Shown here piece after piece: positions 1 through 64,000 of a stretch of DNA of 64,000 nt. The translations under genes and the position numbers were made by a program. The stretch is from positions 1-64,000 of the forward strand of contig CAMEZO010000001.1 in assembly GCA_945947905.1 (NCBI GenBank). The letters run 5' to 3'. The stretch is from an uncultured bacterium. GTDB taxonomy: Bacteria > Verrucomicrobiota > Verrucomicrobiia > Verrucomicrobiales > Akkermansiaceae. The stretch's first letter is position 1, and each line of letters opens with the position of its first letter. Below the pieces are notes generated by a model. The model searched no databases. It was not told the origin of the DNA and saw nothing but the letters and a program-made list of their open reading frames with translations.

Positions 1-78
1 TCAGGAGCTTACATCAGGAGCTTACATCAGGAGCTTACATCAGGAGCTTACATCAAGAGCTTACATCAAGAGCTTACC
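1..78. repeat. 13-bp tandem repeat, six units (tcaggagcttaca x4, then tcaagagcttaca and tcaagagcttacc), possibly continuing left of the window
   Basis: Read directly: period 13 from base 1 to base 78 with one substitution in the last two units plus a final-base change. Confidence 0.95.
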
Positions 79-590
79 GCATCTTCCTTCTGGTTCTGTA
101 GGCCTGCTTGGGGTGTGTTTCGTTTTCCGGGAAACGAAACTCCAACTCCCCCTTTGCCTCGAGCAGCTTCAAAGTAAAGTGGAGGGGATGAGGATGACGA
201 TCCAATGCATTTGCAATCTCTGTCAGAACTAACCATCGATCTCGATAGAGGTCCAGGATGGCCTGCTTCATTTCCTCGGCCTTGGCACGCTTCTTCTTTC
301 GAATGAGGATAACGCTGGACGGCAGATCCTTGATATCGGCATCGGTCTGCTTCTGCCGGAGACCATAGGTTTTGCCGCTGGCACATCCACACGCATGCAG
401 ACCCCCGACTTCTCCAAGTCCTTCAAGATCTCCTGCACCCTATATTTGGGTAAAAACGCCAGTGCTTCTGCAAGCTCAACGGTAGTCGGCTCGCTCCCTA
501 GCGGCGAGGAGATCCCCACTCCACAGGCTATCGTGTTATGGATACCTTGCGAAGCAGATTTACCCTGCGGCGCGGGGGCTTCCTCGTGAG
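74..590 (-). pseudogene. Frameshifted remnant of a protein with apparent helix-turn-helix-like segments
   Basis: Two minus-strand frames read as one protein (…TTVELAEALAFLPKYRVQEILKDLEKSGVCMRVDVPAAK / TYGLRQKQTDADIKDLPSSVILIRKKKRAKAEEMKQAILDLYRDRWLVLTEIANALDRHPHPLHFTLKLLEAKGELEFRFPENE…) if one A is restored in the A-run at 370-373; no in-frame ATG at the 5' side. Confidence 0.5.
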
Positions 591-607
591 CAAAAGCAGA
601 CAGTTTT

Positions 608-2692
608 CTATAAAATACCGCAGCGGCGGAGCATGGCGGTGGGGTCGGGGTCGCGGTGCATGAAGTCGCGGTAGAGCTCGGCAGCGGGGCGGCTGTTGCC
701 TCGGGAGAGGATGCAGCGGCGGAAGTCGTGGCCGGTAGCGGGGTTGAAGATGCCCTCCGAGGCGAAGCGGGAGAAGGCATCGGCCTCCAGCATTTCGGCC
801 CATTTGTAGGAGTAATAGCCGGACTCGTAGCCGCCGTCGAAAATGTGGGAGAAGGCGCGCAGCATGGAGGAGCCGGTTTCCGTGAGCGGGATGCGGTAGT
901 CTGCCAGCACCTCGCGGTCCACCTCTTCCACATCGCGGTCAACGTAGGCGGCGGTGTGCATGTGCAGCTCCAAGTCGATCTTGCCGAAGGAGAGCTGACG
1001 CATGAAGAATGAGGCGGCACCGTAGTTGCGGGCGGCCATCATCTTGTCCAGCAACGGGGCGGGGATGGGGTCGCCGGTCTGCCCGTGGCGGGCGAAGCGA
1101 TTGAGGGCCTCGCGCTCCCAAGTCCAGTTTTCGTTAATCTGGCTGGGCAGCTCCACGAAATCCCAAGCCACATTACAGCCGCCCAGGGAACTCACCTCCA
1201 CATTGCTGAGAATCTGGTGCAGGAGGTGGCCGAACTCGTGGAAGATGGTCTCCACCTCATCGTGGGTGAGCAGGGCCGGTTTGTCCCCGAGCGGTTTACT
1301 GAGGTTACCGCACATGAGAGCGAGATGCGGACGACGGGGGCACCCCTGCGAGGCGGCCCTACCGTTGATGAGCGCATTCATCCACGCGCCGGCGCGCTTG
1401 CTGTCGCGCGGATACCAGTCCGTGTAGAAGGAGCCCAAGTGCTCGCCCGTCTCCGTGTCGTGCACATCGTAGAAAAGCACCTCCGGGTGCCACACCTCCA
1501 CCTTGCCCTCCGGGCAGGGCTCACCCGGCTGCAGGCAGACGGTGGGTCGCTGCGTAAAGGTGATACCATACAACCCGGCAAAGATGGAGAACATACCGTC
1601 CAGCACCTTGTTCATAGGAAAATAGGGGCGCAGCTCCTCGGTATCGAAGTCGTACAGAGCCTTGCGCTGCTTCTCGTTCCAATACGCAACATCCCACGGC
1701 GCCATGGTGGGAATGTCGGTGCCGGTAGCCTGCTCGGCGAAGCGGCGGATGGATTCCTGCTCCCTCAGGAAGGCGGGCTTGACCTTGTCATGCAGGTCAT
1801 CGATAAACGCGAGAGCACGCGCCCCCGTACCGGCCATGCGGCGGCTGAGCACTGCATCCGAGGCGCAGGAGTAGCCGAGCATGCGGGCGCGCTCGTCCCG
1901 CAAATGCAGAATGCGGTGGATGAGGGGCGCATTATCGTACTTTCCCGTCCCCTTGGTGCCGATAGCGCGCCATACCCGCTCGCGCAGGGCGGCATTGTCG
2001 GCAAAGGTGAGTACGGGCTGTATGCTGGTGAATTGCAGGGTGAAACGCCACTGCGGGGCCTCCTCCGTGCCGTAGCCCTTCGCGAGCGCATCCTGACGAG
2101 CGTTCTCTCGGGCTGACTCCGGCAGACCGGCCAGCTCGGCAGGGTCGGCAGTGACATACTCCCAAGCGTTGGTGGAGTCCAGCACATGCTCGCCGAACTC
2201 CCGGGAGGCCTCGGCCAGCTGCATGGAAACCTCGGTGAAGCGAGCCTTGGCATCCTCCGGCAGGTCGGCCCCCTGCTCGCGGAAATCAGCCAGAGTTTCC
2301 TCGATGAAACGCTGCTGCACCGGGCTGAGCTGCGCCACCCAAGGCATGGCTGCCGCGCGCTTGAGGACGGCATAGAGTCGCGGGTTGAGGGTGACGGAAG
2401 TGGAGTAGCGGATGACCTCCGGCAGCAGCTCATTAAAGGCCTCGCGCAGGGCCGGGGAGTCCATGACGGACATCAGATGCCCCAGGTAGGCCCAAGCCCG
2501 GTTGAGATCAACGGCCGGCTCATCCAGTACCCCGAAGGTATTTTCATAAGTGGGCTCCTGCACGGCACAGATACGCTCCATCTCTTCTCGACAACGCTCA
2601 ATAGCATAGCGGATGTCGATGCGCGCCTGCTCCGGGGTCAAGGCCGACCACGGAATGTTGAAACTGTTGTCTAAGAAAGGATGCTCACTCAT
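608..2692 (-). CDS. prlC: M3 family oligopeptidase (oligopeptidase A-like)
   Basis: HEFGHLLH zinc motif in FHEFGHLLHQILSNVEVSSLGG; M3 family-like C-terminus. Confidence 0.9.
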   Translation of the reverse strand: MSEHPFLDNSFNIPWSALTPEQARIDIRYAIERCREEMERICAVQEPTYENTFGVLDEPAVDLNRAWAYLGHLMSVMDSPALREAFNELLPEVIRYSTSVTLNPRLYAVLKRAAAMPWVAQLSPVQQRFIEETLADFREQGADLPEDAKARFTEVSMQLAEASREFGEHVLDSTNAWEYVTADPAELAGLPESARENARQDALAKGYGTEEAPQWRFTLQFTSIQPVLTFADNAALRERVWRAIGTKGTGKYDNAPLIHRILHLRDERARMLGYSCASDAVLSRRMAGTGARALAFIDDLHDKVKPAFLREQESIRRFAEQATGTDIPTMAPWDVAYWNEKQRKALYDFDTEELRPYFPMNKVLDGMFSIFAGLYGITFTQRPTVCLQPGEPCPEGKVEVWHPEVLFYDVHDTETGEHLGSFYTDWYPRDSKRAGAWMNALINGRAASQGCPRRPHLALMCGNLSKPLGDKPALLTHDEVETIFHEFGHLLHQILSNVEVSSLGGCNVAWDFVELPSQINENWTWEREALNRFARHGQTGDPIPAPLLDKMMAARNYGAASFFMRQLSFGKIDLELHMHTAAYVDRDVEEVDREVLADYRIPLTETGSSMLRAFSHIFDGGYESGYYSYKWAEMLEADAFSRFASEGIFNPATGHDFRRCILSRGNSRPAAELYRDFMHRDPDPTAMLRRCGIL

Positions 2693-2700
2693 ATGCCCCC

Positions 2701-2729
2701 ATTGTAGCAAATGAGACCTGCGGCGTCAA
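2701..2729 (-). promoter_or_regulatory. Sigma-70-type promoter of prlC: TTGACG-N17-TACAAT, 8 nt before ATG
   Basis: Read on minus strand. Confidence 0.7.
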
Positions 2730-2861
2730 GCTGCCTCCGCGGCTTACTTGCCGATTTCTCCCGTATCATTTCTCGGCCGACACAAACTGAAACCTGTGAA
2801 GTTTCAGGAAAATTTGAAACTTCACAAGTTGCGAGACACACCACACCACAATTGTGCCCGC

Positions 2862-5372
2862 CTAACTCCTCTTACCCTCGACGGTCAGGATGGTGCGGAC
2901 GGCGTCGGGGGAGAGGAGGCGGCGAATGTAGGCGTTCATCTGCGGCAGAGTGACGGCGCGGAGCTGCTCGGGAATGAGGAAGGTGTGTTCGGCACCCGTG
3001 CCGATGAGTTCGTCGAGGGCCAGGTCGGAGCAGATGGAAGAGGCGGATTGCAGGGTGGACAGGTGGGTGGCAAGCAGCCCGGAGCGCATGCTCTCCAGGG
3101 CCTCGGCGGGCATGCCATCGCGGTAAATCTGCTCCAGGGTGCGTTGCAGGGCCGCGAGGGCAGCGTCCTGTTGCTCCGGGGAGCAGCCGAGATAGAACAA
3201 GCGATAGCCCGTATCCGTGCCATTGATACCGCTCGCCGCAGCGTAGTAGACCAGCCCCTGTTTCTCGCGAATCTCCTTGTAGAGAGGACCGGCCATATCA
3301 TTGCACCAAGCTCGGAAGATGTCCTGCATCGGCTCCTCCTCGGAGCCAAGCTTCATGTCGGGGAGGGCCATCAGGATAACACTCTGCTCCTTATCGAGTG
3401 AAAGAGACTCCGTCGCCGCCTGTTGAGCCGGAGTGTTGACGCGCCCGGAAAGCCTGCCGGCGGGCATGGCCGCGAAAAGCTCGCTTACCTGTTGCTGCAC
3501 CGCCTCCGGGTCGATGTCGCCGACGACCGCCAGTACGGCATTGCCTCCACAGAACAGGCGAGCATGGTGCGCGGCCAGAGCCTCCGAGGTGAGGCCGCGG
3601 ACGCTCTCCTCCGTGCCGTCCGGGTGGTTTCCGTAGCTGACCGGGCCGAACATGAGCCGGCGAATGCGGCGCATACCGCAGGCGAGAGGATCCTCTTTAT
3701 TCTCTGCTATATCGGCTAACATGGCCTCCTTCTCGGTCTCGACGGCTTTGGCAGGCAGTGTGGGGTGCAGGGCCACATCGGCCAGCAGCTCCAGCAGGGT
3801 GCCGGTGTCCTCCTTCAACCCCCGTACGGAAAGCCTGAGGGTATTGTTACCGCAAGCACTCTGAATGCTGCCTCCCAGGTTTTCCGCCGCAGCGGCCACC
3901 TGCGCCTCGTTTCGGGTCGTCGTGCCCTTCAGCATGCACTCAGCGAGGAGTGTGGAGATACCCGCATCAGCAGCGCTCTCCGTACGACAGCCGGCCTCGA
4001 CAGTCAGCGCGGCGCTCATCAACGGCAGACGACGATCCACGAGGGTGACCAGTCGTAGACCATTAGGCAGCGTATGCACGGTGGGGCGATTCAGTTCGGC
4101 GGCCTGAGCCTCGGTGGCCACTGCCGGATTACTGCCCAAGGGGTCAACACTCACCTCGCACAGACGCTCCGGAAGCAGGTAGGCACGGAGAACGCGTAAC
4201 AGATCCGCCGTTGTCACTCGCGCTAGGGCAGAGTCCCATTCTTCCGCACTCTTCGGATTGCGCCCACGGTGCCACATGAAGGCTAAGTCATCGGTCTGCC
4301 CCTTCACGGTGGCAAGCCTCCGTATGCGCATGGTCGCTATTTGTTTGCGTGCTCGCTCCACCCCCTCGGCCAAGTCCTCCTCCGTCAGCGCGGCGATGTA
4401 GTTCAGCATGGCATCCCGCAGCTCATCGCGTGTGTCTCGATCGGTGTCGGCCTCTATCACAATGGCCCCCTCCTGATCCCCTCCATCGATGACGTAGGCA
4501 TACACACTGTGCGCCATGCTCAGGGTGTCATGGAAACGGCTGTAGAGCAGAGCGCAGCGCCCGACGCCGAGCAGATACGGAAGCAGAACCAAGGGAGCGC
4601 GATCCGGGTGGTCGGCAGAGGGAATGCGCCAAGCGAGCATCAGGGTACTGGTCGGCTGTGCAAATTCGCGGCGGAAGAGGCGCGGCCCCCACTGGCGGGG
4701 TTCGTTCGGCAGAGGAGCACGCAGGGCGGGCATGCCTGCGGGCACATCGGCGGTCTCCTCCGCTACGGCCGCAAAAACAGCCTCCGGGTCCACATCACCG
4801 CCGATGCAAACGAATATGTTACTCGGCACATAGTTGTCGCGGTGATAGCGCACCATATCGCTGTAAGTAACGGCATCGAAGCGTTCCCGATAGCCAATGA
4901 CGGAATAACGGCGGGGATAACAACGATACAAGGTCTGCGACAAGGCTTGGTAGGCGACATCAGACTGAGAGTCGTTATACATGGCCATTTCGCGGCGGAT
5001 CACCTCGCGCTCGCGCTCGAACTCATCCTCCGGGAAAGTGGGATGCAGCACAAGCTGCACCAAGAGATGCAAGAACTCCCGCCAATGCTCAGCCGGGCCG
5101 TCAATATGGAACACGGTGCGGTCATAAGTGGTGTAGGCATTCCATTCCCCGCCCAAGGCAGACACACGCTCATTGAGTTCCGTCCCCGTATACTCCCCCG
5201 CGCCCTTGAAAACCATGTGCTCCAGCAGGTGAGAAACACCTGCCCCCGCATGCACACCCTCATACATCGAACCCGTCTTGACCCACACCTGCACCGATAC
5301 CAGAGGCAGAGCATGCTGCTCCGTCACCACCGTCTCCAACCCATTTGCGCAACACCGAAAAGAATAATTCAT
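2862..5372 (-). CDS. M16 (insulinase/pitrilysin) family peptidase with two tandem M16 units
   Basis: Inverted zinc motif HLLEH in VSHLLEHMVFKGAGEYTGTELN; second unit (TLLAECMLKG) lacks it. Start set at MNYSFRCCANGLE rather than the longest ORF. Confidence 0.88.
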   Translation of the reverse strand: MNYSFRCCANGLETVVTEQHALPLVSVQVWVKTGSMYEGVHAGAGVSHLLEHMVFKGAGEYTGTELNERVSALGGEWNAYTTYDRTVFHIDGPAEHWREFLHLLVQLVLHPTFPEDEFEREREVIRREMAMYNDSQSDVAYQALSQTLYRCYPRRYSVIGYRERFDAVTYSDMVRYHRDNYVPSNIFVCIGGDVDPEAVFAAVAEETADVPAGMPALRAPLPNEPRQWGPRLFRREFAQPTSTLMLAWRIPSADHPDRAPLVLLPYLLGVGRCALLYSRFHDTLSMAHSVYAYVIDGGDQEGAIVIEADTDRDTRDELRDAMLNYIAALTEEDLAEGVERARKQIATMRIRRLATVKGQTDDLAFMWHRGRNPKSAEEWDSALARVTTADLLRVLRAYLLPERLCEVSVDPLGSNPAVATEAQAAELNRPTVHTLPNGLRLVTLVDRRLPLMSAALTVEAGCRTESAADAGISTLLAECMLKGTTTRNEAQVAAAAENLGGSIQSACGNNTLRLSVRGLKEDTGTLLELLADVALHPTLPAKAVETEKEAMLADIAENKEDPLACGMRRIRRLMFGPVSYGNHPDGTEESVRGLTSEALAAHHARLFCGGNAVLAVVGDIDPEAVQQQVSELFAAMPAGRLSGRVNTPAQQAATESLSLDKEQSVILMALPDMKLGSEEEPMQDIFRAWCNDMAGPLYKEIREKQGLVYYAAASGINGTDTGYRLFYLGCSPEQQDAALAALQRTLEQIYRDGMPAEALESMRSGLLATHLSTLQSASSICSDLALDELIGTGAEHTFLIPEQLRAVTLPQMNAYIRRLLSPDAVRTILTVEGKRS

Positions 5373-5379
5373 GTCGGAT

Positions 5380-5408
5380 GTTATAGCACACCTCGCAGCA
5401 TGTCGCAA
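5380..5408 (-). promoter_or_regulatory. Promoter TTGCGA-N17-TATAAC, 7 nt before ATG of the M16 gene
   Basis: Read on minus strand. Confidence 0.65.
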
Positions 5409-5484
5409 GTATTTTTTGCTGCATACACAACACCGCCCGCTCGGCGGAACCGGGCGGACGGCGGGAAAAGTAGGCGGGTGGCCT

Positions 5485-6684
5485 TTACTTGATGAGACCA
5501 AGCTCGCGGCCGGCCTGGGCGAAAGCCCCGATGGCGCGGTCCAGCTGCTCCGTGGTGTGAGCCGCAGAGATCTGGGTGCGGATGCGGGCCTGGTTCTTGG
5601 GCACCACGGGGTAGAAGAAGCCCATGGCGTACACACCGAGCTCGAGCAGGCGGGCACTCATCTTCTGGGAGAGCGCGGCATCCCCGATCATGACGGGCAC
5701 GATGGCGTGGCCGGCACCGGCGAGGTTGAAGCCGCACTGCTCCATGCCCTTGCGGAAGTAGGCAGCGTTGCTCTGCACGCGCTCGGTCAGCTCGGTGGAG
5801 GCCTCCAGCATGTCCAGCACCTTGATGGTGGTGGCAGCGATGGCGGGCATCACAGAGTTGGAGAACAGGTACGGACGAGCCTTCTGACGCAGCACGTCAA
5901 TAATCTCCTTCTTGGCGGAAACATAGCCACCGGAGGCACCGCCCAGGGCCTTGCCGAAGGTACCGGAGGTGATGTCAATCTTGCCGAAGAGACCGCAGTG
6001 CTCGTGCGTGCCGCGGCCGCGCTTGCCGAGCACACCCGTGGCGTGCGACTCATCGAAGTGCACCAGCGCACCGTACTTCTCGGCCAGAGCGTGAATCTTG
6101 TCCAGCGAGGCAATGATGCCGTCCATGGAGAACACACCGTCCGTGGAAATCATGATGGTGCGGGCACCGGCCGCCTTGGCCTCCTGCAGCTTAGCCTCCA
6201 AGTCCGCCATGTCGTTGTTGGCGTAGCGATAACGGGCAGCCTTGCAGAGACGCACGCCGTCGATGATGGAAGCGTGGTTCAGCGAGTCAGAGATGATGGC
6301 ATCCTCCTTGTCCAGCAGAGCCCCGAAGAGGCCGCCGTTGGCATCGAAGCAGGAACCGAAGAGGATGGTGTCCTCCGTACCGAGGAAGGCGCTGAGGCGC
6401 TCCTCCAGCTGCTGGTGCAGGGTCTGGGTGCCGCAGATGAAACGGACGGAAGCCATACCGAAGCCCCACTTATCGATGGCCTCCTTGGCGGCTTTCTCGA
6501 GCTCGGGGTGGTTGGCGAGGCCCAGGTAGTTGTTGGCGCACATGTTGATGACACGGCTGCCGTCCTTCAGGCCCACCTCAGAGAACTGCGGGGTGGCGAT
6601 GTAGCGCTCCTGCTTGAACAGACCGGCAGCCTTCAGCCCCTCCAGATCCGTTACCAATCGATTCTTGAATTCTTCGTTGTACAT
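5485..6684 (-). CDS. kbl: Glycine C-acetyltransferase (2-amino-3-ketobutyrate CoA ligase)
   Basis: PLP alpha-oxoamine synthase features: [36 protein letters not shown]. Confidence 0.93.
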
Positions 6685-6716
6685 AGAAAATCAGGGGGTC
6701 TGCAACACCCCGCCGC

Positions 6717-6745
6717 ATTATACACCCCTGCGAGCGCGGTGTCAA
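6717..6745 (-). promoter_or_regulatory. Consensus promoter TTGACA-N17-TATAAT upstream of kbl, 32-nt gap to ATG
   Basis: Exact hexamers on minus strand. Confidence 0.85.
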
Positions 6746-6771
6746 TCCCGCACCCGCGAATTCCGGGGCAT

Positions 6772-6808
6772 AAAAAGCGGGCAACGGCAGAGAAAGTCCG
6801 TTGCCCGC
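6772..6808 (-). terminator. Intrinsic terminator downstream of the ankyrin gene
   Basis: GCGGGCAACGG / CCGTTGCCCGC 11-bp stem with 10-nt loop followed by U-run on minus strand. Confidence 0.85.
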
Positions 6809-6833
6809 TGCAAGTGCTGTCAGGAATGGAGGC

Positions 6834-7982
6834 TTACTGCTCTGCCGGGGCAGGCTGAGGTTCGGCAGGGGCAGGCTGAGGCTCGGCGGGGGCAGGCTGA
6901 GGCTCGGCGGGGGCCTGCTTCAGAGCCTCGGTAGCCGCGCGCATATCCGCAGCAGCCTTCTTCATCTCCTCGGTGGCCGTCTTGAGGGCCTCCGTAGCCT
7001 GTTTCATGGCCTCGAGAGCATTATCCTCCTCGGTGGCGGGCTCCTCTTCCTTAGCCGCGTCATCCTTACGCTTCTTCAGGGCCGCGGCCAGAGCGTCCGC
7101 GCGGAGCTTATCCCACGCTGCCACGGTGGCCTCGCGATCAGCCGCAGGGGGAGCGGTAAGCAAACGGACCGTATCAGCATAGCTCTCGGAACGAGCCTCT
7201 GAGTAGATGAGCGCGTAGAGTTTGCTGTTGCGCTTGTTGTAGGCATCCTTCTGTTTGGCAGCCAAGGCAGCGGCCTTGCCATCCGTGTCCTTGCAGCCGT
7301 AGCCCAGCAGCAGGTGCACAACGTAATCGTTACCGCGCATGGCTGCCAATTGCAGCGGAGTGTAACCGTTGCCTTCCGGCTGCTCCGGGTCCAGTCCGGC
7401 CTTGATGAGTTCCAGGCTCACAAAGGGCATACCGCTCCAGGCAGACCAATGCAGCGCCGTCCAGCCGTCTTTGTCCTTGGCCTGTATATCGATACCTTTG
7501 ATAGCCAGCAGCTTCTCCAGGTAGAACAGGCGGTCCACATCCTTCGTGATGACAGGGGCTTCCGCCTCATCATCCTCAACGCGCTTGATGCCGTCCACGG
7601 GGGTCGGATCGTTGAAGTTGCTGTAGGCCGCCCACATCAGCGGGGTGCGCTTATTGTGGTCGGCGCTGTTCACAAAATCCGCCAGTTCCTCGGGCGTGCG
7701 TTTCTTATCCTTGTCGGACTTGGAGGCATCCTCGTACAGCTCCTTGGCGAAGGCTTCGTCCTGCAGGACACCGGATTTGTCCGGCGTGATCTTGCCCTTG
7801 AGAATGAGGGAGTTGAGGGCATCCGTATCGCTGTGCACCTCAAAGGGCTTCATGGCCATCTTGCAGAGCCAGCCCAGGGTTCCCATCACCGCGAGCAGGA
7901 TGATCATGTCGCGGATGATGATATTCCACTGCGGTTTTTGCTCGCTCGTGGCTTCCGTCTCGCTCTTTTGATTTTCAGACAT
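6834..7982 (-). CDS. Membrane-anchored ankyrin-repeat protein with proline-rich C-terminal repeats
   Basis: N-terminal hydrophobic segment (IIIRDMIILLAVMGTLGWLCKM), ankyrin motifs (DGWTALHWSAWSGMPFVSLELIKAGLDPEQPEGNGYTPLQLAAMRGNDYVVHLLL), C-terminal (PAEPQPA)n. Confidence 0.85.
   Translation of the reverse strand: MSENQKSETEATSEQKPQWNIIIRDMIILLAVMGTLGWLCKMAMKPFEVHSDTDALNSLILKGKITPDKSGVLQDEAFAKELYEDASKSDKDKKRTPEELADFVNSADHNKRTPLMWAAYSNFNDPTPVDGIKRVEDDEAEAPVITKDVDRLFYLEKLLAIKGIDIQAKDKDGWTALHWSAWSGMPFVSLELIKAGLDPEQPEGNGYTPLQLAAMRGNDYVVHLLLGYGCKDTDGKAAALAAKQKDAYNKRNSKLYALIYSEARSESYADTVRLLTAPPAADREATVAAWDKLRADALAAALKKRKDDAAKEEEPATEEDNALEAMKQATEALKTATEEMKKAAADMRAATEALKQAPAEPQPAPAEPQPAPAEPQPAPAEQ
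6841..6915. repeat. 21-bp tandem repeat encoding the EPQPAPA heptapeptide
   Basis: gcaggctgaggctcggcgggg-type units read directly. Confidence 0.85.
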
Positions 7983-8003
7983 GGTGAAAAATAGGGTTCG
8001 GGG

Positions 8004-9467
8004 TTATGCTTGCTCGGTTGTTTCCTTGTTCTCCTCGGCGGGGGCACTGCCGCTGTCTTCCTCCGGGTGGTCGGAGACAAAGCTGTCCTTGGTCAGGATG
8101 ATGGCCAGCGGCGAGATGACGGCGATGACCAGGTAGATGGACCACATGAACTCCGGCGAATCCCAGAAGCCGATATGCCCGGTGTCCATCTTGGCGGCAA
8201 TGCCATCATAGCAGAAATAGGTGACCAGCAGACCGCCGACCACGCCGTTGATGGGCTTGGCGATGAACATCGGCAGGGCGGAAAGAGACATGTACGAGGC
8301 CACCTTATCCTTCGGCGCCACACGAGCCACATATTCCGTGAAGCGCGGGGAGAAGAGCAGCTCGCCGATGCCGAAGACGATGATCTGCAAGGTGATGGCC
8401 ACAAAGTAGGCCTGCGGAAGGGTGCTGATACCCGGCACCACGAAGAACCACTCCGCCGGTATAGCCATGAGCACCAGCGAGAAAGCAGAAATGGACATAC
8501 CGTAAATCATCAACTTAACGGTGGAGTACTTATTGATGATGGGGATGATGAGGATGAGCCCCGACACGATGATGATGGGGTTGATGGAGTTCATGAAACC
8601 CAAGTCGAAGTCCTCGCCCACCGTTCGGGAGTAGTACTGCGGCATCACCAGGAATTGCAGCGTGAACACCAAGCGAACACCGAGGGTAAGCACCAGGAAA
8701 ACGATAAGTTTTTGGAAGGCACGCTCACGGGCAACTTCCAGAATCAGCCCCAGCGGGCTGCGGCGGGCTGCCTGCCCCTTCTGCTGCTTCTCCTCCGGCA
8801 CGGCGTAGAAGTCTTCATCCACAAAGCGGGTGAAAATGAACGCGATGGCGCTGCAGCAGGTGCCGAAGTTGATGATCCAGAACAAGCCCTTCACGGGGTC
8901 GGCCTTCAACAAGGGGCCGATGACTACCAGACCTGCCAGAATGGCACCGATGTTCATGAACAGATAGTAGAAATTGAACCCCGTGGGCCGTGATCGCAGG
9001 GTCGTGAAGCGTCGGATGGAGGTGCTGATACACGGGCTCATGAACGCCGTACCGAAGGACATGATACCGATGCCGAGCATCACGATGAAGCGGGTATTCT
9101 CGTGCGTCATGTTGAACAGAGACGTACCCAAGTCCGTACCGAAGCCCAAGAGCAATCGTCCCGTGATGAGGATGGAGAACCCGATGAGGTAGGTGCGTTT
9201 CAGTCCGATGATGTCGCAGATGGTACCGACTGCAAACACAAACAGGGAGAGGAAGAGGGTGTACATGCCCACCCAGAAGGCAGCGTCCGCATCTTTAAAG
9301 CCGCAGTATTTAATCAGGAACAACACAAAGATGTTGATCATGGAGAAATACGCCAGGCCGTCGAAGAACTGGATGAAGTTGGTCAGCCAAAAGTTCTGCC
9401 CGCAGTCCTTCAGTACGCCGAACTCAGAGAAGTAGCGTACCAGAAAATTCTGTTTCTTGTCGTTCAT
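8004..9467 (-). CDS. MFS-type transporter (POT/peptide-transporter-like)
   Basis: ~12 hydrophobic segments; GTICDIIGLKRTYLIGFSILITGR MFS-like loop. Confidence 0.75.
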   Translation of the reverse strand: MNDKKQNFLVRYFSEFGVLKDCGQNFWLTNFIQFFDGLAYFSMINIFVLFLIKYCGFKDADAAFWVGMYTLFLSLFVFAVGTICDIIGLKRTYLIGFSILITGRLLLGFGTDLGTSLFNMTHENTRFIVMLGIGIMSFGTAFMSPCISTSIRRFTTLRSRPTGFNFYYLFMNIGAILAGLVVIGPLLKADPVKGLFWIINFGTCCSAIAFIFTRFVDEDFYAVPEEKQQKGQAARRSPLGLILEVARERAFQKLIVFLVLTLGVRLVFTLQFLVMPQYYSRTVGEDFDLGFMNSINPIIIVSGLILIIPIINKYSTVKLMIYGMSISAFSLVLMAIPAEWFFVVPGISTLPQAYFVAITLQIIVFGIGELLFSPRFTEYVARVAPKDKVASYMSLSALPMFIAKPINGVVGGLLVTYFCYDGIAAKMDTGHIGFWDSPEFMWSIYLVIAVISPLAIILTKDSFVSDHPEEDSGSAPAEENKETTEQA

Positions 9468-9488
9468 GAGCGTGTCTGTGGTCGTGGG

Positions 9489-11156
9489 TTATGAAAGGAT
9501 GGCTCCCTTGGAGGCGTTGGTGGCCAACTTGCGGTAGCGCTTCAGCCACTTGCTGTCAATCTCCTGCATGGTCGGGTGCCACACGGCGCGGCGGGCGGCT
9601 ATTTCTTCGTCACTCAGCTCGGCGTTCATCGTGCGGGCCGGGATGTCGATGGAGATGATGTCCCCATCCTTCAGAAGGCCGATGAGCCCGCCTTCCGCAG
9701 CCTCCGGGGAGACGTGGCCGATGCAGGCTCCGTGCGTGGCGCCGGAGAAGCGGCCGTCCGTGATGAGGGCGACGCTGTTGCCCAAGCCCTTACCCATGAT
9801 GTAGCTGGTGGGGGCGAGCATCTCCTGCATGCCGGGGCCACCCTTCGGGCCTTCGTTGCGGATGACGACGACGTCGCCGGCTTTCACCCTGTCGGCCAGA
9901 ATACCGGCGCAGGCTTCTTCCTGGCTCTCGAAAATAACAGCCGGGCCGCGGTGCACCAACATCTCGGGCAACACGCCGGCCTTCTTGACGATGGCGCCCT
10001 GCTCGGCCAAGTTGCCGAAGAGCACGGCCAGTCCGCCGTCCGAAGCGTAGGCGTCTTCGATCGGGCGAATCACTCGGGCGTCCTGCGTGCGCAGACCTTC
10101 CATCTGCTCGCCCAGGGTTCTACCGCTCACGGTGGGGGTGTCGGTGTGCAGCAGGCCGGGCTTGCGATTCACCTCGGCCAGGATGGTCATAATGCCGCCG
10201 GCGCGCAGCACATCGTGCATGTGCCAGTGGGAGCTGGGGGCCACCTTGCAGATGTTCGGGGTGCGCTTGGAGATCTCGTCGATGCGGCGCAGGTCGTAGT
10301 CCAGCCCGGCTTCTGCGGCGAAGGCCAGCGTGTGCAGCACGGTGTTGGACGAGCCGCCCATGGCCATATCGCAGGTGAAGACGTTATCAATGCTCGCCTC
10401 GGTAATGAGGTCGCGGGGCAGCGGGCCGCCCTGCTTGGCCATCTCCACGGCGCGTCGGGCGGCGGCTTTCCAGAGCTCCTTGCGCTCCGCAGAGAGGGCG
10501 GAGAGGGTGCCGTTGCCCGGCAGGGCCAAGCCCAGCACCTCGCACAGGCAGTTCATGGAGTTAGCGGTGAACATGCCGGAGCAGCTCCCCGCTCCCGGGC
10601 AGGCGTGGCACTCGACGTAGTGCAGCTCCTCGGGGCTGATCTTGCCGGCCGTGCAGGCCGCTACGGCCTCGAACACGCTGTTCAGGTCCAGATCCTCGCC
10701 GTTGCGCCCCTTGCCCACGGCCATCGGGCCGCCGGAGCAGAAAATAGTCGGGATGTTGCAGCGCAGGACACCCATCACCATGCCGGGGACGATTTTGTCA
10801 CAGTTCGGGATGCAGATGCAGGCGTCGAACGCATGGGCGGAGAGCATGGTCTCTACGCTGTCGGCTATCAGTTCGCGGCTTGCCAGGGAGAACTTCATGC
10901 CCCGGTGGGCCATTGCTATCCCATCACACACGCCGATGAGGTTGAACTCGATGGGGGTACCGCCTGCGCGGCGTACTTCTTCTTTGATGAGCTCTGCCAC
11001 CTTGTTCAGGTGAACATGCCCCGGAATCACTTCATTGAACGAGTTGCAGATCGCTATGAAGGGCTTGTTTATATCTTCATCGCTCATGCCCGTCGCCCGC
11101 ATGAGGCTGCGGTGCGGAGCACGTTCGATGCCGGCTTTGGTTCTGTCTGACAGCAT
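9489..11156 (-). CDS. ilvD: Dihydroxy-acid dehydratase
   Basis: CDGIAMAHRGMKFSLASRELIADS; CIPNCDKIVPGM; GSCSGMFTANSMNCLCEVLGLALPGNGT; TDGRFSGATHGACIGHVSPEA. Confidence 0.97.
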   Translation of the reverse strand: MLSDRTKAGIERAPHRSLMRATGMSDEDINKPFIAICNSFNEVIPGHVHLNKVAELIKEEVRRAGGTPIEFNLIGVCDGIAMAHRGMKFSLASRELIADSVETMLSAHAFDACICIPNCDKIVPGMVMGVLRCNIPTIFCSGGPMAVGKGRNGEDLDLNSVFEAVAACTAGKISPEELHYVECHACPGAGSCSGMFTANSMNCLCEVLGLALPGNGTLSALSAERKELWKAAARRAVEMAKQGGPLPRDLITEASIDNVFTCDMAMGGSSNTVLHTLAFAAEAGLDYDLRRIDEISKRTPNICKVAPSSHWHMHDVLRAGGIMTILAEVNRKPGLLHTDTPTVSGRTLGEQMEGLRTQDARVIRPIEDAYASDGGLAVLFGNLAEQGAIVKKAGVLPEMLVHRGPAVIFESQEEACAGILADRVKAGDVVVIRNEGPKGGPGMQEMLAPTSYIMGKGLGNSVALITDGRFSGATHGACIGHVSPEAAEGGLIGLLKDGDIISIDIPARTMNAELSDEEIAARRAVWHPTMQEIDSKWLKRYRKLATNASKGAILS

Positions 11157-11242
11157 AGCGCGCGCATTCTAGCACATTCCGCGCCGCATTACCAGCCGAA
11201 AATTCAGGATAGCGAGTCATCAGCCCTCGCTTCGGCCCCCTC

Positions 11243-11836
11243 TCATGCCCGCCCCGCGAATATCTTCTCGACATATTTAGCAATCATATCGACCTCGATG
11301 TTCACCACGGTTCCGGGTTGGTAGGTGTGCATATTTGTGGCTTCCCATGTGTGCGGAATGATCCAGAACTCCAGCACATTATCCGGCAAAATGTTTGCAA
11401 TGGTCAGCGAAATACCGTCGATGGAGATGCTCCCCTTGTCGATGACATAGCGCGCATATTCCTGCGGAATCCGAATCCGCACGCAGTGGTCCTGCCCCAC
11501 CGGCTCCACAGACACCACCTCGGCCGTGGTATCCACATGTCCCATCACGAAATGGCCTCCGAAACGCCCGCTGCCGCCCATTGCGCGCTCAAGGTTGCAC
11601 TCCGCCCCCGGTTCCAGCTTCCCCAGCCCCGTCACCCGCAGCGTCTGCGTCAACAGGTCGAACTCCACAGCCTCTCCCTCAATCTTGTCCGCTGTCAGGC
11701 AGCACCCGTTCACCGCCACCGAATCCCCCCGCTGCAACTCCCCCGCAAACGGCACCCGCACCGTATACCGCGCCCCCTGCGCAATAGGCTCTTTCTTCAT
11801 CACCCGACCCGTGCACTCTACTAATCCCGTGAACAT
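11243..11836 (-). CDS. ribE: Riboflavin synthase alpha chain
   Basis: MFTGLVECTGRV start; duplicated lumazine-binding domain with GHFVMGHVDTTAEV. Confidence 0.95.
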   Translation of the reverse strand: MFTGLVECTGRVMKKEPIAQGARYTVRVPFAGELQRGDSVAVNGCCLTADKIEGEAVEFDLLTQTLRVTGLGKLEPGAECNLERAMGGSGRFGGHFVMGHVDTTAEVVSVEPVGQDHCVRIRIPQEYARYVIDKGSISIDGISLTIANILPDNVLEFWIIPHTWEATNMHTYQPGTVVNIEVDMIAKYVEKIFAGRA

Positions 11837-11842
11837 GCCCCC

Positions 11843-11872
11843 AGTCTAGCACACCACCCCTCCCCCCCGCAA
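11843..11872 (-). promoter_or_regulatory. Candidate promoter TTGCGG-N18-TAGACT, 6 nt before ribE ATG
   Basis: Read on minus strand. Confidence 0.5.
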
Positions 11873-11930
11873 GCCCCTTTTCCGTCACCATTCCACACTG
11901 AGCGGTGAGATCCGGAGTGCCGGAGGCAAA

Positions 11931-11962
11931 GCACCCGGCGCGGTGCGGGGCCGGCCGGGTGC
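11931..11962 (-). terminator. Stem-loop downstream of the sialidase gene (possible terminator)
   Basis: GCACCCGGC … GCCGGGTGC inverted repeat; weak U-tract. Confidence 0.5.
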
Positions 11963-11987
11963 GAGGAAACGGGGGTATGCAGCCTGA

Positions 11988-14048
11988 TTACTTCTTACCC
12001 TTGGGAGCGGGCTTGGCAGACTCGCCGAGCACCTCGCTGAGCGGGAACTTGAGGAAGCCGATACCGTGCATTCCGGAGGACTCGGAACTGTGGGGAGCCT
12101 CGTAGAAGACACCGACGGTATTCTCGTCTACCATGGTGAGGCAGGAGTAGCCCCAGCAGCCGCGGGTGTCGTATTCCAAGCCCTCATTCCACGTCTTACC
12201 CTCATCACGGGAGGCGCGGATCGTCATGTGGCTGCGGTTGCCGGCCTTGGGGTTCGAGAAGAGGAGGATGCGACCGTACTTCTTGGAGTTGACCGCGATG
12301 AGCGAAGCCTGGCAAGTGGGCTCCTGCAGGGCCTTGAGGTTGGTCTCATGCGGCTCCCAGGTTTGGCCGAGGTCCTTAGTCACATAGACCACACGCTTAC
12401 CGCTGCGCCACTCGTTGCGGCAGTTGAGCATAAGGGAACCGTCCTTCAGCTCCGCCACCTGGCACTCCGAGGTAGCGTGGGGGATACCGGTGCCGTACTG
12501 CCAAGTCTTACCGCCGTCCTTCGAGACGCAGAGGGTGCTCATGCACTGCTGCGGTTTGGCCCCGCGCTGCCAGATCTGAGCGGGGAACACGATGTAACCC
12601 TTGGAGGTCGTGATACCGTTGCCGGGCCCGGCGAGAATCGTGGTCCACTCCTCCTTCTTCACCTCCTTGGTGATGTCCACAAGCTCCTTGCTCCAGGTCT
12701 TGCCGTCGTCATCGGAGTAGGTCATGCACCACCAACCGGTATCCTTGCCGAAACCGGTCTTAGCCGTCCACAGGGAAGCGCCGCCGCCCCAGTGGCAGGT
12801 GAGGGCTTGCAGCCAAATGCGCCCGGTCTTGTCCTGCAGGATGCAGGGGTCACCGCAACCGTTATCAGCGCCTTTACCGGTATCCATCCCCACAGCCGGA
12901 GTGGTCCAGGTCTGGCCGCCGTCGGTAGAGCGCACCACAGCCACATCGATATCCGCGCAGAGGTCGCCGCTGTGATTGTAGCGGGCATCGAAGCAGCCGA
13001 TCAGGGTGCCTTTCTTGGTGCAAATAAGGCCCGGGATACGGAAGGAAACGCATTTGCGGGGCTCGGCACCGTCCGCCTGGTTACCGACGGTTTCATCGGG
13101 CACACACACCAAATAGCCGATACGGCGGGTAACCGGCGCGGTCTCGGGGGTAAAGGTAGCACTGCCGATCGTCACGGCAGGCTTGCTGATGGTCACCTTG
13201 CCACCCACCACGGCAGAATCGGAGGGGGTAACATCCAGCCAAATCCAGTTATCACCGCTCTTCAGAGTACTCCCGGCATCCCCGATAATGGTCACGGTAC
13301 CATCGGCGGAGGGGATACCGGTGCCGAGCACAGAGCTACCCACCCCCGTCGTGAAGTTGCAGCCGCCGGCATCGCTGCTGCGTAGGGTCACCTTCGCCAC
13401 CTGGTTCGGTTTATCCACACGGAACACCACCTTACCCACACCGGGGGCATTATCCAAGCCGGTGGTGGTCACCTTAAACCCGGTCACGGCGTTGATGGGA
13501 GCACGCTTGAGGATGGGGCGGGCATCCTTGTTTCCCACAGCTTCCACGCCCACCACCTTCATCGGACCGCTCGCAATCTGCAGGTCGTCAATCAGCACGC
13601 CGGCATCATCCGGCGTATCGGCGGTCAGCACCAAGCCCGTCGTACCGGCAGGCAACTGAACCTCCACATGGGTCTTGAAACCACCCGTCGGGGTCTTGGC
13701 ATCCAGCTTCTTAAGCTCCTTGAGCCCGCCGTTCACCACAGCGGAAACCTTCAACTCGAACGGCCCGCGCTTCGTCCAGCGCTCCACCCAAAAATCACAC
13801 GGCGCGGGGCTGCTCAACTGCTTATCCAGAGTGAGGGTAACCGTGCGACCGTCGCCCCCCAGCAAGCGGAGACTGTTAGGCGCACTGCGCGTATGCTCGG
13901 TAATCACGGCAGCATGCCCGGCCTCGGCCTGCAGCGTGCCGTACGCCGTACCGGCTTCGCGTAATGCACCGGCCTTCAGCGTGTCAAATCCTTCCGCGGC
14001 CGCGAAGGTGCCGCACGTCATCAGTGTTATGAGAACTGCTCGCGTCAT
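11988..14048 (-). CDS. Secreted exo-alpha-sialidase (GH33-like) with N-terminal accessory domain
   Basis: Signal peptide (MTRAVLITLMTCGTFAAAEG), FRIP motif (SFRIPGLICTKKGTLIGCFDAR), Asp-boxes (RSTDGGQTW, YSDDDGKTW, SKDGGKTW, SRDEGKTW). Start chosen at 14048. Confidence 0.92.
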   Translation of the reverse strand: MTRAVLITLMTCGTFAAAEGFDTLKAGALREAGTAYGTLQAEAGHAAVITEHTRSAPNSLRLLGGDGRTVTLTLDKQLSSPAPCDFWVERWTKRGPFELKVSAVVNGGLKELKKLDAKTPTGGFKTHVEVQLPAGTTGLVLTADTPDDAGVLIDDLQIASGPMKVVGVEAVGNKDARPILKRAPINAVTGFKVTTTGLDNAPGVGKVVFRVDKPNQVAKVTLRSSDAGGCNFTTGVGSSVLGTGIPSADGTVTIIGDAGSTLKSGDNWIWLDVTPSDSAVVGGKVTISKPAVTIGSATFTPETAPVTRRIGYLVCVPDETVGNQADGAEPRKCVSFRIPGLICTKKGTLIGCFDARYNHSGDLCADIDVAVVRSTDGGQTWTTPAVGMDTGKGADNGCGDPCILQDKTGRIWLQALTCHWGGGASLWTAKTGFGKDTGWWCMTYSDDDGKTWSKELVDITKEVKKEEWTTILAGPGNGITTSKGYIVFPAQIWQRGAKPQQCMSTLCVSKDGGKTWQYGTGIPHATSECQVAELKDGSLMLNCRNEWRSGKRVVYVTKDLGQTWEPHETNLKALQEPTCQASLIAVNSKKYGRILLFSNPKAGNRSHMTIRASRDEGKTWNEGLEYDTRGCWGYSCLTMVDENTVGVFYEAPHSSESSGMHGIGFLKFPLSEVLGESAKPAPKGKK

Positions 14049-14130
14049 ACACCTGTAGTTTATCACACACTTCCCCGCCTTGGCAAGCTTTTTTCTCGCC
14101 AACCCTCCCGTTTTTGTGTATAATACCCCC

Positions 14131-14766
14131 ATGAACGCCGAAACAGAGTGGAACAGCGTGACCATTGACGATGAGCAGCGTCCCCGAGTTTCCCCCGAGG
14201 ATCTGCGGGAAATGCTGAATGATTTGGACCCCGATGACTTTGACGAGGATGTGCAGAACTTCCTCGCGGAGCTGGAGCAATGCACCACCCCCGAGCAGGT
14301 GGACGAGCTGAAACCCGCCGCCACCCTACTTCTGCAGGACGAGGTGGGCCTCTCCCCCGATCTGGCCGCCATGGGGGTGGAACCGGATGAGGCTCTCATC
14401 CGCCTGCTCCTTTCCGCCGGTGCCGACCCGGATGCCACCAATCCCCACGGTCAACCGCCCCTCCACCTCGCTGCTTTCTACGGCTACGAAAACGTCGTTG
14501 ACATGCTCGTGGCCGCCGGCGCCGACCTCCGCCGCAAGAACGCCTCCGGCCTCTACGCCGCCGACGTCGCCGCCACCCACGGCATCGCCGACAAAATCCG
14601 CCCCACTATCTCCGGCAACGAAGACCTTCCCCCGGAAATCGAGGACGCCGACTACATTCCCCCCGACCATGAATGCACCTGCGGCTGCCACGAACACGGC
14701 GACCACGAACACCCCTGCCACTGCCACGAGCACGGCAACTGCGACTGCCGCGAACACAGGGAATAG
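14131..14766 (+). CDS. Ankyrin-repeat protein with His/Cys-rich C-terminal tail
   Basis: HGQPPLHLAAFYGYENVVDMLVAAGADLRRKNASGLYAADVAATHG; tail HECTCGCHEHGDHEHPCHCHEHGNCDCREHRE. Confidence 0.85.
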   Translation: MNAETEWNSVTIDDEQRPRVSPEDLREMLNDLDPDDFDEDVQNFLAELEQCTTPEQVDELKPAATLLLQDEVGLSPDLAAMGVEPDEALIRLLLSAGADPDATNPHGQPPLHLAAFYGYENVVDMLVAAGADLRRKNASGLYAADVAATHGIADKIRPTISGNEDLPPEIEDADYIPPDHECTCGCHEHGDHEHPCHCHEHGNCDCREHRE

Positions 14767-14826
14767 TCCCCTACCCTCACCGGACCGTCACCCTTTTTCT
14801 TCCCCCCTCGCCCCACCGAGACGGGG

Positions 14827-15423
14827 TCAGGAATATACAACCGCCCCGGCGAAGGAGGGAGCGGGGGAGAAGAGGTGGATGTGCGGTGGAGTGGGGAAGA
14901 GTGGGCGGATGCGGGGTGTAGGGTCGGGACCGGTCGGGGGGAGATAGAGGAAGGGGTAGTTGCGGGCGTTCCAGAGGGTATCGCCGGCATGCTTAACGAG
15001 GGCTTCGGCGGTGCACCAGCAGGTAAAGAACTCCGCGAGGGAGCAACCGCGTCGGGTGAAAGCCTCGAGCTGCTCCGGGGCCATGATTCGGGAGGCCAAG
15101 GAGAGAAGGCGGGTACGAGGGCGAATGCGCTCAATGTCCACGCCGACGTCGCTGTGGTGAAAAGCGAGGCAAAGAAGGTCGCCGGAGTGGCTGATATTGA
15201 AAGTCTGCGGAGCCCAGGCGGGTTTGCCGTGCGAACCGAGGGAAAAGCGTATCTGCTGCGGCGGCACACCCGTACGGCGAGAGAGTTCCCGCCTAAGGAG
15301 GGCACGGATGAGCGTAAACCTCGGCCCGCGCGCCGAAGCCTGCTCCGACTCCTCATCAGACAGCAGCGCCGCATCCTCCGGGGTAGGCGACAACTCGGCA
15401 AGGTTGTATACCAGATAATCCAT
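14827..15423 (-). CDS. 4'-phosphopantetheinyl transferase superfamily protein (Sfp-like)
   Basis: FNISHSGDLLCLAFHHSDVGVDIERIRPRTR and FFTCWCTAEALVKHAGDTLW motifs. Confidence 0.88.
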   Translation of the reverse strand: MDYLVYNLAELSPTPEDAALLSDEESEQASARGPRFTLIRALLRRELSRRTGVPPQQIRFSLGSHGKPAWAPQTFNISHSGDLLCLAFHHSDVGVDIERIRPRTRLLSLASRIMAPEQLEAFTRRGCSLAEFFTCWCTAEALVKHAGDTLWNARNYPFLYLPPTGPDPTPRIRPLFPTPPHIHLFSPAPSFAGAVVYS

Positions 15424-15920
15424 CAGATCCGGATAAACTCGACCGCGTGCGCCTCTGTATCATACACGGCAAACGAAGGATGCTTGTAATAAAAACCGCA
15501 GATTTCCCCGGGATTCACGAGCAAGAGCCCATCCTTCCGCGACTGATCAGCGCGGTGAGTATGTCCGTAAAACAGCACCGTTACCTCCGGATCAAGCTCT
15601 GCGGCCCTCTCTGCCCGCATCTGATAATGAGCCATCGCCACACGGCGATTTCCCAGTGAAAAGATACCGCAGAACTCATGGTGGCAGATTTGGGGATAGA
15701 GCTTTGCAACAGACCGATGCTCCGCCAATTCTTCCTCATTGTTACCGAACACAAGATGCAACGGACCGGACCACCTCCGTCCCAAGAGATGAAGAGTCGA
15801 GACCTCATCAATATCCCCCGCGCAGCAAAGCACCGTGCACCCGGCCTTCTCAGCGGCCTTCAATGCAGCCTGCAGCTTCTCCTCCTCATTATGAATATCA
15901 GAAATTACAGCAACTTTCAT
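15423..15920 (-). CDS. YfcE/MJ0936-type metallophosphoesterase
   Basis: VISDIHNEEEKL, CCAGDIDE, VFGNNEE, FYGHTHRADQ, LLVNPGE metallophosphoesterase blocks. Confidence 0.9.
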   Translation of the reverse strand: MKVAVISDIHNEEEKLQAALKAAEKAGCTVLCCAGDIDEVSTLHLLGRRWSGPLHLVFGNNEEELAEHRSVAKLYPQICHHEFCGIFSLGNRRVAMAHYQMRAERAAELDPEVTVLFYGHTHRADQSRKDGLLLVNPGEICGFYYKHPSFAVYDTEAHAVEFIRI

Positions 15921-15926
15921 AACAAA

Positions 15927-18041
15927 TCAGAATGACTTCTTAACGACAAACACCGGAGAATACGGCATCGCATCCCCGAAGGAACTCCCGCGCGGCGCAG
16001 CCGCCACCTCTCCATCCGCCACATACCACAGCATGGCATCCGGCGCAATCTCCGCGCACAACACCGGCACGCCATCCCCGCCGATGAAACCGGCATAGGC
16101 AGGACGCACCCTCATCAGGCTCTCAAAGTTATGCGCTATCTCCCTGTGATACCGGCGCAGCGGAAGCGACGCAAACCACTCTGCGCACATCTCCTCCGCC
16201 TGCTGATACTCCGGCGCATGCTGCAGCCAGGAATCTCCCTCCGGAGAAACAGGAAGCCGCTGCAACAAGGCATCGAACGACGCCGCATCCTCCATCAAGC
16301 TCGGCGAAAAACGCATCCCCACCATGGGAGGGAAAGGATGCCGCCGCATCGTCTCCAGCACGCGCTTGTAGACAAAAGCCTTGGCCAAGGCCGGGCAGAC
16401 AGGGGAGCGAAAAGCAGCCACCCGCGACAACACGGAAGGCAGGTTGGCCAGACGGAAGAAGTCATCCTTCTCCAGCCCGCAGAACTCCACCAATTTCGCC
16501 GCATTAATCGTGCGAATCTTCACCATCGTCGCAGGCCGCCAAACGAGCTCCTGCGACTCTCCCGCCACAAAATCCGGGTCCATGGGATGACGGGAAAAAC
16601 AAGCGGCATCCTCACGAATGGCAGGCTTTTCCCCGGAAAGCACGGGCGCGACCCCATCCATCGACAGCTCATAAAACGGGCGCCGAAGCGTCTGCGCCGT
16701 CAGCGGCTCATCCATCAGCTGAACCTGCTCCGCAGAAGCCGGCACACCCAGCGAGAACGAGGGTCCGCACTTCACCAGCGCACGCTGCACCTCGGCCAAC
16801 ATCTCCGGCGACAGCTCACGGCCGTGTGTCTGCATCAGCGTGCGCAGATTCTCCTCCTTCGGGAGACAAGACATCACCTTCTTGAGCTGCAAGGCCGGCG
16901 GATATGCACGCGGCTTAAACTTCGACAGCAACTCGACGTAGTGCGCATAACTTTTAGCAATAGGCAAATGATTCTGCAACTGCCGCATGGCCGCAAAATC
17001 AGCAAACAAAACCGAGATCTCCTTCAGGCGCACCTGCTCGTCCCTGAGCATATCCCGAGAAAGCGAAAATCGCGCTCCGTCCACCGAGAAAGCATCCACC
17101 CGAGCACGGAGCACCGCCGCCTCCGCACGCAGTGCTGCCTCATCCTCCGCCACATTCCCCGTGAACTCCGCCGGCTGCGGCAAAGGAGCCAACAGCAGGG
17201 CACAGAGAGCATTCTTCTCCTCCATGTAACGCGCAAACTCACCCCGCTCCATGGCCTGCCAACGTGCCGGCATATCCCCCCGGAAACAAACCGGCAGGCG
17301 GTTCAGACGCCGGTCGATACTCCTCTTCTGCTCCGCCGACAGAGAGGCAGCCGCGTCCTCCCTCGCGGCGAGTCGCGACAAGAGTTCCTCCAGCGCACGC
17401 GCCTCTCCGGAGAACGAATCCAGTTTCTGACGTGCCAAGGACAAGGTACTGCTCAGCGCCGGGTAGAACATCTTGTTCGCCGAGGTATCCGCCGCAGCCA
17501 ACACTGCCGGCAGGCGCATCCAATCATTCGCCGCCATGCACGCACGCACCTGCGCCTCCGCCCTGCGAGCCACCGAATGCAGGCGCACCGGCACACACAC
17601 GCCCCCCAGGCAGAGCAACCCTGCGGCACAACAGAGGACCACCCGACGCACCCGCCGAGCGCGTCGCAGGCGCAGAGCATGGCGCAGCGCCCGACGATAA
17701 TCGCGCAGTCCGGGCTCCTCCCCCGACACACGATCCAGCCGCTGACGCAGCTCCTCCTCCGGCACCGTACTCAGGCAGGTAGCATCCTGCCGAAAAGCCG
17801 CCAACTCCTCCGCCAGCAGCCCGGCCGCCTCCCGCTGCAGACGCGCCCGACGCTCGGCGGGGGTCTCCGTGGCCTGCAGCGGCTCCCCGCGCTCCAGGCG
17901 AGCCAACTCCGCAGACGCCTCGGGGTCCCCCGGGAATGCCTGCAAACGCTCCTCGAGCAGGGCCCGCACCCTCTCCCAATCCTCTGCCAGGGCAAAGCGC
18001 TTCAGCTCCCGGCGCCACCTGTTCAACGGCTCGTCCTTCAT
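15927..18041 (-). CDS. Uncharacterised membrane-anchored protein encoded with the GTPase/GAP1-like genes
   Basis: Starts MKDEPLNRWRRELKRF; single TM (VRRVVLCCAAGLLCLGGVCVPVRL); ATGA overlap with the upstream gene's stop. Confidence 0.8.
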   Translation of the reverse strand: MKDEPLNRWRRELKRFALAEDWERVRALLEERLQAFPGDPEASAELARLERGEPLQATETPAERRARLQREAAGLLAEELAAFRQDATCLSTVPEEELRQRLDRVSGEEPGLRDYRRALRHALRLRRARRVRRVVLCCAAGLLCLGGVCVPVRLHSVARRAEAQVRACMAANDWMRLPAVLAAADTSANKMFYPALSSTLSLARQKLDSFSGEARALEELLSRLAAREDAAASLSAEQKRSIDRRLNRLPVCFRGDMPARWQAMERGEFARYMEEKNALCALLLAPLPQPAEFTGNVAEDEAALRAEAAVLRARVDAFSVDGARFSLSRDMLRDEQVRLKEISVLFADFAAMRQLQNHLPIAKSYAHYVELLSKFKPRAYPPALQLKKVMSCLPKEENLRTLMQTHGRELSPEMLAEVQRALVKCGPSFSLGVPASAEQVQLMDEPLTAQTLRRPFYELSMDGVAPVLSGEKPAIREDAACFSRHPMDPDFVAGESQELVWRPATMVKIRTINAAKLVEFCGLEKDDFFRLANLPSVLSRVAAFRSPVCPALAKAFVYKRVLETMRRHPFPPMVGMRFSPSLMEDAASFDALLQRLPVSPEGDSWLQHAPEYQQAEEMCAEWFASLPLRRYHREIAHNFESLMRVRPAYAGFIGGDGVPVLCAEIAPDAMLWYVADGEVAAAPRGSSFGDAMPYSPVFVVKKSF

Positions 18042-20773
18042 TTTTCCTGAAGTGTAAAATACCACCGTAACTCCCCCTCCGCATCAACCTCCAGCCCCGT
18101 CAGCACCAAAACCAAGTGCCGCGGTGCCGGCTGCCGCATACTATCCTGCACCAAACGATTGAAAGTCTGCTGAAGCCCCCGCTGCAACACACCGCAAAGC
18201 TCGGCCCGAATGCGGCGGCGGTTGGCCGGCAAAGCCAAGGCCGCGCAGAGCTTCTCCCGAGCTTCCCGAGCCGAGGGCACATTACCGGAGGCGTCGCGAT
18301 GGTGCAGCGCCAGCTCCGGACAACGCACCAGAATCTTGCCCATCAGCTCCGCGAAACGTACATTGCGGAACAACTTGCAGTACTCCATGGCCAAGCGCTG
18401 ACGTTCCCCGCGCCCGAGGTTTTTACGCTCCAACTCCTGAAGCAGACACCACACACTCGCCAAGCTGTAGCGGGCATCCCCGTGCGGCTCCTCCCCGCAA
18501 CAGCAGGAGTTGGCCAACAGGTTAAACTGCTTGCTGAGCACAGCGGAGAAATCGAACTCCCGACTGACGGAACACACATAACCGACCTCACCGCCGCGTG
18601 CAGCACCGAGCTGCGCCCCCCACGAATAAGGCAGGCGCGGCGCGGCCTCCGGCACCAGCGCGCCCTTGCCGTGCAGCGCAGGAAGGTAGACCACCCCGCT
18701 CTGCGGGCGCAGGCGCAACTCCTGCCGGAAGGGAACCCAGGGGAACGCGTCATCGCGCAACCCCAGGCGGGCGGGGCGGGTTCCCGTGGCCGGAGACGCC
18801 TCCGGATCCGTCTCCGACAAATGGAATTGAAAGCGCTGCACCGCCGACGGCAGGGACGTACTGACCAGCTCGATCGGGATGCGCACGACATCCGCCACCA
18901 GAAGGCGCACGGTACCGCCCTCCGGGGAAGGGATGAGGAAGGAGGCCACCGCCGAACGTCCCCGAGCATCCCGAATGCTCTTAAGGTAGGCACCCTGCAC
19001 CGTAAACACGAGCAGAGGCTCCCGGGCCTCCCCGGCATCCGTAGATGACACACGCTCCAACACATAATCTCCGGCCTCCTCACTGCGAACCAAACGCAGG
19101 CGCTCCCCGGCTGGGGTCATCAAAGGCTTGACCTTGGGCGATTGCAGGGCGCGGGCCGAGAAGAGGCGCAGCTCCCCCGGCGGCAGGTCCACCGGCACGC
19201 GGGCAAACACGTTCAGCAGCTCCGGAGGCACGGCCCGGGTAGACAGGGCTGTCACCGCTCGCGAGGGTGCGGCAATCTCGGGGGGAGTTACCGGGCGCGA
19301 AGGCTCTGCCGGTCGGGGTTCCTCCTGCACCGCCACCGGCAGGGGTTCAATGGGTCTATCCCCTGCCAAGGGTGCCAAATAGGGCATCAACTCCGGCACC
19401 TCCAGCAGGTTTTGGCGCAGCATGGGCAGCTCATCCATCAGGCTCTGCCAGCTTTTCATTTCCTCGTCCTGCCCCATGGTATTCAGCCAATCCTCCACGC
19501 GGCAATGAGCCGTGGCCACATGCAGATAAAGGCGGCAAAGGGCGTCCTCATCCAGGTTCAGACGGCGGCCGCAGCCATCCAGTCGGCGCAGGTTATCCGC
19601 ATGACCGCTCCGCGCCACTGTGGCCAGCTTCAGGATAGTGACCACCTCCAGAACCGGGGCAACCTGCCGCCGGCGGGAGGCCGGGCAGGCGACCAGCCGC
19701 TGCTCCACCCCGGCGAGGGCTTTCTCGGCCGGTTCCGAAGCAAACGGGGAGAACATGAGAGCACGCAAATCATCCAGAGACTGCTGCACGGGATCTGCGG
19801 GGGGAATGGGTTGTGGAATCGCCACGGGCGGCATTTCCGCATAGCGAACACTGTATATCCAAGCCGCACCCAGTCCCAGTAACGCAGCCGATGCCACCCA
19901 CACGGCAGACATACCGCGGCGGCGTGCGGGACGGCAGAACACGTCCTCCTCCGCGCTTTCCTCATAGCGATAATGACCGTGCGGACGGGGGGACGCCGCC
20001 CCCGATTCGGCGGACATTCCGGGCACAACGCGCAGCACCCGCCCCCCCATGCGGGCCACGGCATGCTCTACCTCCGAACCGGCGGCAACCACCATGCGAG
20101 AGGTCACGCGGAAGGAATCCGTGCGGCATCCGTAGGTGGTGAAAGTCCTGCCCCAGCCCCGCTGCTCGGCCAGGGAATCGCTCTCGTGCAGCAACTCCAG
20201 AGCCGTCTCCGCCCGAGTCTCCGGCGGCAGGGTCAGCAGGCATTCTGCATCATACGGCGGTGCCGCGAGCAATCGCGCGCAGGCTGCATTCCCCGTGCAG
20301 GCGACCCAGGTGGGTTGCCCCTCTGCGGAAGGGAACGCAGCCGGGGTGAGGCCCGGCTCGGTCTCGAAATACTGCGGCCGCCCCTCCCAGCGTTCCGCCC
20401 AATAACCGATCTTCCGCAGGGCCAGCACCAGCCCCGCCGGGGTGGGATGCAGCGGGTTGGCGGCCATGGCGGCTGCCTCCTCGGCCGACAGGACGAAGTG
20501 GTGCGACAGGTAACAGGCTCGCCCCGTGTAGTCCGCTCCGGCTCGGCTCGTACAGGTAAACACATGGAAGACATGCGAGCCCATCGACACGAGGCGGTAG
20601 GAGTACTGCGGCCCGATGATACCGCAATCAACGGGTTCCTTCAGCTCACTGAGGGATACCAAGCGATCACACAGCAGCTTGGGCATGGCCACACTGCATG
20701 CCACCACACCGTAGCCGGATGTACCCGGCTCCAGCAATTCGGCGGCACTGGTGTAGACGAGCTGAAAGGACAT
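18038..20773 (-). CDS. GTPase-associated protein 1 (GAP1-N2-like) with a central TM segment
   Basis: QLVYTSAAELLEPGTSGYGVVACSVAMPKLLCDRLVSLSEL … FHVFTCTSRAGADYTGRACYLSHHFVLSAEEA resembles the GAP1-N2 pattern QL.YTSAPRGL.PG..GF.TVA.TRGMP…AG.DYTGR.N..AHHVVL; TM VWVASAALLGLGAAWIYSV. Confidence 0.7.
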   Translation of the reverse strand: MSFQLVYTSAAELLEPGTSGYGVVACSVAMPKLLCDRLVSLSELKEPVDCGIIGPQYSYRLVSMGSHVFHVFTCTSRAGADYTGRACYLSHHFVLSAEEAAAMAANPLHPTPAGLVLALRKIGYWAERWEGRPQYFETEPGLTPAAFPSAEGQPTWVACTGNAACARLLAAPPYDAECLLTLPPETRAETALELLHESDSLAEQRGWGRTFTTYGCRTDSFRVTSRMVVAAGSEVEHAVARMGGRVLRVVPGMSAESGAASPRPHGHYRYEESAEEDVFCRPARRRGMSAVWVASAALLGLGAAWIYSVRYAEMPPVAIPQPIPPADPVQQSLDDLRALMFSPFASEPAEKALAGVEQRLVACPASRRRQVAPVLEVVTILKLATVARSGHADNLRRLDGCGRRLNLDEDALCRLYLHVATAHCRVEDWLNTMGQDEEMKSWQSLMDELPMLRQNLLEVPELMPYLAPLAGDRPIEPLPVAVQEEPRPAEPSRPVTPPEIAAPSRAVTALSTRAVPPELLNVFARVPVDLPPGELRLFSARALQSPKVKPLMTPAGERLRLVRSEEAGDYVLERVSSTDAGEAREPLLVFTVQGAYLKSIRDARGRSAVASFLIPSPEGGTVRLLVADVVRIPIELVSTSLPSAVQRFQFHLSETDPEASPATGTRPARLGLRDDAFPWVPFRQELRLRPQSGVVYLPALHGKGALVPEAAPRLPYSWGAQLGAARGGEVGYVCSVSREFDFSAVLSKQFNLLANSCCCGEEPHGDARYSLASVWCLLQELERKNLGRGERQRLAMEYCKLFRNVRFAELMGKILVRCPELALHHRDASGNVPSAREAREKLCAALALPANRRRIRAELCGVLQRGLQQTFNRLVQDSMRQPAPRHLVLVLTGLEVDAEGELRWYFTLQEK

Positions 20774-20779
20774 AACAAA

Positions 20780-22519
20780 CTAGGATTGCGCACAGGGGAA
20801 GAGGGACGGCTCCGCACAACTGAGCACCCAGAGTAGCGGGTCCGTCACATGGAAGGGCTGTACCTGCCCGGAGGCGGGACCGATGAGCGTGGCCCCCGTA
20901 TCCGCATCCCGGAACTCCACGGGCGATTCCCCCAGAGCAGACACGGCGAAGTAGCGCACGTTGTTCGAGATCGCCTCGGCGTTGGTGCAGATATTCGGGG
21001 CCACATTGAACACCAGTTGGCGAATGCGAGCCGAGTTGATGTTGACATGCTCCGGCACGAACATACCGTTGTGCACCAAGGGCAGCAAAGGCTCCGGGCC
21101 CAGCAGGCTGCTCCAGGTATCGCATTTGCCCACCAACACGGCCAGTGGCACATCCAGCTTGGCATCCGGACCCAGATTCAGGCGCTTCCGCAAGCGCATC
21201 TCCGCCTCGGCCAGCATGGTGGCCTGGCGGCCGGGCATATGAAGGCAATGGCGAAGCTGGGGGTCCGGGTTGTCTTTCAGCACCGAGCGGAAGCCCGGGT
21301 TGACGGTCGGGTCGAAGAGGAAGAGGATGCCCGAGGAAACCGTGATGTGGCCGGCCGCCGTGTTCTGGGCGGCATCGCGTCCCGGCTCATAATTCTCGCC
21401 GGCATTATCATACAGCACCACCGAGTAACTGAGGCTGCCTTTGTTGATATTGTAGATGAAGGGGCGCGGCATATGGACGAAATGCGTCCCCACCCACACG
21501 CGGCGATAGAGGCTGCCCTGCAGCTTGGTCTTGCCGATGTAGGCCTCCTGCGGTGTGGTGGCGGAGAAGAGGCGCATCCGCATATCATTGAGCGGCGCAT
21601 TCCCTGCCGGGTCGGCGTCGCGGAAGGGCATCCCGAATTCCCGGGGTAGCTCCACTTCCAGTCGTCCGACCAGCGAGGCCATGTAGTAGGATTTTCCCGC
21701 TGCCGGCACCCCCACAATCGAGATAATGTGCTGCTTGGTGAGGTGGAAGAAAGGCGGCAACTTCATGTGGCAGCAGGGACAGGCCCAGTCCGTGCAGCTG
21801 CTGCCGTGCTCATCCAGGGGGAGCCCACGCTCATCGAATCGCTCGGGGACAAAGCGTTTCATGGCATCAAAGCCCAGTACATCATCCCCCACCAGATCCG
21901 GGGAGGACGCAATGGCCAGGGCATTCGCCGGGGCAAAAGTGCGCCAGCAACCGGGGCAGCGATACTCCCCTGCGGCGGCCTCATCCGCTAGGATGTCTTC
22001 CGATTCCTGGGGATACAGTCTGCGGTGGTTAGCCGCGCAGAGCACGTCGGCCACGTAAAATGCGCGGTCCCCCAGGCCCTCGAAGGTCGCCAATGCTCCG
22101 TCAGGGAGTTTATCAGCCAGCTCCGGGAGGTCCTGCAGGCGGATGGGGCCGGTCCATTGTCCCTCCGCCGGGTTGTAAACATACCAGCGATGCGGGTCCA
22201 GCACGGAGAAGTCCGGGCGCGTGGCGGCATCCCCGTACCAGGCCAGGAAGCACCCCCCGCCGAGCACAAACAAGTACATCACCCCCGGGCGTATCAGGAA
22301 GTCGGTTTTCAGGTGCTCGCCGTTCACGGAATAGAGCTCCACCCGGCCGTGCGGAAAGAAGCGGCAGGTCTCATCCCGCTGGGCGAAGGAGCCGGCCTCA
22401 TCCATGTCCATCACCACGCGAAAGGTACTGCTGCGCCCGGCCCCGATGGTCATGAAGTTTCCATCGGAGACGCGCAATTTGCCCACCAGGCAGTCATATA
22501 TGTACAGTTGATTATTCAT
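20780..22519 (-). CDS. P-loop GTPase with FHA-like and GYF_2-like N-terminal regions and a zinc ribbon (DO-GTPase-like)
   Basis: Walker A-like GVPAAGKSYYMASL; G3-like VVLYDNAGE; G4-like VGKCDTW; CPGC…CPCC; WYVYNPAEGQWTGPIRLQDLPELADKLPDGALATFEG GYF_2-like. Confidence 0.75.
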   Translation of the reverse strand: MNNQLYIYDCLVGKLRVSDGNFMTIGAGRSSTFRVVMDMDEAGSFAQRDETCRFFPHGRVELYSVNGEHLKTDFLIRPGVMYLFVLGGGCFLAWYGDAATRPDFSVLDPHRWYVYNPAEGQWTGPIRLQDLPELADKLPDGALATFEGLGDRAFYVADVLCAANHRRLYPQESEDILADEAAAGEYRCPGCWRTFAPANALAIASSPDLVGDDVLGFDAMKRFVPERFDERGLPLDEHGSSCTDWACPCCHMKLPPFFHLTKQHIISIVGVPAAGKSYYMASLVGRLEVELPREFGMPFRDADPAGNAPLNDMRMRLFSATTPQEAYIGKTKLQGSLYRRVWVGTHFVHMPRPFIYNINKGSLSYSVVLYDNAGENYEPGRDAAQNTAAGHITVSSGILFLFDPTVNPGFRSVLKDNPDPQLRHCLHMPGRQATMLAEAEMRLRKRLNLGPDAKLDVPLAVLVGKCDTWSSLLGPEPLLPLVHNGMFVPEHVNINSARIRQLVFNVAPNICTNAEAISNNVRYFAVSALGESPVEFRDADTGATLIGPASGQVQPFHVTDPLLWVLSCAEPSLFPCAQS

Positions 22520-22542
22520 ACCGGCACACAGGCTCCCTTTCC

Positions 22543-22572
22543 GTTATAGCACAGAGGGTCTCCCTGCGTCAA
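22543..22572 (-). promoter_or_regulatory. Promoter TTGACG-N18-TATAAC for the GTPase operon
   Basis: Read on minus strand; 23-nt gap to the GTPase ATG. Confidence 0.65.
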
Positions 22573-22676
22573 GCGAAAACGGCGGGGAGGGGGCGCCCGC
22601 GGGGCCGCTGCGTCATACAAAAGCCCGTTTTTACACTCCGGGCGCATTTTTCGCTTTTCTTACGGGCGGGATGGGG

Positions 22677-22699
22677 TATAATGGGGGCGTTAAGGAGCT
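22677..22699 (+). promoter_or_regulatory. -10 TATAAT plus Shine-Dalgarno (taaggag) of ilvE
   Basis: ggtataatgggggcgttaaggagcttaaaccATG. Confidence 0.65.
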
Positions 22700-22705
22700 T
22701 AAACC

Positions 22706-23557
22706 ATGAAAATCTGGCTTGATGGAAAGTTGGTTGACGAAGCGGAGGCGCAGGTTTCCGTTTTCGATCACGGTGTTTTGTACGGCGACGGATGTTTCGA
22801 GGGCATTCGGTTTTATTCCGGCAAGGTGTTCCGTTTGGAGGAGCACATTAAGCGCCTGTTCGACTCCATGCGCTACCTGATGCTCTCGCTGCCGTGGAGC
22901 TTTGAGGAGGTGTGCCGCGCGACGGAGGAGACCGTGGCGGCCAGCGGTCAGCAGGATGGCTACATCCGTCTGGTGGTTACCCGCGGCAAGGGCGACTTGG
23001 GGCTGAACCCGCGCAACTGCCCGCAGCCTTCCATGTTCATCATCGTGCAGAACATCGCCCTGTACCCCAAGGAGATGTACGAGAACGGTCTCAGCATCAT
23101 CACGTCCTCCTACCGCCGTCCGAATCCGGATGTGCTCTGCATGCAGGTGAAGAGCCTGAACTACCTGAACGGCATCTCCGCCAAGATCGAGGCCGTGCAG
23201 CAGGGCGCAGGCGAGGCGCTGCTGCTCAATCAGCAGGGCAATGTGGCAGAGTGCACGGGTGATAACATCTTCATCGTGCGCAACGGCGAGGTCATCACGC
23301 CTCCACTGACGGACGGTGCGCTGGGCGGTATTACCCGCCATGCCGTGATGGATCTGTGCGCCGAGCTGGGTATCCCCTGCCGGGTGTGCAGCATCAACCG
23401 CTTCGATGTACTCTCTGCCGATGAGTGCTTCCTGACGGGCACGGCAGCCGAGGTAATCGCTGTGTCCTCGCTGGACGGTCGCACGATCGGCACCGGGCAC
23501 GCCGGCCCTGTTACCAAGAAGCTGCTGGCTGGCTATCAGGCCATGGTGCGCCGCTGA
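22706..23557 (+). CDS. ilvE: Branched-chain amino acid aminotransferase (PLP fold type IV)
   Basis: VFDHGVLYGDGCFEGIRFYSGKVFRLEEHIKRLF; VKSLNYLNGISAKIEA; ECTGDNIFIV; DECFLTGTAAEV. Confidence 0.92.
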   Translation: MKIWLDGKLVDEAEAQVSVFDHGVLYGDGCFEGIRFYSGKVFRLEEHIKRLFDSMRYLMLSLPWSFEEVCRATEETVAASGQQDGYIRLVVTRGKGDLGLNPRNCPQPSMFIIVQNIALYPKEMYENGLSIITSSYRRPNPDVLCMQVKSLNYLNGISAKIEAVQQGAGEALLLNQQGNVAECTGDNIFIVRNGEVITPPLTDGALGGITRHAVMDLCAELGIPCRVCSINRFDVLSADECFLTGTAAEVIAVSSLDGRTIGTGHAGPVTKKLLAGYQAMVRR

Positions 23558-23622
23558 GGCATCCTCTTTTTTCATTGCCCGCAGGCGGTTTAGGCTGTCT
23601 GCGGGTTTGTATCATTCCACCG

Positions 23623-24132
23623 ATGAAGGAGACGCTGTATCAGGGCAAATTCCTGAACATGGTCAAGGAGGGCCGCTGGGAGTTCTGCGAACGGGTGAAC
23701 GATACCTCGGCCGTGATGATATTTGCTGCCACGGAGGATAACCGCGTGCTGCTGGTGGAGGAGATGCGCCCGCCCATCGGCAGGCGCTGCATCTGCTTCC
23801 CGGCAGGGCTGTGCGGGGACGTCGCCCCCGAAAGCAGCGGCTCCGCAGCCATGCGCGAGCTCCTGGAGGAGACGGGCTACACGGCAGCGGACATGCAGTT
23901 TCTCTTCACCGGCCCCTCCTCCCCGGGCCTGACCAGCGAGACCCTGCACTTCTTCCTCGCCCGAGGCCTGCAAAAACGCACTGCCGGCGGCGGTGTCGAC
24001 GGCGAGAACATCACCGTCCACGAGGTTCCCTTGGCCGATATCGACTCCTGGTTACAATCCCGCATGGCCGCCGGCATCGCCATTGACCCGCGCGTGTTCA
24101 CCGGCCTCTACTTCCTGACGAAGAAAGCGTAG
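23623..24132 (+). CDS. NUDIX hydrolase
   Basis: NUDIX-like box AGLCGDVAPESSGSAAMRELLEETGYTA; N-terminus resembles ADP-ribose pyrophosphatase-type NUDIX proteins. Confidence 0.85.
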   Translation: MKETLYQGKFLNMVKEGRWEFCERVNDTSAVMIFAATEDNRVLLVEEMRPPIGRRCICFPAGLCGDVAPESSGSAAMRELLEETGYTAADMQFLFTGPSSPGLTSETLHFFLARGLQKRTAGGGVDGENITVHEVPLADIDSWLQSRMAAGIAIDPRVFTGLYFLTKKA

Positions 24133-24214
24133 GTCCCTTCCTCTCCGTCATTCTATCCCTTTTCTTGAAAATTAGGCTGGATTTTCTGCGGAAAGCGCGT
24201 ATAATAGCCGCGCT

Positions 24215-25699
24215 ATGTCAGAAACACCTGCCAATAACGCACCGGGTTCCTCGGAGGAGGAACTGATTGCCGTACGCCGCGAGAAGGTGGAGAAGATCCG
24301 CGCCCTGGGGGTGAATCCCTACGGTGGCCGCTTCGACACCGACACGACCGCGGCCGAGCTCAAGGCCGACTTTGCCGAGGGTAAGCAGGTGAAATTCATC
24401 GGGCGCATCAATACGCTGCGCGACATGGGACGCACCCAGTTCTTCAACGTGGGCGATGTGTGCGGGTCCATTCAGTGCATGCTCACCAAGAAGAGCTGCA
24501 CGGAGGAGAGCTGGGCCCTCTGGAAGCTGCTGGAGCGCGGCGACTGGGTCGGCATCTCCGGCGAAACCTTCATCACCCGCACCGGGGAGCCCTCCGTACG
24601 CGTGGACAGCTTCAAGGTGCTCTCCAAGGCCGTTCGCCCCATGCCGGACAAGTTCCACGGCTTGGCGGACTCTGAGATGTGCTACCGCCGCCGCCACTTG
24701 GACCTGATGAGCAACAGCGAGAGTGCGACCCGTTTCGTGCAGCGCTCCCGCATCATCCGCGCCATCCGTGACTTCCTGAACGAGCGCGGTTTCCTGGAGG
24801 TGGAGACGCCCATGCTGCAGGACGTGGCAGGCGGTGCCGCAGCCAAGCCCTTCCTCACCCACTACAATGCCCTCAAGAAGGAGATGAGCCTGCGCATCGC
24901 GCCGGAGCTCTTCCTGAAGCGCCTGATGGTGGGCGGTTTCCCCAAGGTGTATGAGCTGAACCGCAACTTCCGCAACGAGGGCACCGACCGACGCCACAAT
25001 CCGGAGTTCACCGTGCTGGAGGTGTACGAAGCAGGCGGGGACTACGAGACCATGGCGGACATGATGGAGGAGCTTATCTGCACGGTGGCGGAGAAGATTT
25101 TCGGCACGCTGACCTTCGACCAGTACGATGAGGACGGCAATGTGCGCTGGACGGTTGACCTCTCCCGCCCTTGGAAGCGCGCTGAGTACGCCGACTTGGT
25201 GAAGGGCGTGGCCGGGCAGGATTGGTTCGACCTCACCCCGGAGCAGCGCCGCAGCCGTGCCATCAATGACTTGGGGCTCATCATTCACGATGAGCTGGAT
25301 GACATCGGCGTGACACAGCAGGTGTACGAGCGCTTGGTGGAGGCCGTGCAGGTGAACCCGCTGTTCGTCTGCCATATGGACCGCGATTTGGTGCCGCTGG
25401 CCAAGGCCAATCCGGAGAATCCGGACGTGGTGGATGTGTTCGAGCTCGTCATCAACGGGCAGGAGATTTGCCCCGGCTACTCCGAGCAGAATGACCCCGT
25501 GGAGCAGCTGGAGCGCCTGAAGCACCAGGCGGGCGAGGAGACGCAGAAGATCGACTACGACTTCGTGGAAACCCTCGAGTCCGGCATGCCCAGCGCAGGC
25601 GGCATCGGCATCGGCATCGATCGCCTTTGCATGCTGCTGACGGGTGTGTGCTCCATCCGCGATATCATCCTCTTCCCGCAGCTCAAGAACCGCTCATAA
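24215..25699 (+). CDS. lysS: Lysyl-tRNA synthetase (class II)
   Basis: Class II motifs: FLEVETPMLQ, FRNEGTDRRHNPEFT, GGIGIGIDRLCMLLTG. Confidence 0.97.
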   Translation: MSETPANNAPGSSEEELIAVRREKVEKIRALGVNPYGGRFDTDTTAAELKADFAEGKQVKFIGRINTLRDMGRTQFFNVGDVCGSIQCMLTKKSCTEESWALWKLLERGDWVGISGETFITRTGEPSVRVDSFKVLSKAVRPMPDKFHGLADSEMCYRRRHLDLMSNSESATRFVQRSRIIRAIRDFLNERGFLEVETPMLQDVAGGAAAKPFLTHYNALKKEMSLRIAPELFLKRLMVGGFPKVYELNRNFRNEGTDRRHNPEFTVLEVYEAGGDYETMADMMEELICTVAEKIFGTLTFDQYDEDGNVRWTVDLSRPWKRAEYADLVKGVAGQDWFDLTPEQRRSRAINDLGLIIHDELDDIGVTQQVYERLVEAVQVNPLFVCHMDRDLVPLAKANPENPDVVDVFELVINGQEICPGYSEQNDPVEQLERLKHQAGEETQKIDYDFVETLESGMPSAGGIGIGIDRLCMLLTGVCSIRDIILFPQLKNRS

Positions 25700-25736
25700 A
25701 CACCCCGACCCCGGCGGCTCCTCCTTTCTCTCTGCC

Positions 25737-26462
25737 ATGAATGCCTGCATCTCCCAGTGGATAGGCCGACGTAGCGAGCAGGAGGATGCCTACGCCGTGC
25801 GGCATTTCCCCACGGGAACGCTGGCCATCGTCTGCGACGGCATGGGTGGGCATTGCCACGGGGGACAAGCCGCCACCCGTGCGGCAGAGGCTTTTGCGGC
25901 GTCGTTCGCGGAGCAGTGCGGTTGTCCCATGGTGGACCGCCTGCGCGGGGCCCTGCATGCCGCTAACAAGTCTGTGGGCGAGCTGTTCCGGCAATGCGAC
26001 AGCTTCGGCGGGTGCACCCTGCTGGCGGCATTTATCGGCGGCAATGTGCTCTGGTGGATCAGCGTGGGGGATTCTCCCCTGCTCCTCTGGCGACGCGGGC
26101 GTCTGACGCGGCTGAATGCGGACCACTCCATGCGCAGCCTTTACGCTGATTTGGTGCGCACCGGCACGATGACTCATCAGGAGATGCTGCGCAGGGGTAA
26201 TATGTTGCGCAGTGCTGTAATGGGCGAGAGCATTCCCCTTGTGGACGCACCGCCTACCCCCTACCCTGTGCTGCCGGGGGACAAAATCATCCTTTGCTCG
26301 GATGGCTTGGATGATTTACTCCTCGGCTCTACCTTGCCCTCCTCCACCCGCAAGCTGCTTGACGCGCGGGGAGGCAATCCCGCGGCCCTGCTCATCGAGG
26401 CGTGCAGAGCCATGAACACGGACTACGCCGACAACGCAACGGCCATTACGCTCGACGTCTAG
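25737..26462 (+). CDS. PP2C-family serine/threonine phosphatase
   Basis: RSEQEDAYAV, CDGMGGHCHG, SVGDSPLLLWRRGRL, ILCSDGLDDLL, DNATAITLDV. Confidence 0.92.
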   Translation: MNACISQWIGRRSEQEDAYAVRHFPTGTLAIVCDGMGGHCHGGQAATRAAEAFAASFAEQCGCPMVDRLRGALHAANKSVGELFRQCDSFGGCTLLAAFIGGNVLWWISVGDSPLLLWRRGRLTRLNADHSMRSLYADLVRTGTMTHQEMLRRGNMLRSAVMGESIPLVDAPPTPYPVLPGDKIILCSDGLDDLLLGSTLPSSTRKLLDARGGNPAALLIEACRAMNTDYADNATAITLDV

Positions 26463-26494
26463 GCCTCTCGGCGCGCAGATTACGCACTTTACAC

Positions 26495-26523
26495 TTGCAA
26501 CACTCCGCCGACCGTGCTACAAT
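26495..26523 (+). promoter_or_regulatory. Promoter TTGCAA-N17-TACAAT, 7 nt before the coaE-rho ATG
   Basis: Read directly. Confidence 0.65.
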
Positions 26524-26530
26524 GTGCCGG

Positions 26531-28429
26531 ATGAAGTGTATCGTCATTACAGGCGGCATAGCCTCCGGCAAGTCCACCGTAGTTCAGCTGTTGCAGGAGC
26601 TCGGCGGGGAAGATTTGTGCGTTTTTGACAGCGACCGCGCAGTGGCGGAGCTGTTGGACGGCGGCACCCTGTCTGCGACGTTGGCAGAGACCTTCGGACC
26701 GGAGGCCGTAGATGCCGACGGCAAGGTGAACAAGGCTTTTCTGCGGGGGATTGTGGCGCATGATGAGGAGGGGCGCAGCAAACTCAATACGCTCATTCAT
26801 CCGCTTGTGGCCGAGCGCTTCCGTGCAGCGAAAATCCAGGCGAATAACAGCGGCAAATACCATACCCTGCTGGCGGATATTCCCCTGTACTTTGAGACAA
26901 CCGAGACTTTCCGCTGTGATCTTGTGTGCGCTGTCGCGACAACCGAGGAACAGCAGGTGCAGCGCTTGGCGGCCCGTAATGGCTTGCAGGAGGAGGAAGC
27001 CCGGGCTCTCATGGCCGCGCAACTCCCGACGGCGGAGAAGATGGAGCGCGCCGACGTTGTCATCCGAAACACCGGTTCGCAGGAGCTGCTTCGTGAACAG
27101 GTGCAGCTCTTTTACAACGCTGTCTTGGCCGAGGAAGTGACGGCCTTCCGTGCCAGAAACCTGGTTTACAATGCGAACGAACTGCGGGCGCTGCCGCTGA
27201 ATGATCTCCGCAAGCTGGCCGAGGAAATCCCGGGGAAAGACCTTCGGGACCTCACGCGCGCAGGGCTGGTCAACGCGCTCATGCACCATTATCTGGCGCA
27301 GGGCAGCAAGGTCGTCATCAGCGGTGTGCTGGAGTTTGTGCCCATGGGTGATTTCTTCCTGTTAAAAGACCCGGCGCGCAGCTTTAAGGCCGGCTCGGAT
27401 GACGTTTATATACCGGCCGATTTAATCAATAATTTCTCTCTGCGTGCGGGTAACATGCTGAAAGTCATGCTGCGCCGCCCGTCCAGCATCAAGAAGGACC
27501 GCTATCTGGCAGCCGGTCGAGTACTGGAGATTGAGGGGAAACCGGCGGAGGAGTTTTGCCAAGGCAAGGCTTTTGACACACTCACACCGCTCATCCCCAC
27601 ACAGCGGCTGCTGTTGGAGAATCCGGACATCAAGGAGCCGTCCATGCGTGTGCTGGATCTCATCACGCCCGTGGGCATGGGACAGCGGGCGCTCATCGTG
27701 GCTCCTCCGCGCGGGGGCAAGACAGTGTTGCTCAAGAACATCGCCCGCAGCATTCGAGCCAACTACCCGGAGGCTCACCTGCTGATCTTGCTGTTAGACG
27801 AACGCCCGGAGGAGGTCACGGACTTCGCGGAATCGGTGGATGCTCCGGTCTACGCCTCGACCTTTGATGAACCCGCCAAACGCCACGCGCTGCTCAGCGA
27901 CTTGGTGCTGGAGCGCGCAAAACGCCTCGTGGAGCTCGGTAAGGATGTGGTGATCATGCTGGATTCCCTCACACGACTGGCCCGCGGCTACAACGCTACC
28001 CAGAGCGGCGGCCGCACCATGAGCGGCGGCTTGGGCTCCAACGCTCTCGAAAAGCCCCGCAGATTCTTCGGCGCCGCCCGCAAGGTGGAGGAAGGGGGCA
28101 GTCTCACCATCATTGCCACCTGTTTGGTAGAAACGGAGTCCCGCATGGATGAGATTATCTTTGAGGAATTCAAAGGCACCGGCAACATGGAAATCCGCCT
28201 CGACCGCGAGCTTTCCGAACGCCGCATCTACCCCGCCATCTCGATCCCGCAGAGCGGCACCCGTAACGATGACCGCCTCTATCATCCGGACGAGTACTCC
28301 CGCATCCTGCAGCTGCGCCGTCAGCTCGCCTCCCTCCCCGGCTGGGAGGGGCTGGAAACCCTGCTGGCCAACATCGCCCGCACCCAAAACAACGCCGAAC
28401 TCCTGCTGAAGGGACTTACCATTCACTGA
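26531..28429 (+). CDS. Fused dephospho-CoA kinase / transcription termination factor Rho
   Basis: N-terminal CoaE ([29 protein letters not shown]) and C-terminal Rho ([81 protein letters not shown]) in one uninterrupted ORF. Confidence 0.95.
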
Positions 28430-28474
28430 CGTGAGGTTCTCTCTCCGGAGCTGATACTCCTTAACTATCATCTC

Positions 28475-28515
28475 ATGTTCACGCTCTCTCTTTCGGAACG
28501 CAAGCTTCATCTTGC
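28475..28515 (+). repeat. 41-nt exact direct repeat, copy 1 (second copy 30031-30071)
   Basis: atgttcacgctctctctttcggaacgcaagcttcatcttgc in both genes. Confidence 0.95.
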
Positions 28516-30019
28516 AGCTCTCCTGTATTTGTCGATACCGTGTATTCTTTTCCTGATTGGATGGGTAACCCCTTATCTCACTCTACCGCTTATCGCGGCT
28601 ATCATTTTTACCATTATAAGGTCGCTCCGACACAAAGGTGAGGTCTGGCAGATTCGCCCTCTCCAACTAATTCAACTAGCAGTTATCTTCCTATTCCTAA
28701 GCCTGCCCCTCATTACAGATGGACTAGTTGGTGGATTCCAAACAGATTGGGATATTCGCAGTTTTCGTCAGGCCATGTATCGGAATCTGATTGATGCTCC
28801 TTGGCCCATCATCTTACCGGACGGTCGTGAATTGACTTACTACTTATCCGGATTTCTCCCTGCTGCGCTCATCTCCAGGCTCACAACTTCTCACTTACTC
28901 CAACAGTGGTTTTTCTTGCTTTGGTCTATTCTGGGAGTATTCCTCGCGACTCTGTTTTTTCTGCACAAATGGAAGAAGATTACTTGGCTCTTCATACTCT
29001 TGTTTATCTTCATGGCAGACCCCCTCTGGCACTTTTACAGCAGCACCTACTCCTTCCCCAGTGGTATGCGGTATGTCGTTTTTTTGCTCCAGAAGCACTA
29101 TGATGTACATCTCGCAGTTTTATCAGATGTTCCAATGTTTCAAACACTTACCGGCTACAAGAGTAGCATATGTGCGTGCAACTCTCTCCCTGGAACTCTC
29201 CTAGCGGTGTCCATGATGATTCACGTTAGGCGAATGTCGTATATTTCAGTCCCGCTGATTATGGCATTCCTGATGTTTTTGTCACCACTCGGAGCGATTG
29301 GATGCTTCCTATTTGCAGCTGTAAGTTACTTCAGGGACTTCACCTTCACAAAAGAGTCTTGTCTCAGGAGAATACCCTGGCTCATTACCCCAATATTACT
29401 TGTCCTCGTCTGTACGATTTATACAGCAAGAGGAGAAAATTCGACTGAAATATGCGCACCGTGGACCATGTGGGGTGTTATACCGTTTCTACTTATTTAT
29501 CTTCATATTCTTGCGGTCGCTTTTGTCTTTATCCTTCCACTGGGCAAAAAGATCTTGTTCGGTGACATATGGCTTAGGACCACACTCTTGTCCATTATAC
29601 TTGTGCCTCTATTGTACATTGGTACAGCGAAGGAATTATCTGCAGGGCATTTTAACGAACTCTGGCTTAAGACATATCCGGCCCTAACCATGATTATTGC
29701 TGCATCTCTGGTCCAATACTGGGCAAAGGCCAACGCGTTCAAATACGCATGGCTAGTATGGTGCTCTATTACACTTGTTCTATATCTGTTTTCATCCGGT
29801 TCCTCCTTTAACCCTTCGCTTCGGGTATTTGATGAGTGGAACGGGCATGTCTACCACACCCAGCCGATCATGAAACAGCATATACCTGATACACACTCAC
29901 CCATCATAGACGGCGTCTTAATAAAGGGAAATGGACAATCTGAACGCCTATTCCCCGGTTGTCTTCTGCCAAAAGCTCCGGGATGTGACTATACTCGACC
30001 CCATCAGCCCTACAACTAA
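28475..30019 (+). CDS. Polytopic membrane protein, tandem paralog 1
   Basis: Multiple hydrophobic segments; DWDIRSFRQAMYRNLIDAPWPIILPDGRELTYYLSGFLPA shared with the next gene. Confidence 0.85.
   Translation: MFTLSLSERKLHLAALLYLSIPCILFLIGWVTPYLTLPLIAAIIFTIIRSLRHKGEVWQIRPLQLIQLAVIFLFLSLPLITDGLVGGFQTDWDIRSFRQAMYRNLIDAPWPIILPDGRELTYYLSGFLPAALISRLTTSHLLQQWFFLLWSILGVFLATLFFLHKWKKITWLFILLFIFMADPLWHFYSSTYSFPSGMRYVVFLLQKHYDVHLAVLSDVPMFQTLTGYKSSICACNSLPGTLLAVSMMIHVRRMSYISVPLIMAFLMFLSPLGAIGCFLFAAVSYFRDFTFTKESCLRRIPWLITPILLVLVCTIYTARGENSTEICAPWTMWGVIPFLLIYLHILAVAFVFILPLGKKILFGDIWLRTTLLSIILVPLLYIGTAKELSAGHFNELWLKTYPALTMIIAASLVQYWAKANAFKYAWLVWCSITLVLYLFSSGSSFNPSLRVFDEWNGHVYHTQPIMKQHIPDTHSPIIDGVLIKGNGQSERLFPGCLLPKAPGCDYTRPHQPYN
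29951..29979 (+). repeat. 29-nt exact direct repeat, copy 1 (second copy 31513-31541)
   Basis: ttccccggttgtcttctgccaaaagctcc in both genes. Confidence 0.93.
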
Positions 30020-30030
30020 CATTCTCCACC

Positions 30031-31581
30031 ATGTTCACGCTCTCTCTTTCGGAACGCAAGCTTCATCTTGCGAGTCTGCTCTACCTTAGTCTTCCCTGTA
30101 TCCTCTTTCTCATCGGTTGGGTTACCCCTTGGCTGACTCTGCCGCTTATCGCAGCCATTGTATTCACAATCATCAGGGGTACCCGACATACGGGAGATAT
30201 ATGGCAGATTCAGCCACATCAAGCACTGCTTTTATTGCTTGTATTTTTCATTGTGGCTCTACCTCTGCTCACAACCGGATTAGCAGGAGGATACAATACA
30301 GCGTGGGATATTACCAGTTTTCGCCAAGCTATGTATCGAAATCTCATCGATGCACCCTGGCCTATCGTCCTTCCGGATGGTCGAGAACTCACATACTATA
30401 TTGCCGGCTTTCTGCCTGCGGCTATGGCAAGCCGCTTGGTATCCAATACAGATATCCAGCAGTGGTTCCTTTTACTCTGGTCCAATGTAGGCATATTTTT
30501 GGCCTTGCTGTATTTTTTTCATAAACGCAAATGTATATCTTGGCTACTCGTCCTCTTTTTCCTCTTCATGTCGGATCCGGCATGGTATTTCTACTGCGGC
30601 ACACACTGGTTTTCCAGCGCACTGAGGTACATAGCCCATTTGGCAGCTCAACCCGAATGGGGTGGTTATGACATTGCCCTAATTGCGGATTGGCCCACAT
30701 TCCAGACGATCAATTCCTATCAGGTAACAGCATGCGCCTTCAACTCGCTGCCTCCGACACTTCTTGTCTTTGCCATAACACAGCATGTGCAGCGCAATGC
30801 CCTGTATATTCTTCCTCTATCCCTTGCCCTATTAACGATGCTCTCACCACTCGGAGCCATAGGCTGCGCACCCTTTGCCGCCATAGCCTATCTTCGAGTA
30901 TTGCTGGCTGAACAAAAGCGTCCATGGTTATGGGCCTCCTTATGGATGATAGCCCCCCTTTCTATAATTTTCATCAATTTCATCTACTTCACACGCAGCA
31001 ACGGCTCAACATCCGTTTGCCTTCCTTATACTGTGTGGGGGCTACTTCCTTTTCTTATTGTGTATGCCCGAATTCTAATGACATCATTCCTCTTTGCCAT
31101 ACCCCTCATACACAGACTTCCCAAGGATAAAACACTGCTTACAACTCTTGTTTGCATAGCGGTATTGCCTTTGATATATATAGGATCCGCAGCAGAATTG
31201 GATACTGTACACTTCAATGAGTTATGGCTGAAGAATTATCCCATATACGCCTTAGCATTTTCTGCCTCTCTTTCTCTCCATTGGAAAGATGCGAACTGCA
31301 CGAAATATTTCTGGCTGCTATGGAGCACTTTTACAGCCTATCTCTTCTTCAGCGGTGCATTGCGTGGATATAACCAAGATTTGAAAGTCATCGACGAATG
31401 GAACGGACTCATAGGCCACCGGGAGCCTATTCTCATGCAGCATGTACCACAGACTCACTCGCCGATCATAGGCGGGATTCTACTGAACAGGGACGGAGAA
31501 TCGGAAGATACGTTCCCCGGTTGTCTTCTGCCAAAAGCTCCCGGGTGTGATTACTCACGTCCGCCCGCTGAGCAGAAGTAA
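30031..31581 (+). CDS. Polytopic membrane protein, tandem paralog 2
   Basis: Same start MFTLSLSERKLHLA, same SFRQAMYRNLIDAPWPI.LPDGRELTYY block and same end FPGCLLPKAPGCDY. Confidence 0.85.
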   Translation: MFTLSLSERKLHLASLLYLSLPCILFLIGWVTPWLTLPLIAAIVFTIIRGTRHTGDIWQIQPHQALLLLLVFFIVALPLLTTGLAGGYNTAWDITSFRQAMYRNLIDAPWPIVLPDGRELTYYIAGFLPAAMASRLVSNTDIQQWFLLLWSNVGIFLALLYFFHKRKCISWLLVLFFLFMSDPAWYFYCGTHWFSSALRYIAHLAAQPEWGGYDIALIADWPTFQTINSYQVTACAFNSLPPTLLVFAITQHVQRNALYILPLSLALLTMLSPLGAIGCAPFAAIAYLRVLLAEQKRPWLWASLWMIAPLSIIFINFIYFTRSNGSTSVCLPYTVWGLLPFLIVYARILMTSFLFAIPLIHRLPKDKTLLTTLVCIAVLPLIYIGSAAELDTVHFNELWLKNYPIYALAFSASLSLHWKDANCTKYFWLLWSTFTAYLFFSGALRGYNQDLKVIDEWNGLIGHREPILMQHVPQTHSPIIGGILLNRDGESEDTFPGCLLPKAPGCDYSRPPAEQK

Positions 31582-31642
31582 GGGTGGGGCTGCGTTTTCT
31601 GCATTGACATCAGCGGTGGAACATGCTAAGCTGAAGGCAGTC

Positions 31643-32131
31643 ATGAAGGTTAGGAATACGATCATCCGTTGGGGCGTCTTGCTGTTGGGGGCGGTTCTCT
31701 TGCTGCCGTCGCCGTTGACTGCTGCAACGGAGAAGGACAAGGAGCCGCGGACAGCCAAGAAGGATAAGGAGGCGCAGAAGAAGGAGAAAAAGAAGTCTCG
31801 AAAGGAGGCGGAGCAGGAGAAGCAGGCTACGATTCTCTACCAAAAAGAAATGGAGGCACTGGCGAAGGCGGACGCAATGCTGGAGACGGTTAAATCTGAG
31901 AAAGATGCCAAAGAGGCCGTCAAGAAGCTCACCCCGATGTTTGTTAAGCTACGCCCGCAGTGTTATGCCTCCGACAAGGAGCTGGAATCCCTCGCGGAGG
32001 CCCAGAACAAGGTCTCTGCCCGCATGAACCGCTTGAGCAGGGAGAAGTACTTCGAGAGCGCCGGCTTGCAGAAACTCTGGACCATCATCACGGACCCGCT
32101 GTCACGCCGCAGGGAGACCTATATGAAGTAG
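31643..32131 (+). CDS. Secreted Lys/Glu-rich coiled-coil protein of unknown function
   Basis: Signal peptide (IIRWGVLLLGAVLLLPSPLTAA) then KDKEAQKKEKKKSRKEAEQEK. Confidence 0.75.
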   Translation: MKVRNTIIRWGVLLLGAVLLLPSPLTAATEKDKEPRTAKKDKEAQKKEKKKSRKEAEQEKQATILYQKEMEALAKADAMLETVKSEKDAKEAVKKLTPMFVKLRPQCYASDKELESLAEAQNKVSARMNRLSREKYFESAGLQKLWTIITDPLSRRRETYMK

Positions 32132-32297
32132 GCGCAACCCGGAGGCGCCGTTTTTTTGCATTCATTGCGAAAAAAAACTTTTCTTTTCGCAAATTCGCGC
32201 TATAATACGCGCGGCTGACCGCTCGCGCGCGTGAATACTTGCTGTGGATTTTTCGTCTTTACCTGCGTCGGGTGAACCCAGCCAAAAGATACAGACA

Positions 32298-33656
32298 ATG
32301 TCCGATTATACATCCCGAGTACTGGAGCAGGTTCGCGCCAAAAACGCCGGCGAGCCTGAGTTCCTGCAGGCCGTTCAGGAGGTCATCTCCACCATTGCTC
32401 CCGTCCTCTCCGCTAACAAGAAGTACGAAGACAACTGCATTCTTGAGCGCATCACCGAACCGGAGCGCACCATCATCTTCCGCGTGCCGTGGCAGGATGA
32501 CAAGGGCAACATCCGCATCAACCGCGGCTTCCGCGTTGAGTTCAACAGCGCGATCGGGCCCTACAAGGGCGGCCTCCGCTTCCACCCCTCCGTCAACTTG
32601 GGCATCCTCAAGTTCCTCGGCTTCGAGCAGGTCTTCAAGAACTCGCTCACCACGCTCGCCATGGGCGGCGGCAAGGGCGGTTCCGACTTCGACCCCAAGG
32701 GTAAGAGCGACATGGAGGTGATGCGTTTCTGCCAGAGCTTCATGACGGAGCTGCAGCGCCACATCGGCCCGGATACCGACGTACCCGCCGGCGACATCGG
32801 CGTGGGCGGTCGCGAGATCGGCTACCTCTTCGGCCAGTACAAGCGTCTGCGCAACGAGTTCACCGGCGTGCTCACCGGCAAGGCCCTCAACTGGGGCGGC
32901 TCGCTCATCCGCCCGGAGGCTACCGGCTACGGCTGCGTCTACTTCGCGCAGGAGATGCTTGCTACCAAGAACGATGACCTGCAGGGCAAAGTCTGCGTGG
33001 TTTCCGGCTCCGGCAACGTGGCCCAGTACCTCGTCGAGAAGCTCAACCAGCTCGGCGCCAAGGTCATGACCATGTCCGACTCCAACGGCTACATCTTCGA
33101 CCCGGAGGGCATCAACGCCGAGAAGCTCGCTTGGGTCATGGAGCTCAAGAACGTGCGCCGCGGCCGCATCCGCGAGTACGCCGAGCACTTCAAGGGTGCT
33201 CAGTACTTCGAGGGTCAGCGCCCCTGGAGCGTCCCCTGCGACTGCGCTTTCCCCTGCGCCACGCAGAACGAGATCAACGGCCAGGAGGCCGCCACCCTCA
33301 TCAAGAACGGCTGCAAACTCGTGGCCGAGGGTGCTAACATGCCCACCGACCTCGACGGTATCAACAATTACCTGGCCGCCAAGATTCTCTACGGGCCGGC
33401 TAAGGCCGCCAACGCCGGCGGTGTTGCTACCTCCGGTCTCGAGATGGCTCAGAACAGCCAGCGCCTCAACTGGACCTCCGAGGAGGTTGACGCCAAGCTC
33501 CACTCCATCATGGTCAACATCCACCGCAACGCCTACGACCACGCTCGCGAGTTCTCCGGCGATTGCACGGCGGACTTCACCAACTACGTCGCCGGTGCCA
33601 ACATCGCCGGCTTCGTCAAGGTGGCCGATGCCATGATTGACCAGGGCTTGGTCTGA
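32298..33656 (+). CDS. gdhA: Glutamate dehydrogenase (NADP-type)
   Basis: GPYKGGLRFHPSVNLGILKFLGFEQVFKNSLT; MGGGKGGSDFDPKGKSD; PAGDIGVGGREIGYLFG. Confidence 0.97.
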   Translation: MSDYTSRVLEQVRAKNAGEPEFLQAVQEVISTIAPVLSANKKYEDNCILERITEPERTIIFRVPWQDDKGNIRINRGFRVEFNSAIGPYKGGLRFHPSVNLGILKFLGFEQVFKNSLTTLAMGGGKGGSDFDPKGKSDMEVMRFCQSFMTELQRHIGPDTDVPAGDIGVGGREIGYLFGQYKRLRNEFTGVLTGKALNWGGSLIRPEATGYGCVYFAQEMLATKNDDLQGKVCVVSGSGNVAQYLVEKLNQLGAKVMTMSDSNGYIFDPEGINAEKLAWVMELKNVRRGRIREYAEHFKGAQYFEGQRPWSVPCDCAFPCATQNEINGQEAATLIKNGCKLVAEGANMPTDLDGINNYLAAKILYGPAKAANAGGVATSGLEMAQNSQRLNWTSEEVDAKLHSIMVNIHRNAYDHAREFSGDCTADFTNYVAGANIAGFVKVADAMIDQGLV

Positions 33657-33679
33657 TCCCCCCCACCGTTCCATCCCCA

Positions 33680-33713
33680 CCCGCCGCAGCAAATCCCGCT
33701 GCGGCGGGTTTTC
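33680..33713 (+). terminator. Intrinsic terminator of gdhA
   Basis: CCCGCCGCAGC aaatccc GCTGCGGCGGG followed by ttttc. Confidence 0.88.
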
Positions 33714-33793
33714 AGCACACAGCCGAGCGATAAAAAATATCGCATGGCTCATTTTATGCTTCACCTGTACCTTCTGTGTGATATAATAAGGAC

Positions 33794-36754
33794 ATGAATA
33801 CAGAGATACGCGAGTTTTTGGGATGGAGTGAGCCGGCGGTGGAGACGACGTCGAGGCGGTTGTTGGGAATGGGAGCGGTAGAAAGAGGGAGGTGCATAGT
33901 GCTGGTGCCGACGCAGGAGAGTGGGCGGAGGCTGCGGGAGAGGATGGCCGAGATGCGAGAGGGAGGGGCGGTGTTGATGCCGAGAATTCGGCTTGTGACG
34001 CAGTTACAGGGGATGGATGAAGAGGTAGCGGATAGCTTGGAGACGGAGGCGTTTTGGCTTGAGGTCTTGCGAGACGGGGTGGAGGCCGGCCGGTGGGGCG
34101 GGCTGTTTCCCGTAGTACCGGAATGGGAGGACAGACGGGCCGAATGGCGGCGCGGGGTGGCGCGACAACTCATGAAGGTTCGCCGTGATTTGGCAGAAGC
34201 CGAGAAGAGTCCGGAAGAGGTCGTACAGGAGTTGAGCCAGCCCGGGGCACCGTGGGGACCGGAGGCCGAGGAACGCTGGACACAGCTCTGCGACCTTTTC
34301 CGATGCGTGGATGATGCCTTGGTTGCTCGGGGCAAAAAGCCGCAGGGGGCCCGGACAGAGCCACATCTTCCCCCGGGGACAGAACAGGTGATTCTGGCAG
34401 GTCTGCCGCAGGTTTCCCCCGCCACGCGCCGGCTCCTGCACCTGCTGATGCAGCAGGGAGTACGCGTGCGGGCATGGGTCATCGCGCCGCAGGAATATGC
34501 CAACCGCTTTGATGCCTTCGGCGAACCGCTGCGCGCCTATTGGCAGACCTGCCCCATTGACATCCGCGATGAGCAGATTCACGTGGCGTCCGATGAATAT
34601 GACGCCGCCGCCAATGCCCTGAATTGCATGGCCGAGGAACGGCAACGAACCGCCGTCCCCGCGACCTATACCACAGCGGACATCGCCCTCGGCACCTGCG
34701 ATGCACGCTTCATCCCCGCCCTGCGGGCCGAGTTCGGGCAACACGGCCTGCGCGTCACGGACCCCGCGGGCAGACTCGCCGCAGGAACGCCCCCCGTATT
34801 GCTCGTTCGGCAGCTACTCGAAGCCACACGAACGCCTAACCGAGCAGCCGGGTACCAAGACCTGCTGCGGAACCCGATTCTTCAGCGCGCATTCGGCCTG
34901 AAATCCCCCCGCAAACTCGACGTGATGCTGGACTGGATCGCCAAAACACTGTATCCCGACAGCAGGGCCAACCTCCATCAATACCTCTGCCACCCGGAAA
35001 CACTTGAGGGACTCTCATGCCCCGTCCGATATACGAACTTCTGTCCCTACGTCGAGCAGGTGGAAGCCATGGTGCGGCAGGCATGCGAAGGCAAGTCCGC
35101 CGAGCCCCTCGAGACCCTCGGCCGGCAAATCACCGAACAAGCGAACGACACCCCCTACGGCAACATGCTGCGGCGGGCAGCAGAGCGCTACACCGACGTA
35201 GCACGACTTGTCGCGGAGCATCCTTCCCTGTCCTCCGCCGAAGAAGCGACGGGGCTGCTACTCGATGGTTTAACAAAACTTCCCGCCCCCGCGGAAGAGC
35301 GCGCCGACACCGTGCTGGACGCCAACGGCTGGTTAGAGCTTATCTTCGCCCCCGGCAGCCACCTGCTGCTCACGGGACTGCACGACGGCTGCGTGCCGGA
35401 GGAATCCTCCCCCAACGCCTACTTACCCGACAGCCTCTGTGAGCACCTGGGCATGAACTGCCGCGCACGCCGCACCGCGCGAGATAGTTATCTGCTTACC
35501 ATGCTGATGAACAGCCACAGGAGAGCAGACATCATCATCGCACGCGGCCTCAGCACCGGCGACAGCGTCTCCGCCTCCGCCCTCCTCATTCGCTGCCGCG
35601 ATCGCGAGCTGCCGCAGCGCGTTAACAAACTCTTCCGCGAGGTGGAGACCCGGCGACTGATGCCTGCCTTCGAGCGCGGCGAATGGTTCATCCGCGACCT
35701 CTCCGGCGTACCCGACTCTAAACGCACCTTGGTCGATGCGGAACACCCCAATCCTTGGAATTCGCAGGACAAGCCCTTCTCCCCCAGCACCCTGAAGGAA
35801 TTTCTTGCAGACCCACTCGTATTCTGGCTCAGCAAGCTCTACGGGTTAGATGCCTACAAAGCATTCGACACTGAATCCACCCTCCTGCGCCCCAACGATG
35901 CGGGCACCCTGCTGCACGACATACTCAAAAAAATCGGTGATCGCTTTCCCACCGCGGACGGTGCCACGGAAGAGACTATACGCGAAGCCTGCCTGGACCT
36001 ACTCGCCGCAGATTGCAAGCGGCTCTTCGGCGAGCAAATAGCCGTTAACCGCATTCCTCAATACGAAAATATGCAGGCTGTCCTCCGGGACTTTGCCGCC
36101 GTCTACTACAAGGATCTGGCGGACGGATGGACCACTTGCGCCACCGAGACCACGGCGGAGTTCAGCCTCCCGGATGAGAAAATGGGCACGGCCTATCCGT
36201 TCTCCATGCGCATCGACCGCCTGGATTATCACCCCGGGAGAAACATCTACCGAGTCATTGACTACAAAACCGGCAAGAGTGAGACACCGTATGAGAAACA
36301 CCTCAGGCAGTTAGATTCGGACGAGATCAACCTCTACAGGAAACACTTACCGGAGTTTCCCCCGGCATATCTCATTCCGCCCACCAAAGGTAACAGAAAA
36401 CCGACGGAGGCCGCACACGCGTGGCAGGAGTTGCAATTACCCCTCTACGCCGAATATGTGCGCTGCTGCGTCGCAGAGGCCGGAGCCAAACTCCCGGAAA
36501 TAGCATACATGGTTCTCTCCCTCAATGAGAAGAAGGCCGAGTTAAGCTCATGGCCGGAATACGACACGGAGGCCCACGACAGCGCCATGGAATGGGCACT
36601 TCTTGCCGCCCGTCACATCCGCAGCGGCACCTGTCTGGTGAGTGCCGAGATGCTCACCCTGAAGAAAGCGGCCCGTTACGGACAAAAATTCGCCGATATT
36701 CACGACCTCGCCCCGGACGGCCTTCGCCGTCTCCTGAACCTTACCAACGACTAA
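33794..36754 (+). CDS. AddB-like / PD-(D/E)XK nuclease-helicase subunit
   Basis: C-terminal PD-(D/E)XK motif (MRIDRLDYHPGRNIYRVIDYKTGKSETPYEKH); adjacent to the AddA-like helicase. Confidence 0.82.
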   Translation: MNTEIREFLGWSEPAVETTSRRLLGMGAVERGRCIVLVPTQESGRRLRERMAEMREGGAVLMPRIRLVTQLQGMDEEVADSLETEAFWLEVLRDGVEAGRWGGLFPVVPEWEDRRAEWRRGVARQLMKVRRDLAEAEKSPEEVVQELSQPGAPWGPEAEERWTQLCDLFRCVDDALVARGKKPQGARTEPHLPPGTEQVILAGLPQVSPATRRLLHLLMQQGVRVRAWVIAPQEYANRFDAFGEPLRAYWQTCPIDIRDEQIHVASDEYDAAANALNCMAEERQRTAVPATYTTADIALGTCDARFIPALRAEFGQHGLRVTDPAGRLAAGTPPVLLVRQLLEATRTPNRAAGYQDLLRNPILQRAFGLKSPRKLDVMLDWIAKTLYPDSRANLHQYLCHPETLEGLSCPVRYTNFCPYVEQVEAMVRQACEGKSAEPLETLGRQITEQANDTPYGNMLRRAAERYTDVARLVAEHPSLSSAEEATGLLLDGLTKLPAPAEERADTVLDANGWLELIFAPGSHLLLTGLHDGCVPEESSPNAYLPDSLCEHLGMNCRARRTARDSYLLTMLMNSHRRADIIIARGLSTGDSVSASALLIRCRDRELPQRVNKLFREVETRRLMPAFERGEWFIRDLSGVPDSKRTLVDAEHPNPWNSQDKPFSPSTLKEFLADPLVFWLSKLYGLDAYKAFDTESTLLRPNDAGTLLHDILKKIGDRFPTADGATEETIREACLDLLAADCKRLFGEQIAVNRIPQYENMQAVLRDFAAVYYKDLADGWTTCATETTAEFSLPDEKMGTAYPFSMRIDRLDYHPGRNIYRVIDYKTGKSETPYEKHLRQLDSDEINLYRKHLPEFPPAYLIPPTKGNRKPTEAAHAWQELQLPLYAEYVRCCVAEAGAKLPEIAYMVLSLNEKKAELSSWPEYDTEAHDSAMEWALLAARHIRSGTCLVSAEMLTLKKAARYGQKFADIHDLAPDGLRRLLNLTND

Positions 36755-36768
36755 GCTCATTATCCGAC

Positions 36769-39700
36769 ATGGAAACATCTTACCGAGTCACCGGCACCCT
36801 CATTTCCGCCTCCGCCGGCACGGGAAAAACCTACCAACTGGCGCTCCGATTCGTCGCCCTCCTCTGCCTCGGGGTTGATGCGGCCTCCATTGTAGCCCTC
36901 ACCTTCACCCGCAAGGCAGCGGGCGAATTCCGAGACCGCATTCTGTCACGTCTGGCAGAGGGGGCGGAGTCCCCGGACAAGGCGAACGCACTGGCAGAAG
37001 CCGTCCGCGGACTCTGGAACGGAGAAAGCGGTCTCCCCGCCCTGCTGCCGGAGGGCACAGACACCGAAGGCACCCCCATGGGACGGGCCGAGAACCTGCA
37101 ACAGTACTTCTGCGGGCTGCTCAAAAAAATGGTCGACCGTTTTTCCCAACTCCGGCTCTGCACCATGGATAGCTTTTTCACGCAACTGGTCAACCTGCAC
37201 GCCGAGGATCTGGGCACGGGAACCCCCTCCGTTATCATGGGAGCTGCGGAACAGGAGGCGCGCGAGCATGCCATCCTGGCCCTTTGCCGGGAAATCGAGG
37301 AGGAAGGGGACGAGTCGGTCCGGCGCTTCCTTGACAACTTCCGTGCCGCTTCCCCCAAATCTCCGGTCGATCCGGTGGGGACCATACGTGAACTCCTCAG
37401 TGAATATCACGACCTCTATCTGAGGAACCGTGACGAACAGCCGTGGAACAATCTCCCCACGGACTTGCCCGAGGAGTCCATACGCCCCCTGACCTCGGAG
37501 GAACTCGATCGCTTTGAAGAGGAAATCGCCGCCCTGTGCGATCGAAAAGAAGAGAGGCTGGGGCTGAAAGAAGCCTCCGTCCGAAACATCACCGCCAAGG
37601 TTCGCGAGCACAAGTTTGATAAAACGCGTGATACTGTCATCAAGACCATCGGCAAACCGGAGAACAGAAAAAAGCCCCTGGCACAAATCGTCAACAAGCT
37701 CTATAAGCGGGAAAGACTCGATGCTCTTTACCACGCACAGCAACAGACACGCGCCATCTTTGCCCTGATAGAACGCTTCGAACAGTGCTACGGACGAGAG
37801 GTACGCTCCCGCGGCCTCTTCACCACAAACGACTACACCCAAAAGGCCATGCAGCTTATCCGCGAAAGCGACAGCCTGAATGACCTCACCTTCCGACTGG
37901 ACAACAAGATCATGCACTGGATGCTCGATGAGTTCCAGGACACAAGCCGCATGCAGTGGATGGCCCTCAGCCCGATTCTCAAGAACATCGTTGACCAGCA
38001 GGAAAACCCGGAGCAGAAGGCGGGCGATCACAGCATCTTCATTGTAGGCGATGACAAACAGAGCATCTATGGCTGGCGCAACGCCACACCCGAGATATTC
38101 CGGCGACTGCGCAGCGGCAATACCCCGCTTTCCTCTTATCTGCAAAAAGCCCAATTGACCATTAACCGACGATCAACGCAGGAGGTCCTGGACTTTGCCA
38201 ACCTCGTCTTTGCAAAGGAAGACCGCCGCTATTGGCCGCAGGCCGAGGCTTATAACAAAAAGCAACACGGTTACGTCTGCATGCGGCGCCTCGCGAAAGG
38301 CAGCACCGGCAAGGAGGCCCTGTGGGAGCGCACCATCGATATCGTCAGCAAACTTCCCATCCGCGAAAAACGCATGAGCGTCGGCATTCTCTGCCGCGGT
38401 AACACCGAGTGCGAGGACATCTACCGCCTCCTCCGCAGCCGCTGCCCGGAGCTGCCCTCCATCCTGATTAACGACATTCTCATCGGCACGGATTCCCCTC
38501 TGGGGCAAACACTCCGGGCATTGTTCAAGTGGCTGGGGCACCCGCTGGACACCTATTGTCAATCCGTGGTGAACGCATCGCCGCTGCATGATTACGCTGA
38601 GGAGGAGCAATACTGCCGCATGCTCGCCCTCGTTGAGGAGCAGGGCTACGCCGCCCTCATGAGTGACATCGCGCGCCACCTGCGCGACAGGAACGTGCAA
38701 CTGAGTACATTCCAGAGCGAACGCCTGCGGGACTGGCTGACCGCAGCCGCACAATTCGATGCCGACGGCGGGGGCACCATTGATGAATGGCTGGACTTTA
38801 TCGAGCAACTGACGCGCAAGGAAAATCCGCCCCGGGCCTGTGTCCAGATCTCCACCATGCACAAGAGCAAGGGGCTGGAGTACGATGTCGTTATCCTCCC
38901 CTTCAAGTCCGGCACAAGAATCGGCTACCCGGAATCAAAGGATGTGTCCCCGGATGACATCAACGTCATCACCGGGCGGGCGGGAAATGATCCGGAAAGC
39001 GGTCTGAGCAACCTCTTCATCCCCCCGGCCGACACGAAACTTCTGTTCTGCAAGGCAAGTCCGGAGCTGGGATTCATGCTACAGGAAGAGATCGAGAAAC
39101 ACGTCACGGACAACAAGAACCTGCTGTATGTTGCCCTCACCCGCGCCCGATACGCAACCTATATTTTCCTGGATGACGCCTACAAGAAGAGCGAAAGTGC
39201 CCTCACCGACGAATCCAACCACAAGCGCCTGCAAATGGCCATCGAGGACCCGGAGGTACAGGAGTCCATGAAGCAGGATGACGAGGTGCTGATGTATGAG
39301 ACCCCGGGCGGGAATCGGGAGTGGTACCGCGACATTGATTTCGAAGACCGAACCGAAGCCGAGGCCGCAGAACGCGGGCCGCTGCCGGTGAGCGTCCCGC
39401 GTCGCAGGCGTCTCAGGCCCTCCTCGCACGAGGAAACACCGGCCGGCACCGAGAACAAAGGGCACGGAGGCGACCGCACGGAGGCCTTGGCCTTCGGCAC
39501 CCGTGTGCATGCCTGCTTGGAGCAGTTGCTGAGCTGGCAGGGGGAGGACGCCGCCCCCGCTTGGTACCGAGAGCCGGGCGATGAGGCAGAGCAAGCCGCG
39601 GCCCGAGCTCTGCGGGTGCCCGCTATCCGCGCCTTCTTCGAGTTGGCCCCCGGCGACTGCGCTTTCAATGAGCAGCCGCTGGAATCCGTGGCCGGACAAG

Positions 39701-39933
39701 AGTGGACATCCGGTGTGATCGACCGCTTTGTTCTGCGAGCAGACGGCCGAGTGCAAATCCTCGACTACAAAACGGATGCCAACCCCGCCGGGCTCGACCG
39801 CTACCGGGAACAGATGAACTGTTACCGCCGCATGTTGGCCGCCGCCCTGGATCGCCCGGAGGAGTCCGTCAGCGTTACCCTCATCTCCATCCCCCGGACG
39901 GGCGAACCGAGCGTTATCACCGCAATCGCCTGA
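36769..39933 (+). CDS. addA: AddA-like UvrD/RecB-family helicase-nuclease
   Basis: ISASAGTGKTYQLALR; LDEFQDTSRMQW; FIVGDDKQSIYGWRNATPEIF; TMHKSKGLEYDVVILPF; nuclease motif VQILDYKTDAN. Confidence 0.9.
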   Translation: METSYRVTGTLISASAGTGKTYQLALRFVALLCLGVDAASIVALTFTRKAAGEFRDRILSRLAEGAESPDKANALAEAVRGLWNGESGLPALLPEGTDTEGTPMGRAENLQQYFCGLLKKMVDRFSQLRLCTMDSFFTQLVNLHAEDLGTGTPSVIMGAAEQEAREHAILALCREIEEEGDESVRRFLDNFRAASPKSPVDPVGTIRELLSEYHDLYLRNRDEQPWNNLPTDLPEESIRPLTSEELDRFEEEIAALCDRKEERLGLKEASVRNITAKVREHKFDKTRDTVIKTIGKPENRKKPLAQIVNKLYKRERLDALYHAQQQTRAIFALIERFEQCYGREVRSRGLFTTNDYTQKAMQLIRESDSLNDLTFRLDNKIMHWMLDEFQDTSRMQWMALSPILKNIVDQQENPEQKAGDHSIFIVGDDKQSIYGWRNATPEIFRRLRSGNTPLSSYLQKAQLTINRRSTQEVLDFANLVFAKEDRRYWPQAEAYNKKQHGYVCMRRLAKGSTGKEALWERTIDIVSKLPIREKRMSVGILCRGNTECEDIYRLLRSRCPELPSILINDILIGTDSPLGQTLRALFKWLGHPLDTYCQSVVNASPLHDYAEEEQYCRMLALVEEQGYAALMSDIARHLRDRNVQLSTFQSERLRDWLTAAAQFDADGGGTIDEWLDFIEQLTRKENPPRACVQISTMHKSKGLEYDVVILPFKSGTRIGYPESKDVSPDDINVITGRAGNDPESGLSNLFIPPADTKLLFCKASPELGFMLQEEIEKHVTDNKNLLYVALTRARYATYIFLDDAYKKSESALTDESNHKRLQMAIEDPEVQESMKQDDEVLMYETPGGNREWYRDIDFEDRTEAEAAERGPLPVSVPRRRRLRPSSHEETPAGTENKGHGGDRTEALAFGTRVHACLEQLLSWQGEDAAPAWYREPGDEAEQAAARALRVPAIRAFFELAPGDCAFNEQPLESVAGQEWTSGVIDRFVLRADGRVQILDYKTDANPAGLDRYREQMNCYRRMLAAALDRPEESVSVTLISIPRTGEPSVITAIA

Positions 39934-39983
39934 CGACATCCGCAAGCCCCCCTTGTTGCAGCCCGTTTTTCTGCACAGACGGC

Positions 39984-40012
39984 TTGACAAGGGGGGCGCG
40001 GCAGCGTACAAT
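39984..40012 (+). promoter_or_regulatory. Promoter TTGACA-N17-TACAAT, 6 nt before ATG
   Basis: Read directly. Confidence 0.8.
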
Positions 40013-40018
40013 AGTGCC

Positions 40019-40960
40019 ATGACCACCGTTTCGCTGATCGTCCCCTGTTACAACGAGAGTGCGGCACTGCGCCCCTTTATGGCGGAGTTGCGGCGGGTAT
40101 TGGATACCATGACGGATGTGAAGGCGGAGGTGATTTTTGTGAATGACGGCAGCAGGGATGATACATTGGGCATCATTCGCGAGCTGGCGGCGCAGCAGGA
40201 GGGGGTGCGCTATGTGTCTTTCTCCCGCAACTTCGGGAAGGAGGCGGCCATGCTGGCCGGGTTCAGCCGCGCGAGCGGGGATTATGCGGCGGTGATGGAT
40301 GCCGACCTGCAGGACCCGCCGGCTCTGTTGCCCGAGCTGCTGAAGGCCGTGCGGGAGGAGGGCTATGATTGCGCCGGTACCCGCCGCGTGAACCGCAAGG
40401 GCGAGCCGCCTATCCGGTCCTTCTTCGCGCGTTGTTTTTACCGGCTCATCAATATGGTATCCGACACCAAGTTGGTGGATGGTGCTCGGGACTACAAGCT
40501 CCTGTGCCGCCCGGCGGTGGATGCCCTGCTTTCCATGCCGGAGGTCTGCCGTTTCTCCAAGGGCCTGTATGAGTGGATCGGCTTCCGTACCAAGTGGATT
40601 GAGTTCGAGAACGTAGAGCGCATCGCCGGCGAGACAAAGTGGTCCTTCCGCAAGCTCTTCAGCTATTCGCTGGAAGGCATTGTCGCCTTCACCACGGCCC
40701 CGCTTTCGTTAGCCGCTTTTCTCGGGCTCTTCTTCATGGTCGGAGCGGGCGTAGGCATCATCTTCATCATTGTCCGCGAGCTTGTTTACCACTGCTCCGT
40801 GGGGGGCTGGGCCTCCATGGTGTGTATCATCCTGCTGCTCGCGGGGGTGCAGCTCTTCTGCCTCGGCATCTTCGGACGCTACCTCTCCAAGACCTATTTG
40901 GAGGTCAAGCGCCGCCCGCACTTCATCATTGCGGAGGAATCACCCCGCCGCCCGGAATAA
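40019..40960 (+). CDS. Family 2 glycosyltransferase (GtrB/polyprenyl-phosphate type) with two C-terminal TM helices
   Basis: SLIVPCYNESAAL, VNDGSRDDTL, VMDADLQDPPALLPEL; C-terminal TM pair. Confidence 0.9.
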   Translation: MTTVSLIVPCYNESAALRPFMAELRRVLDTMTDVKAEVIFVNDGSRDDTLGIIRELAAQQEGVRYVSFSRNFGKEAAMLAGFSRASGDYAAVMDADLQDPPALLPELLKAVREEGYDCAGTRRVNRKGEPPIRSFFARCFYRLINMVSDTKLVDGARDYKLLCRPAVDALLSMPEVCRFSKGLYEWIGFRTKWIEFENVERIAGETKWSFRKLFSYSLEGIVAFTTAPLSLAAFLGLFFMVGAGVGIIFIIVRELVYHCSVGGWASMVCIILLLAGVQLFCLGIFGRYLSKTYLEVKRRPHFIIAEESPRRPE

Positions 40961-40980
40961 GCGGCAGGGAAATCCGGTGA

Positions 40981-41712
40981 TCACATCTTGAAATCCTCGC
41001 CCAGGTAGATTTTGCGCGTCTTGGGATCGTTGGCGATTTCCTCCGTATTACCGTGCTTAATCACGCGCCCCTCGAAAAGGATATAGGCACGGTCCACAAT
41101 ACCGAGCGTCTCGCGCACATTGTGGTCCGTAATCAGGATGGACAGCCCGTCCGTCTCACGCAGCGAAGCAACAATGTGCTGAATATCCTGCACGGCGATG
41201 GGATCGACGCCCGCGAAGGGCTCATCGAGCATGAGGAGCTTGGGGCTTGTGGTCAGCGCGCGCGCGATGGTCAGACGCCGTTTTTCACCACCGGAAAGCT
41301 GGATGGCCTGGCTCTTGCGCAGCTTGGTGATACCGAAGCGTTCCATGAGCTCCTCGGCCTTGGCCCGCTGCTCCTTGCGCGAGAGGTCGCGACGGGTCTC
41401 CAGAATAGCCATCAGATTCTCCTCCACGGTGAGCTTGCGGAAAATCGACTCCTCCTGGGGGAGGTAACCCATCCCGAGACGCGCACGCAGGTGCATGGGC
41501 CAGCCCGTGATATCGTGCCCGCAGAAACTCACCGTACCCGTATCCGGCCGCACGAGGCCCGCTACCATATAAAACGAGGTCGTTTTACCGGCACCGTTAG
41601 GCCCCAGCAAACCCACAATCTCACCGCTGCCCACCAATAGGTTCACATCATTCACCACCTGACGCGACTTGTAGGACTTGCAGAGCCCACGGGCATCCAG
41701 TAAAGTATTCAT
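40981..41712 (-). CDS. lptB: LPS export ABC transporter ATP-binding protein
   Basis: LLGPNGAGKTTSFYMVAGLVRPDTG; LSGGEKRRLTIARAL; LMLDEPFAGVDPIAV. Confidence 0.95.
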   Translation of the reverse strand: MNTLLDARGLCKSYKSRQVVNDVNLLVGSGEIVGLLGPNGAGKTTSFYMVAGLVRPDTGTVSFCGHDITGWPMHLRARLGMGYLPQEESIFRKLTVEENLMAILETRRDLSRKEQRAKAEELMERFGITKLRKSQAIQLSGGEKRRLTIARALTTSPKLLMLDEPFAGVDPIAVQDIQHIVASLRETDGLSILITDHNVRETLGIVDRAYILFEGRVIKHGNTEEIANDPKTRKIYLGEDFKM

Positions 41713-41714
41713 GT

Positions 41715-44021
41715 CTATTGCTCCTTCTTTTGTTTATTCTTCTCGATTTGCTCATGAATACGGGTGGAAACCGTCTGTTGCACGGCCCCGAACACCCGAG
41801 CGTTATTCTTGTTATCCAACACCACGGCCGCACCGGCGCCGGAAGCCACGTGCGTATTGTTACCATCGCTCAGCGTCACCCGACGGCCGCTGAGGCGCTT
41901 GGTACCGGTCGCCGCATCCGCCACCAGCAGGTCACCCGTGCCGCGCAACAAGCGCCCATCGCCGGAGCGGCCGGCCACAGCCACGCGATCCTCCGCGCGC
42001 AGGGTCAGCAGACCGCCCCACTCATCATCCTTAGCCGGACGCGGATTCAGCGTCATGCGCACCTTGCCCTCGCACTGCATGGAGCCTCGGGACGTGCGGG
42101 CCGTACAGCCCTCATCCGTCGCCACACTCTCCACGCCGACGTAGTTAAAGTTAGCAGCCGCCACTTGTTGTTGGGAGCTAGCCGGTTTCGCCTCCCCCTC
42201 CGCCAAGTGCAGGGTAATCTTCCCCCGGCTCGTCACGATGGCCTGCGGGGCATGCAGCTCCGAGAGCGGGCCGCCCACGAAGGTGCGGTCAGCTCGGGTC
42301 AACACAGCGGACTCCGTGCAGGTGAAGACACTCTCCCCCTGCTCCTGCTGCATGCGCATGGTAATGCGGTCGCCCGTCAGGTGCACATCCCCCGACTGTG
42401 CGCAGTCGATAACAGACTCCGCTGCATCGGAAACAGCCTCGGCACGGGCCCCGCGATACGCCGCCACGGCAGCCTTCCCCGGCAGACTCCGTACACGCAG
42501 CGTGCCGGCCTCCAGATCCGCCGCCATCTCCTCGCCGCGCAGACAACCGGTATCACCCGTCTCCGGGTCCGCGTAGTCCGCCTGCACCTCCTGCACGGCA
42601 TGCAGGCGCACGGGGTCGCCGTAGCCCAGCAGGGCCAGGTTCAGGTTACCCACCTCGGCACGCGGAGGCACCTTCTGCGCACCGGGACGCAGGGTGAGCA
42701 CAGCCGCCCCCAGGCAGCGGAAAGTACCGGCCGCATCTTTCATATAAAAGCCCTCCTCTGCGCGGATGCACCCATCCGCCGCCGTGAAGACCAAGGGCCC
42801 CGCTGCGCGGAAGCTCCCCGGCGCGGGCTGTTGCCCTTCCTTCCCCGGGCGCACATAAGAGCCGTGCACCACCTCGCCTCGCAATAACAGATCGCCGTTC
42901 GGCTGCAAACAAATACTCTCGTCGGCGAACACCGTACTCTCTCCGCCGTAGCAGAGCGAGCAGTTCCTGCGGAGCTCCACCATACCGGGCTCGGCGCGAT
43001 AAACCAGCTCCTGCCCGCGGGCATCCACCGTGCCGCGTTTATCCGTGCCTTGCATGGTGAGCTGCACCTCCCCCCGCGCCACGGCATGCCGCACGCCGTC
43101 CAAGCGGGTTCCCAGCAGTCGGCTCATGAAGCCGTCCCGAGGCGCCTCCTGTTCCTCCGCCGGGGAAAGGAAGACACAGAGGGACTCTGTGCAGTGCAGG
43201 GAGCCATCCGCCGTACGCATCTGCACCTCCCCGCGGCTCGTCACGCAATGCTCCGTCCCGTGGTAATAAAGCGTGCCCTCCGCCAGCAGAGAACCGGGGC
43301 GTCCCTCTTTATCTACCCACGACATGGAAATTTTGCCGCCCGTCACCGTCACATTCCCCGCCTCATCCGCCAGCAGCGCGGCCTGCCCGTCCTTAGGCTC
43401 CACATGCAGTTCCGTGTCCCCGCGCTTCAGGTCGATGCGCTCGGTCGATTGAAGGTAAATTTGGTTTCGCTCCGCACTGACGAAAGCAAACTGCGTCACG
43501 GCCTCGGTCGGCGGCTCTTCGGCGGTCGGCTTCTTCTCCGTCTCCGGCGGTGCTTCCGGAGTCGCCGGAGACTTGGCTGCAGCCTCGTCGGGACGCTGTA
43601 TGCGATCCTGCACACCCTCCTTCGCATTGTCAACCTGCTGCTTGCGGAACTCGACGATCAGGAGCTGCGAGGCATGCAGCTTCAGCCGAGGATCCTGCAC
43701 GCGCACGTTGTCCGAATACGCCACCAATCGGTGTTCCGCATCGAACAGGACCCCGCCGTCGCTCAGCACCACGCTCTCGCCCTCGGCCGGCGGGACCATC
43801 TCGGCGGGGGCGCGATCCCCGGTCGAGTTCTCCACGGGCTCCGGCTTGCCGAGGAACTGCAGCGCGGGGAGCACCAGACTGCGGTCCTGGGCCAGCCCCT
43901 CCATGATACCGAGACTGCGCTGCAGGGCCGACTCCAACCACGGGGCCTCCGGCAGGGGAGCGGGTTCCGCGCCCCAGGCTGCGGCCAATGCCGCAGGAAT
44001 CAGGCAAAGGGCCTTCCTCAT
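41715..44021 (-). CDS. Very large LptA/OstA-like periplasmic protein
   Basis: Signal peptide; repeated OstA-like strands (VVLSDGGVLFDAEHRLVAYSDNVRVQDPRLKLHASQLLIV); adjacent to lptB. Confidence 0.72.
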   Translation of the reverse strand: MRKALCLIPAALAAAWGAEPAPLPEAPWLESALQRSLGIMEGLAQDRSLVLPALQFLGKPEPVENSTGDRAPAEMVPPAEGESVVLSDGGVLFDAEHRLVAYSDNVRVQDPRLKLHASQLLIVEFRKQQVDNAKEGVQDRIQRPDEAAAKSPATPEAPPETEKKPTAEEPPTEAVTQFAFVSAERNQIYLQSTERIDLKRGDTELHVEPKDGQAALLADEAGNVTVTGGKISMSWVDKEGRPGSLLAEGTLYYHGTEHCVTSRGEVQMRTADGSLHCTESLCVFLSPAEEQEAPRDGFMSRLLGTRLDGVRHAVARGEVQLTMQGTDKRGTVDARGQELVYRAEPGMVELRRNCSLCYGGESTVFADESICLQPNGDLLLRGEVVHGSYVRPGKEGQQPAPGSFRAAGPLVFTAADGCIRAEEGFYMKDAAGTFRCLGAAVLTLRPGAQKVPPRAEVGNLNLALLGYGDPVRLHAVQEVQADYADPETGDTGCLRGEEMAADLEAGTLRVRSLPGKAAVAAYRGARAEAVSDAAESVIDCAQSGDVHLTGDRITMRMQQEQGESVFTCTESAVLTRADRTFVGGPLSELHAPQAIVTSRGKITLHLAEGEAKPASSQQQVAAANFNYVGVESVATDEGCTARTSRGSMQCEGKVRMTLNPRPAKDDEWGGLLTLRAEDRVAVAGRSGDGRLLRGTGDLLVADAATGTKRLSGRRVTLSDGNNTHVASGAGAAVVLDNKNNARVFGAVQQTVSTRIHEQIEKNKQKKEQ

Positions 44022-44488
44022 TTTTTCCGTTGCGGGTTAAAAGTTTCCGATGAAATCACGGTGCGTACCGGCCCCGGCACATAACCGATCTTGCGCTCCA
44101 TGCTGAACACAATCCCCTTGCCTTCAACCCGGAAACGCGAGTCCTGCACGGTAACGGGCATATCCGTCATCACCACGCGACGCCGGAAGCAGTACTGAGC
44201 CGCCGGGGCGGAGATGCGGGTCGGGTGTTCGGGGTCGTCCCCGATAAGACGCGCATCGATGACGTGCATGCTCACCCGGGAGCGCGAGTCAACCCGCAGT
44301 CTATCCGCCTTCAGCAGGGAGGTGAGCTTGTGATCACCGTAACGCGGCATGGTGATATTGCGCACCACGGTACCCACCGGCAGCACCTGCAAGCCCGGGA
44401 ACTCGCCCTCCGGCGGCACCCCCACCTTAGACTGCGCACCCACGGGGGCGGCAGCCAAGCAGGCGCACAGGATCAAAGCACATCGCAT
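44018..44488 (-). CDS. Small secreted protein in the Lpt cluster (LptC-like candidate)
   Basis: Signal peptide; position between LptA-like gene and kdsA; beta-rich; overlaps the next gene by 4 nt. Confidence 0.5.
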   Translation of the reverse strand: MRCALILCACLAAAPVGAQSKVGVPPEGEFPGLQVLPVGTVVRNITMPRYGDHKLTSLLKADRLRVDSRSRVSMHVIDARLIGDDPEHPTRISAPAAQYCFRRRVVMTDMPVTVQDSRFRVEGKGIVFSMERKIGYVPGPVRTVISSETFNPQRKK

Positions 44489-44502
44489 GAGCGGAAACGG
44501 GC

Positions 44503-45321
44503 TTACACCAACTCGTCGAAGGCCGCGCGCACCCGTTGCAGGTTGGTGAGCACCTTCTCCAAGTCGCGCAGGTAAATCTGGTTCGGGCCGTCGCTCATGG
44601 CGTGGTCCGGGTCCTTGTGCACCTCCATGAACACGCCGTCCACGCCCACGGCCATCGCGGCATTGGCCAGCACGGGGGCCAGCTCGCGGTCCCCGCCGGT
44701 AGCGCCGCCCAACCCACCGGGTCGCTGCACGGAGTGCGTGGCATCGAACACCACGGGGCAGCCGAATTTCTTCATCCAGTACATGCCGCGCATATCCACC
44801 ACCAAGTTGTTATATCCGAAGCTGGTGCCGCGCTCGCAGAGCATGAAATGCTCACAGCCGAAGGCCTCCATCTTCTCGCAGATGTTCATGCAATCCCAAG
44901 GTGCCAGGAACTGCCCTTTCTTGATGTTCACGGGGCGTCCCGTCTTGGCGCAGGCCTCCAGCAGGTCACTCTGGCGGCAGAGGAAAGCCGGAACCTGCAG
45001 CAGGTCCACATAGCGGCCTGCGTACTCCGCCTGGTCCTCGGTGTGCACGTCCGTCACCACGGGGATTTTCAGTTCCTCCCCGATTTCTGCCAAAATGCGG
45101 CAGCCCTCGCGAATTCCCGGGCCGCGGAAGCTCTTCACATTGGTGCGGTTCGCCTTATCGTAGGAGGCCTTGAAAATGAAGGGAACCTGAAGCCGCGTGC
45201 AGATATCCTTAATGCTGCGCGCCATCTCCCAAGCGAATTCCTCACTCTCCAGCGAGCAAGGGCCGAGAATATAAAACGGCTTTTTGCCGCCGATTTCTAC
45301 ATTTTGAATGGTGAAAGACAT
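44503..45321 (-). CDS. kdsA: 3-deoxy-8-phosphooctulonate synthase
   Basis: FYILGPCSLESEEFAWEMA; FKASYDKANRTNVKSFRGPG; CERGTSFGYNNLVVDMRGM; FDATHSVQRPGG. Confidence 0.97.
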   Translation of the reverse strand: MSFTIQNVEIGGKKPFYILGPCSLESEEFAWEMARSIKDICTRLQVPFIFKASYDKANRTNVKSFRGPGIREGCRILAEIGEELKIPVVTDVHTEDQAEYAGRYVDLLQVPAFLCRQSDLLEACAKTGRPVNIKKGQFLAPWDCMNICEKMEAFGCEHFMLCERGTSFGYNNLVVDMRGMYWMKKFGCPVVFDATHSVQRPGGLGGATGGDRELAPVLANAAMAVGVDGVFMEVHKDPDHAMSDGPNQIYLRDLEKVLTNLQRVRAAFDELV

Positions 45322-45343
45322 AATATCGGTGGATTGTGCTGAT

Positions 45344-45372
45344 ACTATGCCACATCCGACCGCCTATGTCAA
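45344..45372 (-). promoter_or_regulatory. Candidate promoter TTGACA-N17-CATAGT of kdsA
   Basis: Read on minus strand. Confidence 0.55.
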
Positions 45373-45783
45373 TGAGATTCCGTACCCCATCGGCAAAATT
45401 TTCGCACCAATCGCCCGGAACTCTACCGCTTCCCCCTGCGACAAGCCCTCGCCCAAAGCGCGAAAATCATGCACGGATACCTCCTTCTTTTTTTGAAAAG
45501 GAATCCAAAGGCCCCTGTTTCACCACGCAAGGATAACAATTCATCCACATAACCAAAACATCGCCCATCCTCTTACCTGGTGTTCTTTTAGGCAGGAAAC
45601 GAAGGATCAGGCGGTTCGCGTTTTCGAAACCGTTTTATCTTTCATCAACAAGATATATTCAGGACGAGTTTGACGTTCCGTGAGAACCGGTAAGACTCCC
45701 TCTGTACCTCGGGGTCCGACGATTGTGTCCATTTCACCTGATTTGACGGATCACCGAAATTACCACCTCCACCGGATCGATGT

Positions 45784-45803
45784 CAGCATTCGCAATGCTG
45801 TAG
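45784..45803. repeat. Palindrome CAGCATT-CGC-AATGCTG(TAG), left copy
   Basis: Inverted relative to the copy at 45924-45946. Confidence 0.85.
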
Positions 45804-45883
45804 TCAAGCCATATGTTCGAAAAACGTTGAAGAATCAGGATTCTCCGGTTTCGCTACTAATCGGGCCGAATAATGAGCCTCTT

Positions 45884-45912
45884 CATAAGACGTTGAGTCT
45901 CAACGTCTTATG
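45884..45912. repeat. Near-continuous palindrome CATAAGACGTTGAG-t-CTCAACGTCTTATG
   Basis: 14-bp perfect arms with 1-nt centre. Confidence 0.93.
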
Positions 45913-45923
45913 CATTAAAACGC

Positions 45924-45946
45924 CTACAGCATTGCGAATGCTGTAG
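45924..45946. repeat. Palindrome CTACAGCATT-gcg-AATGCTGTAG, right copy
   Basis: 10-bp perfect arms; reverse complement contains the left copy. Confidence 0.93.
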
Positions 45947-45955
45947 ACTCTCCCC

Positions 45956-46650
45956 ATGAGTCCGTGTATAAAACAGGATAGAGTGGAGTGGATGGATGTA
46001 CTGAAGGGGTTGGCCATTGTGCTGGTCGTGCTGGGGCACATCAGTTACAAATGTCCCCACCTGAAAGAGTTTATTTACTCATTCCATATGCCGCTGTTTT
46101 TTACCCTGGCCGGCTGTGCGGCCCACCTTTCAATGCAGCGCAGCAGTATCGGACAGTTCATACGAAAGCGTATGATCGGGATCATGGTCCCCTATGTTGT
46201 CTGGCTTTTGTGTTCGCCTTTGCTATTCGGTTACGCAGACAGCTGGCGAAACTACAATTTGACGGACTCATTGCACTGCATCATCACCGGTAACGTGGCC
46301 TGCTGGTTCCTCATCTGTCTCTTTACTCTGCAGGTGTACTATGCCCTCTACATATGGCTGAGCAGGAAATTCAGGAACGCGTGGGCCGGGGTACTGTTTG
46401 CCTTCTTCCTCTACGTTGTCTCTTTTATTCTTCACCGCCGGTGGGGCTGGATACTGGGCAGTGCCAGCCTGCAGACCTGCCGATCATCGGCGGTGGGAAC
46501 TCGGTCATGACCGCCCTGGCGTTGGGAACTCTATCTATTCTCATTTGCTATGTGTGCATTCTCCTTGAGAAAATCCTTATGCTCTCCCCTCTGACTGCGC
46601 TCATCTTCTTGGGTAAAATGAACCGCAGGATGACGACAAGTCCGAGATAA
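45956..46650 (+). pseudogene. Truncated, frameshifted acyltransferase-3 family membrane protein
   Basis: Typical N-terminus (RVEWMDVLKGLAIVLVVLGHISYK…YSFHMPLFFTLAG); frame breaks near 46480, continues in another frame (PIIGGGNSVMTALALGTLSILICYV…), and stops near the expected C-terminal LGK segment. Confidence 0.7.
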
Positions 46651-46653
46651 GGC

Positions 46654-46682
46654 TTGGCAAAAGGGGTGTAGGCAGGTAGAAT
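46654..46682 (+). promoter_or_regulatory. Promoter TTGGCA-N17-TAGAAT, 6 nt before a GTG start
   Basis: Read directly. Confidence 0.65.
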
Positions 46683-46688
46683 GGGGGA

Positions 46689-49364
46689 GTGGAGATCCGG
46701 TTGAGAGTTGAGGAGGACGGGGGGGCAAGTATTGAGCCGAGGGGGTGTGCGCCCCGCTTGGAGCGGGCCTTTGCAGCCTCGGTCGGGGCGGGGATGCTGG
46801 ATTTGCTGAGATTCGGGGTACCGATGGGAGCGGCACCGGTGCTGCAGTGGCTGCGGGATAAGGCAAGAGAGCGCCTGATGCGCTATCTACGCGCAGCCGG
46901 AAGGGGTGAGGAAGCCGCGGCCGTGCTCCCCCCGACGGCCGAGGAGGCGGCAGCCTGGACGGAAGCGATGCCTCCCTTGGCGGGGCAGGAGATGAGCGCA
47001 GGGCTGCTGGTCCGATGGTTCGGGAGCCTGGCCCCGGCTTTGGCACGCGCGGCGGAGAAGGAATGCTGTACCCCCGTGGAATGGCTCGGCAAACTGGGCG
47101 AGGGATGGCAGCAGCTGGGGCGCCTGTGCTTTCACTTGGCAGAAAATGCCGGTGAGGATGCACAGAATCGCCCCTTCGCCTTCTTGGCAACCTTCGTACA
47201 CAAGGTAGGCCCGGACGATAAGCCCCGCCACGCCCCCTTGGGATTGGCCGCGCGCCTTCTTGCCAATGACCATGCCGCCTTGAGCGACCTGCTGCGCCCC
47301 CTGAGACAATTAGCGGCTGAAGATGGATTCTGGTCTCAGGTGATCAACAGCGGGGACGTCTATAAACCCTGTGCTTGGGGACCGCAGCAAGCCTACGCCC
47401 TGCTGGAGGGCATGCCGCGTCTCGAGGCGGCAGGAATCGAGGTGCGCATGGTCAACCTGTGGAAAACCCGCCCACCCAAGGCTGAACTGGTCGTTACCAT
47501 GGACACCGACGACGGGGGCGGAAAACCCGACGGCGCACCATCTGTTAACATCAACTCCCTGGTACGCTTTGTGCCGCAGATTGCCCTGGGAGACCGTTAC
47601 CTGACCGATGAAGAGGTGGAACAGCTCCTGGCCGGAGACGACGGCCTAGTCCGCTTCCGCGGTGAGTGGGTGAGACTGAACCGCGAGCGCCTGGTGTGCC
47701 TGATGGAGAGCTGGCGCCGCGCCACACGCATGGCAGCCGGCGGAATTCCCCTGCTGACGGGTCTGCGCTATCTGCTGGGCAAACGCAGCGAGGCCCTGCC
47801 CCCGTTACCACCCCCGGAAGACGGACTGCGCTTAAAACTCGGAGAGCGCCTGACCCTCGCCCTCAGCAACCTGCACTTCGGCAATATCCGCCCGCTGTTA
47901 CCCGACGCTCTGCACCGCACCCTGCGACACTACCAAGAGGAGGGCGTGCGCTTTCTGCTGAACGTCACGGAAAGCGGCTTCGGGGCCTGCCTGGCCGATG
48001 ACATGGGCTTGGGCAAAACCCTGCAGGTCATCAGCTGGCTGGTGCACCTGCACGGAGCCCGCGAGCTGGACCACGGAGCCGCCTTGGTGGTGGCCCCGGC
48101 CTCCCTGATTACCAACTGGCAGGATGAGCTGAACCGCTTTGCCCCGCAGCTCCGAACCCTGATTCTGCACCCCTATGCCCTGAGCCGCACGGAAGTCGAC
48201 ACCCTACATCGCACCCCGGAGAAGCTCCTGGCCCGGGCACATGTTGCCCTGACAACCTACGGCATGGTGACACGCCTCGAGCGCCTCCCACGCTGCCCCC
48301 TCCCTGCCCTGGTTCTCGACGAAGCACAGGCCATCAAGAACGCCGGCTCACAGCGCACACAAGCGGTACTCCGCCTGCAAGCCTCGGCTCGGCGGCGCGT
48401 GGCCCTGACCGGCACCCCTGTGGAGAACTCTCTGATGGAACTGCACAGCCTCTTCAGCTTTCTGACCCCCGGACTGCTGGGCAACGAGAAGGAATTTGCC
48501 ACCATGGTGCGGGAGATGGGGAGCGACTACACCCCCCTGCGGCGCTTGGTACGCCCCTTCATGCTGCGCAGACTGAAGAGCGACCCCGCACTCCTGCCGG
48601 AGCTTCCCCCCAAAACCGAGCAAGCCGCTTATTGCCTGCTTACCCCTGAACAAACCCGCCTCTACGCCCGCGAAGTCGACAACCTGCGCGCTGTCCTTGC
48701 CGAACCGGACCCGCAAACGCGACTGGCCCTCGTTTTACCCATTCTGGGCAAATTCAAGCAAATCTGCAACCACCCCGCCCAGTACCTGGGGGAAAACTAC
48801 TACGACCCGGAAAAAAGCGGCAAAATGCAACGTCTGGGCCACCTGGCAAAAAACATCGCCGCCGCGGGAGACTGCTGCCTGGTGTTTACCCAATACCGCA
48901 GCATCATCGAGCCCCTGCACGACTACCTGGAAGGCATCTTCGGCTCGCCCGGACTCTGCCTGCACGGCGGCACCGGACTGGAAGAACGACGAGCCATGGT
49001 GGAAGCCTTCCGAGACCCGCGCGGCCCCCGATTCTTCATTCTCTCCCTGCGCGCCGGCGGCACAGGCCTCACCCTCACCCGAGCCCGCCACGTCATCCAC
49101 TTCGACCGCTGGTGGAACCCGGCCGTGGAGAACCAAGCCAGCGACCGCGCCTACCGCATCGGGCAAAAAAATCCCGTCGTTGTTCACCCTCTCATCTGCC
49201 GTGGTACTATCGAGGAAAACATCCACCGCATGATTGAGCGGAAGAAAGCCCTCGCCGACGCCCTGTTATCCGGCGGACTGGAAAAACTGCTGCTGAACCT
49301 CTCGACAGAGGAGATTCTGGGGATGGTAGGCGCCCCCATGAACGGCGCAGAGTGTTCATTTTGA
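46689..49364 (+). CDS. SWI2/SNF2-family DEAD-like helicase
   Basis: LADDMGLGKTLQVISWLVHL; LVLDEAQAIKN; LTGTPVENSLMELHSLFSF; SLRAGGTGLTLTRARHVIHFDRWWNPAVENQASDRAYRIGQ; GTG start. Confidence 0.93.
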   Translation: MEIRLRVEEDGGASIEPRGCAPRLERAFAASVGAGMLDLLRFGVPMGAAPVLQWLRDKARERLMRYLRAAGRGEEAAAVLPPTAEEAAAWTEAMPPLAGQEMSAGLLVRWFGSLAPALARAAEKECCTPVEWLGKLGEGWQQLGRLCFHLAENAGEDAQNRPFAFLATFVHKVGPDDKPRHAPLGLAARLLANDHAALSDLLRPLRQLAAEDGFWSQVINSGDVYKPCAWGPQQAYALLEGMPRLEAAGIEVRMVNLWKTRPPKAELVVTMDTDDGGGKPDGAPSVNINSLVRFVPQIALGDRYLTDEEVEQLLAGDDGLVRFRGEWVRLNRERLVCLMESWRRATRMAAGGIPLLTGLRYLLGKRSEALPPLPPPEDGLRLKLGERLTLALSNLHFGNIRPLLPDALHRTLRHYQEEGVRFLLNVTESGFGACLADDMGLGKTLQVISWLVHLHGARELDHGAALVVAPASLITNWQDELNRFAPQLRTLILHPYALSRTEVDTLHRTPEKLLARAHVALTTYGMVTRLERLPRCPLPALVLDEAQAIKNAGSQRTQAVLRLQASARRRVALTGTPVENSLMELHSLFSFLTPGLLGNEKEFATMVREMGSDYTPLRRLVRPFMLRRLKSDPALLPELPPKTEQAAYCLLTPEQTRLYAREVDNLRAVLAEPDPQTRLALVLPILGKFKQICNHPAQYLGENYYDPEKSGKMQRLGHLAKNIAAAGDCCLVFTQYRSIIEPLHDYLEGIFGSPGLCLHGGTGLEERRAMVEAFRDPRGPRFFILSLRAGGTGLTLTRARHVIHFDRWWNPAVENQASDRAYRIGQKNPVVVHPLICRGTIEENIHRMIERKKALADALLSGGLEKLLLNLSTEEILGMVGAPMNGAECSF

Positions 49365-49397
49365 GACCGGGTGGTCAAATTTTATTAACCACCTCCC

Positions 49398-49417
49398 ATC
49401 CCCGAATGGGGATTTTC
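49398..49417 (+). terminator. Short hairpin ATCCCC-gaat-GGGGAT followed by ttttc
   Basis: Downstream of the SNF2 gene. Confidence 0.6.
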
Positions 49418-49473
49418 ATCCCAAAAGGGACTAAAATCGGCTCTAATCCGCGTTTTTCGGGCTATTTTGGAAT

Positions 49474-49489
49474 TGGCACGGAATTTGCA
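49474..49489 (+). promoter_or_regulatory. Sigma-54 (-24/-12) promoter TGGCACG-GAAT-TTGCA
   Basis: ttGGcacggaatttGCac: GG-N10-GC spacing and near-perfect match to TGGCACG-N4-TTGCW. Confidence 0.82.
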
Positions 49490-49531
49490 CAAAAGGAAGC
49501 AGCGAGGCGAACAAACTCGCGACTCACTATT

Positions 49532-49834
49532 ATGGCTAAGATCTACAAATACGATTTCGAGAAACTGCAGAGGGCCCTTCGCAAGATGAGCGAGGAGGCC
49601 CGCGCGGACCTGCTGATGGACATCATCGACCTGCAGCTTCCTGCCCTGCAGGAATGCAGCGACGTCGACCCGGATGACGAGCCGCTCCTCAACTCACTGT
49701 CCATGGTGATTGAGGAATCATGCATCACCATCCACCTCAACGTTTGCTTCCCCATGTCGGGGCTGCTGAACCTGGAGGCCGATCTGGAGCTGACCCCCGC
49801 AGGGCAAAGCAGATGGTGCAACCTGTCCGCCTAG
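49532..49834 (+). CDS. Small acidic protein of unknown function
   Basis: Coding-looking ORF MAKIYKYDFEKLQRALRKMSEEARADLLMDIIDLQLPALQE… with upstream aaggaag and sigma-54 promoter. Confidence 0.72.
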   Translation: MAKIYKYDFEKLQRALRKMSEEARADLLMDIIDLQLPALQECSDVDPDDEPLLNSLSMVIEESCITIHLNVCFPMSGLLNLEADLELTPAGQSRWCNLSA

Positions 49835-49848
49835 CGAAGCCCGGGGCG

Positions 49849-50466
49849 CTACTTACGAGCGACCAAGCAGACACGTCCGGAGCCCTGCTGCAGGTGGCAC
49901 TGCGCCGCCTGCAGCCCGGCCCCCGTGGCGAAAGCGACCAGCTCCTCCGGCGTATAAACGCGCATTCCCTTGATACGCCGGGCAGCCTCCGGACAGCGAT
50001 CGGGATCGCAGCAATCCAGGCATATCATCAGGCCGGCCCCGGGCTTCATGACCCGAGCGATCTCCTTCAGGTCCTCTGCCGGGCAAGGCCAAAAATACAG
50101 AGACTCACTGCTGGTGACAACATCAAAGGAGTCATCGGCAAAGGGTAAGGCAGAAACGCTACCCTCGACGGCATCCAACATGCCGTCACGCACCGCCCTG
50201 CGGTTCACCCGCAAGGTTTCTGCGACGGATTTGGGAGAATAATCCACGCCGGTGAGGTGCAACTGCGGGGCAAGCTCATGCACCATGCGCATCAGCCCCC
50301 CACCGCCGCACCCCACATCCAGCAAACGCCCGGTACGCGGCAGGTCGATATGCTCCAACCCGAACTGCCAGAGGGGGACGTGCTCGCGGTTCATGTTCAT
50401 GAACACCAAGAAACTCCCGAAAAATACCCCGGGCTTGGCGTAATTCTGCTTCCATTTCCAGTACAT
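49849..50466 (-). CDS. Class I SAM-dependent methyltransferase
   Basis: GRLLDVGCGGGGLMRMVHELAP; VEGSVSALPFADDSFDVVTSSESLYFWP. Confidence 0.9.
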   Translation of the reverse strand: MYWKWKQNYAKPGVFFGSFLVFMNMNREHVPLWQFGLEHIDLPRTGRLLDVGCGGGGLMRMVHELAPQLHLTGVDYSPKSVAETLRVNRRAVRDGMLDAVEGSVSALPFADDSFDVVTSSESLYFWPCPAEDLKEIARVMKPGAGLMICLDCCDPDRCPEAARRIKGMRVYTPEELVAFATGAGLQAAQCHLQQGSGRVCLVARK

Positions 50467-50480
50467 AAGCCGCCTTCATG

Positions 50481-50515
50481 AAAATACCCCCGGGCTCTCT
50501 GGGAACGCCGGGGGC
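50481..50515 (-). terminator. Intrinsic terminator downstream of tpiA
   Basis: GCCCCCGG … CCGGGGG(T) stem followed by atttt on minus strand. Confidence 0.7.
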
Positions 50516-50537
50516 AAGAGATTCAACGTGTGCTGCC

Positions 50538-51302
50538 TTACACGGAAGCGCGGATGATAGCCGCGAAGGAATCAGCCTTCAACGCGGCACCGCCCACCAG
50601 AGCACCATCGATGTCCGGCTGGCCCATCAGCTCCTTGGCATTGCCGGGCTTCACGGAACCGCCGTACTGGATGCGCACCTTAGCGGCAGCCTCGGCACCG
50701 AAGGTGTCAGCCACCACGCTGCGGATGAAGGCATGGGCGGACTGGGCGTCCTCGGCAGAAGCCGTCTTACCCGTGCCGATGGCCCACACCGGCTCGTAAG
50801 CGATCACGAGGCCCGCGACCTGCTCCGGGGTCAGGCCCTCCAGGCCATCGACCACCTGGGTCTTGAGCACGCTCTCCAGCTGACCACCCTCACGCTGCTC
50901 AAGCGTCTCGCCGATGCAGTAGATGGGAACCAAGCCGGCGGCCAAGGCCTTCTTGATCTTCTTATTGATGTAGGCGTTCGTCTCACCATGGTACTGACGG
51001 CGCTCGCTGTGACCGAGCACCACATAGCCGCAGCCCAGCTCCTGCAGCATGGCCGTGGAAATCTCACCGGTGAAGGCACCGTTGTCGCGGTCGCTCACGT
51101 CCTGAGCGCCCACGCCCAAGCACTTGCAGCCGTTCAGCGTTTCCATCACGGCCGGAATCGTTACAAACGGGGGAACGATCACCTTCTCCACGCATTTGCA
51201 ATCGCAAAGTTTCTCCTCCTTGAACGCCGCCAAGAAAGCCTTAGCCTCCTTCGGGCCCATGTTCATCTTCCAGTTCGCTGCAATAATCGGTATACGAGAC
51301 AT
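50538..51302 (-). CDS. tpiA: Triosephosphate isomerase
   Basis: PIIAANWKMN; YVVLGHSERR; VIAYEPVWAIGTGKTAS; IQYGGSVKPGNAKELM. Confidence 0.98.
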   Translation of the reverse strand: MSRIPIIAANWKMNMGPKEAKAFLAAFKEEKLCDCKCVEKVIVPPFVTIPAVMETLNGCKCLGVGAQDVSDRDNGAFTGEISTAMLQELGCGYVVLGHSERRQYHGETNAYINKKIKKALAAGLVPIYCIGETLEQREGGQLESVLKTQVVDGLEGLTPEQVAGLVIAYEPVWAIGTGKTASAEDAQSAHAFIRSVVADTFGAEAAAKVRIQYGGSVKPGNAKELMGQPDIDGALVGGAALKADSFAAIIRASV

Positions 51303-51406
51303 AGCTTTATCGTCTGTTGTGACACCCCAAGGTTACCCTTTCCCGAGCGATTAGTCAAGCATTTTTTACCGCATGAGGGTAAGTTCTTCTGCAAGAAACT
51401 ACGGTA

Positions 51407-52891
51407 TTATAAATTGTCCACTCGCACATAAACATCGCCACCGGCAATCACGAAAGACCCGGGGTTCGGCCATGACGGGGCCCGTCTTATTTCCCGAGGA
51501 AAAATTCCTCGTTTCGGCAAACTGAGATGATCCAGCTTCCACGGTTCAATATACCACATCAGAGTTCCGGCTTTCACCGGATCAATTCCCCGTTCAACGG
51601 GAAGACTCCAGCCTATCTTCTTGGATGGTCTCTTATTAAGGTTGCAACAATAAACTCGGTAATCCTCAAGTCCTGCCTTATGCGCTACCTCCGCCGCCTG
51701 TAACTCTATCGCTCGCAGCGAAGTCATCCATCTTTCAAAATCAAACTTCTCAAAGAAAGCAAAACGAGAGACCGCCACACTCCCCCGAAGCAAGACAATG
51801 CACGAAAAGATTGTCATCAAAACCATTCGAAAGGGAGAAAACCTTATCTTCGATAGGAAAGCACACCACAGGAAAGCACAGGAAAGGGGCTCAGACAGAT
51901 TGGTTCTCGCTCCCTGAACGGTACCCATCAACAAAGTCATACTGAATGGGGCTACCCAAATAAAATAAATCATCCCGACCCGCATCAACGACTCAATTTT
52001 CTTTTGTCCTGAGCGGACCTCCCTAAACACCAGAAAGGCAAGAGGAAACATTGCCGAAGCATACACCCACTGCCCGGCGTATTGGCACCCCACAGCGTGC
52101 AAATGCATGACCTTAAGGTAGTGAAGCACAAACAAAGCCCATACCTTGACTCCTTTGCCGGGAAGTGTATGCCACTGGGTCATCCCTTTTTGGTAATCCA
52201 GGACATACTGTTTAACCTCATCACTCACCCAAACCATCGAAACAGCCCGAACCACATACCAAACACAGCAAGCCCCGGCAAGACAGATGACAGCCTTCAT
52301 CATCCGACGCATCGAAAATTGCTCTCTGAGATGTAAGCACGCAAGGAGGACCAAAAAGTAAATAGTACAAACCTGATAACATGCCACCGCGTATGCCAGC
52401 ATTCCCACGACAGCGGTATATCCTCGCCATCCGGCATTCCCCGATTTCAATATCCGGGCAGAAACCGTCGCACACAATAATCCCAAAGCGACGGGCGCAG
52501 ACTGAAAAGAATACACCAAAACATAGCTGAACTGAATGGTACCCAATGCAAAAATGCCGAAGAAACATTGCAAACCGCCTTTCAATTCGAATAGGCGAGT
52601 CTGAAGCACAAGAGCCACGCATAAAAAAACACCGGCTGTCACTCCATCAGCCCAGGGAGCCATTCCCTCTCCAATCAGAAGGCGATATAATGCCATTCCC
52701 CATCTCCCGGCTGCAACATATGTGGCGGTAGCTCCACCGACGATATCCAAAACCTCATCTTGATGCAAACCGAAGCGAAACACCATCATCCCGTAGATGA
52801 AAATGTAAATAGCAAAGAAAAAAAATCCCAGCATGACATCACCCTTACGGTCGAACAAACTGTGCGAAAATGATAAATCTCTCTGTTCCAT
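51407..52891 (-). CDS. Polytopic membrane protein, GtrII/Glucos_trans_II-like
   Basis: ~12 hydrophobic segments; FGLHQDEVLDIVGGATATYVAAGRWGMALYRLLIG loop. Confidence 0.55.
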   Translation of the reverse strand: MEQRDLSFSHSLFDRKGDVMLGFFFFAIYIFIYGMMVFRFGLHQDEVLDIVGGATATYVAAGRWGMALYRLLIGEGMAPWADGVTAGVFLCVALVLQTRLFELKGGLQCFFGIFALGTIQFSYVLVYSFQSAPVALGLLCATVSARILKSGNAGWRGYTAVVGMLAYAVACYQVCTIYFLVLLACLHLREQFSMRRMMKAVICLAGACCVWYVVRAVSMVWVSDEVKQYVLDYQKGMTQWHTLPGKGVKVWALFVLHYLKVMHLHAVGCQYAGQWVYASAMFPLAFLVFREVRSGQKKIESLMRVGMIYFIWVAPFSMTLLMGTVQGARTNLSEPLSCAFLWCAFLSKIRFSPFRMVLMTIFSCIVLLRGSVAVSRFAFFEKFDFERWMTSLRAIELQAAEVAHKAGLEDYRVYCCNLNKRPSKKIGWSLPVERGIDPVKAGTLMWYIEPWKLDHLSLPKRGIFPREIRRAPSWPNPGSFVIAGGDVYVRVDNL

Positions 52892-52952
52892 ATCTCCGCT
52901 GTGAGGATACCACAGTCACGATGGTAAGTCAAGGCACTACAAATAAATTCCA

Positions 52953-53825
52953 TCAGCGGCCGAGCGAAGCGAAGTAGGCGTTGCACTGCCGGGAGGAGAG
53001 GGTAAATTTGCGAGCGAAGAGCTTGCCGCTGTTGAAGGCGGCGGGCCAATCCTCGGGGCGGAGGTCGCGGGGCGATTGGTCATTGGTGCGCTGCCACTGG
53101 AGGAAACGCATGTTGTCCCCTGTACAATGAGGAAGGAAACCGACGCGAGCCAGGCAAGTCTGGATGTAGAGTTCGTCGCTGCAGAACGTGTGGTGGAAAA
53201 AGTAGCGGAAGAAGGGATGGGCGTTGCTGAACTGCATGATGCTCGCCACGCAATCCCCCGTCAGGGACCACCACTGAGCTCCACCGTAGAAGGGACGGAA
53301 GAAGTAATACCCCGGGCGGCGCAGGCCCAGGCGTATCCACTTGTTCGTGTACCACCAGAAATAGCGGTGCGAGGCATCATACTTACTCACCATGCAGCGG
53401 GGATACCACGTTCCCACACGAGAGACACCCCCATCCCTCCCCCAACGAGGTAAGGGAAGAGGGAGGCACTCAATTAGCTGGCGCCCCTCGCGCGCGCACA
53501 AATCAAGAGACTCATCCAGCCGAGAGAGCGGCATGCAAGGCAAACACTGCCCGCTGAGCAAATGAACATAACGAAAGCGCTGTCCGGAGGAAAGCGCGGC
53601 CGCCATCAGCTTCAGCGTAGCCTCCACCATACCCCACCCGCCCCACTGAACCGTTGCGGGGTGCTGCAACACCTGAACCGACTCACCCTGCTCAATTTCC
53701 GGCGCGATGCGGCTCTGCGCGTCCACATGTACGAAGACACGATGCCCTCCGCTGCTCACATAGCGAGCCAAGGCATTTACCTGCCACGGCAGGTGGTGGC
53801 AGAGGATGAGATAAGCGTCCGGCAT
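52953..53825 (-). CDS. Core-2/I-branching beta-1,6-N-acetylglucosaminyltransferase-like protein (GT14-like)
   Basis: YLILCHHLPWQVNALARYVSSGGHRVFVHVDAQS; LLSGQCLPCMPLSRL; FYGGAQWWSLTGDCVASIMQF; FCSDELYIQTCL. Confidence 0.85.
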   Translation of the reverse strand: MPDAYLILCHHLPWQVNALARYVSSGGHRVFVHVDAQSRIAPEIEQGESVQVLQHPATVQWGGWGMVEATLKLMAAALSSGQRFRYVHLLSGQCLPCMPLSRLDESLDLCAREGRQLIECLPLPLPRWGRDGGVSRVGTWYPRCMVSKYDASHRYFWWYTNKWIRLGLRRPGYYFFRPFYGGAQWWSLTGDCVASIMQFSNAHPFFRYFFHHTFCSDELYIQTCLARVGFLPHCTGDNMRFLQWQRTNDQSPRDLRPEDWPAAFNSGKLFARKFTLSSRQCNAYFASLGR

Positions 53826-53833
53826 GCCTGCTC

Positions 53834-53862
53834 AGCCTAGCACAATCGCCCCGAAGAATCAA
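53834..53862 (-). promoter_or_regulatory. Candidate promoter TTGATT-N17-TAGGCT, 8 nt before ATG
   Basis: Read on minus strand. Confidence 0.45.
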
Positions 53863-53944
53863 CCCAAAAGGGGCATAAGGAACGATTTTTCCTGCATTTC
53901 GAGCAATTCAGAGGGACAAAATTCATCAAAACTCATAGTTTTGC

Positions 53945-53972
53945 TTGACGAATGCCCGAAATCGTGTATAAT
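53945..53972 (+). promoter_or_regulatory. Promoter TTGACG-N16-TATAAT of rpmB
   Basis: Read directly; 34-nt gap to ATG. Confidence 0.8.
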
Positions 53973-54006
53973 GCCGCACCGCTTAATCTTAACCGCACAC
54001 AATCTT

Positions 54007-54285
54007 ATGTCCAGAATCTGCAATATCACACTTGCCCAGCCGCACAAAGGCCGCCGTATTCATCGTTCCGGTCTTGCCAAGAAGAAGGGCGGTATCGGTC
54101 GTCACGTCACAAAGACCGTCAACCGCACCGTTTACCCCAACCTTCAGGAGAAGCGTATTTGGGTTCCGGAGCTCAACGGCGGACGCGGCGGTTACATCCG
54201 CATGAAGCTTTCCTGCAAGGCTCTGCGCACCATCTCCAAGAACGGTGCCTACAACACCTTGAAGAAGGCGGGCATTCTTTATTGA
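54007..54285 (+). CDS. rpmB: 50S ribosomal protein L28
   Basis: MSRICNITLAQPHKG…NRTVYPNLQEKRIWVPELNGGRGGYIRMKLSCKALRTISKNGA. Confidence 0.95.
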   Translation: MSRICNITLAQPHKGRRIHRSGLAKKKGGIGRHVTKTVNRTVYPNLQEKRIWVPELNGGRGGYIRMKLSCKALRTISKNGAYNTLKKAGILY

Positions 54286-54431
54286 TTTCCCACTTTTTTT
54301 GAACGGGGTGGCCCGTTCCGGTGTCTCAACGGAGAAAACCGAACGAATGCCACCGTAAACGGTATCGGCACGAACGCGGAAAGTCCGGGCCCCGGCCCGG
54401 CAAAGCTTCAAAGAAAGATTCAAAACACAAA

Positions 54432-54659
54432 ATGACACCTACACAGACCAAGATCGCGCTTCGTATCAACGATGACAACATCAACCACCATCTCTGGAAC
54501 AACAGGGGTGTTTGGTGGTGTCACGTTACAGTCCATAAGCCGGATGCCACAGCGGAACGCCTGAGATTCTCGTTAAAGACGCGGGACATCGAGAAGGCGC
54601 GCACCCTGCGGGACCGCATTTTTGCGGATATCCAGCGTCACTTCGGCATTGCGACCTAA
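54432..54659 (+). CDS. 75-aa protein resembling the N-terminal DNA-binding segment of tyrosine recombinases
   Basis: NNRGVWWCHVTVHKPDATAERLRFSLKTRDIEKARTLRDRIFADIQ pattern; no catalytic domain downstream. Confidence 0.55.
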   Translation: MTPTQTKIALRINDDNINHHLWNNRGVWWCHVTVHKPDATAERLRFSLKTRDIEKARTLRDRIFADIQRHFGIAT

Positions 54660-54803
54660 GACCGCCGATTTACCGAATACTATAGAACGACCGCATGGGA
54701 TTCTCTCGGATTCTGTGCGGTTTTTGCATCCGGAGCAGACAAAAAAGGGATACTGGCACAGATTGGACTCGCCAGGGGCGGGGCTTGGGTGTATCATAGC
54801 GGC

Positions 54804-55418
54804 ATGTCCGCAATGCTGCAAAAGTATACCGGTGGTCCGGTAGCGTGCAACGCCTATCTCCTCCGAGGACCGGAGGGCTACGTCATGATAGACGCCCCGC
54901 TCGGCGCAGTGGATTGGCTGGAAAAGACACTTCCGCACGGGAAGAAGCTACTTCACCTCCTCATCACGCACCAGCATTTTGACCATGTACAGGGAGCAGC
55001 CGAGGTGCAGCGCCGAACGGGATGCAGCATCCACGCCTACGCAGCACACAGCAAGGAGCTTACCCTGGAACTGCTCTTCGGAAGAGAGGTAGGCGTATCC
55101 CCCTTCACGGTGAACGATGTCTTCGGCGGCCAAACTCGCGCAGATTGGGGCGGCCTCAGGTGGGAGCTCAGCCACATACCCGGGCACTCTGCAGACGGGA
55201 TGGCCTACCTGCTCCCGGAGCTTAAGACCATGTTCGTGGGCGACATCCTCTTTGCCGGCGGCATAGGCCGCACAGATTTCCCCGGCGGCAGCACCTCCAC
55301 CTTGGTACGCGGCATCCGTCAGCAACTCATGAGCAGAGGAGACGGCTGGGCTGTTTACCCCGGGCACGGCCCCCAAACAAGCACGGAGGAAGAGCGGGAC
55401 ACCAACCCCTACCTTTGA
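54804..55418 (+). CDS. MBL-fold metallohydrolase (glyoxalase II-like)
   Basis: LLITHQHFDHVQGAAE; HIPGHSADGMAYLLPELKTMFVGDILFAGGIGRTDFPGGS; VYPGHGPQTSTEEERDTNPYL. Confidence 0.93.
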   Translation: MSAMLQKYTGGPVACNAYLLRGPEGYVMIDAPLGAVDWLEKTLPHGKKLLHLLITHQHFDHVQGAAEVQRRTGCSIHAYAAHSKELTLELLFGREVGVSPFTVNDVFGGQTRADWGGLRWELSHIPGHSADGMAYLLPELKTMFVGDILFAGGIGRTDFPGGSTSTLVRGIRQQLMSRGDGWAVYPGHGPQTSTEEERDTNPYL

Positions 55419-55453
55419 GAAACAGAACACTTCAAACGGAACAAACGACAACG

Positions 55454-56653
55454 ATGACATTCGAAGAACTGGGGCTCCCCGCCCCGATACTGGAAGCCGT
55501 GAAAGACTGCGGCTATGAAAGCCCCACCCCCATTCAGGAGCAGGCCATCCCCGTCGTCATGGAAGGCAAGGACGTTATCGGCGCCTCACAAACCGGCACC
55601 GGCAAATCCGCCGCATTTGCGCTGCCGCTGCTCAGCAAGACGGAGGCCACCGGCGTGCCGCAGGTGCTGGTATTGGAGCCGACCCGAGAGCTGGCAGACC
55701 AACTGGCCGAGGCCTTCCGCACCTATGCGGCCCACACAAACCACAAGATCGGCCTCCTGTACGGCGGCGTCGGCTACGGAGCACAAACCGAGGAACTGAA
55801 AAAAGGCGTCGATATCGTCGTAGCCACCCCCGGCCGTTTGGTAGACCATTTTTACCGCGGCAACATGAAATTCAAAGCAATCCGCCACCTGGTGCTGGAT
55901 GAAGTAGACCGCATGACGGATATGGGCTTCCTGCCCATCGTCCGCAAGATTGTCAACCTCTGTCCCTGGGAGGGCCGGCAGACGCTTTTCTTCTCCGCCA
56001 CCATGCCGCAGATTCTGCAAGGCTTCGCCAAGTGGTGCCTTACCGACCCCGTGGAGATAGCCATTGCTCGCCGCGAGGTAGCCGCTACTATCTCGCACGC
56101 CTTCTACCCGGTAGGCTTGGACCAACGAGACGAGCTGCTGCTGGCTCTGGTGAAGGCCACGAACTTCAAGAACCTCATGATTTTCACGCGTACCCGCAAG
56201 GAAGCCGATACGGTATCCCGCATGCTGGCCAATGCCGGCTGGGGCAAGGAGGTGGCCGTCATGCACTCGGATATTCCCCAAAAGGAACGCATGGCTGCCC
56301 TGCGCGGCTTCAAGGAGGACAAATACCGCATTCTGGTGGCTACCGACGTGGCAGCGCGCGGCATCGACGTCAACGACGTCACCCATGTTATCAACTATCG
56401 CGTCCCGGAGAATCCGGAAGACTACGTGCACCGCATCGGACGCACGGGACGTGCAGAGGCTACCGGCGATGCTTTCACCCTGTTGACGGCGGACGAGGTC
56501 GACTTTGCCAAGAGCGTGGAGAACTTCATCAACAGCAAGATTGAGCGCCGCAAACTGGAGGGCTTCCCGTATGCCTACACCGCCCTGTTGGATGACAGCC
56601 CGGCGCGCCCGGTCATCCGCAAGCGCCCCACGCCTCCCCGGCGGCGACGATAG
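55454..56653 (+). CDS. DEAD-box RNA helicase (Q-motif; DEVD variant)
   Basis: GYESPTPIQEQAIPV; ASQTGTGKSAAFALPLL; LVLDEVDRMTDMGF; FFSATMP; ATDVAARGIDVNDVTHVINYRVPENPEDYVHRIGRTGRA. Confidence 0.95.
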   Translation: MTFEELGLPAPILEAVKDCGYESPTPIQEQAIPVVMEGKDVIGASQTGTGKSAAFALPLLSKTEATGVPQVLVLEPTRELADQLAEAFRTYAAHTNHKIGLLYGGVGYGAQTEELKKGVDIVVATPGRLVDHFYRGNMKFKAIRHLVLDEVDRMTDMGFLPIVRKIVNLCPWEGRQTLFFSATMPQILQGFAKWCLTDPVEIAIARREVAATISHAFYPVGLDQRDELLLALVKATNFKNLMIFTRTRKEADTVSRMLANAGWGKEVAVMHSDIPQKERMAALRGFKEDKYRILVATDVAARGIDVNDVTHVINYRVPENPEDYVHRIGRTGRAEATGDAFTLLTADEVDFAKSVENFINSKIERRKLEGFPYAYTALLDDSPARPVIRKRPTPPRRRR

Positions 56654-56656
56654 ACC

Positions 56657-57163
56657 ATGCGCATCCTGGGCATAGACCCGGCCATCCGCAACACCGGCTA
56701 CGCTGTGCTGGAAGGGGATTACCGACAGGCACGAGCCTTGGAGTACGGTACTCTGTCCCTGCCGAGCAAGCTGACGCAGAGCGAATGCCTCCTGCGGATC
56801 CATGAGCACCTCTGCGAACTCATCGAACGCCACAGGCCCGATGAGCTCGCCATCGAGGGTATCATCTTCGTGCAATCGCATCGGACCGCCATTGCCATGG
56901 GCTCTGCCCGCGGGGCTGCCGTGTTGGCCGCCGCCCGGAGCGGGCTCCGCATCATCGAGTACCCACCCACCTGCGTCAAGCTGGCCACGGTGGGTAAGGG
57001 CGGAGCCCTCAAACAGCAGGTTGCCTTCATGATGCGCGCCCTCCTGCACCTCTGCGAGACCCCGGCCCCCGATGCCGCGGATGCCCTGGCCATTGCCTAC
57101 ACCCACCTCATCGCAGCGGATCCCGCCCGGGCACATCTTTTCCGCGACAGCCGCTACATTTAG
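56657..57163 (+). CDS. ruvC: Holliday junction resolvase RuvC
   Basis: MRILGIDPAIRNTGYAVLEGD; DELAIEGIIFVQSHRTAIAMGSARGA; DAADALAIAYTHL. Confidence 0.95.
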   Translation: MRILGIDPAIRNTGYAVLEGDYRQARALEYGTLSLPSKLTQSECLLRIHEHLCELIERHRPDELAIEGIIFVQSHRTAIAMGSARGAAVLAAARSGLRIIEYPPTCVKLATVGKGGALKQQVAFMMRALLHLCETPAPDAADALAIAYTHLIAADPARAHLFRDSRYI

Positions 57164-57347
57164 CATAACGCATCTCCATTGCTCCGGCGTTTTGCGTTTT
57201 CCCCCGCCGCTTTCACGGAGCATCCTCCCTGCGGAGCCTCGAAGCAGAAAAGGGATTTTTTTCAAAAAAATAGGACGTCTTGCAAAAAATAGGATTGACA
57301 TTTAGGGTGTATTGATGTGTACTAAGGGGAGCGGCAAGTGCATTAAA

Positions 57348-57821
57348 ATGACGAATTCTGCATCAGAGGTTGCCTTTCTCGGCAACGTGAAGCACAAACT
57401 GGACCCGAAAAGCCGGGTTGCAGTGCCTGCTGATTGGCGTACTGCCCAGGGCAGCACGCTGCGGATGCTTGCCGCCACGAGCGAGGGCTACCCCGTGCTG
57501 AAATGCTACACGGAGGAAGGATTCGCCGACAAGATCGCCGGCATCCGTCGGGATGCCAAAGAGCAAGGTGCGACCCCCGTGCAGATCGACCACTACATCG
57601 GAGTCATCACCGGGCAATGCTTTGTGGGTGAAGTGAGCACCCAGGGCAAACTGCTCATACCCAAGGCACAGCGCGAACGCATGCGCCTTGCAGACCAGGC
57701 CTCCATCGTAGGCCGCGGTTCGTATTTCGAGATATGGAATCCGGAGGACTTCGACCTGGCAAGCAGCCCGGAGGCCATGAAGCAGCTGGAACTCGACAAA
57801 ATATTCGGCATACTTTCCTGA
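57348..57821 (+). CDS. mraZ: Transcriptional regulator MraZ
   Basis: FLGNVKHKLDPKSRVAVPADWR; GEVSTQGKLLIPKAQRERMRL; immediately precedes rsmH. Confidence 0.93.
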   Translation: MTNSASEVAFLGNVKHKLDPKSRVAVPADWRTAQGSTLRMLAATSEGYPVLKCYTEEGFADKIAGIRRDAKEQGATPVQIDHYIGVITGQCFVGEVSTQGKLLIPKAQRERMRLADQASIVGRGSYFEIWNPEDFDLASSPEAMKQLELDKIFGILS

Positions 57822-59284
57822 TGAGCGCACCCACCATCACCTTCGCCTCCCCCACGGCGGCTGCGGGCATCTGCTACCGCGTGCTGATGTGGGAGAACGA
57901 TGCTTTGCCGGAAGACACCTTGACCGCACTGCGTGCTCAGCGAGCTCGGCTTTTAGAAGCCATGCAGGAGGCCGGGCTCAAGGGCGCACGAGGCAAACTG
58001 GCACAATTAGCTTCCGAGTTAAAGGAGTTGAATGCCCGCGGCATCGAGGCCCCGCTGGCTGCCATCCCCGCACAGGCCGATTTTTTCGCGCGCGCGCAAA
58101 AGGTTGCCGATGTACTGCGCCGAGAGCCTCAGGCACAGGCCTTCTGCATATCCCCGGGGCATGTGGTGATGCTGCTGAGCCCGGTCGGGGAAGAAGGCGT
58201 GGATGCCGCACTTGCACGATTGGTGGCCGCCACCCCGGACATCTCCTGGCACCCCGCACCCCTCATCGAGGCCATCTCCGCAGCAGAGGCAGAACGACTT
58301 GCGGCAGACTACCGCACGAAGGCCGAGCAGGAGGAGGAGGAACGCGGCACGGAGGATGCCGCGGCCGAGCCCTTTAAGCACATCACCGTTCTGCGAGACG
58401 AGGCCGTGGCAGCTCTCCGACCGGCTCCCGGGCGTATTCTGGTAGATGCCACCCTGGGCGGCGGCGGTCACTCCGAGCTGATGCTGGAACAGGGAGCCGA
58501 GGTATGGGGCATCGACCAAGACCCCGCAGCCCGCCGAGCCGCGCGGCAGCGACTGTCCGCGTACAGCGACCGCCTGCATGTCTTGTCCGGCAACTTCCGC
58601 CAAGCGGCACAAATGCTGCGGGAAGCCGGAGCACCGCCGGCGGACGGGCTTCTGGCAGACATCGGCATTTCCTCCCCCCAAGTGGACTGCGCCGAGCGCG
58701 GCTTCTCCTTTTCCGCAGACGGCCCGCTGGACATGCGCATGAACCCGTCCGCCCCGAAGAGTGCGGCCGACTTAGTCAACAACGCCACCGAGGAAGAGCT
58801 GGCTGACATTCTGCACGAGTACGGCGAAGAACGAGCCGCCCGTGCCATTGCGCGGCGCATCGTTCAGGAGCGTAAGAAAGCCCCCCTGACCACCACCAAG
58901 CAGCTCGCCGACCTCATCTGCACCGTGCTTCCCCGCAAGGGCAAGCAGCACCCCGCCACCCGGAGTTTCCAAGCCCTGCGCATAGCCGTCAACGACGAGC
59001 TGGGCGCCTTAGAAGACCTTCTGCACAGTGCCATGAGCATCCTGAAAAGCGGCGGTCGATTCGCCGTCATCACCTTCCACAGTTTGGAGGACCGAGCCGT
59101 CAAGCGCTTCTTCGAGCAAATCACGCGCCCGGAAATCGACCGTCCCGAATGGCCGGCGCCCCGTCCCAACCCGGATTATGTCGCCCGCCTCATCACCCGC
59201 AAACCCATCACCCCCGGTGATGCCGAATTGGCCGCCAACCCCCGTGCCCGCAGTGCCAAGCTGCGCGTAGTAGAAAAACTTTAA
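57821..59284 (+). CDS. rsmH: 16S rRNA m4C1402 methyltransferase RsmH with ~190-residue N-terminal extension
   Basis: HITVLRDEAVAALRPAPGRILVDATLGGGGHSELML; LLADIGISSPQVDCAERGFSF; FQALRIAVNDELGALEDLL; TFHSLEDRAVKRFF. Confidence 0.95.
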   Translation: MSAPTITFASPTAAAGICYRVLMWENDALPEDTLTALRAQRARLLEAMQEAGLKGARGKLAQLASELKELNARGIEAPLAAIPAQADFFARAQKVADVLRREPQAQAFCISPGHVVMLLSPVGEEGVDAALARLVAATPDISWHPAPLIEAISAAEAERLAADYRTKAEQEEEERGTEDAAAEPFKHITVLRDEAVAALRPAPGRILVDATLGGGGHSELMLEQGAEVWGIDQDPAARRAARQRLSAYSDRLHVLSGNFRQAAQMLREAGAPPADGLLADIGISSPQVDCAERGFSFSADGPLDMRMNPSAPKSAADLVNNATEEELADILHEYGEERAARAIARRIVQERKKAPLTTTKQLADLICTVLPRKGKQHPATRSFQALRIAVNDELGALEDLLHSAMSILKSGGRFAVITFHSLEDRAVKRFFEQITRPEIDRPEWPAPRPNPDYVARLITRKPITPGDAELAANPRARSAKLRVVEKL

Positions 59285-59298
59285 CACCATACACACAT

Positions 59299-59637
59299 AT
59301 GCCGGTATCAAAAAAGTCCACTCAAGAGATTTCCCTTTCCTTCCTTTGCTGGATGGTGGTTTTCGCCATCGTCATGGCAGGTTGCGGGGTTTGCTTCGCC
59401 ACCCTCAAGAACAAGCATGTGGTCGTTCGCACAGAAATCAACAAGATAGAGCGCGAGATTGCCGAGCGACGCATGAACACCAAGCAATATCAAGCCAAGG
59501 CCACCGGCCTGTGCAACCGCTGGGCCATGCGCGACAGACTTGCCCAGATGGGCTCCGGACTGCAGGACATTGACCGCAACCAGATCGAGGTTGCACGCAG
59601 TGCGGAGCACGCCGACATCCGTACCGCCGCCCGATAA
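59299..59637 (+). CDS. FtsL-like single-pass septal protein (positional candidate)
   Basis: Short TM protein (LCWMVVFAIVMAGCGVCFATLK) with coiled-coil, between rsmH and ftsI. Confidence 0.6.
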   Translation: MPVSKKSTQEISLSFLCWMVVFAIVMAGCGVCFATLKNKHVVVRTEINKIEREIAERRMNTKQYQAKATGLCNRWAMRDRLAQMGSGLQDIDRNQIEVARSAEHADIRTAAR

Positions 59638-59660
59638 TTCCCCCGCCCCCCTTCTCCGTC

Positions 59661-61949
59661 ATGAAGACCAAGATCCCGTTCGCCTCACGTTGCATATGGC
59701 TGTGCGCCCTCGTCTGCACAGCCTCGTGCTACCTGACGTATCGCTTGGTCGCCATGCAGGTAGAGGATGTTGACAACCGGCGGGGCATGGCAGCAGATGA
59801 GCTGATCGAGGTGGAAACGATTCCCGCCCAACGGGGAATCATCATGGATCGCAATGAAGAGATCCTGACGAACAACATCACCGGAGCCGAGCTGCTGGCC
59901 GACCGCACCCACCTGAGAGACTTCTCCCTGGTGGTCGACGGGCTTGCCTACAACCAGGCCCTCCGCGACCCGAGGTGGGCCGCGGCGGCGGATAAATCCG
60001 CCCGTAACAAAATCGTGCGCGAATGGGTCAACAGGCTGACCAAGAACGCCGAGCTCGACATGACCTTGGAAGAAAGGGAGGCGGCACGCGCCAAGATTGA
60101 CCCCAAGGATACCAAGGCCCTGTTCATGATGGACTATGACCCTGCCGTGTGTGAGGAGTACTACAGCCTGCACGACAAACTGGTTGCAGAGGTGCTGTGG
60201 CCCTTCCTGGCCAACGTGGAAGTGCGCGACACCGAGGACGAGGCCGAGGCCCGCCCCGAGCCACAGACTGCCAAGACCAAAGGCAAGGGCAAAGGACGCC
60301 AAGTGCAGGCTCCCCCTCCTGCGCCCAAGCGATACATAACGAAGGAAGACATCATCGAGAAGATAGCCCAGAATAAGACTATCGCGGCCAACAAAGAGGC
60401 CGAAGCAAGGGGCGAAGCACCCAAGCGACTTCAGGTGTCCATCAAGCTGGCTCGCGGTCTCAACATCGATACGGCGGAGAAGATACGCCGAGCCCTGGCC
60501 GACGCCCATATACGCGGTGTGGTCGTGCAGACGACCCAGCGGCGCTCCTATGTCACCCCCAACCTGCTCAGCCACGTCCTCGGTTATGTTGACCACGAGA
60601 ACAAAGGCGTCAGCGGTGTAGAGTCCGTCTTCAACAGCTATCTGGCCGGCTGTGACGGTCTGCGAGAATATCGTCATAACGCCCGCGGGCAGGTGCTCTC
60701 CGACCTCAACGACCGCTACCTGCCGCCCAAGCACGGCCTCAACCTGCGGCTGACCATTGACATGCGCATCCAGTCCATCTTGGAGCAGGAGCTGGACAAC
60801 GGCCTGCGCTTCTTCCATGCCCGCCGCGGCTGCATGATTGCCGTGAACCCCAAAACGGGCGACATTCTCGGGATGGTGAGCCGCCCGGCTTTTGACCTGA
60901 ATACCAAGGAAATCATCACCCATAACGGCAGATTCAAGCGGGGCGAACTGAAAGACCGCGCCGGCAATGTCATCGTCGGCGATTTTAATTTCGCCTGCCA
61001 AGCCCGCTACGAGCCGGGTTCCACCTTCAAATCCATCACCGTCAGCACGGCGGTGGACACCGGTGTTTTCGGCATCAACTCGGTCGTCTCGGCGGCGCCG
61101 TATGTCGTCGCCGGTGCCAAGGCCGTGACGGATTCACCGCGCAACTACGGGGCCCTCAGCCTCGCCGGCGGGCTCAAGAAGTCCAGTAATCCGGTCAATG
61201 CACGCGTGGCCATCACCTGCGGATGGAAGCGTTTCAAGGAGTACATGGATCGTTTCGGTGTTACCCAACCCACCGGCATTCCCCTGCCCAGCGGCGGTGC
61301 CTGCCAGGTGTCGGACGGCACCAACCCGGTCAACCTCTCGCGCATGGCGTATGGTTATGCCATCTCCGTTTCGCCTCTTCATATGGCGATGGTCTACTCC
61401 ACCATCGCCAACAAAGGAGTGCGCATGGCCCCGCGGCTGATTGACAAGATTATCACCGCCGAGGGCGAGGTGTATGACGAATGCCCCCCGCAGGTTGTCT
61501 GCCGCGTGATGAAAGAGAAAACCGCGAGCGATGTACTCGGCGCCCTGGAGAGTGTTACCCAGCGCACCGGCCCCGGCGGCCAAGGCACCGCCACGCGAGC
61601 GGCCATCCCGGGCTTCCGCATCGCAGGCAAAACCGGTACGGCGAAGAAACTCGGTGCGCACCGTCTGTACACGGACAATCTGTACACCGTCTCCTTCGCG
61701 GGGATTCTCCCCGTCAATGACCCGAAGCTGGTCATCATGACAGTCATCGACGAGCCCCACCCCACCAACTGCAACGCAGGCGGCGGCACGGTGGCAGCCC
61801 CTATTTTCCGTGCGGCGGCTCTGCGTATCATCGAACTTCTCAACATCCAGCCGAGTAACGCTGAGGAATACGAAAAATTCCGCAACGAACAGCGCAGTGA
61901 GCAAGCGGCACAAGCAGAACAAACCAAGAAACAAAACAAGCATGCATAA
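59661..61949 (+). CDS. ftsI: Penicillin-binding protein / FtsI-type transpeptidase
   Basis: STFK (PGSTFKSITV), SSN (KKSSNPVNARV), KTGTAKK; dcw position. Confidence 0.93.
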   Translation: MKTKIPFASRCIWLCALVCTASCYLTYRLVAMQVEDVDNRRGMAADELIEVETIPAQRGIIMDRNEEILTNNITGAELLADRTHLRDFSLVVDGLAYNQALRDPRWAAAADKSARNKIVREWVNRLTKNAELDMTLEEREAARAKIDPKDTKALFMMDYDPAVCEEYYSLHDKLVAEVLWPFLANVEVRDTEDEAEARPEPQTAKTKGKGKGRQVQAPPPAPKRYITKEDIIEKIAQNKTIAANKEAEARGEAPKRLQVSIKLARGLNIDTAEKIRRALADAHIRGVVVQTTQRRSYVTPNLLSHVLGYVDHENKGVSGVESVFNSYLAGCDGLREYRHNARGQVLSDLNDRYLPPKHGLNLRLTIDMRIQSILEQELDNGLRFFHARRGCMIAVNPKTGDILGMVSRPAFDLNTKEIITHNGRFKRGELKDRAGNVIVGDFNFACQARYEPGSTFKSITVSTAVDTGVFGINSVVSAAPYVVAGAKAVTDSPRNYGALSLAGGLKKSSNPVNARVAITCGWKRFKEYMDRFGVTQPTGIPLPSGGACQVSDGTNPVNLSRMAYGYAISVSPLHMAMVYSTIANKGVRMAPRLIDKIITAEGEVYDECPPQVVCRVMKEKTASDVLGALESVTQRTGPGGQGTATRAAIPGFRIAGKTGTAKKLGAHRLYTDNLYTVSFAGILPVNDPKLVIMTVIDEPHPTNCNAGGGTVAAPIFRAAALRIIELLNIQPSNAEEYEKFRNEQRSEQAAQAEQTKKQNKHA

Positions 61950-63465
61950 CAAGCAACTTTTCAACATTCTTCCCGGGGCCGTATGCACCGGCAAACTGAA
62001 AAAACCGCTGAGCCTGCTGACCGATGACAGCCGGCAGGTGATACCCGGCAGCTGCTATGTTGCCGTGCGGGGAACACAATTCGACGGCCACACCGCCATA
62101 CCGGATGCGATTGCTGCCGGTGCGACAGCCATTGTAGCCGAGCTTCCCTGCCCTCCCGAGATGGCCGAAGCCGGTATCTTCTGGGTGCAGGTACCGGATA
62201 CGCACGAAGCGGACGGCCTGCTGATGAGCGCGTGGCACGACTTCCCCAGCGAGCAACTGGTCATGCTGGGGGTGACAGGTACGAACGGCAAGACAACCAT
62301 CAGCTACCTGACGAACGCCGTGTTCCGCGCCGTATGGCAACGCGCCGGTCTCATCGGCACCATCATCTGCGATGACGGCGCCACCCGCACCGCTTCCCAC
62401 AACACCACCCCCGGCTGCGCGGAGTTGCAGAGTCTCCTGGCCTCCATGGTCAAGAACGGCTGCCGAGCCTGCGCCATGGAGGTCTCCTCCCACGCCTTGG
62501 TGCAGTGCCGCACCGCCGGCACCAACTTCCGCGTCGGCATCTTCACCAACCTCACCCAGGACCACCTGGATTTCCACAAGACCATGGAGGCCTATTACGA
62601 GGCCAAGAAACTCCTCTTCACCCGCATGGCGGAGTGGGATCCGAAGTCCGTGGCCGTCATCAATATCGACGATGCGTACGGTCGCAAACTGGCGGAAGAA
62701 ATGGCCCCGCACATGAAGGTGCGCACCTTCGGCACGGCCAAGGATGCCGACTTCCGGGCCGTTCCCAAGCTCCTCTCCCTGAAAGGCAGCCAGTATGAGC
62801 TGAATTACCGCGGGAAGAGCTACCTGGTGCGCACACCGCTCATCGGGGAGTTCAATGTCTCCAACAGTCTGGCCGCCCTGGCCGGTGTCGTGGCCGCCGG
62901 AGTCAGCATTCGGGATGCCATAAACTGCCTGGCCCAGAGCCCGCAGGTGCCCGGTCGCATGGAGCTGGTGAGCAGCGTGAACAACGTCCAGTCCTTCGTG
63001 GATTATGCCCACACCCCGGACGCCGTGGAGAACGTCTGCCGCACGATGAAGGCCCTCTGCCGCTCCGGTCGGCTCATCACGGTGTTCGGCTGCGGCGGCG
63101 ACCGCGACCGCACCAAGCGCCCCCTGATGGGGGAGGCCGCTGCCAAATACAGCGACATCTGCCTCGTCACGAGTGACAACCCGCGTTCCGAGGATCCCGA
63201 GGCCATCATCGACGAGATCATGCCCGGCATCCCCGCCCCCAAGCAGCACCGAATCACGGACCGCGAACAGGCCATCCGCGCCGCGCTGGAGCTGGCGGTC
63301 CCGGGAGATGTGGTGCTCATCGCCGGCAAGGGGCATGAGAATTATCAGATTTTCAAAGACGAGACCATCAACTTCTCGGATGCCGCCGTTGTGCGTAAGT
63401 ACTACGCCGAGCGCAATCCGGAGGGCCGCTCCGTTCCCTCCCGCAAACCGGATAGCCGAGCCTGA
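61942..63465 (+). CDS. murE: UDP-N-acetylmuramoyl-tripeptide synthetase MurE
   Basis: LGVTGTNGKTTISYLTNAVF; NLTQDHLDFHKTMEAYYEAK; CGGDRDRTKRPLMGEAA; SDNPRSEDPEAIIDEI. Confidence 0.96.
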   Translation: MHNKQLFNILPGAVCTGKLKKPLSLLTDDSRQVIPGSCYVAVRGTQFDGHTAIPDAIAAGATAIVAELPCPPEMAEAGIFWVQVPDTHEADGLLMSAWHDFPSEQLVMLGVTGTNGKTTISYLTNAVFRAVWQRAGLIGTIICDDGATRTASHNTTPGCAELQSLLASMVKNGCRACAMEVSSHALVQCRTAGTNFRVGIFTNLTQDHLDFHKTMEAYYEAKKLLFTRMAEWDPKSVAVINIDDAYGRKLAEEMAPHMKVRTFGTAKDADFRAVPKLLSLKGSQYELNYRGKSYLVRTPLIGEFNVSNSLAALAGVVAAGVSIRDAINCLAQSPQVPGRMELVSSVNNVQSFVDYAHTPDAVENVCRTMKALCRSGRLITVFGCGGDRDRTKRPLMGEAAAKYSDICLVTSDNPRSEDPEAIIDEIMPGIPAPKQHRITDREQAIRAALELAVPGDVVLIAGKGHENYQIFKDETINFSDAAVVRKYYAERNPEGRSVPSRKPDSRA

Positions 63466-63475
63466 TTGACCGACC

Positions 63476-64000
63476 ATGACAAGCATTTCCCTCACCGATC
63501 TTATCCGCGCCACCGGCGGCACCGCCGCAGTCATGGGAGAGCGCGCGGTCACCGCTGGACTCACGACGGACAGTCGGCGGGTCGTTCCGGGGTGTGTTTT
63601 CCTGGCCCTGAGCGGTGAGCGCTTTGACGGCAACACCTTCGCCGCAGAGGCAACGCGCAAGGGAGCCGCTGCTGTCGTGGTGTCCCGAACAGAGGGGGAA
63701 TATGCGCCCGGAGCCACTGTCATTCTCGTACAGGATACCCTGAAAGCCCTGCAATCGCTGGCCTCTTGGTGGCGGGAGCAGCTGGAGCCCCTGCATGTGG
63801 TGGGGCTCACCGGCTCCTCCGGCAAGACCAGCACCAAGGACATGACCCAGGCCGTGCTGGCTCAGAGGTACAAGGCCATTGCAACCGCCGGTAACCTCAA
63901 CAACCACATCGGCGTTCCCCTCAGCATTCTCTCCACCGAAAAAGGCACCGAAGCCGCCGTGTGGGAAATGGGTATGAACCACGCAGGCGAGTTGGCCCCG
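63476..64000 (+). CDS. murF: UDP-N-acetylmuramoyl-tripeptide--D-alanyl-D-alanine ligase MurF (partial, runs off the window)
   Basis: DSRRVVPGCVFLALSGERFDG; VVGLTGSSGKTSTKDM; GNLNNHIGVPLSILS; AVWEMGMNHAGEL. Confidence 0.92.
   Translation, partial: MTSISLTDLIRATGGTAAVMGERAVTAGLTTDSRRVVPGCVFLALSGERFDGNTFAAEATRKGAAAVVVSRTEGEYAPGATVILVQDTLKALQSLASWWREQLEPLHVVGLTGSSGKTSTKDMTQAVLAQRYKAIATAGNLNNHIGVPLSILSTEKGTEAAVWEMGMNHAGELAP

Follow-up and report, generated by a model that had tools for sequence, protein, structure and literature searches.

Is the GTPase cassette encoded in this stretch of DNA (64,000 nucleotides, hereafter the window) a conflict system or a machine of the cell envelope? The initial annotation proposed a three-gene GTPase, GAP1-N2-like and membrane-anchored cassette and labelled it conflict (defence-like). 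The question reaches beyond one locus: the whole class of such GTPase systems has been predicted to be defence from gene neighbourhoods alone, and the literature searched yielded no experiments on the predicted GAP1-N2/DO-GTPase system class. Here a gut genus carries the system in compact form, with a seemingly undescribed constant third component. In free-living relatives its core is linked to proton-channel motors, so the choice between conflict system and envelope machine becomes testable.

Operon organization and promoter

The window derives from a 2.19 Mb genome (97% completeness) whose nearest named relatives are Akkermansia MAGs, chiefly from animal guts. The three ORFs of the initial annotation (A, B and C; Table 1) are all present on the minus strand. 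They are not chance ORFs, as dozens of species share the frames and dN/dS values are 0.05-0.17. However, the unit is bigger than first reported. In the window and about 30 Akkermansia species, A-B-C runs gapless into yfcE-type and PPTase genes, forming a five-gene operon (A-B-C-phosphodiesterase-PPTase). Median gaps along A-B-C-yfcE-acpT in Akkermansia loci are 12, 2, 5.5 and 0.5 nt, and nearly all gaps are <50 nt.

Table 1. Positions of the genes, domains and promoter discussed in the text
Feature	Residues (aa)	Window position	Strand	Basis or remark
Gene A, GTPase, 579 aa		20780-22519	-	ORF list, alignment, models, profiles
FHA-like domain of A	1-104	22208-22519		AlphaFold/Foldseek
GYF-like region of A	105-172			Tentative
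TRAFAC G domain of A	263-579			Motifs and fold
Gene B, GAP1-N2 protein, 911 aa		18038-20773	-	Pfam, TM scan
GAP1-N2 domain of B	1-107	20453-20773
GAP1-M-like region of B	159-247			By alignment to orthologue
TM of B	288-306	19856-19912		Unmentioned in the initial annotation
Gene C, 712 aa, GTG start		15927-18065	-	Constant third component
TM of C	142-160	17586-17642
YfcE-type metallophosphoesterase (phosphodiesterase)		15423-15920	-	Fourth operon gene in Akkermansia
AcpT/Sfp-type phosphopantetheinyl transferase (PPTase)		14827-15423	-	Fifth gene
Sigma70-type promoter TTGACG-18-TATAAC		22543-22572	-	23 nt before ATG of A

Flanking ilvE, lysS, PP2C and rho genes adjoin the operon only in the closest species. 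The PP2C phosphatase gene (25740-26459), ~3 kb from the operon, was dropped as an operon member because it is adjacent only in those species. Downstream of the operon, 13 Akkermansia loci (13 species) carry a CAAX-protease-like gene and thiL, with dnaA next after thiL in the example loci; this thiL/dnaA neighbourhood is a stable chromosomal site. The thiL gene of the window genome is on a separate contig from the operon. The PPTase is the sole PF01648 match found in that genome, hence probably a housekeeping enzyme, and on the same grounds we rejected it as a defence component. A similarity search found no acpT in three complete Akkermansia genomes (G004, G015 and G017).

Two nearby ORFs are worth noting. 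One (26402-28429) fuses a dephospho-CoA kinase (aa 47-235) to transcription terminator Rho (aa 257-668). The other, a neuraminidase-like gene beside the operon end (11988-14441), is listed with a TTG start but probably begins further inside the listed ORF, given its overlap with an ankyrin-like ORF on the opposite strand (14080-14766).

Almost every ordinary Akkermansia locus has a near-consensus sigma70-type promoter 12-37 nt before the A start (best scores averaging 9.8 of 12 vs 6.9 in shuffles; 29 loci). This promoter was missed by a general scan because that scan demands T at the last -10 position. Two loci of a second type (L052 and L062) are without it. The predicted strong promoter suggests that the operon would be constitutively expressed, as expected of a standing surveillance or remodelling machine, probably, and not of an induced toxin.

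The GTPase

Every motif initially claimed for A is present (GVPAAGKSYYM, LYDNAGE, VGKCDTW, CPGC and CPCC). Residues G270, G275, K465 and D467 are invariant in 39 relatives, as are the cysteines of the zinc ribbon (C188xxC191...C247xxC250), which stands as proposed. A has one such N-terminal ribbon, where two are usual for GAP1-N2 GTPase-centric systems. It has no TM. The AlphaFold model (39 sequences as input; mean pLDDT 87) matches TRAFAC-type GTPases in the PDB by Foldseek (EF-Tu, Ras, G-alpha), and GTP binding and hydrolysis are predicted. The protein is a TRAFAC GTPase with a conserved Glu in its Walker B motif, encoded upstream of a GAP1 gene. PDB sequence profiles gave only weak, unrelated matches to A, B and C.

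The proposed DO-GTPase assignment holds at family level, as DO-GTPase2 is matched by 34/39 relatives (best E 1.6e-7), some of which exceed the Pfam cut-off of 27 bits (31.4, 28.0 and 27.3). Window A itself scores 19.8 bits, under that curated cut-off, and is, by profile, predicted to be a remote DO-GTPase2 only.

The FHA-like start noted in the initial annotation is borne out by the structural model: the first 100 residues adopt an FHA fold (3po8, TMt 0.77; 3gqs, 0.70). One relative passes the Pfam FHA cut-off (20.8 vs 20.7 bits) and resembles Yop-YscD_cpl too. FHA domains are expected to have a phosphothreonine-binding Arg after the first Gly. That Arg is not conserved in A (IGAG in the window), whose domain may or may not bind phosphopeptides. 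In the adjacent GYF_2-like stretch the motif is correct and the predicted secondary structure compatible, yet profile comparison gave nothing significant (hhalign probability just 6-9%), and we keep it as tentative. Seven protein-kinase matches were found in the window genome, and one species has a kinase gene immediately upstream of A.

Two membrane-anchored partners

The reading of B, from its QLVYTSA start, as a GAP1-N2 protein is upheld by a significant Pfam match (41.5 bits; cut-off 24), and GAP1-N2 was found in 32/32 free-living B proteins. GAP1-M has no match in window B; one orthologue scores 30.8 bits (cut-off 24) and its matching part aligns to the region given in Table 1. The ~600 aa after the TM are predicted to lie outside the cytoplasm. 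Conservation of B is highest in the cytosolic head (median identity 34-37% vs 20% past the TM), and since some Akkermansia orthologues terminate shortly past the TM, head and anchor constitute the minimal B unit. Lys/Arg residues are in excess on the N-side of the TM in 30/36 proteins of the Akkermansia set, and this bias is weak in free-living B (20/32). For both B and C, topology was assigned from simple hydropathy and a charge count (positive-inside rule), not a dedicated predictor.

C has the single TM first reported, with more Lys/Arg on its N-side in all 54 C sequences having a TM. The N-terminus is weakly TPR-like, and about 550 aa are predicted to lie outside the cytoplasm. A Pfam search of C returned no family, and its confident AlphaFold-type model (pLDDT 87) had no fold match in the PDB by Foldseek (best E 0.24). 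Homology to B was considered and discarded (hhalign 4%). The free-living homologue is larger (~1000 aa), occupies the same locus position and is homologous over the whole length of C (694 aligned columns, hhalign probability 99.9%, E 1e-35). The family looks undescribed; nobody seems to have described it.

How constant is this third component? Among 80 loci, 71 had enough sequence for C, and in 67 of these Verrucomicrobiota loci C follows A-B; in four Akkermansia loci C is missing and other genes directly follow B. Of 291 Verrucomicrobiota genomes sampled evenly, 51 carry A and 37 carry C; in 32 of the 37 C-bearing genomes, A lies within about 6 kb of C on one contig. Given this pairing with A in both samples, C is a constant part of the system, not a variable effector. 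Thus, of the initial suggestion of a divergent partner or effector, the partner half stands, with C forming a conserved family of its own. The initial annotation had made its proposal depend on a GAP1 match and on co-occurrence of the genes; both were found.

A is absent from many Akkermansia species, including all single-contig genomes sampled, and so is dispensable. Second, diverged A-B-C sets also occur in Akkermansia (L062:7259-18160 and L052:1934-10046), with PrsW-GYF, Sel1-ankyrin or Sel1 neighbours. Elsewhere, a Ser/Thr kinase gene directly precedes a C paralogue of ~880-900 aa (L160:4333-9816, and L164:1-4214, where the kinase gene is partial). C-type proteins may work with kinases too.

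Selection and stepwise loss

Purifying selection acts on all five operon genes: relative to the closest species, dN/dS is 0.05 for A, 0.17 for B, 0.17 for C, 0.27 for yfcE and 0.20 for acpT. Values for comparison genes are 0.004 (lysS), 0.06 (PP2C) and 0.06 (rho), placing A close to Rho and PP2C. In other Akkermansia, B and C retain only about 22-33% identity vs 42-62% for A. This fast evolution also fits an arms race and counts against an envelope function.

Some loci have B-C-yfcE(-acpT) without A, one of them with a transposase-like gene beside B; further intermediates have an 83-aa A stub before C, or C-yfcE alone. A series with stepwise loss of A, then B, while C and yfcE stay can be seen in L154, L155, L152, L153 and L157, with C shortened in the last. 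Because C is kept without A or B, a role as an unchecked toxin would not suit it. Where A is gone, acpT and yfcE persist, and acpT occurs also apart from the other four genes.

Neighbours of the core in free-living relatives

Behind C, free-living relatives encode a protein that joins a GYF_2-like N-terminal domain to trypsin or to DUF4190, next a MotA/TolQ/ExbB protein and then a one-TM, ExbD-like protein. Where >3 kb is available behind C (29 free-living loci), the GYF-type protein is present in 22 and the MotA/ExbB plus ExbD-like pair in 15. One example of the GYF-trypsin/MotA/ExbD-like set after A-B-C is L116:17577-20646; 14 other free-living loci are similar. An aspartate occurs at the TM start of the ExbD-like protein in 14/16 cases. 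The search for a solved relative of this protein (F) gave coiled-coil matches only, and the 'ExbD/MotB-like' label rests on position, the one TM and the aspartate, with no solved relative. The set following the core is possibly a proton-driven machine. No ExbD-like gene was found in the 37 Akkermansia genomes searched, window genome included, and no MotA-like gene in the window operon. Trypsin, Sel1, GYF and PrsW genes adjoin related cores elsewhere.

A GTPase switch at the envelope?

So, is the cassette a defence system? The evidence points more to a long-standing cell-envelope machine than to defence, and a GTPase switch on two envelope-facing membrane anchors fits all of it. We favour, with intermediate confidence, an inner-membrane complex for surveillance or remodelling that is switched by a GTPase. 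Cytosolic A would be recruited to the GAP1-N2/GAP1-M head of B, a contact we infer. B and C would each span the inner membrane once, N-terminus inside and the large, fast-evolving part outside. Envelope events may then be relayed by B and C and shift the nucleotide state of A; alternatively, signalling could run the other way, with A driving a rearrangement of the B-C complex. In free-living relatives this core would be wired to GYF-trypsin and to a MotA/ExbB plus ExbD-like proton-channel pair, suggesting an energised trans-envelope machine, and Akkermansia retains the core alone. The energised part is not directly applicable to Akkermansia, since no ExbD-like partner was found in the genomes searched, that of the window included.

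The leading rival, which we regard as rather unlikely, makes the cassette a conflict system of the GAP1-N2/DO-GTPase kind, directed at phage or otherwise. B and C would sense an invader at the membrane, with A setting the threshold; killing or arresting the cell would fall to an effector, either within the periplasmic parts or encoded in some other place. The conflict label of the initial annotation goes back to a published prediction (Kaur et al. 2020, PMC7159879), and homology to that predicted family speaks for this rival. The rapid divergence of B and C relative to A, the patchy presence within the genus Akkermansia, and the trypsin, Sel1, GYF and PrsW genes beside related cores are also consistent with conflict. 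However, independent support for the label did not emerge: searches of PADLOC defence profiles (not a functional test), for a recognisable effector in the window operon, for FNIII and for phage or plasmid copies of the cassette were all without match. We rejected mobile cargo for the same lack of phage or plasmid matches. Moreover, the housekeeping genes next door (thiL at 13 loci, dnaA at the examples), the strong general promoter, the low dN/dS and the retention of C where A, alone or together with B, has been lost all argue against conflict.

The free-living loci suggest a bolder proposal, to which we assign a rather low probability: that in Verrucomicrobiota A-B-C is the core of a trans-envelope machine not described before, GTPase-gated and proton-motor-coupled, which also comprises GYF-trypsin, MotA/ExbB and the ExbD-like protein, is distinct from conflict systems and from Tol/Ton, and survives in Akkermansia in a stripped form.

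A housekeeping operon of Akkermansia for envelope or lipid biogenesis, with the phosphodiesterase and PPTase as functional partners of the GTPase core, strikes us as improbable. It would explain the fixed five-gene order with tiny gaps in most Akkermansia loci and why no second PPTase turned up in the genome. However, the core has other neighbours outside Akkermansia, and both acpT and yfcE persist without A, acpT also away from the other four, so these two genes are more likely co-transcribed passengers. That the cassette is a decaying relic of a larger free-living machine, its motor and protease lost in Akkermansia and the remainder on the way out, is also improbable: the missing ExbD-like gene and the erosion series (transposase-like gene by B, 83-aa A stub, C alone) are suggestive, but the window and most relatives have all frames intact, with purifying selection acting on them, and promoter conservation likewise speaks against decay.

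Comparison with known systems

GAP1-N2/DO-GTPase systems (Pfam PF20013, PF19993) have been predicted to be conflict systems, with Verrucomicrobiae named as carriers (Kaur et al. 2020, PMC7159879). As in those systems, the GTPase gene precedes the GAP1-N2 gene, a zinc ribbon precedes the G domain, a Glu occurs in the Walker-B-like YDNAGE, and components are membrane-anchored. The GYF-trypsin and GYF-TM partners reported for Planctomycetes (PMC7159879) recur in free-living Verrucomicrobiota. An FNIII-repeat protein in the operon is given as usual for GAP1-N2 systems (PMC7159879). FNIII repeats were not recognised in A, B or C, nor in the free-living C that we tested, and for this reason we class A-B-C as a variant instead of a standard member. 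Variable effector genes were likewise not recognised in the window operon, and C is constant across the phylum. Further differences are the FHA-like N-terminus on A, the single GTPase gene, the constant membrane-anchored C family without a Pfam family, and the MotA/ExbB and ExbD-like neighbours in relatives; Kaur et al. (PMC7159879) do not mention MotA, ExbB or TolQ in their main text.

Two other systems invite comparison. YcjX (DUF463) is a membrane-stress GTPase encoded near PSP operons (PMC11237479), and the likeness is that of a DO-GTPase-related GTPase tied to membrane stress. However, the match is marginal and involves one A-family member (E 0.087), and PspA/B/C were not recognised next to A-B-C genes. 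Zorya (ZorA/ZorB; PMC11890865) resembles the loci of free-living relatives only, in its operon of a MotA-like proton channel, a one-TM partner and a soluble NTPase. The ZorA/ZorB-like motor pair is missing from the window operon. The GTPase-GAP1 core is presumably unrelated to the other Zorya components. The GAP1-N2/GTPase core is of an already predicted kind; to it the cassette adds the constant partner C, which looks undescribed, an FHA-like GTPase and, through its free-living relatives, a testable motor link.
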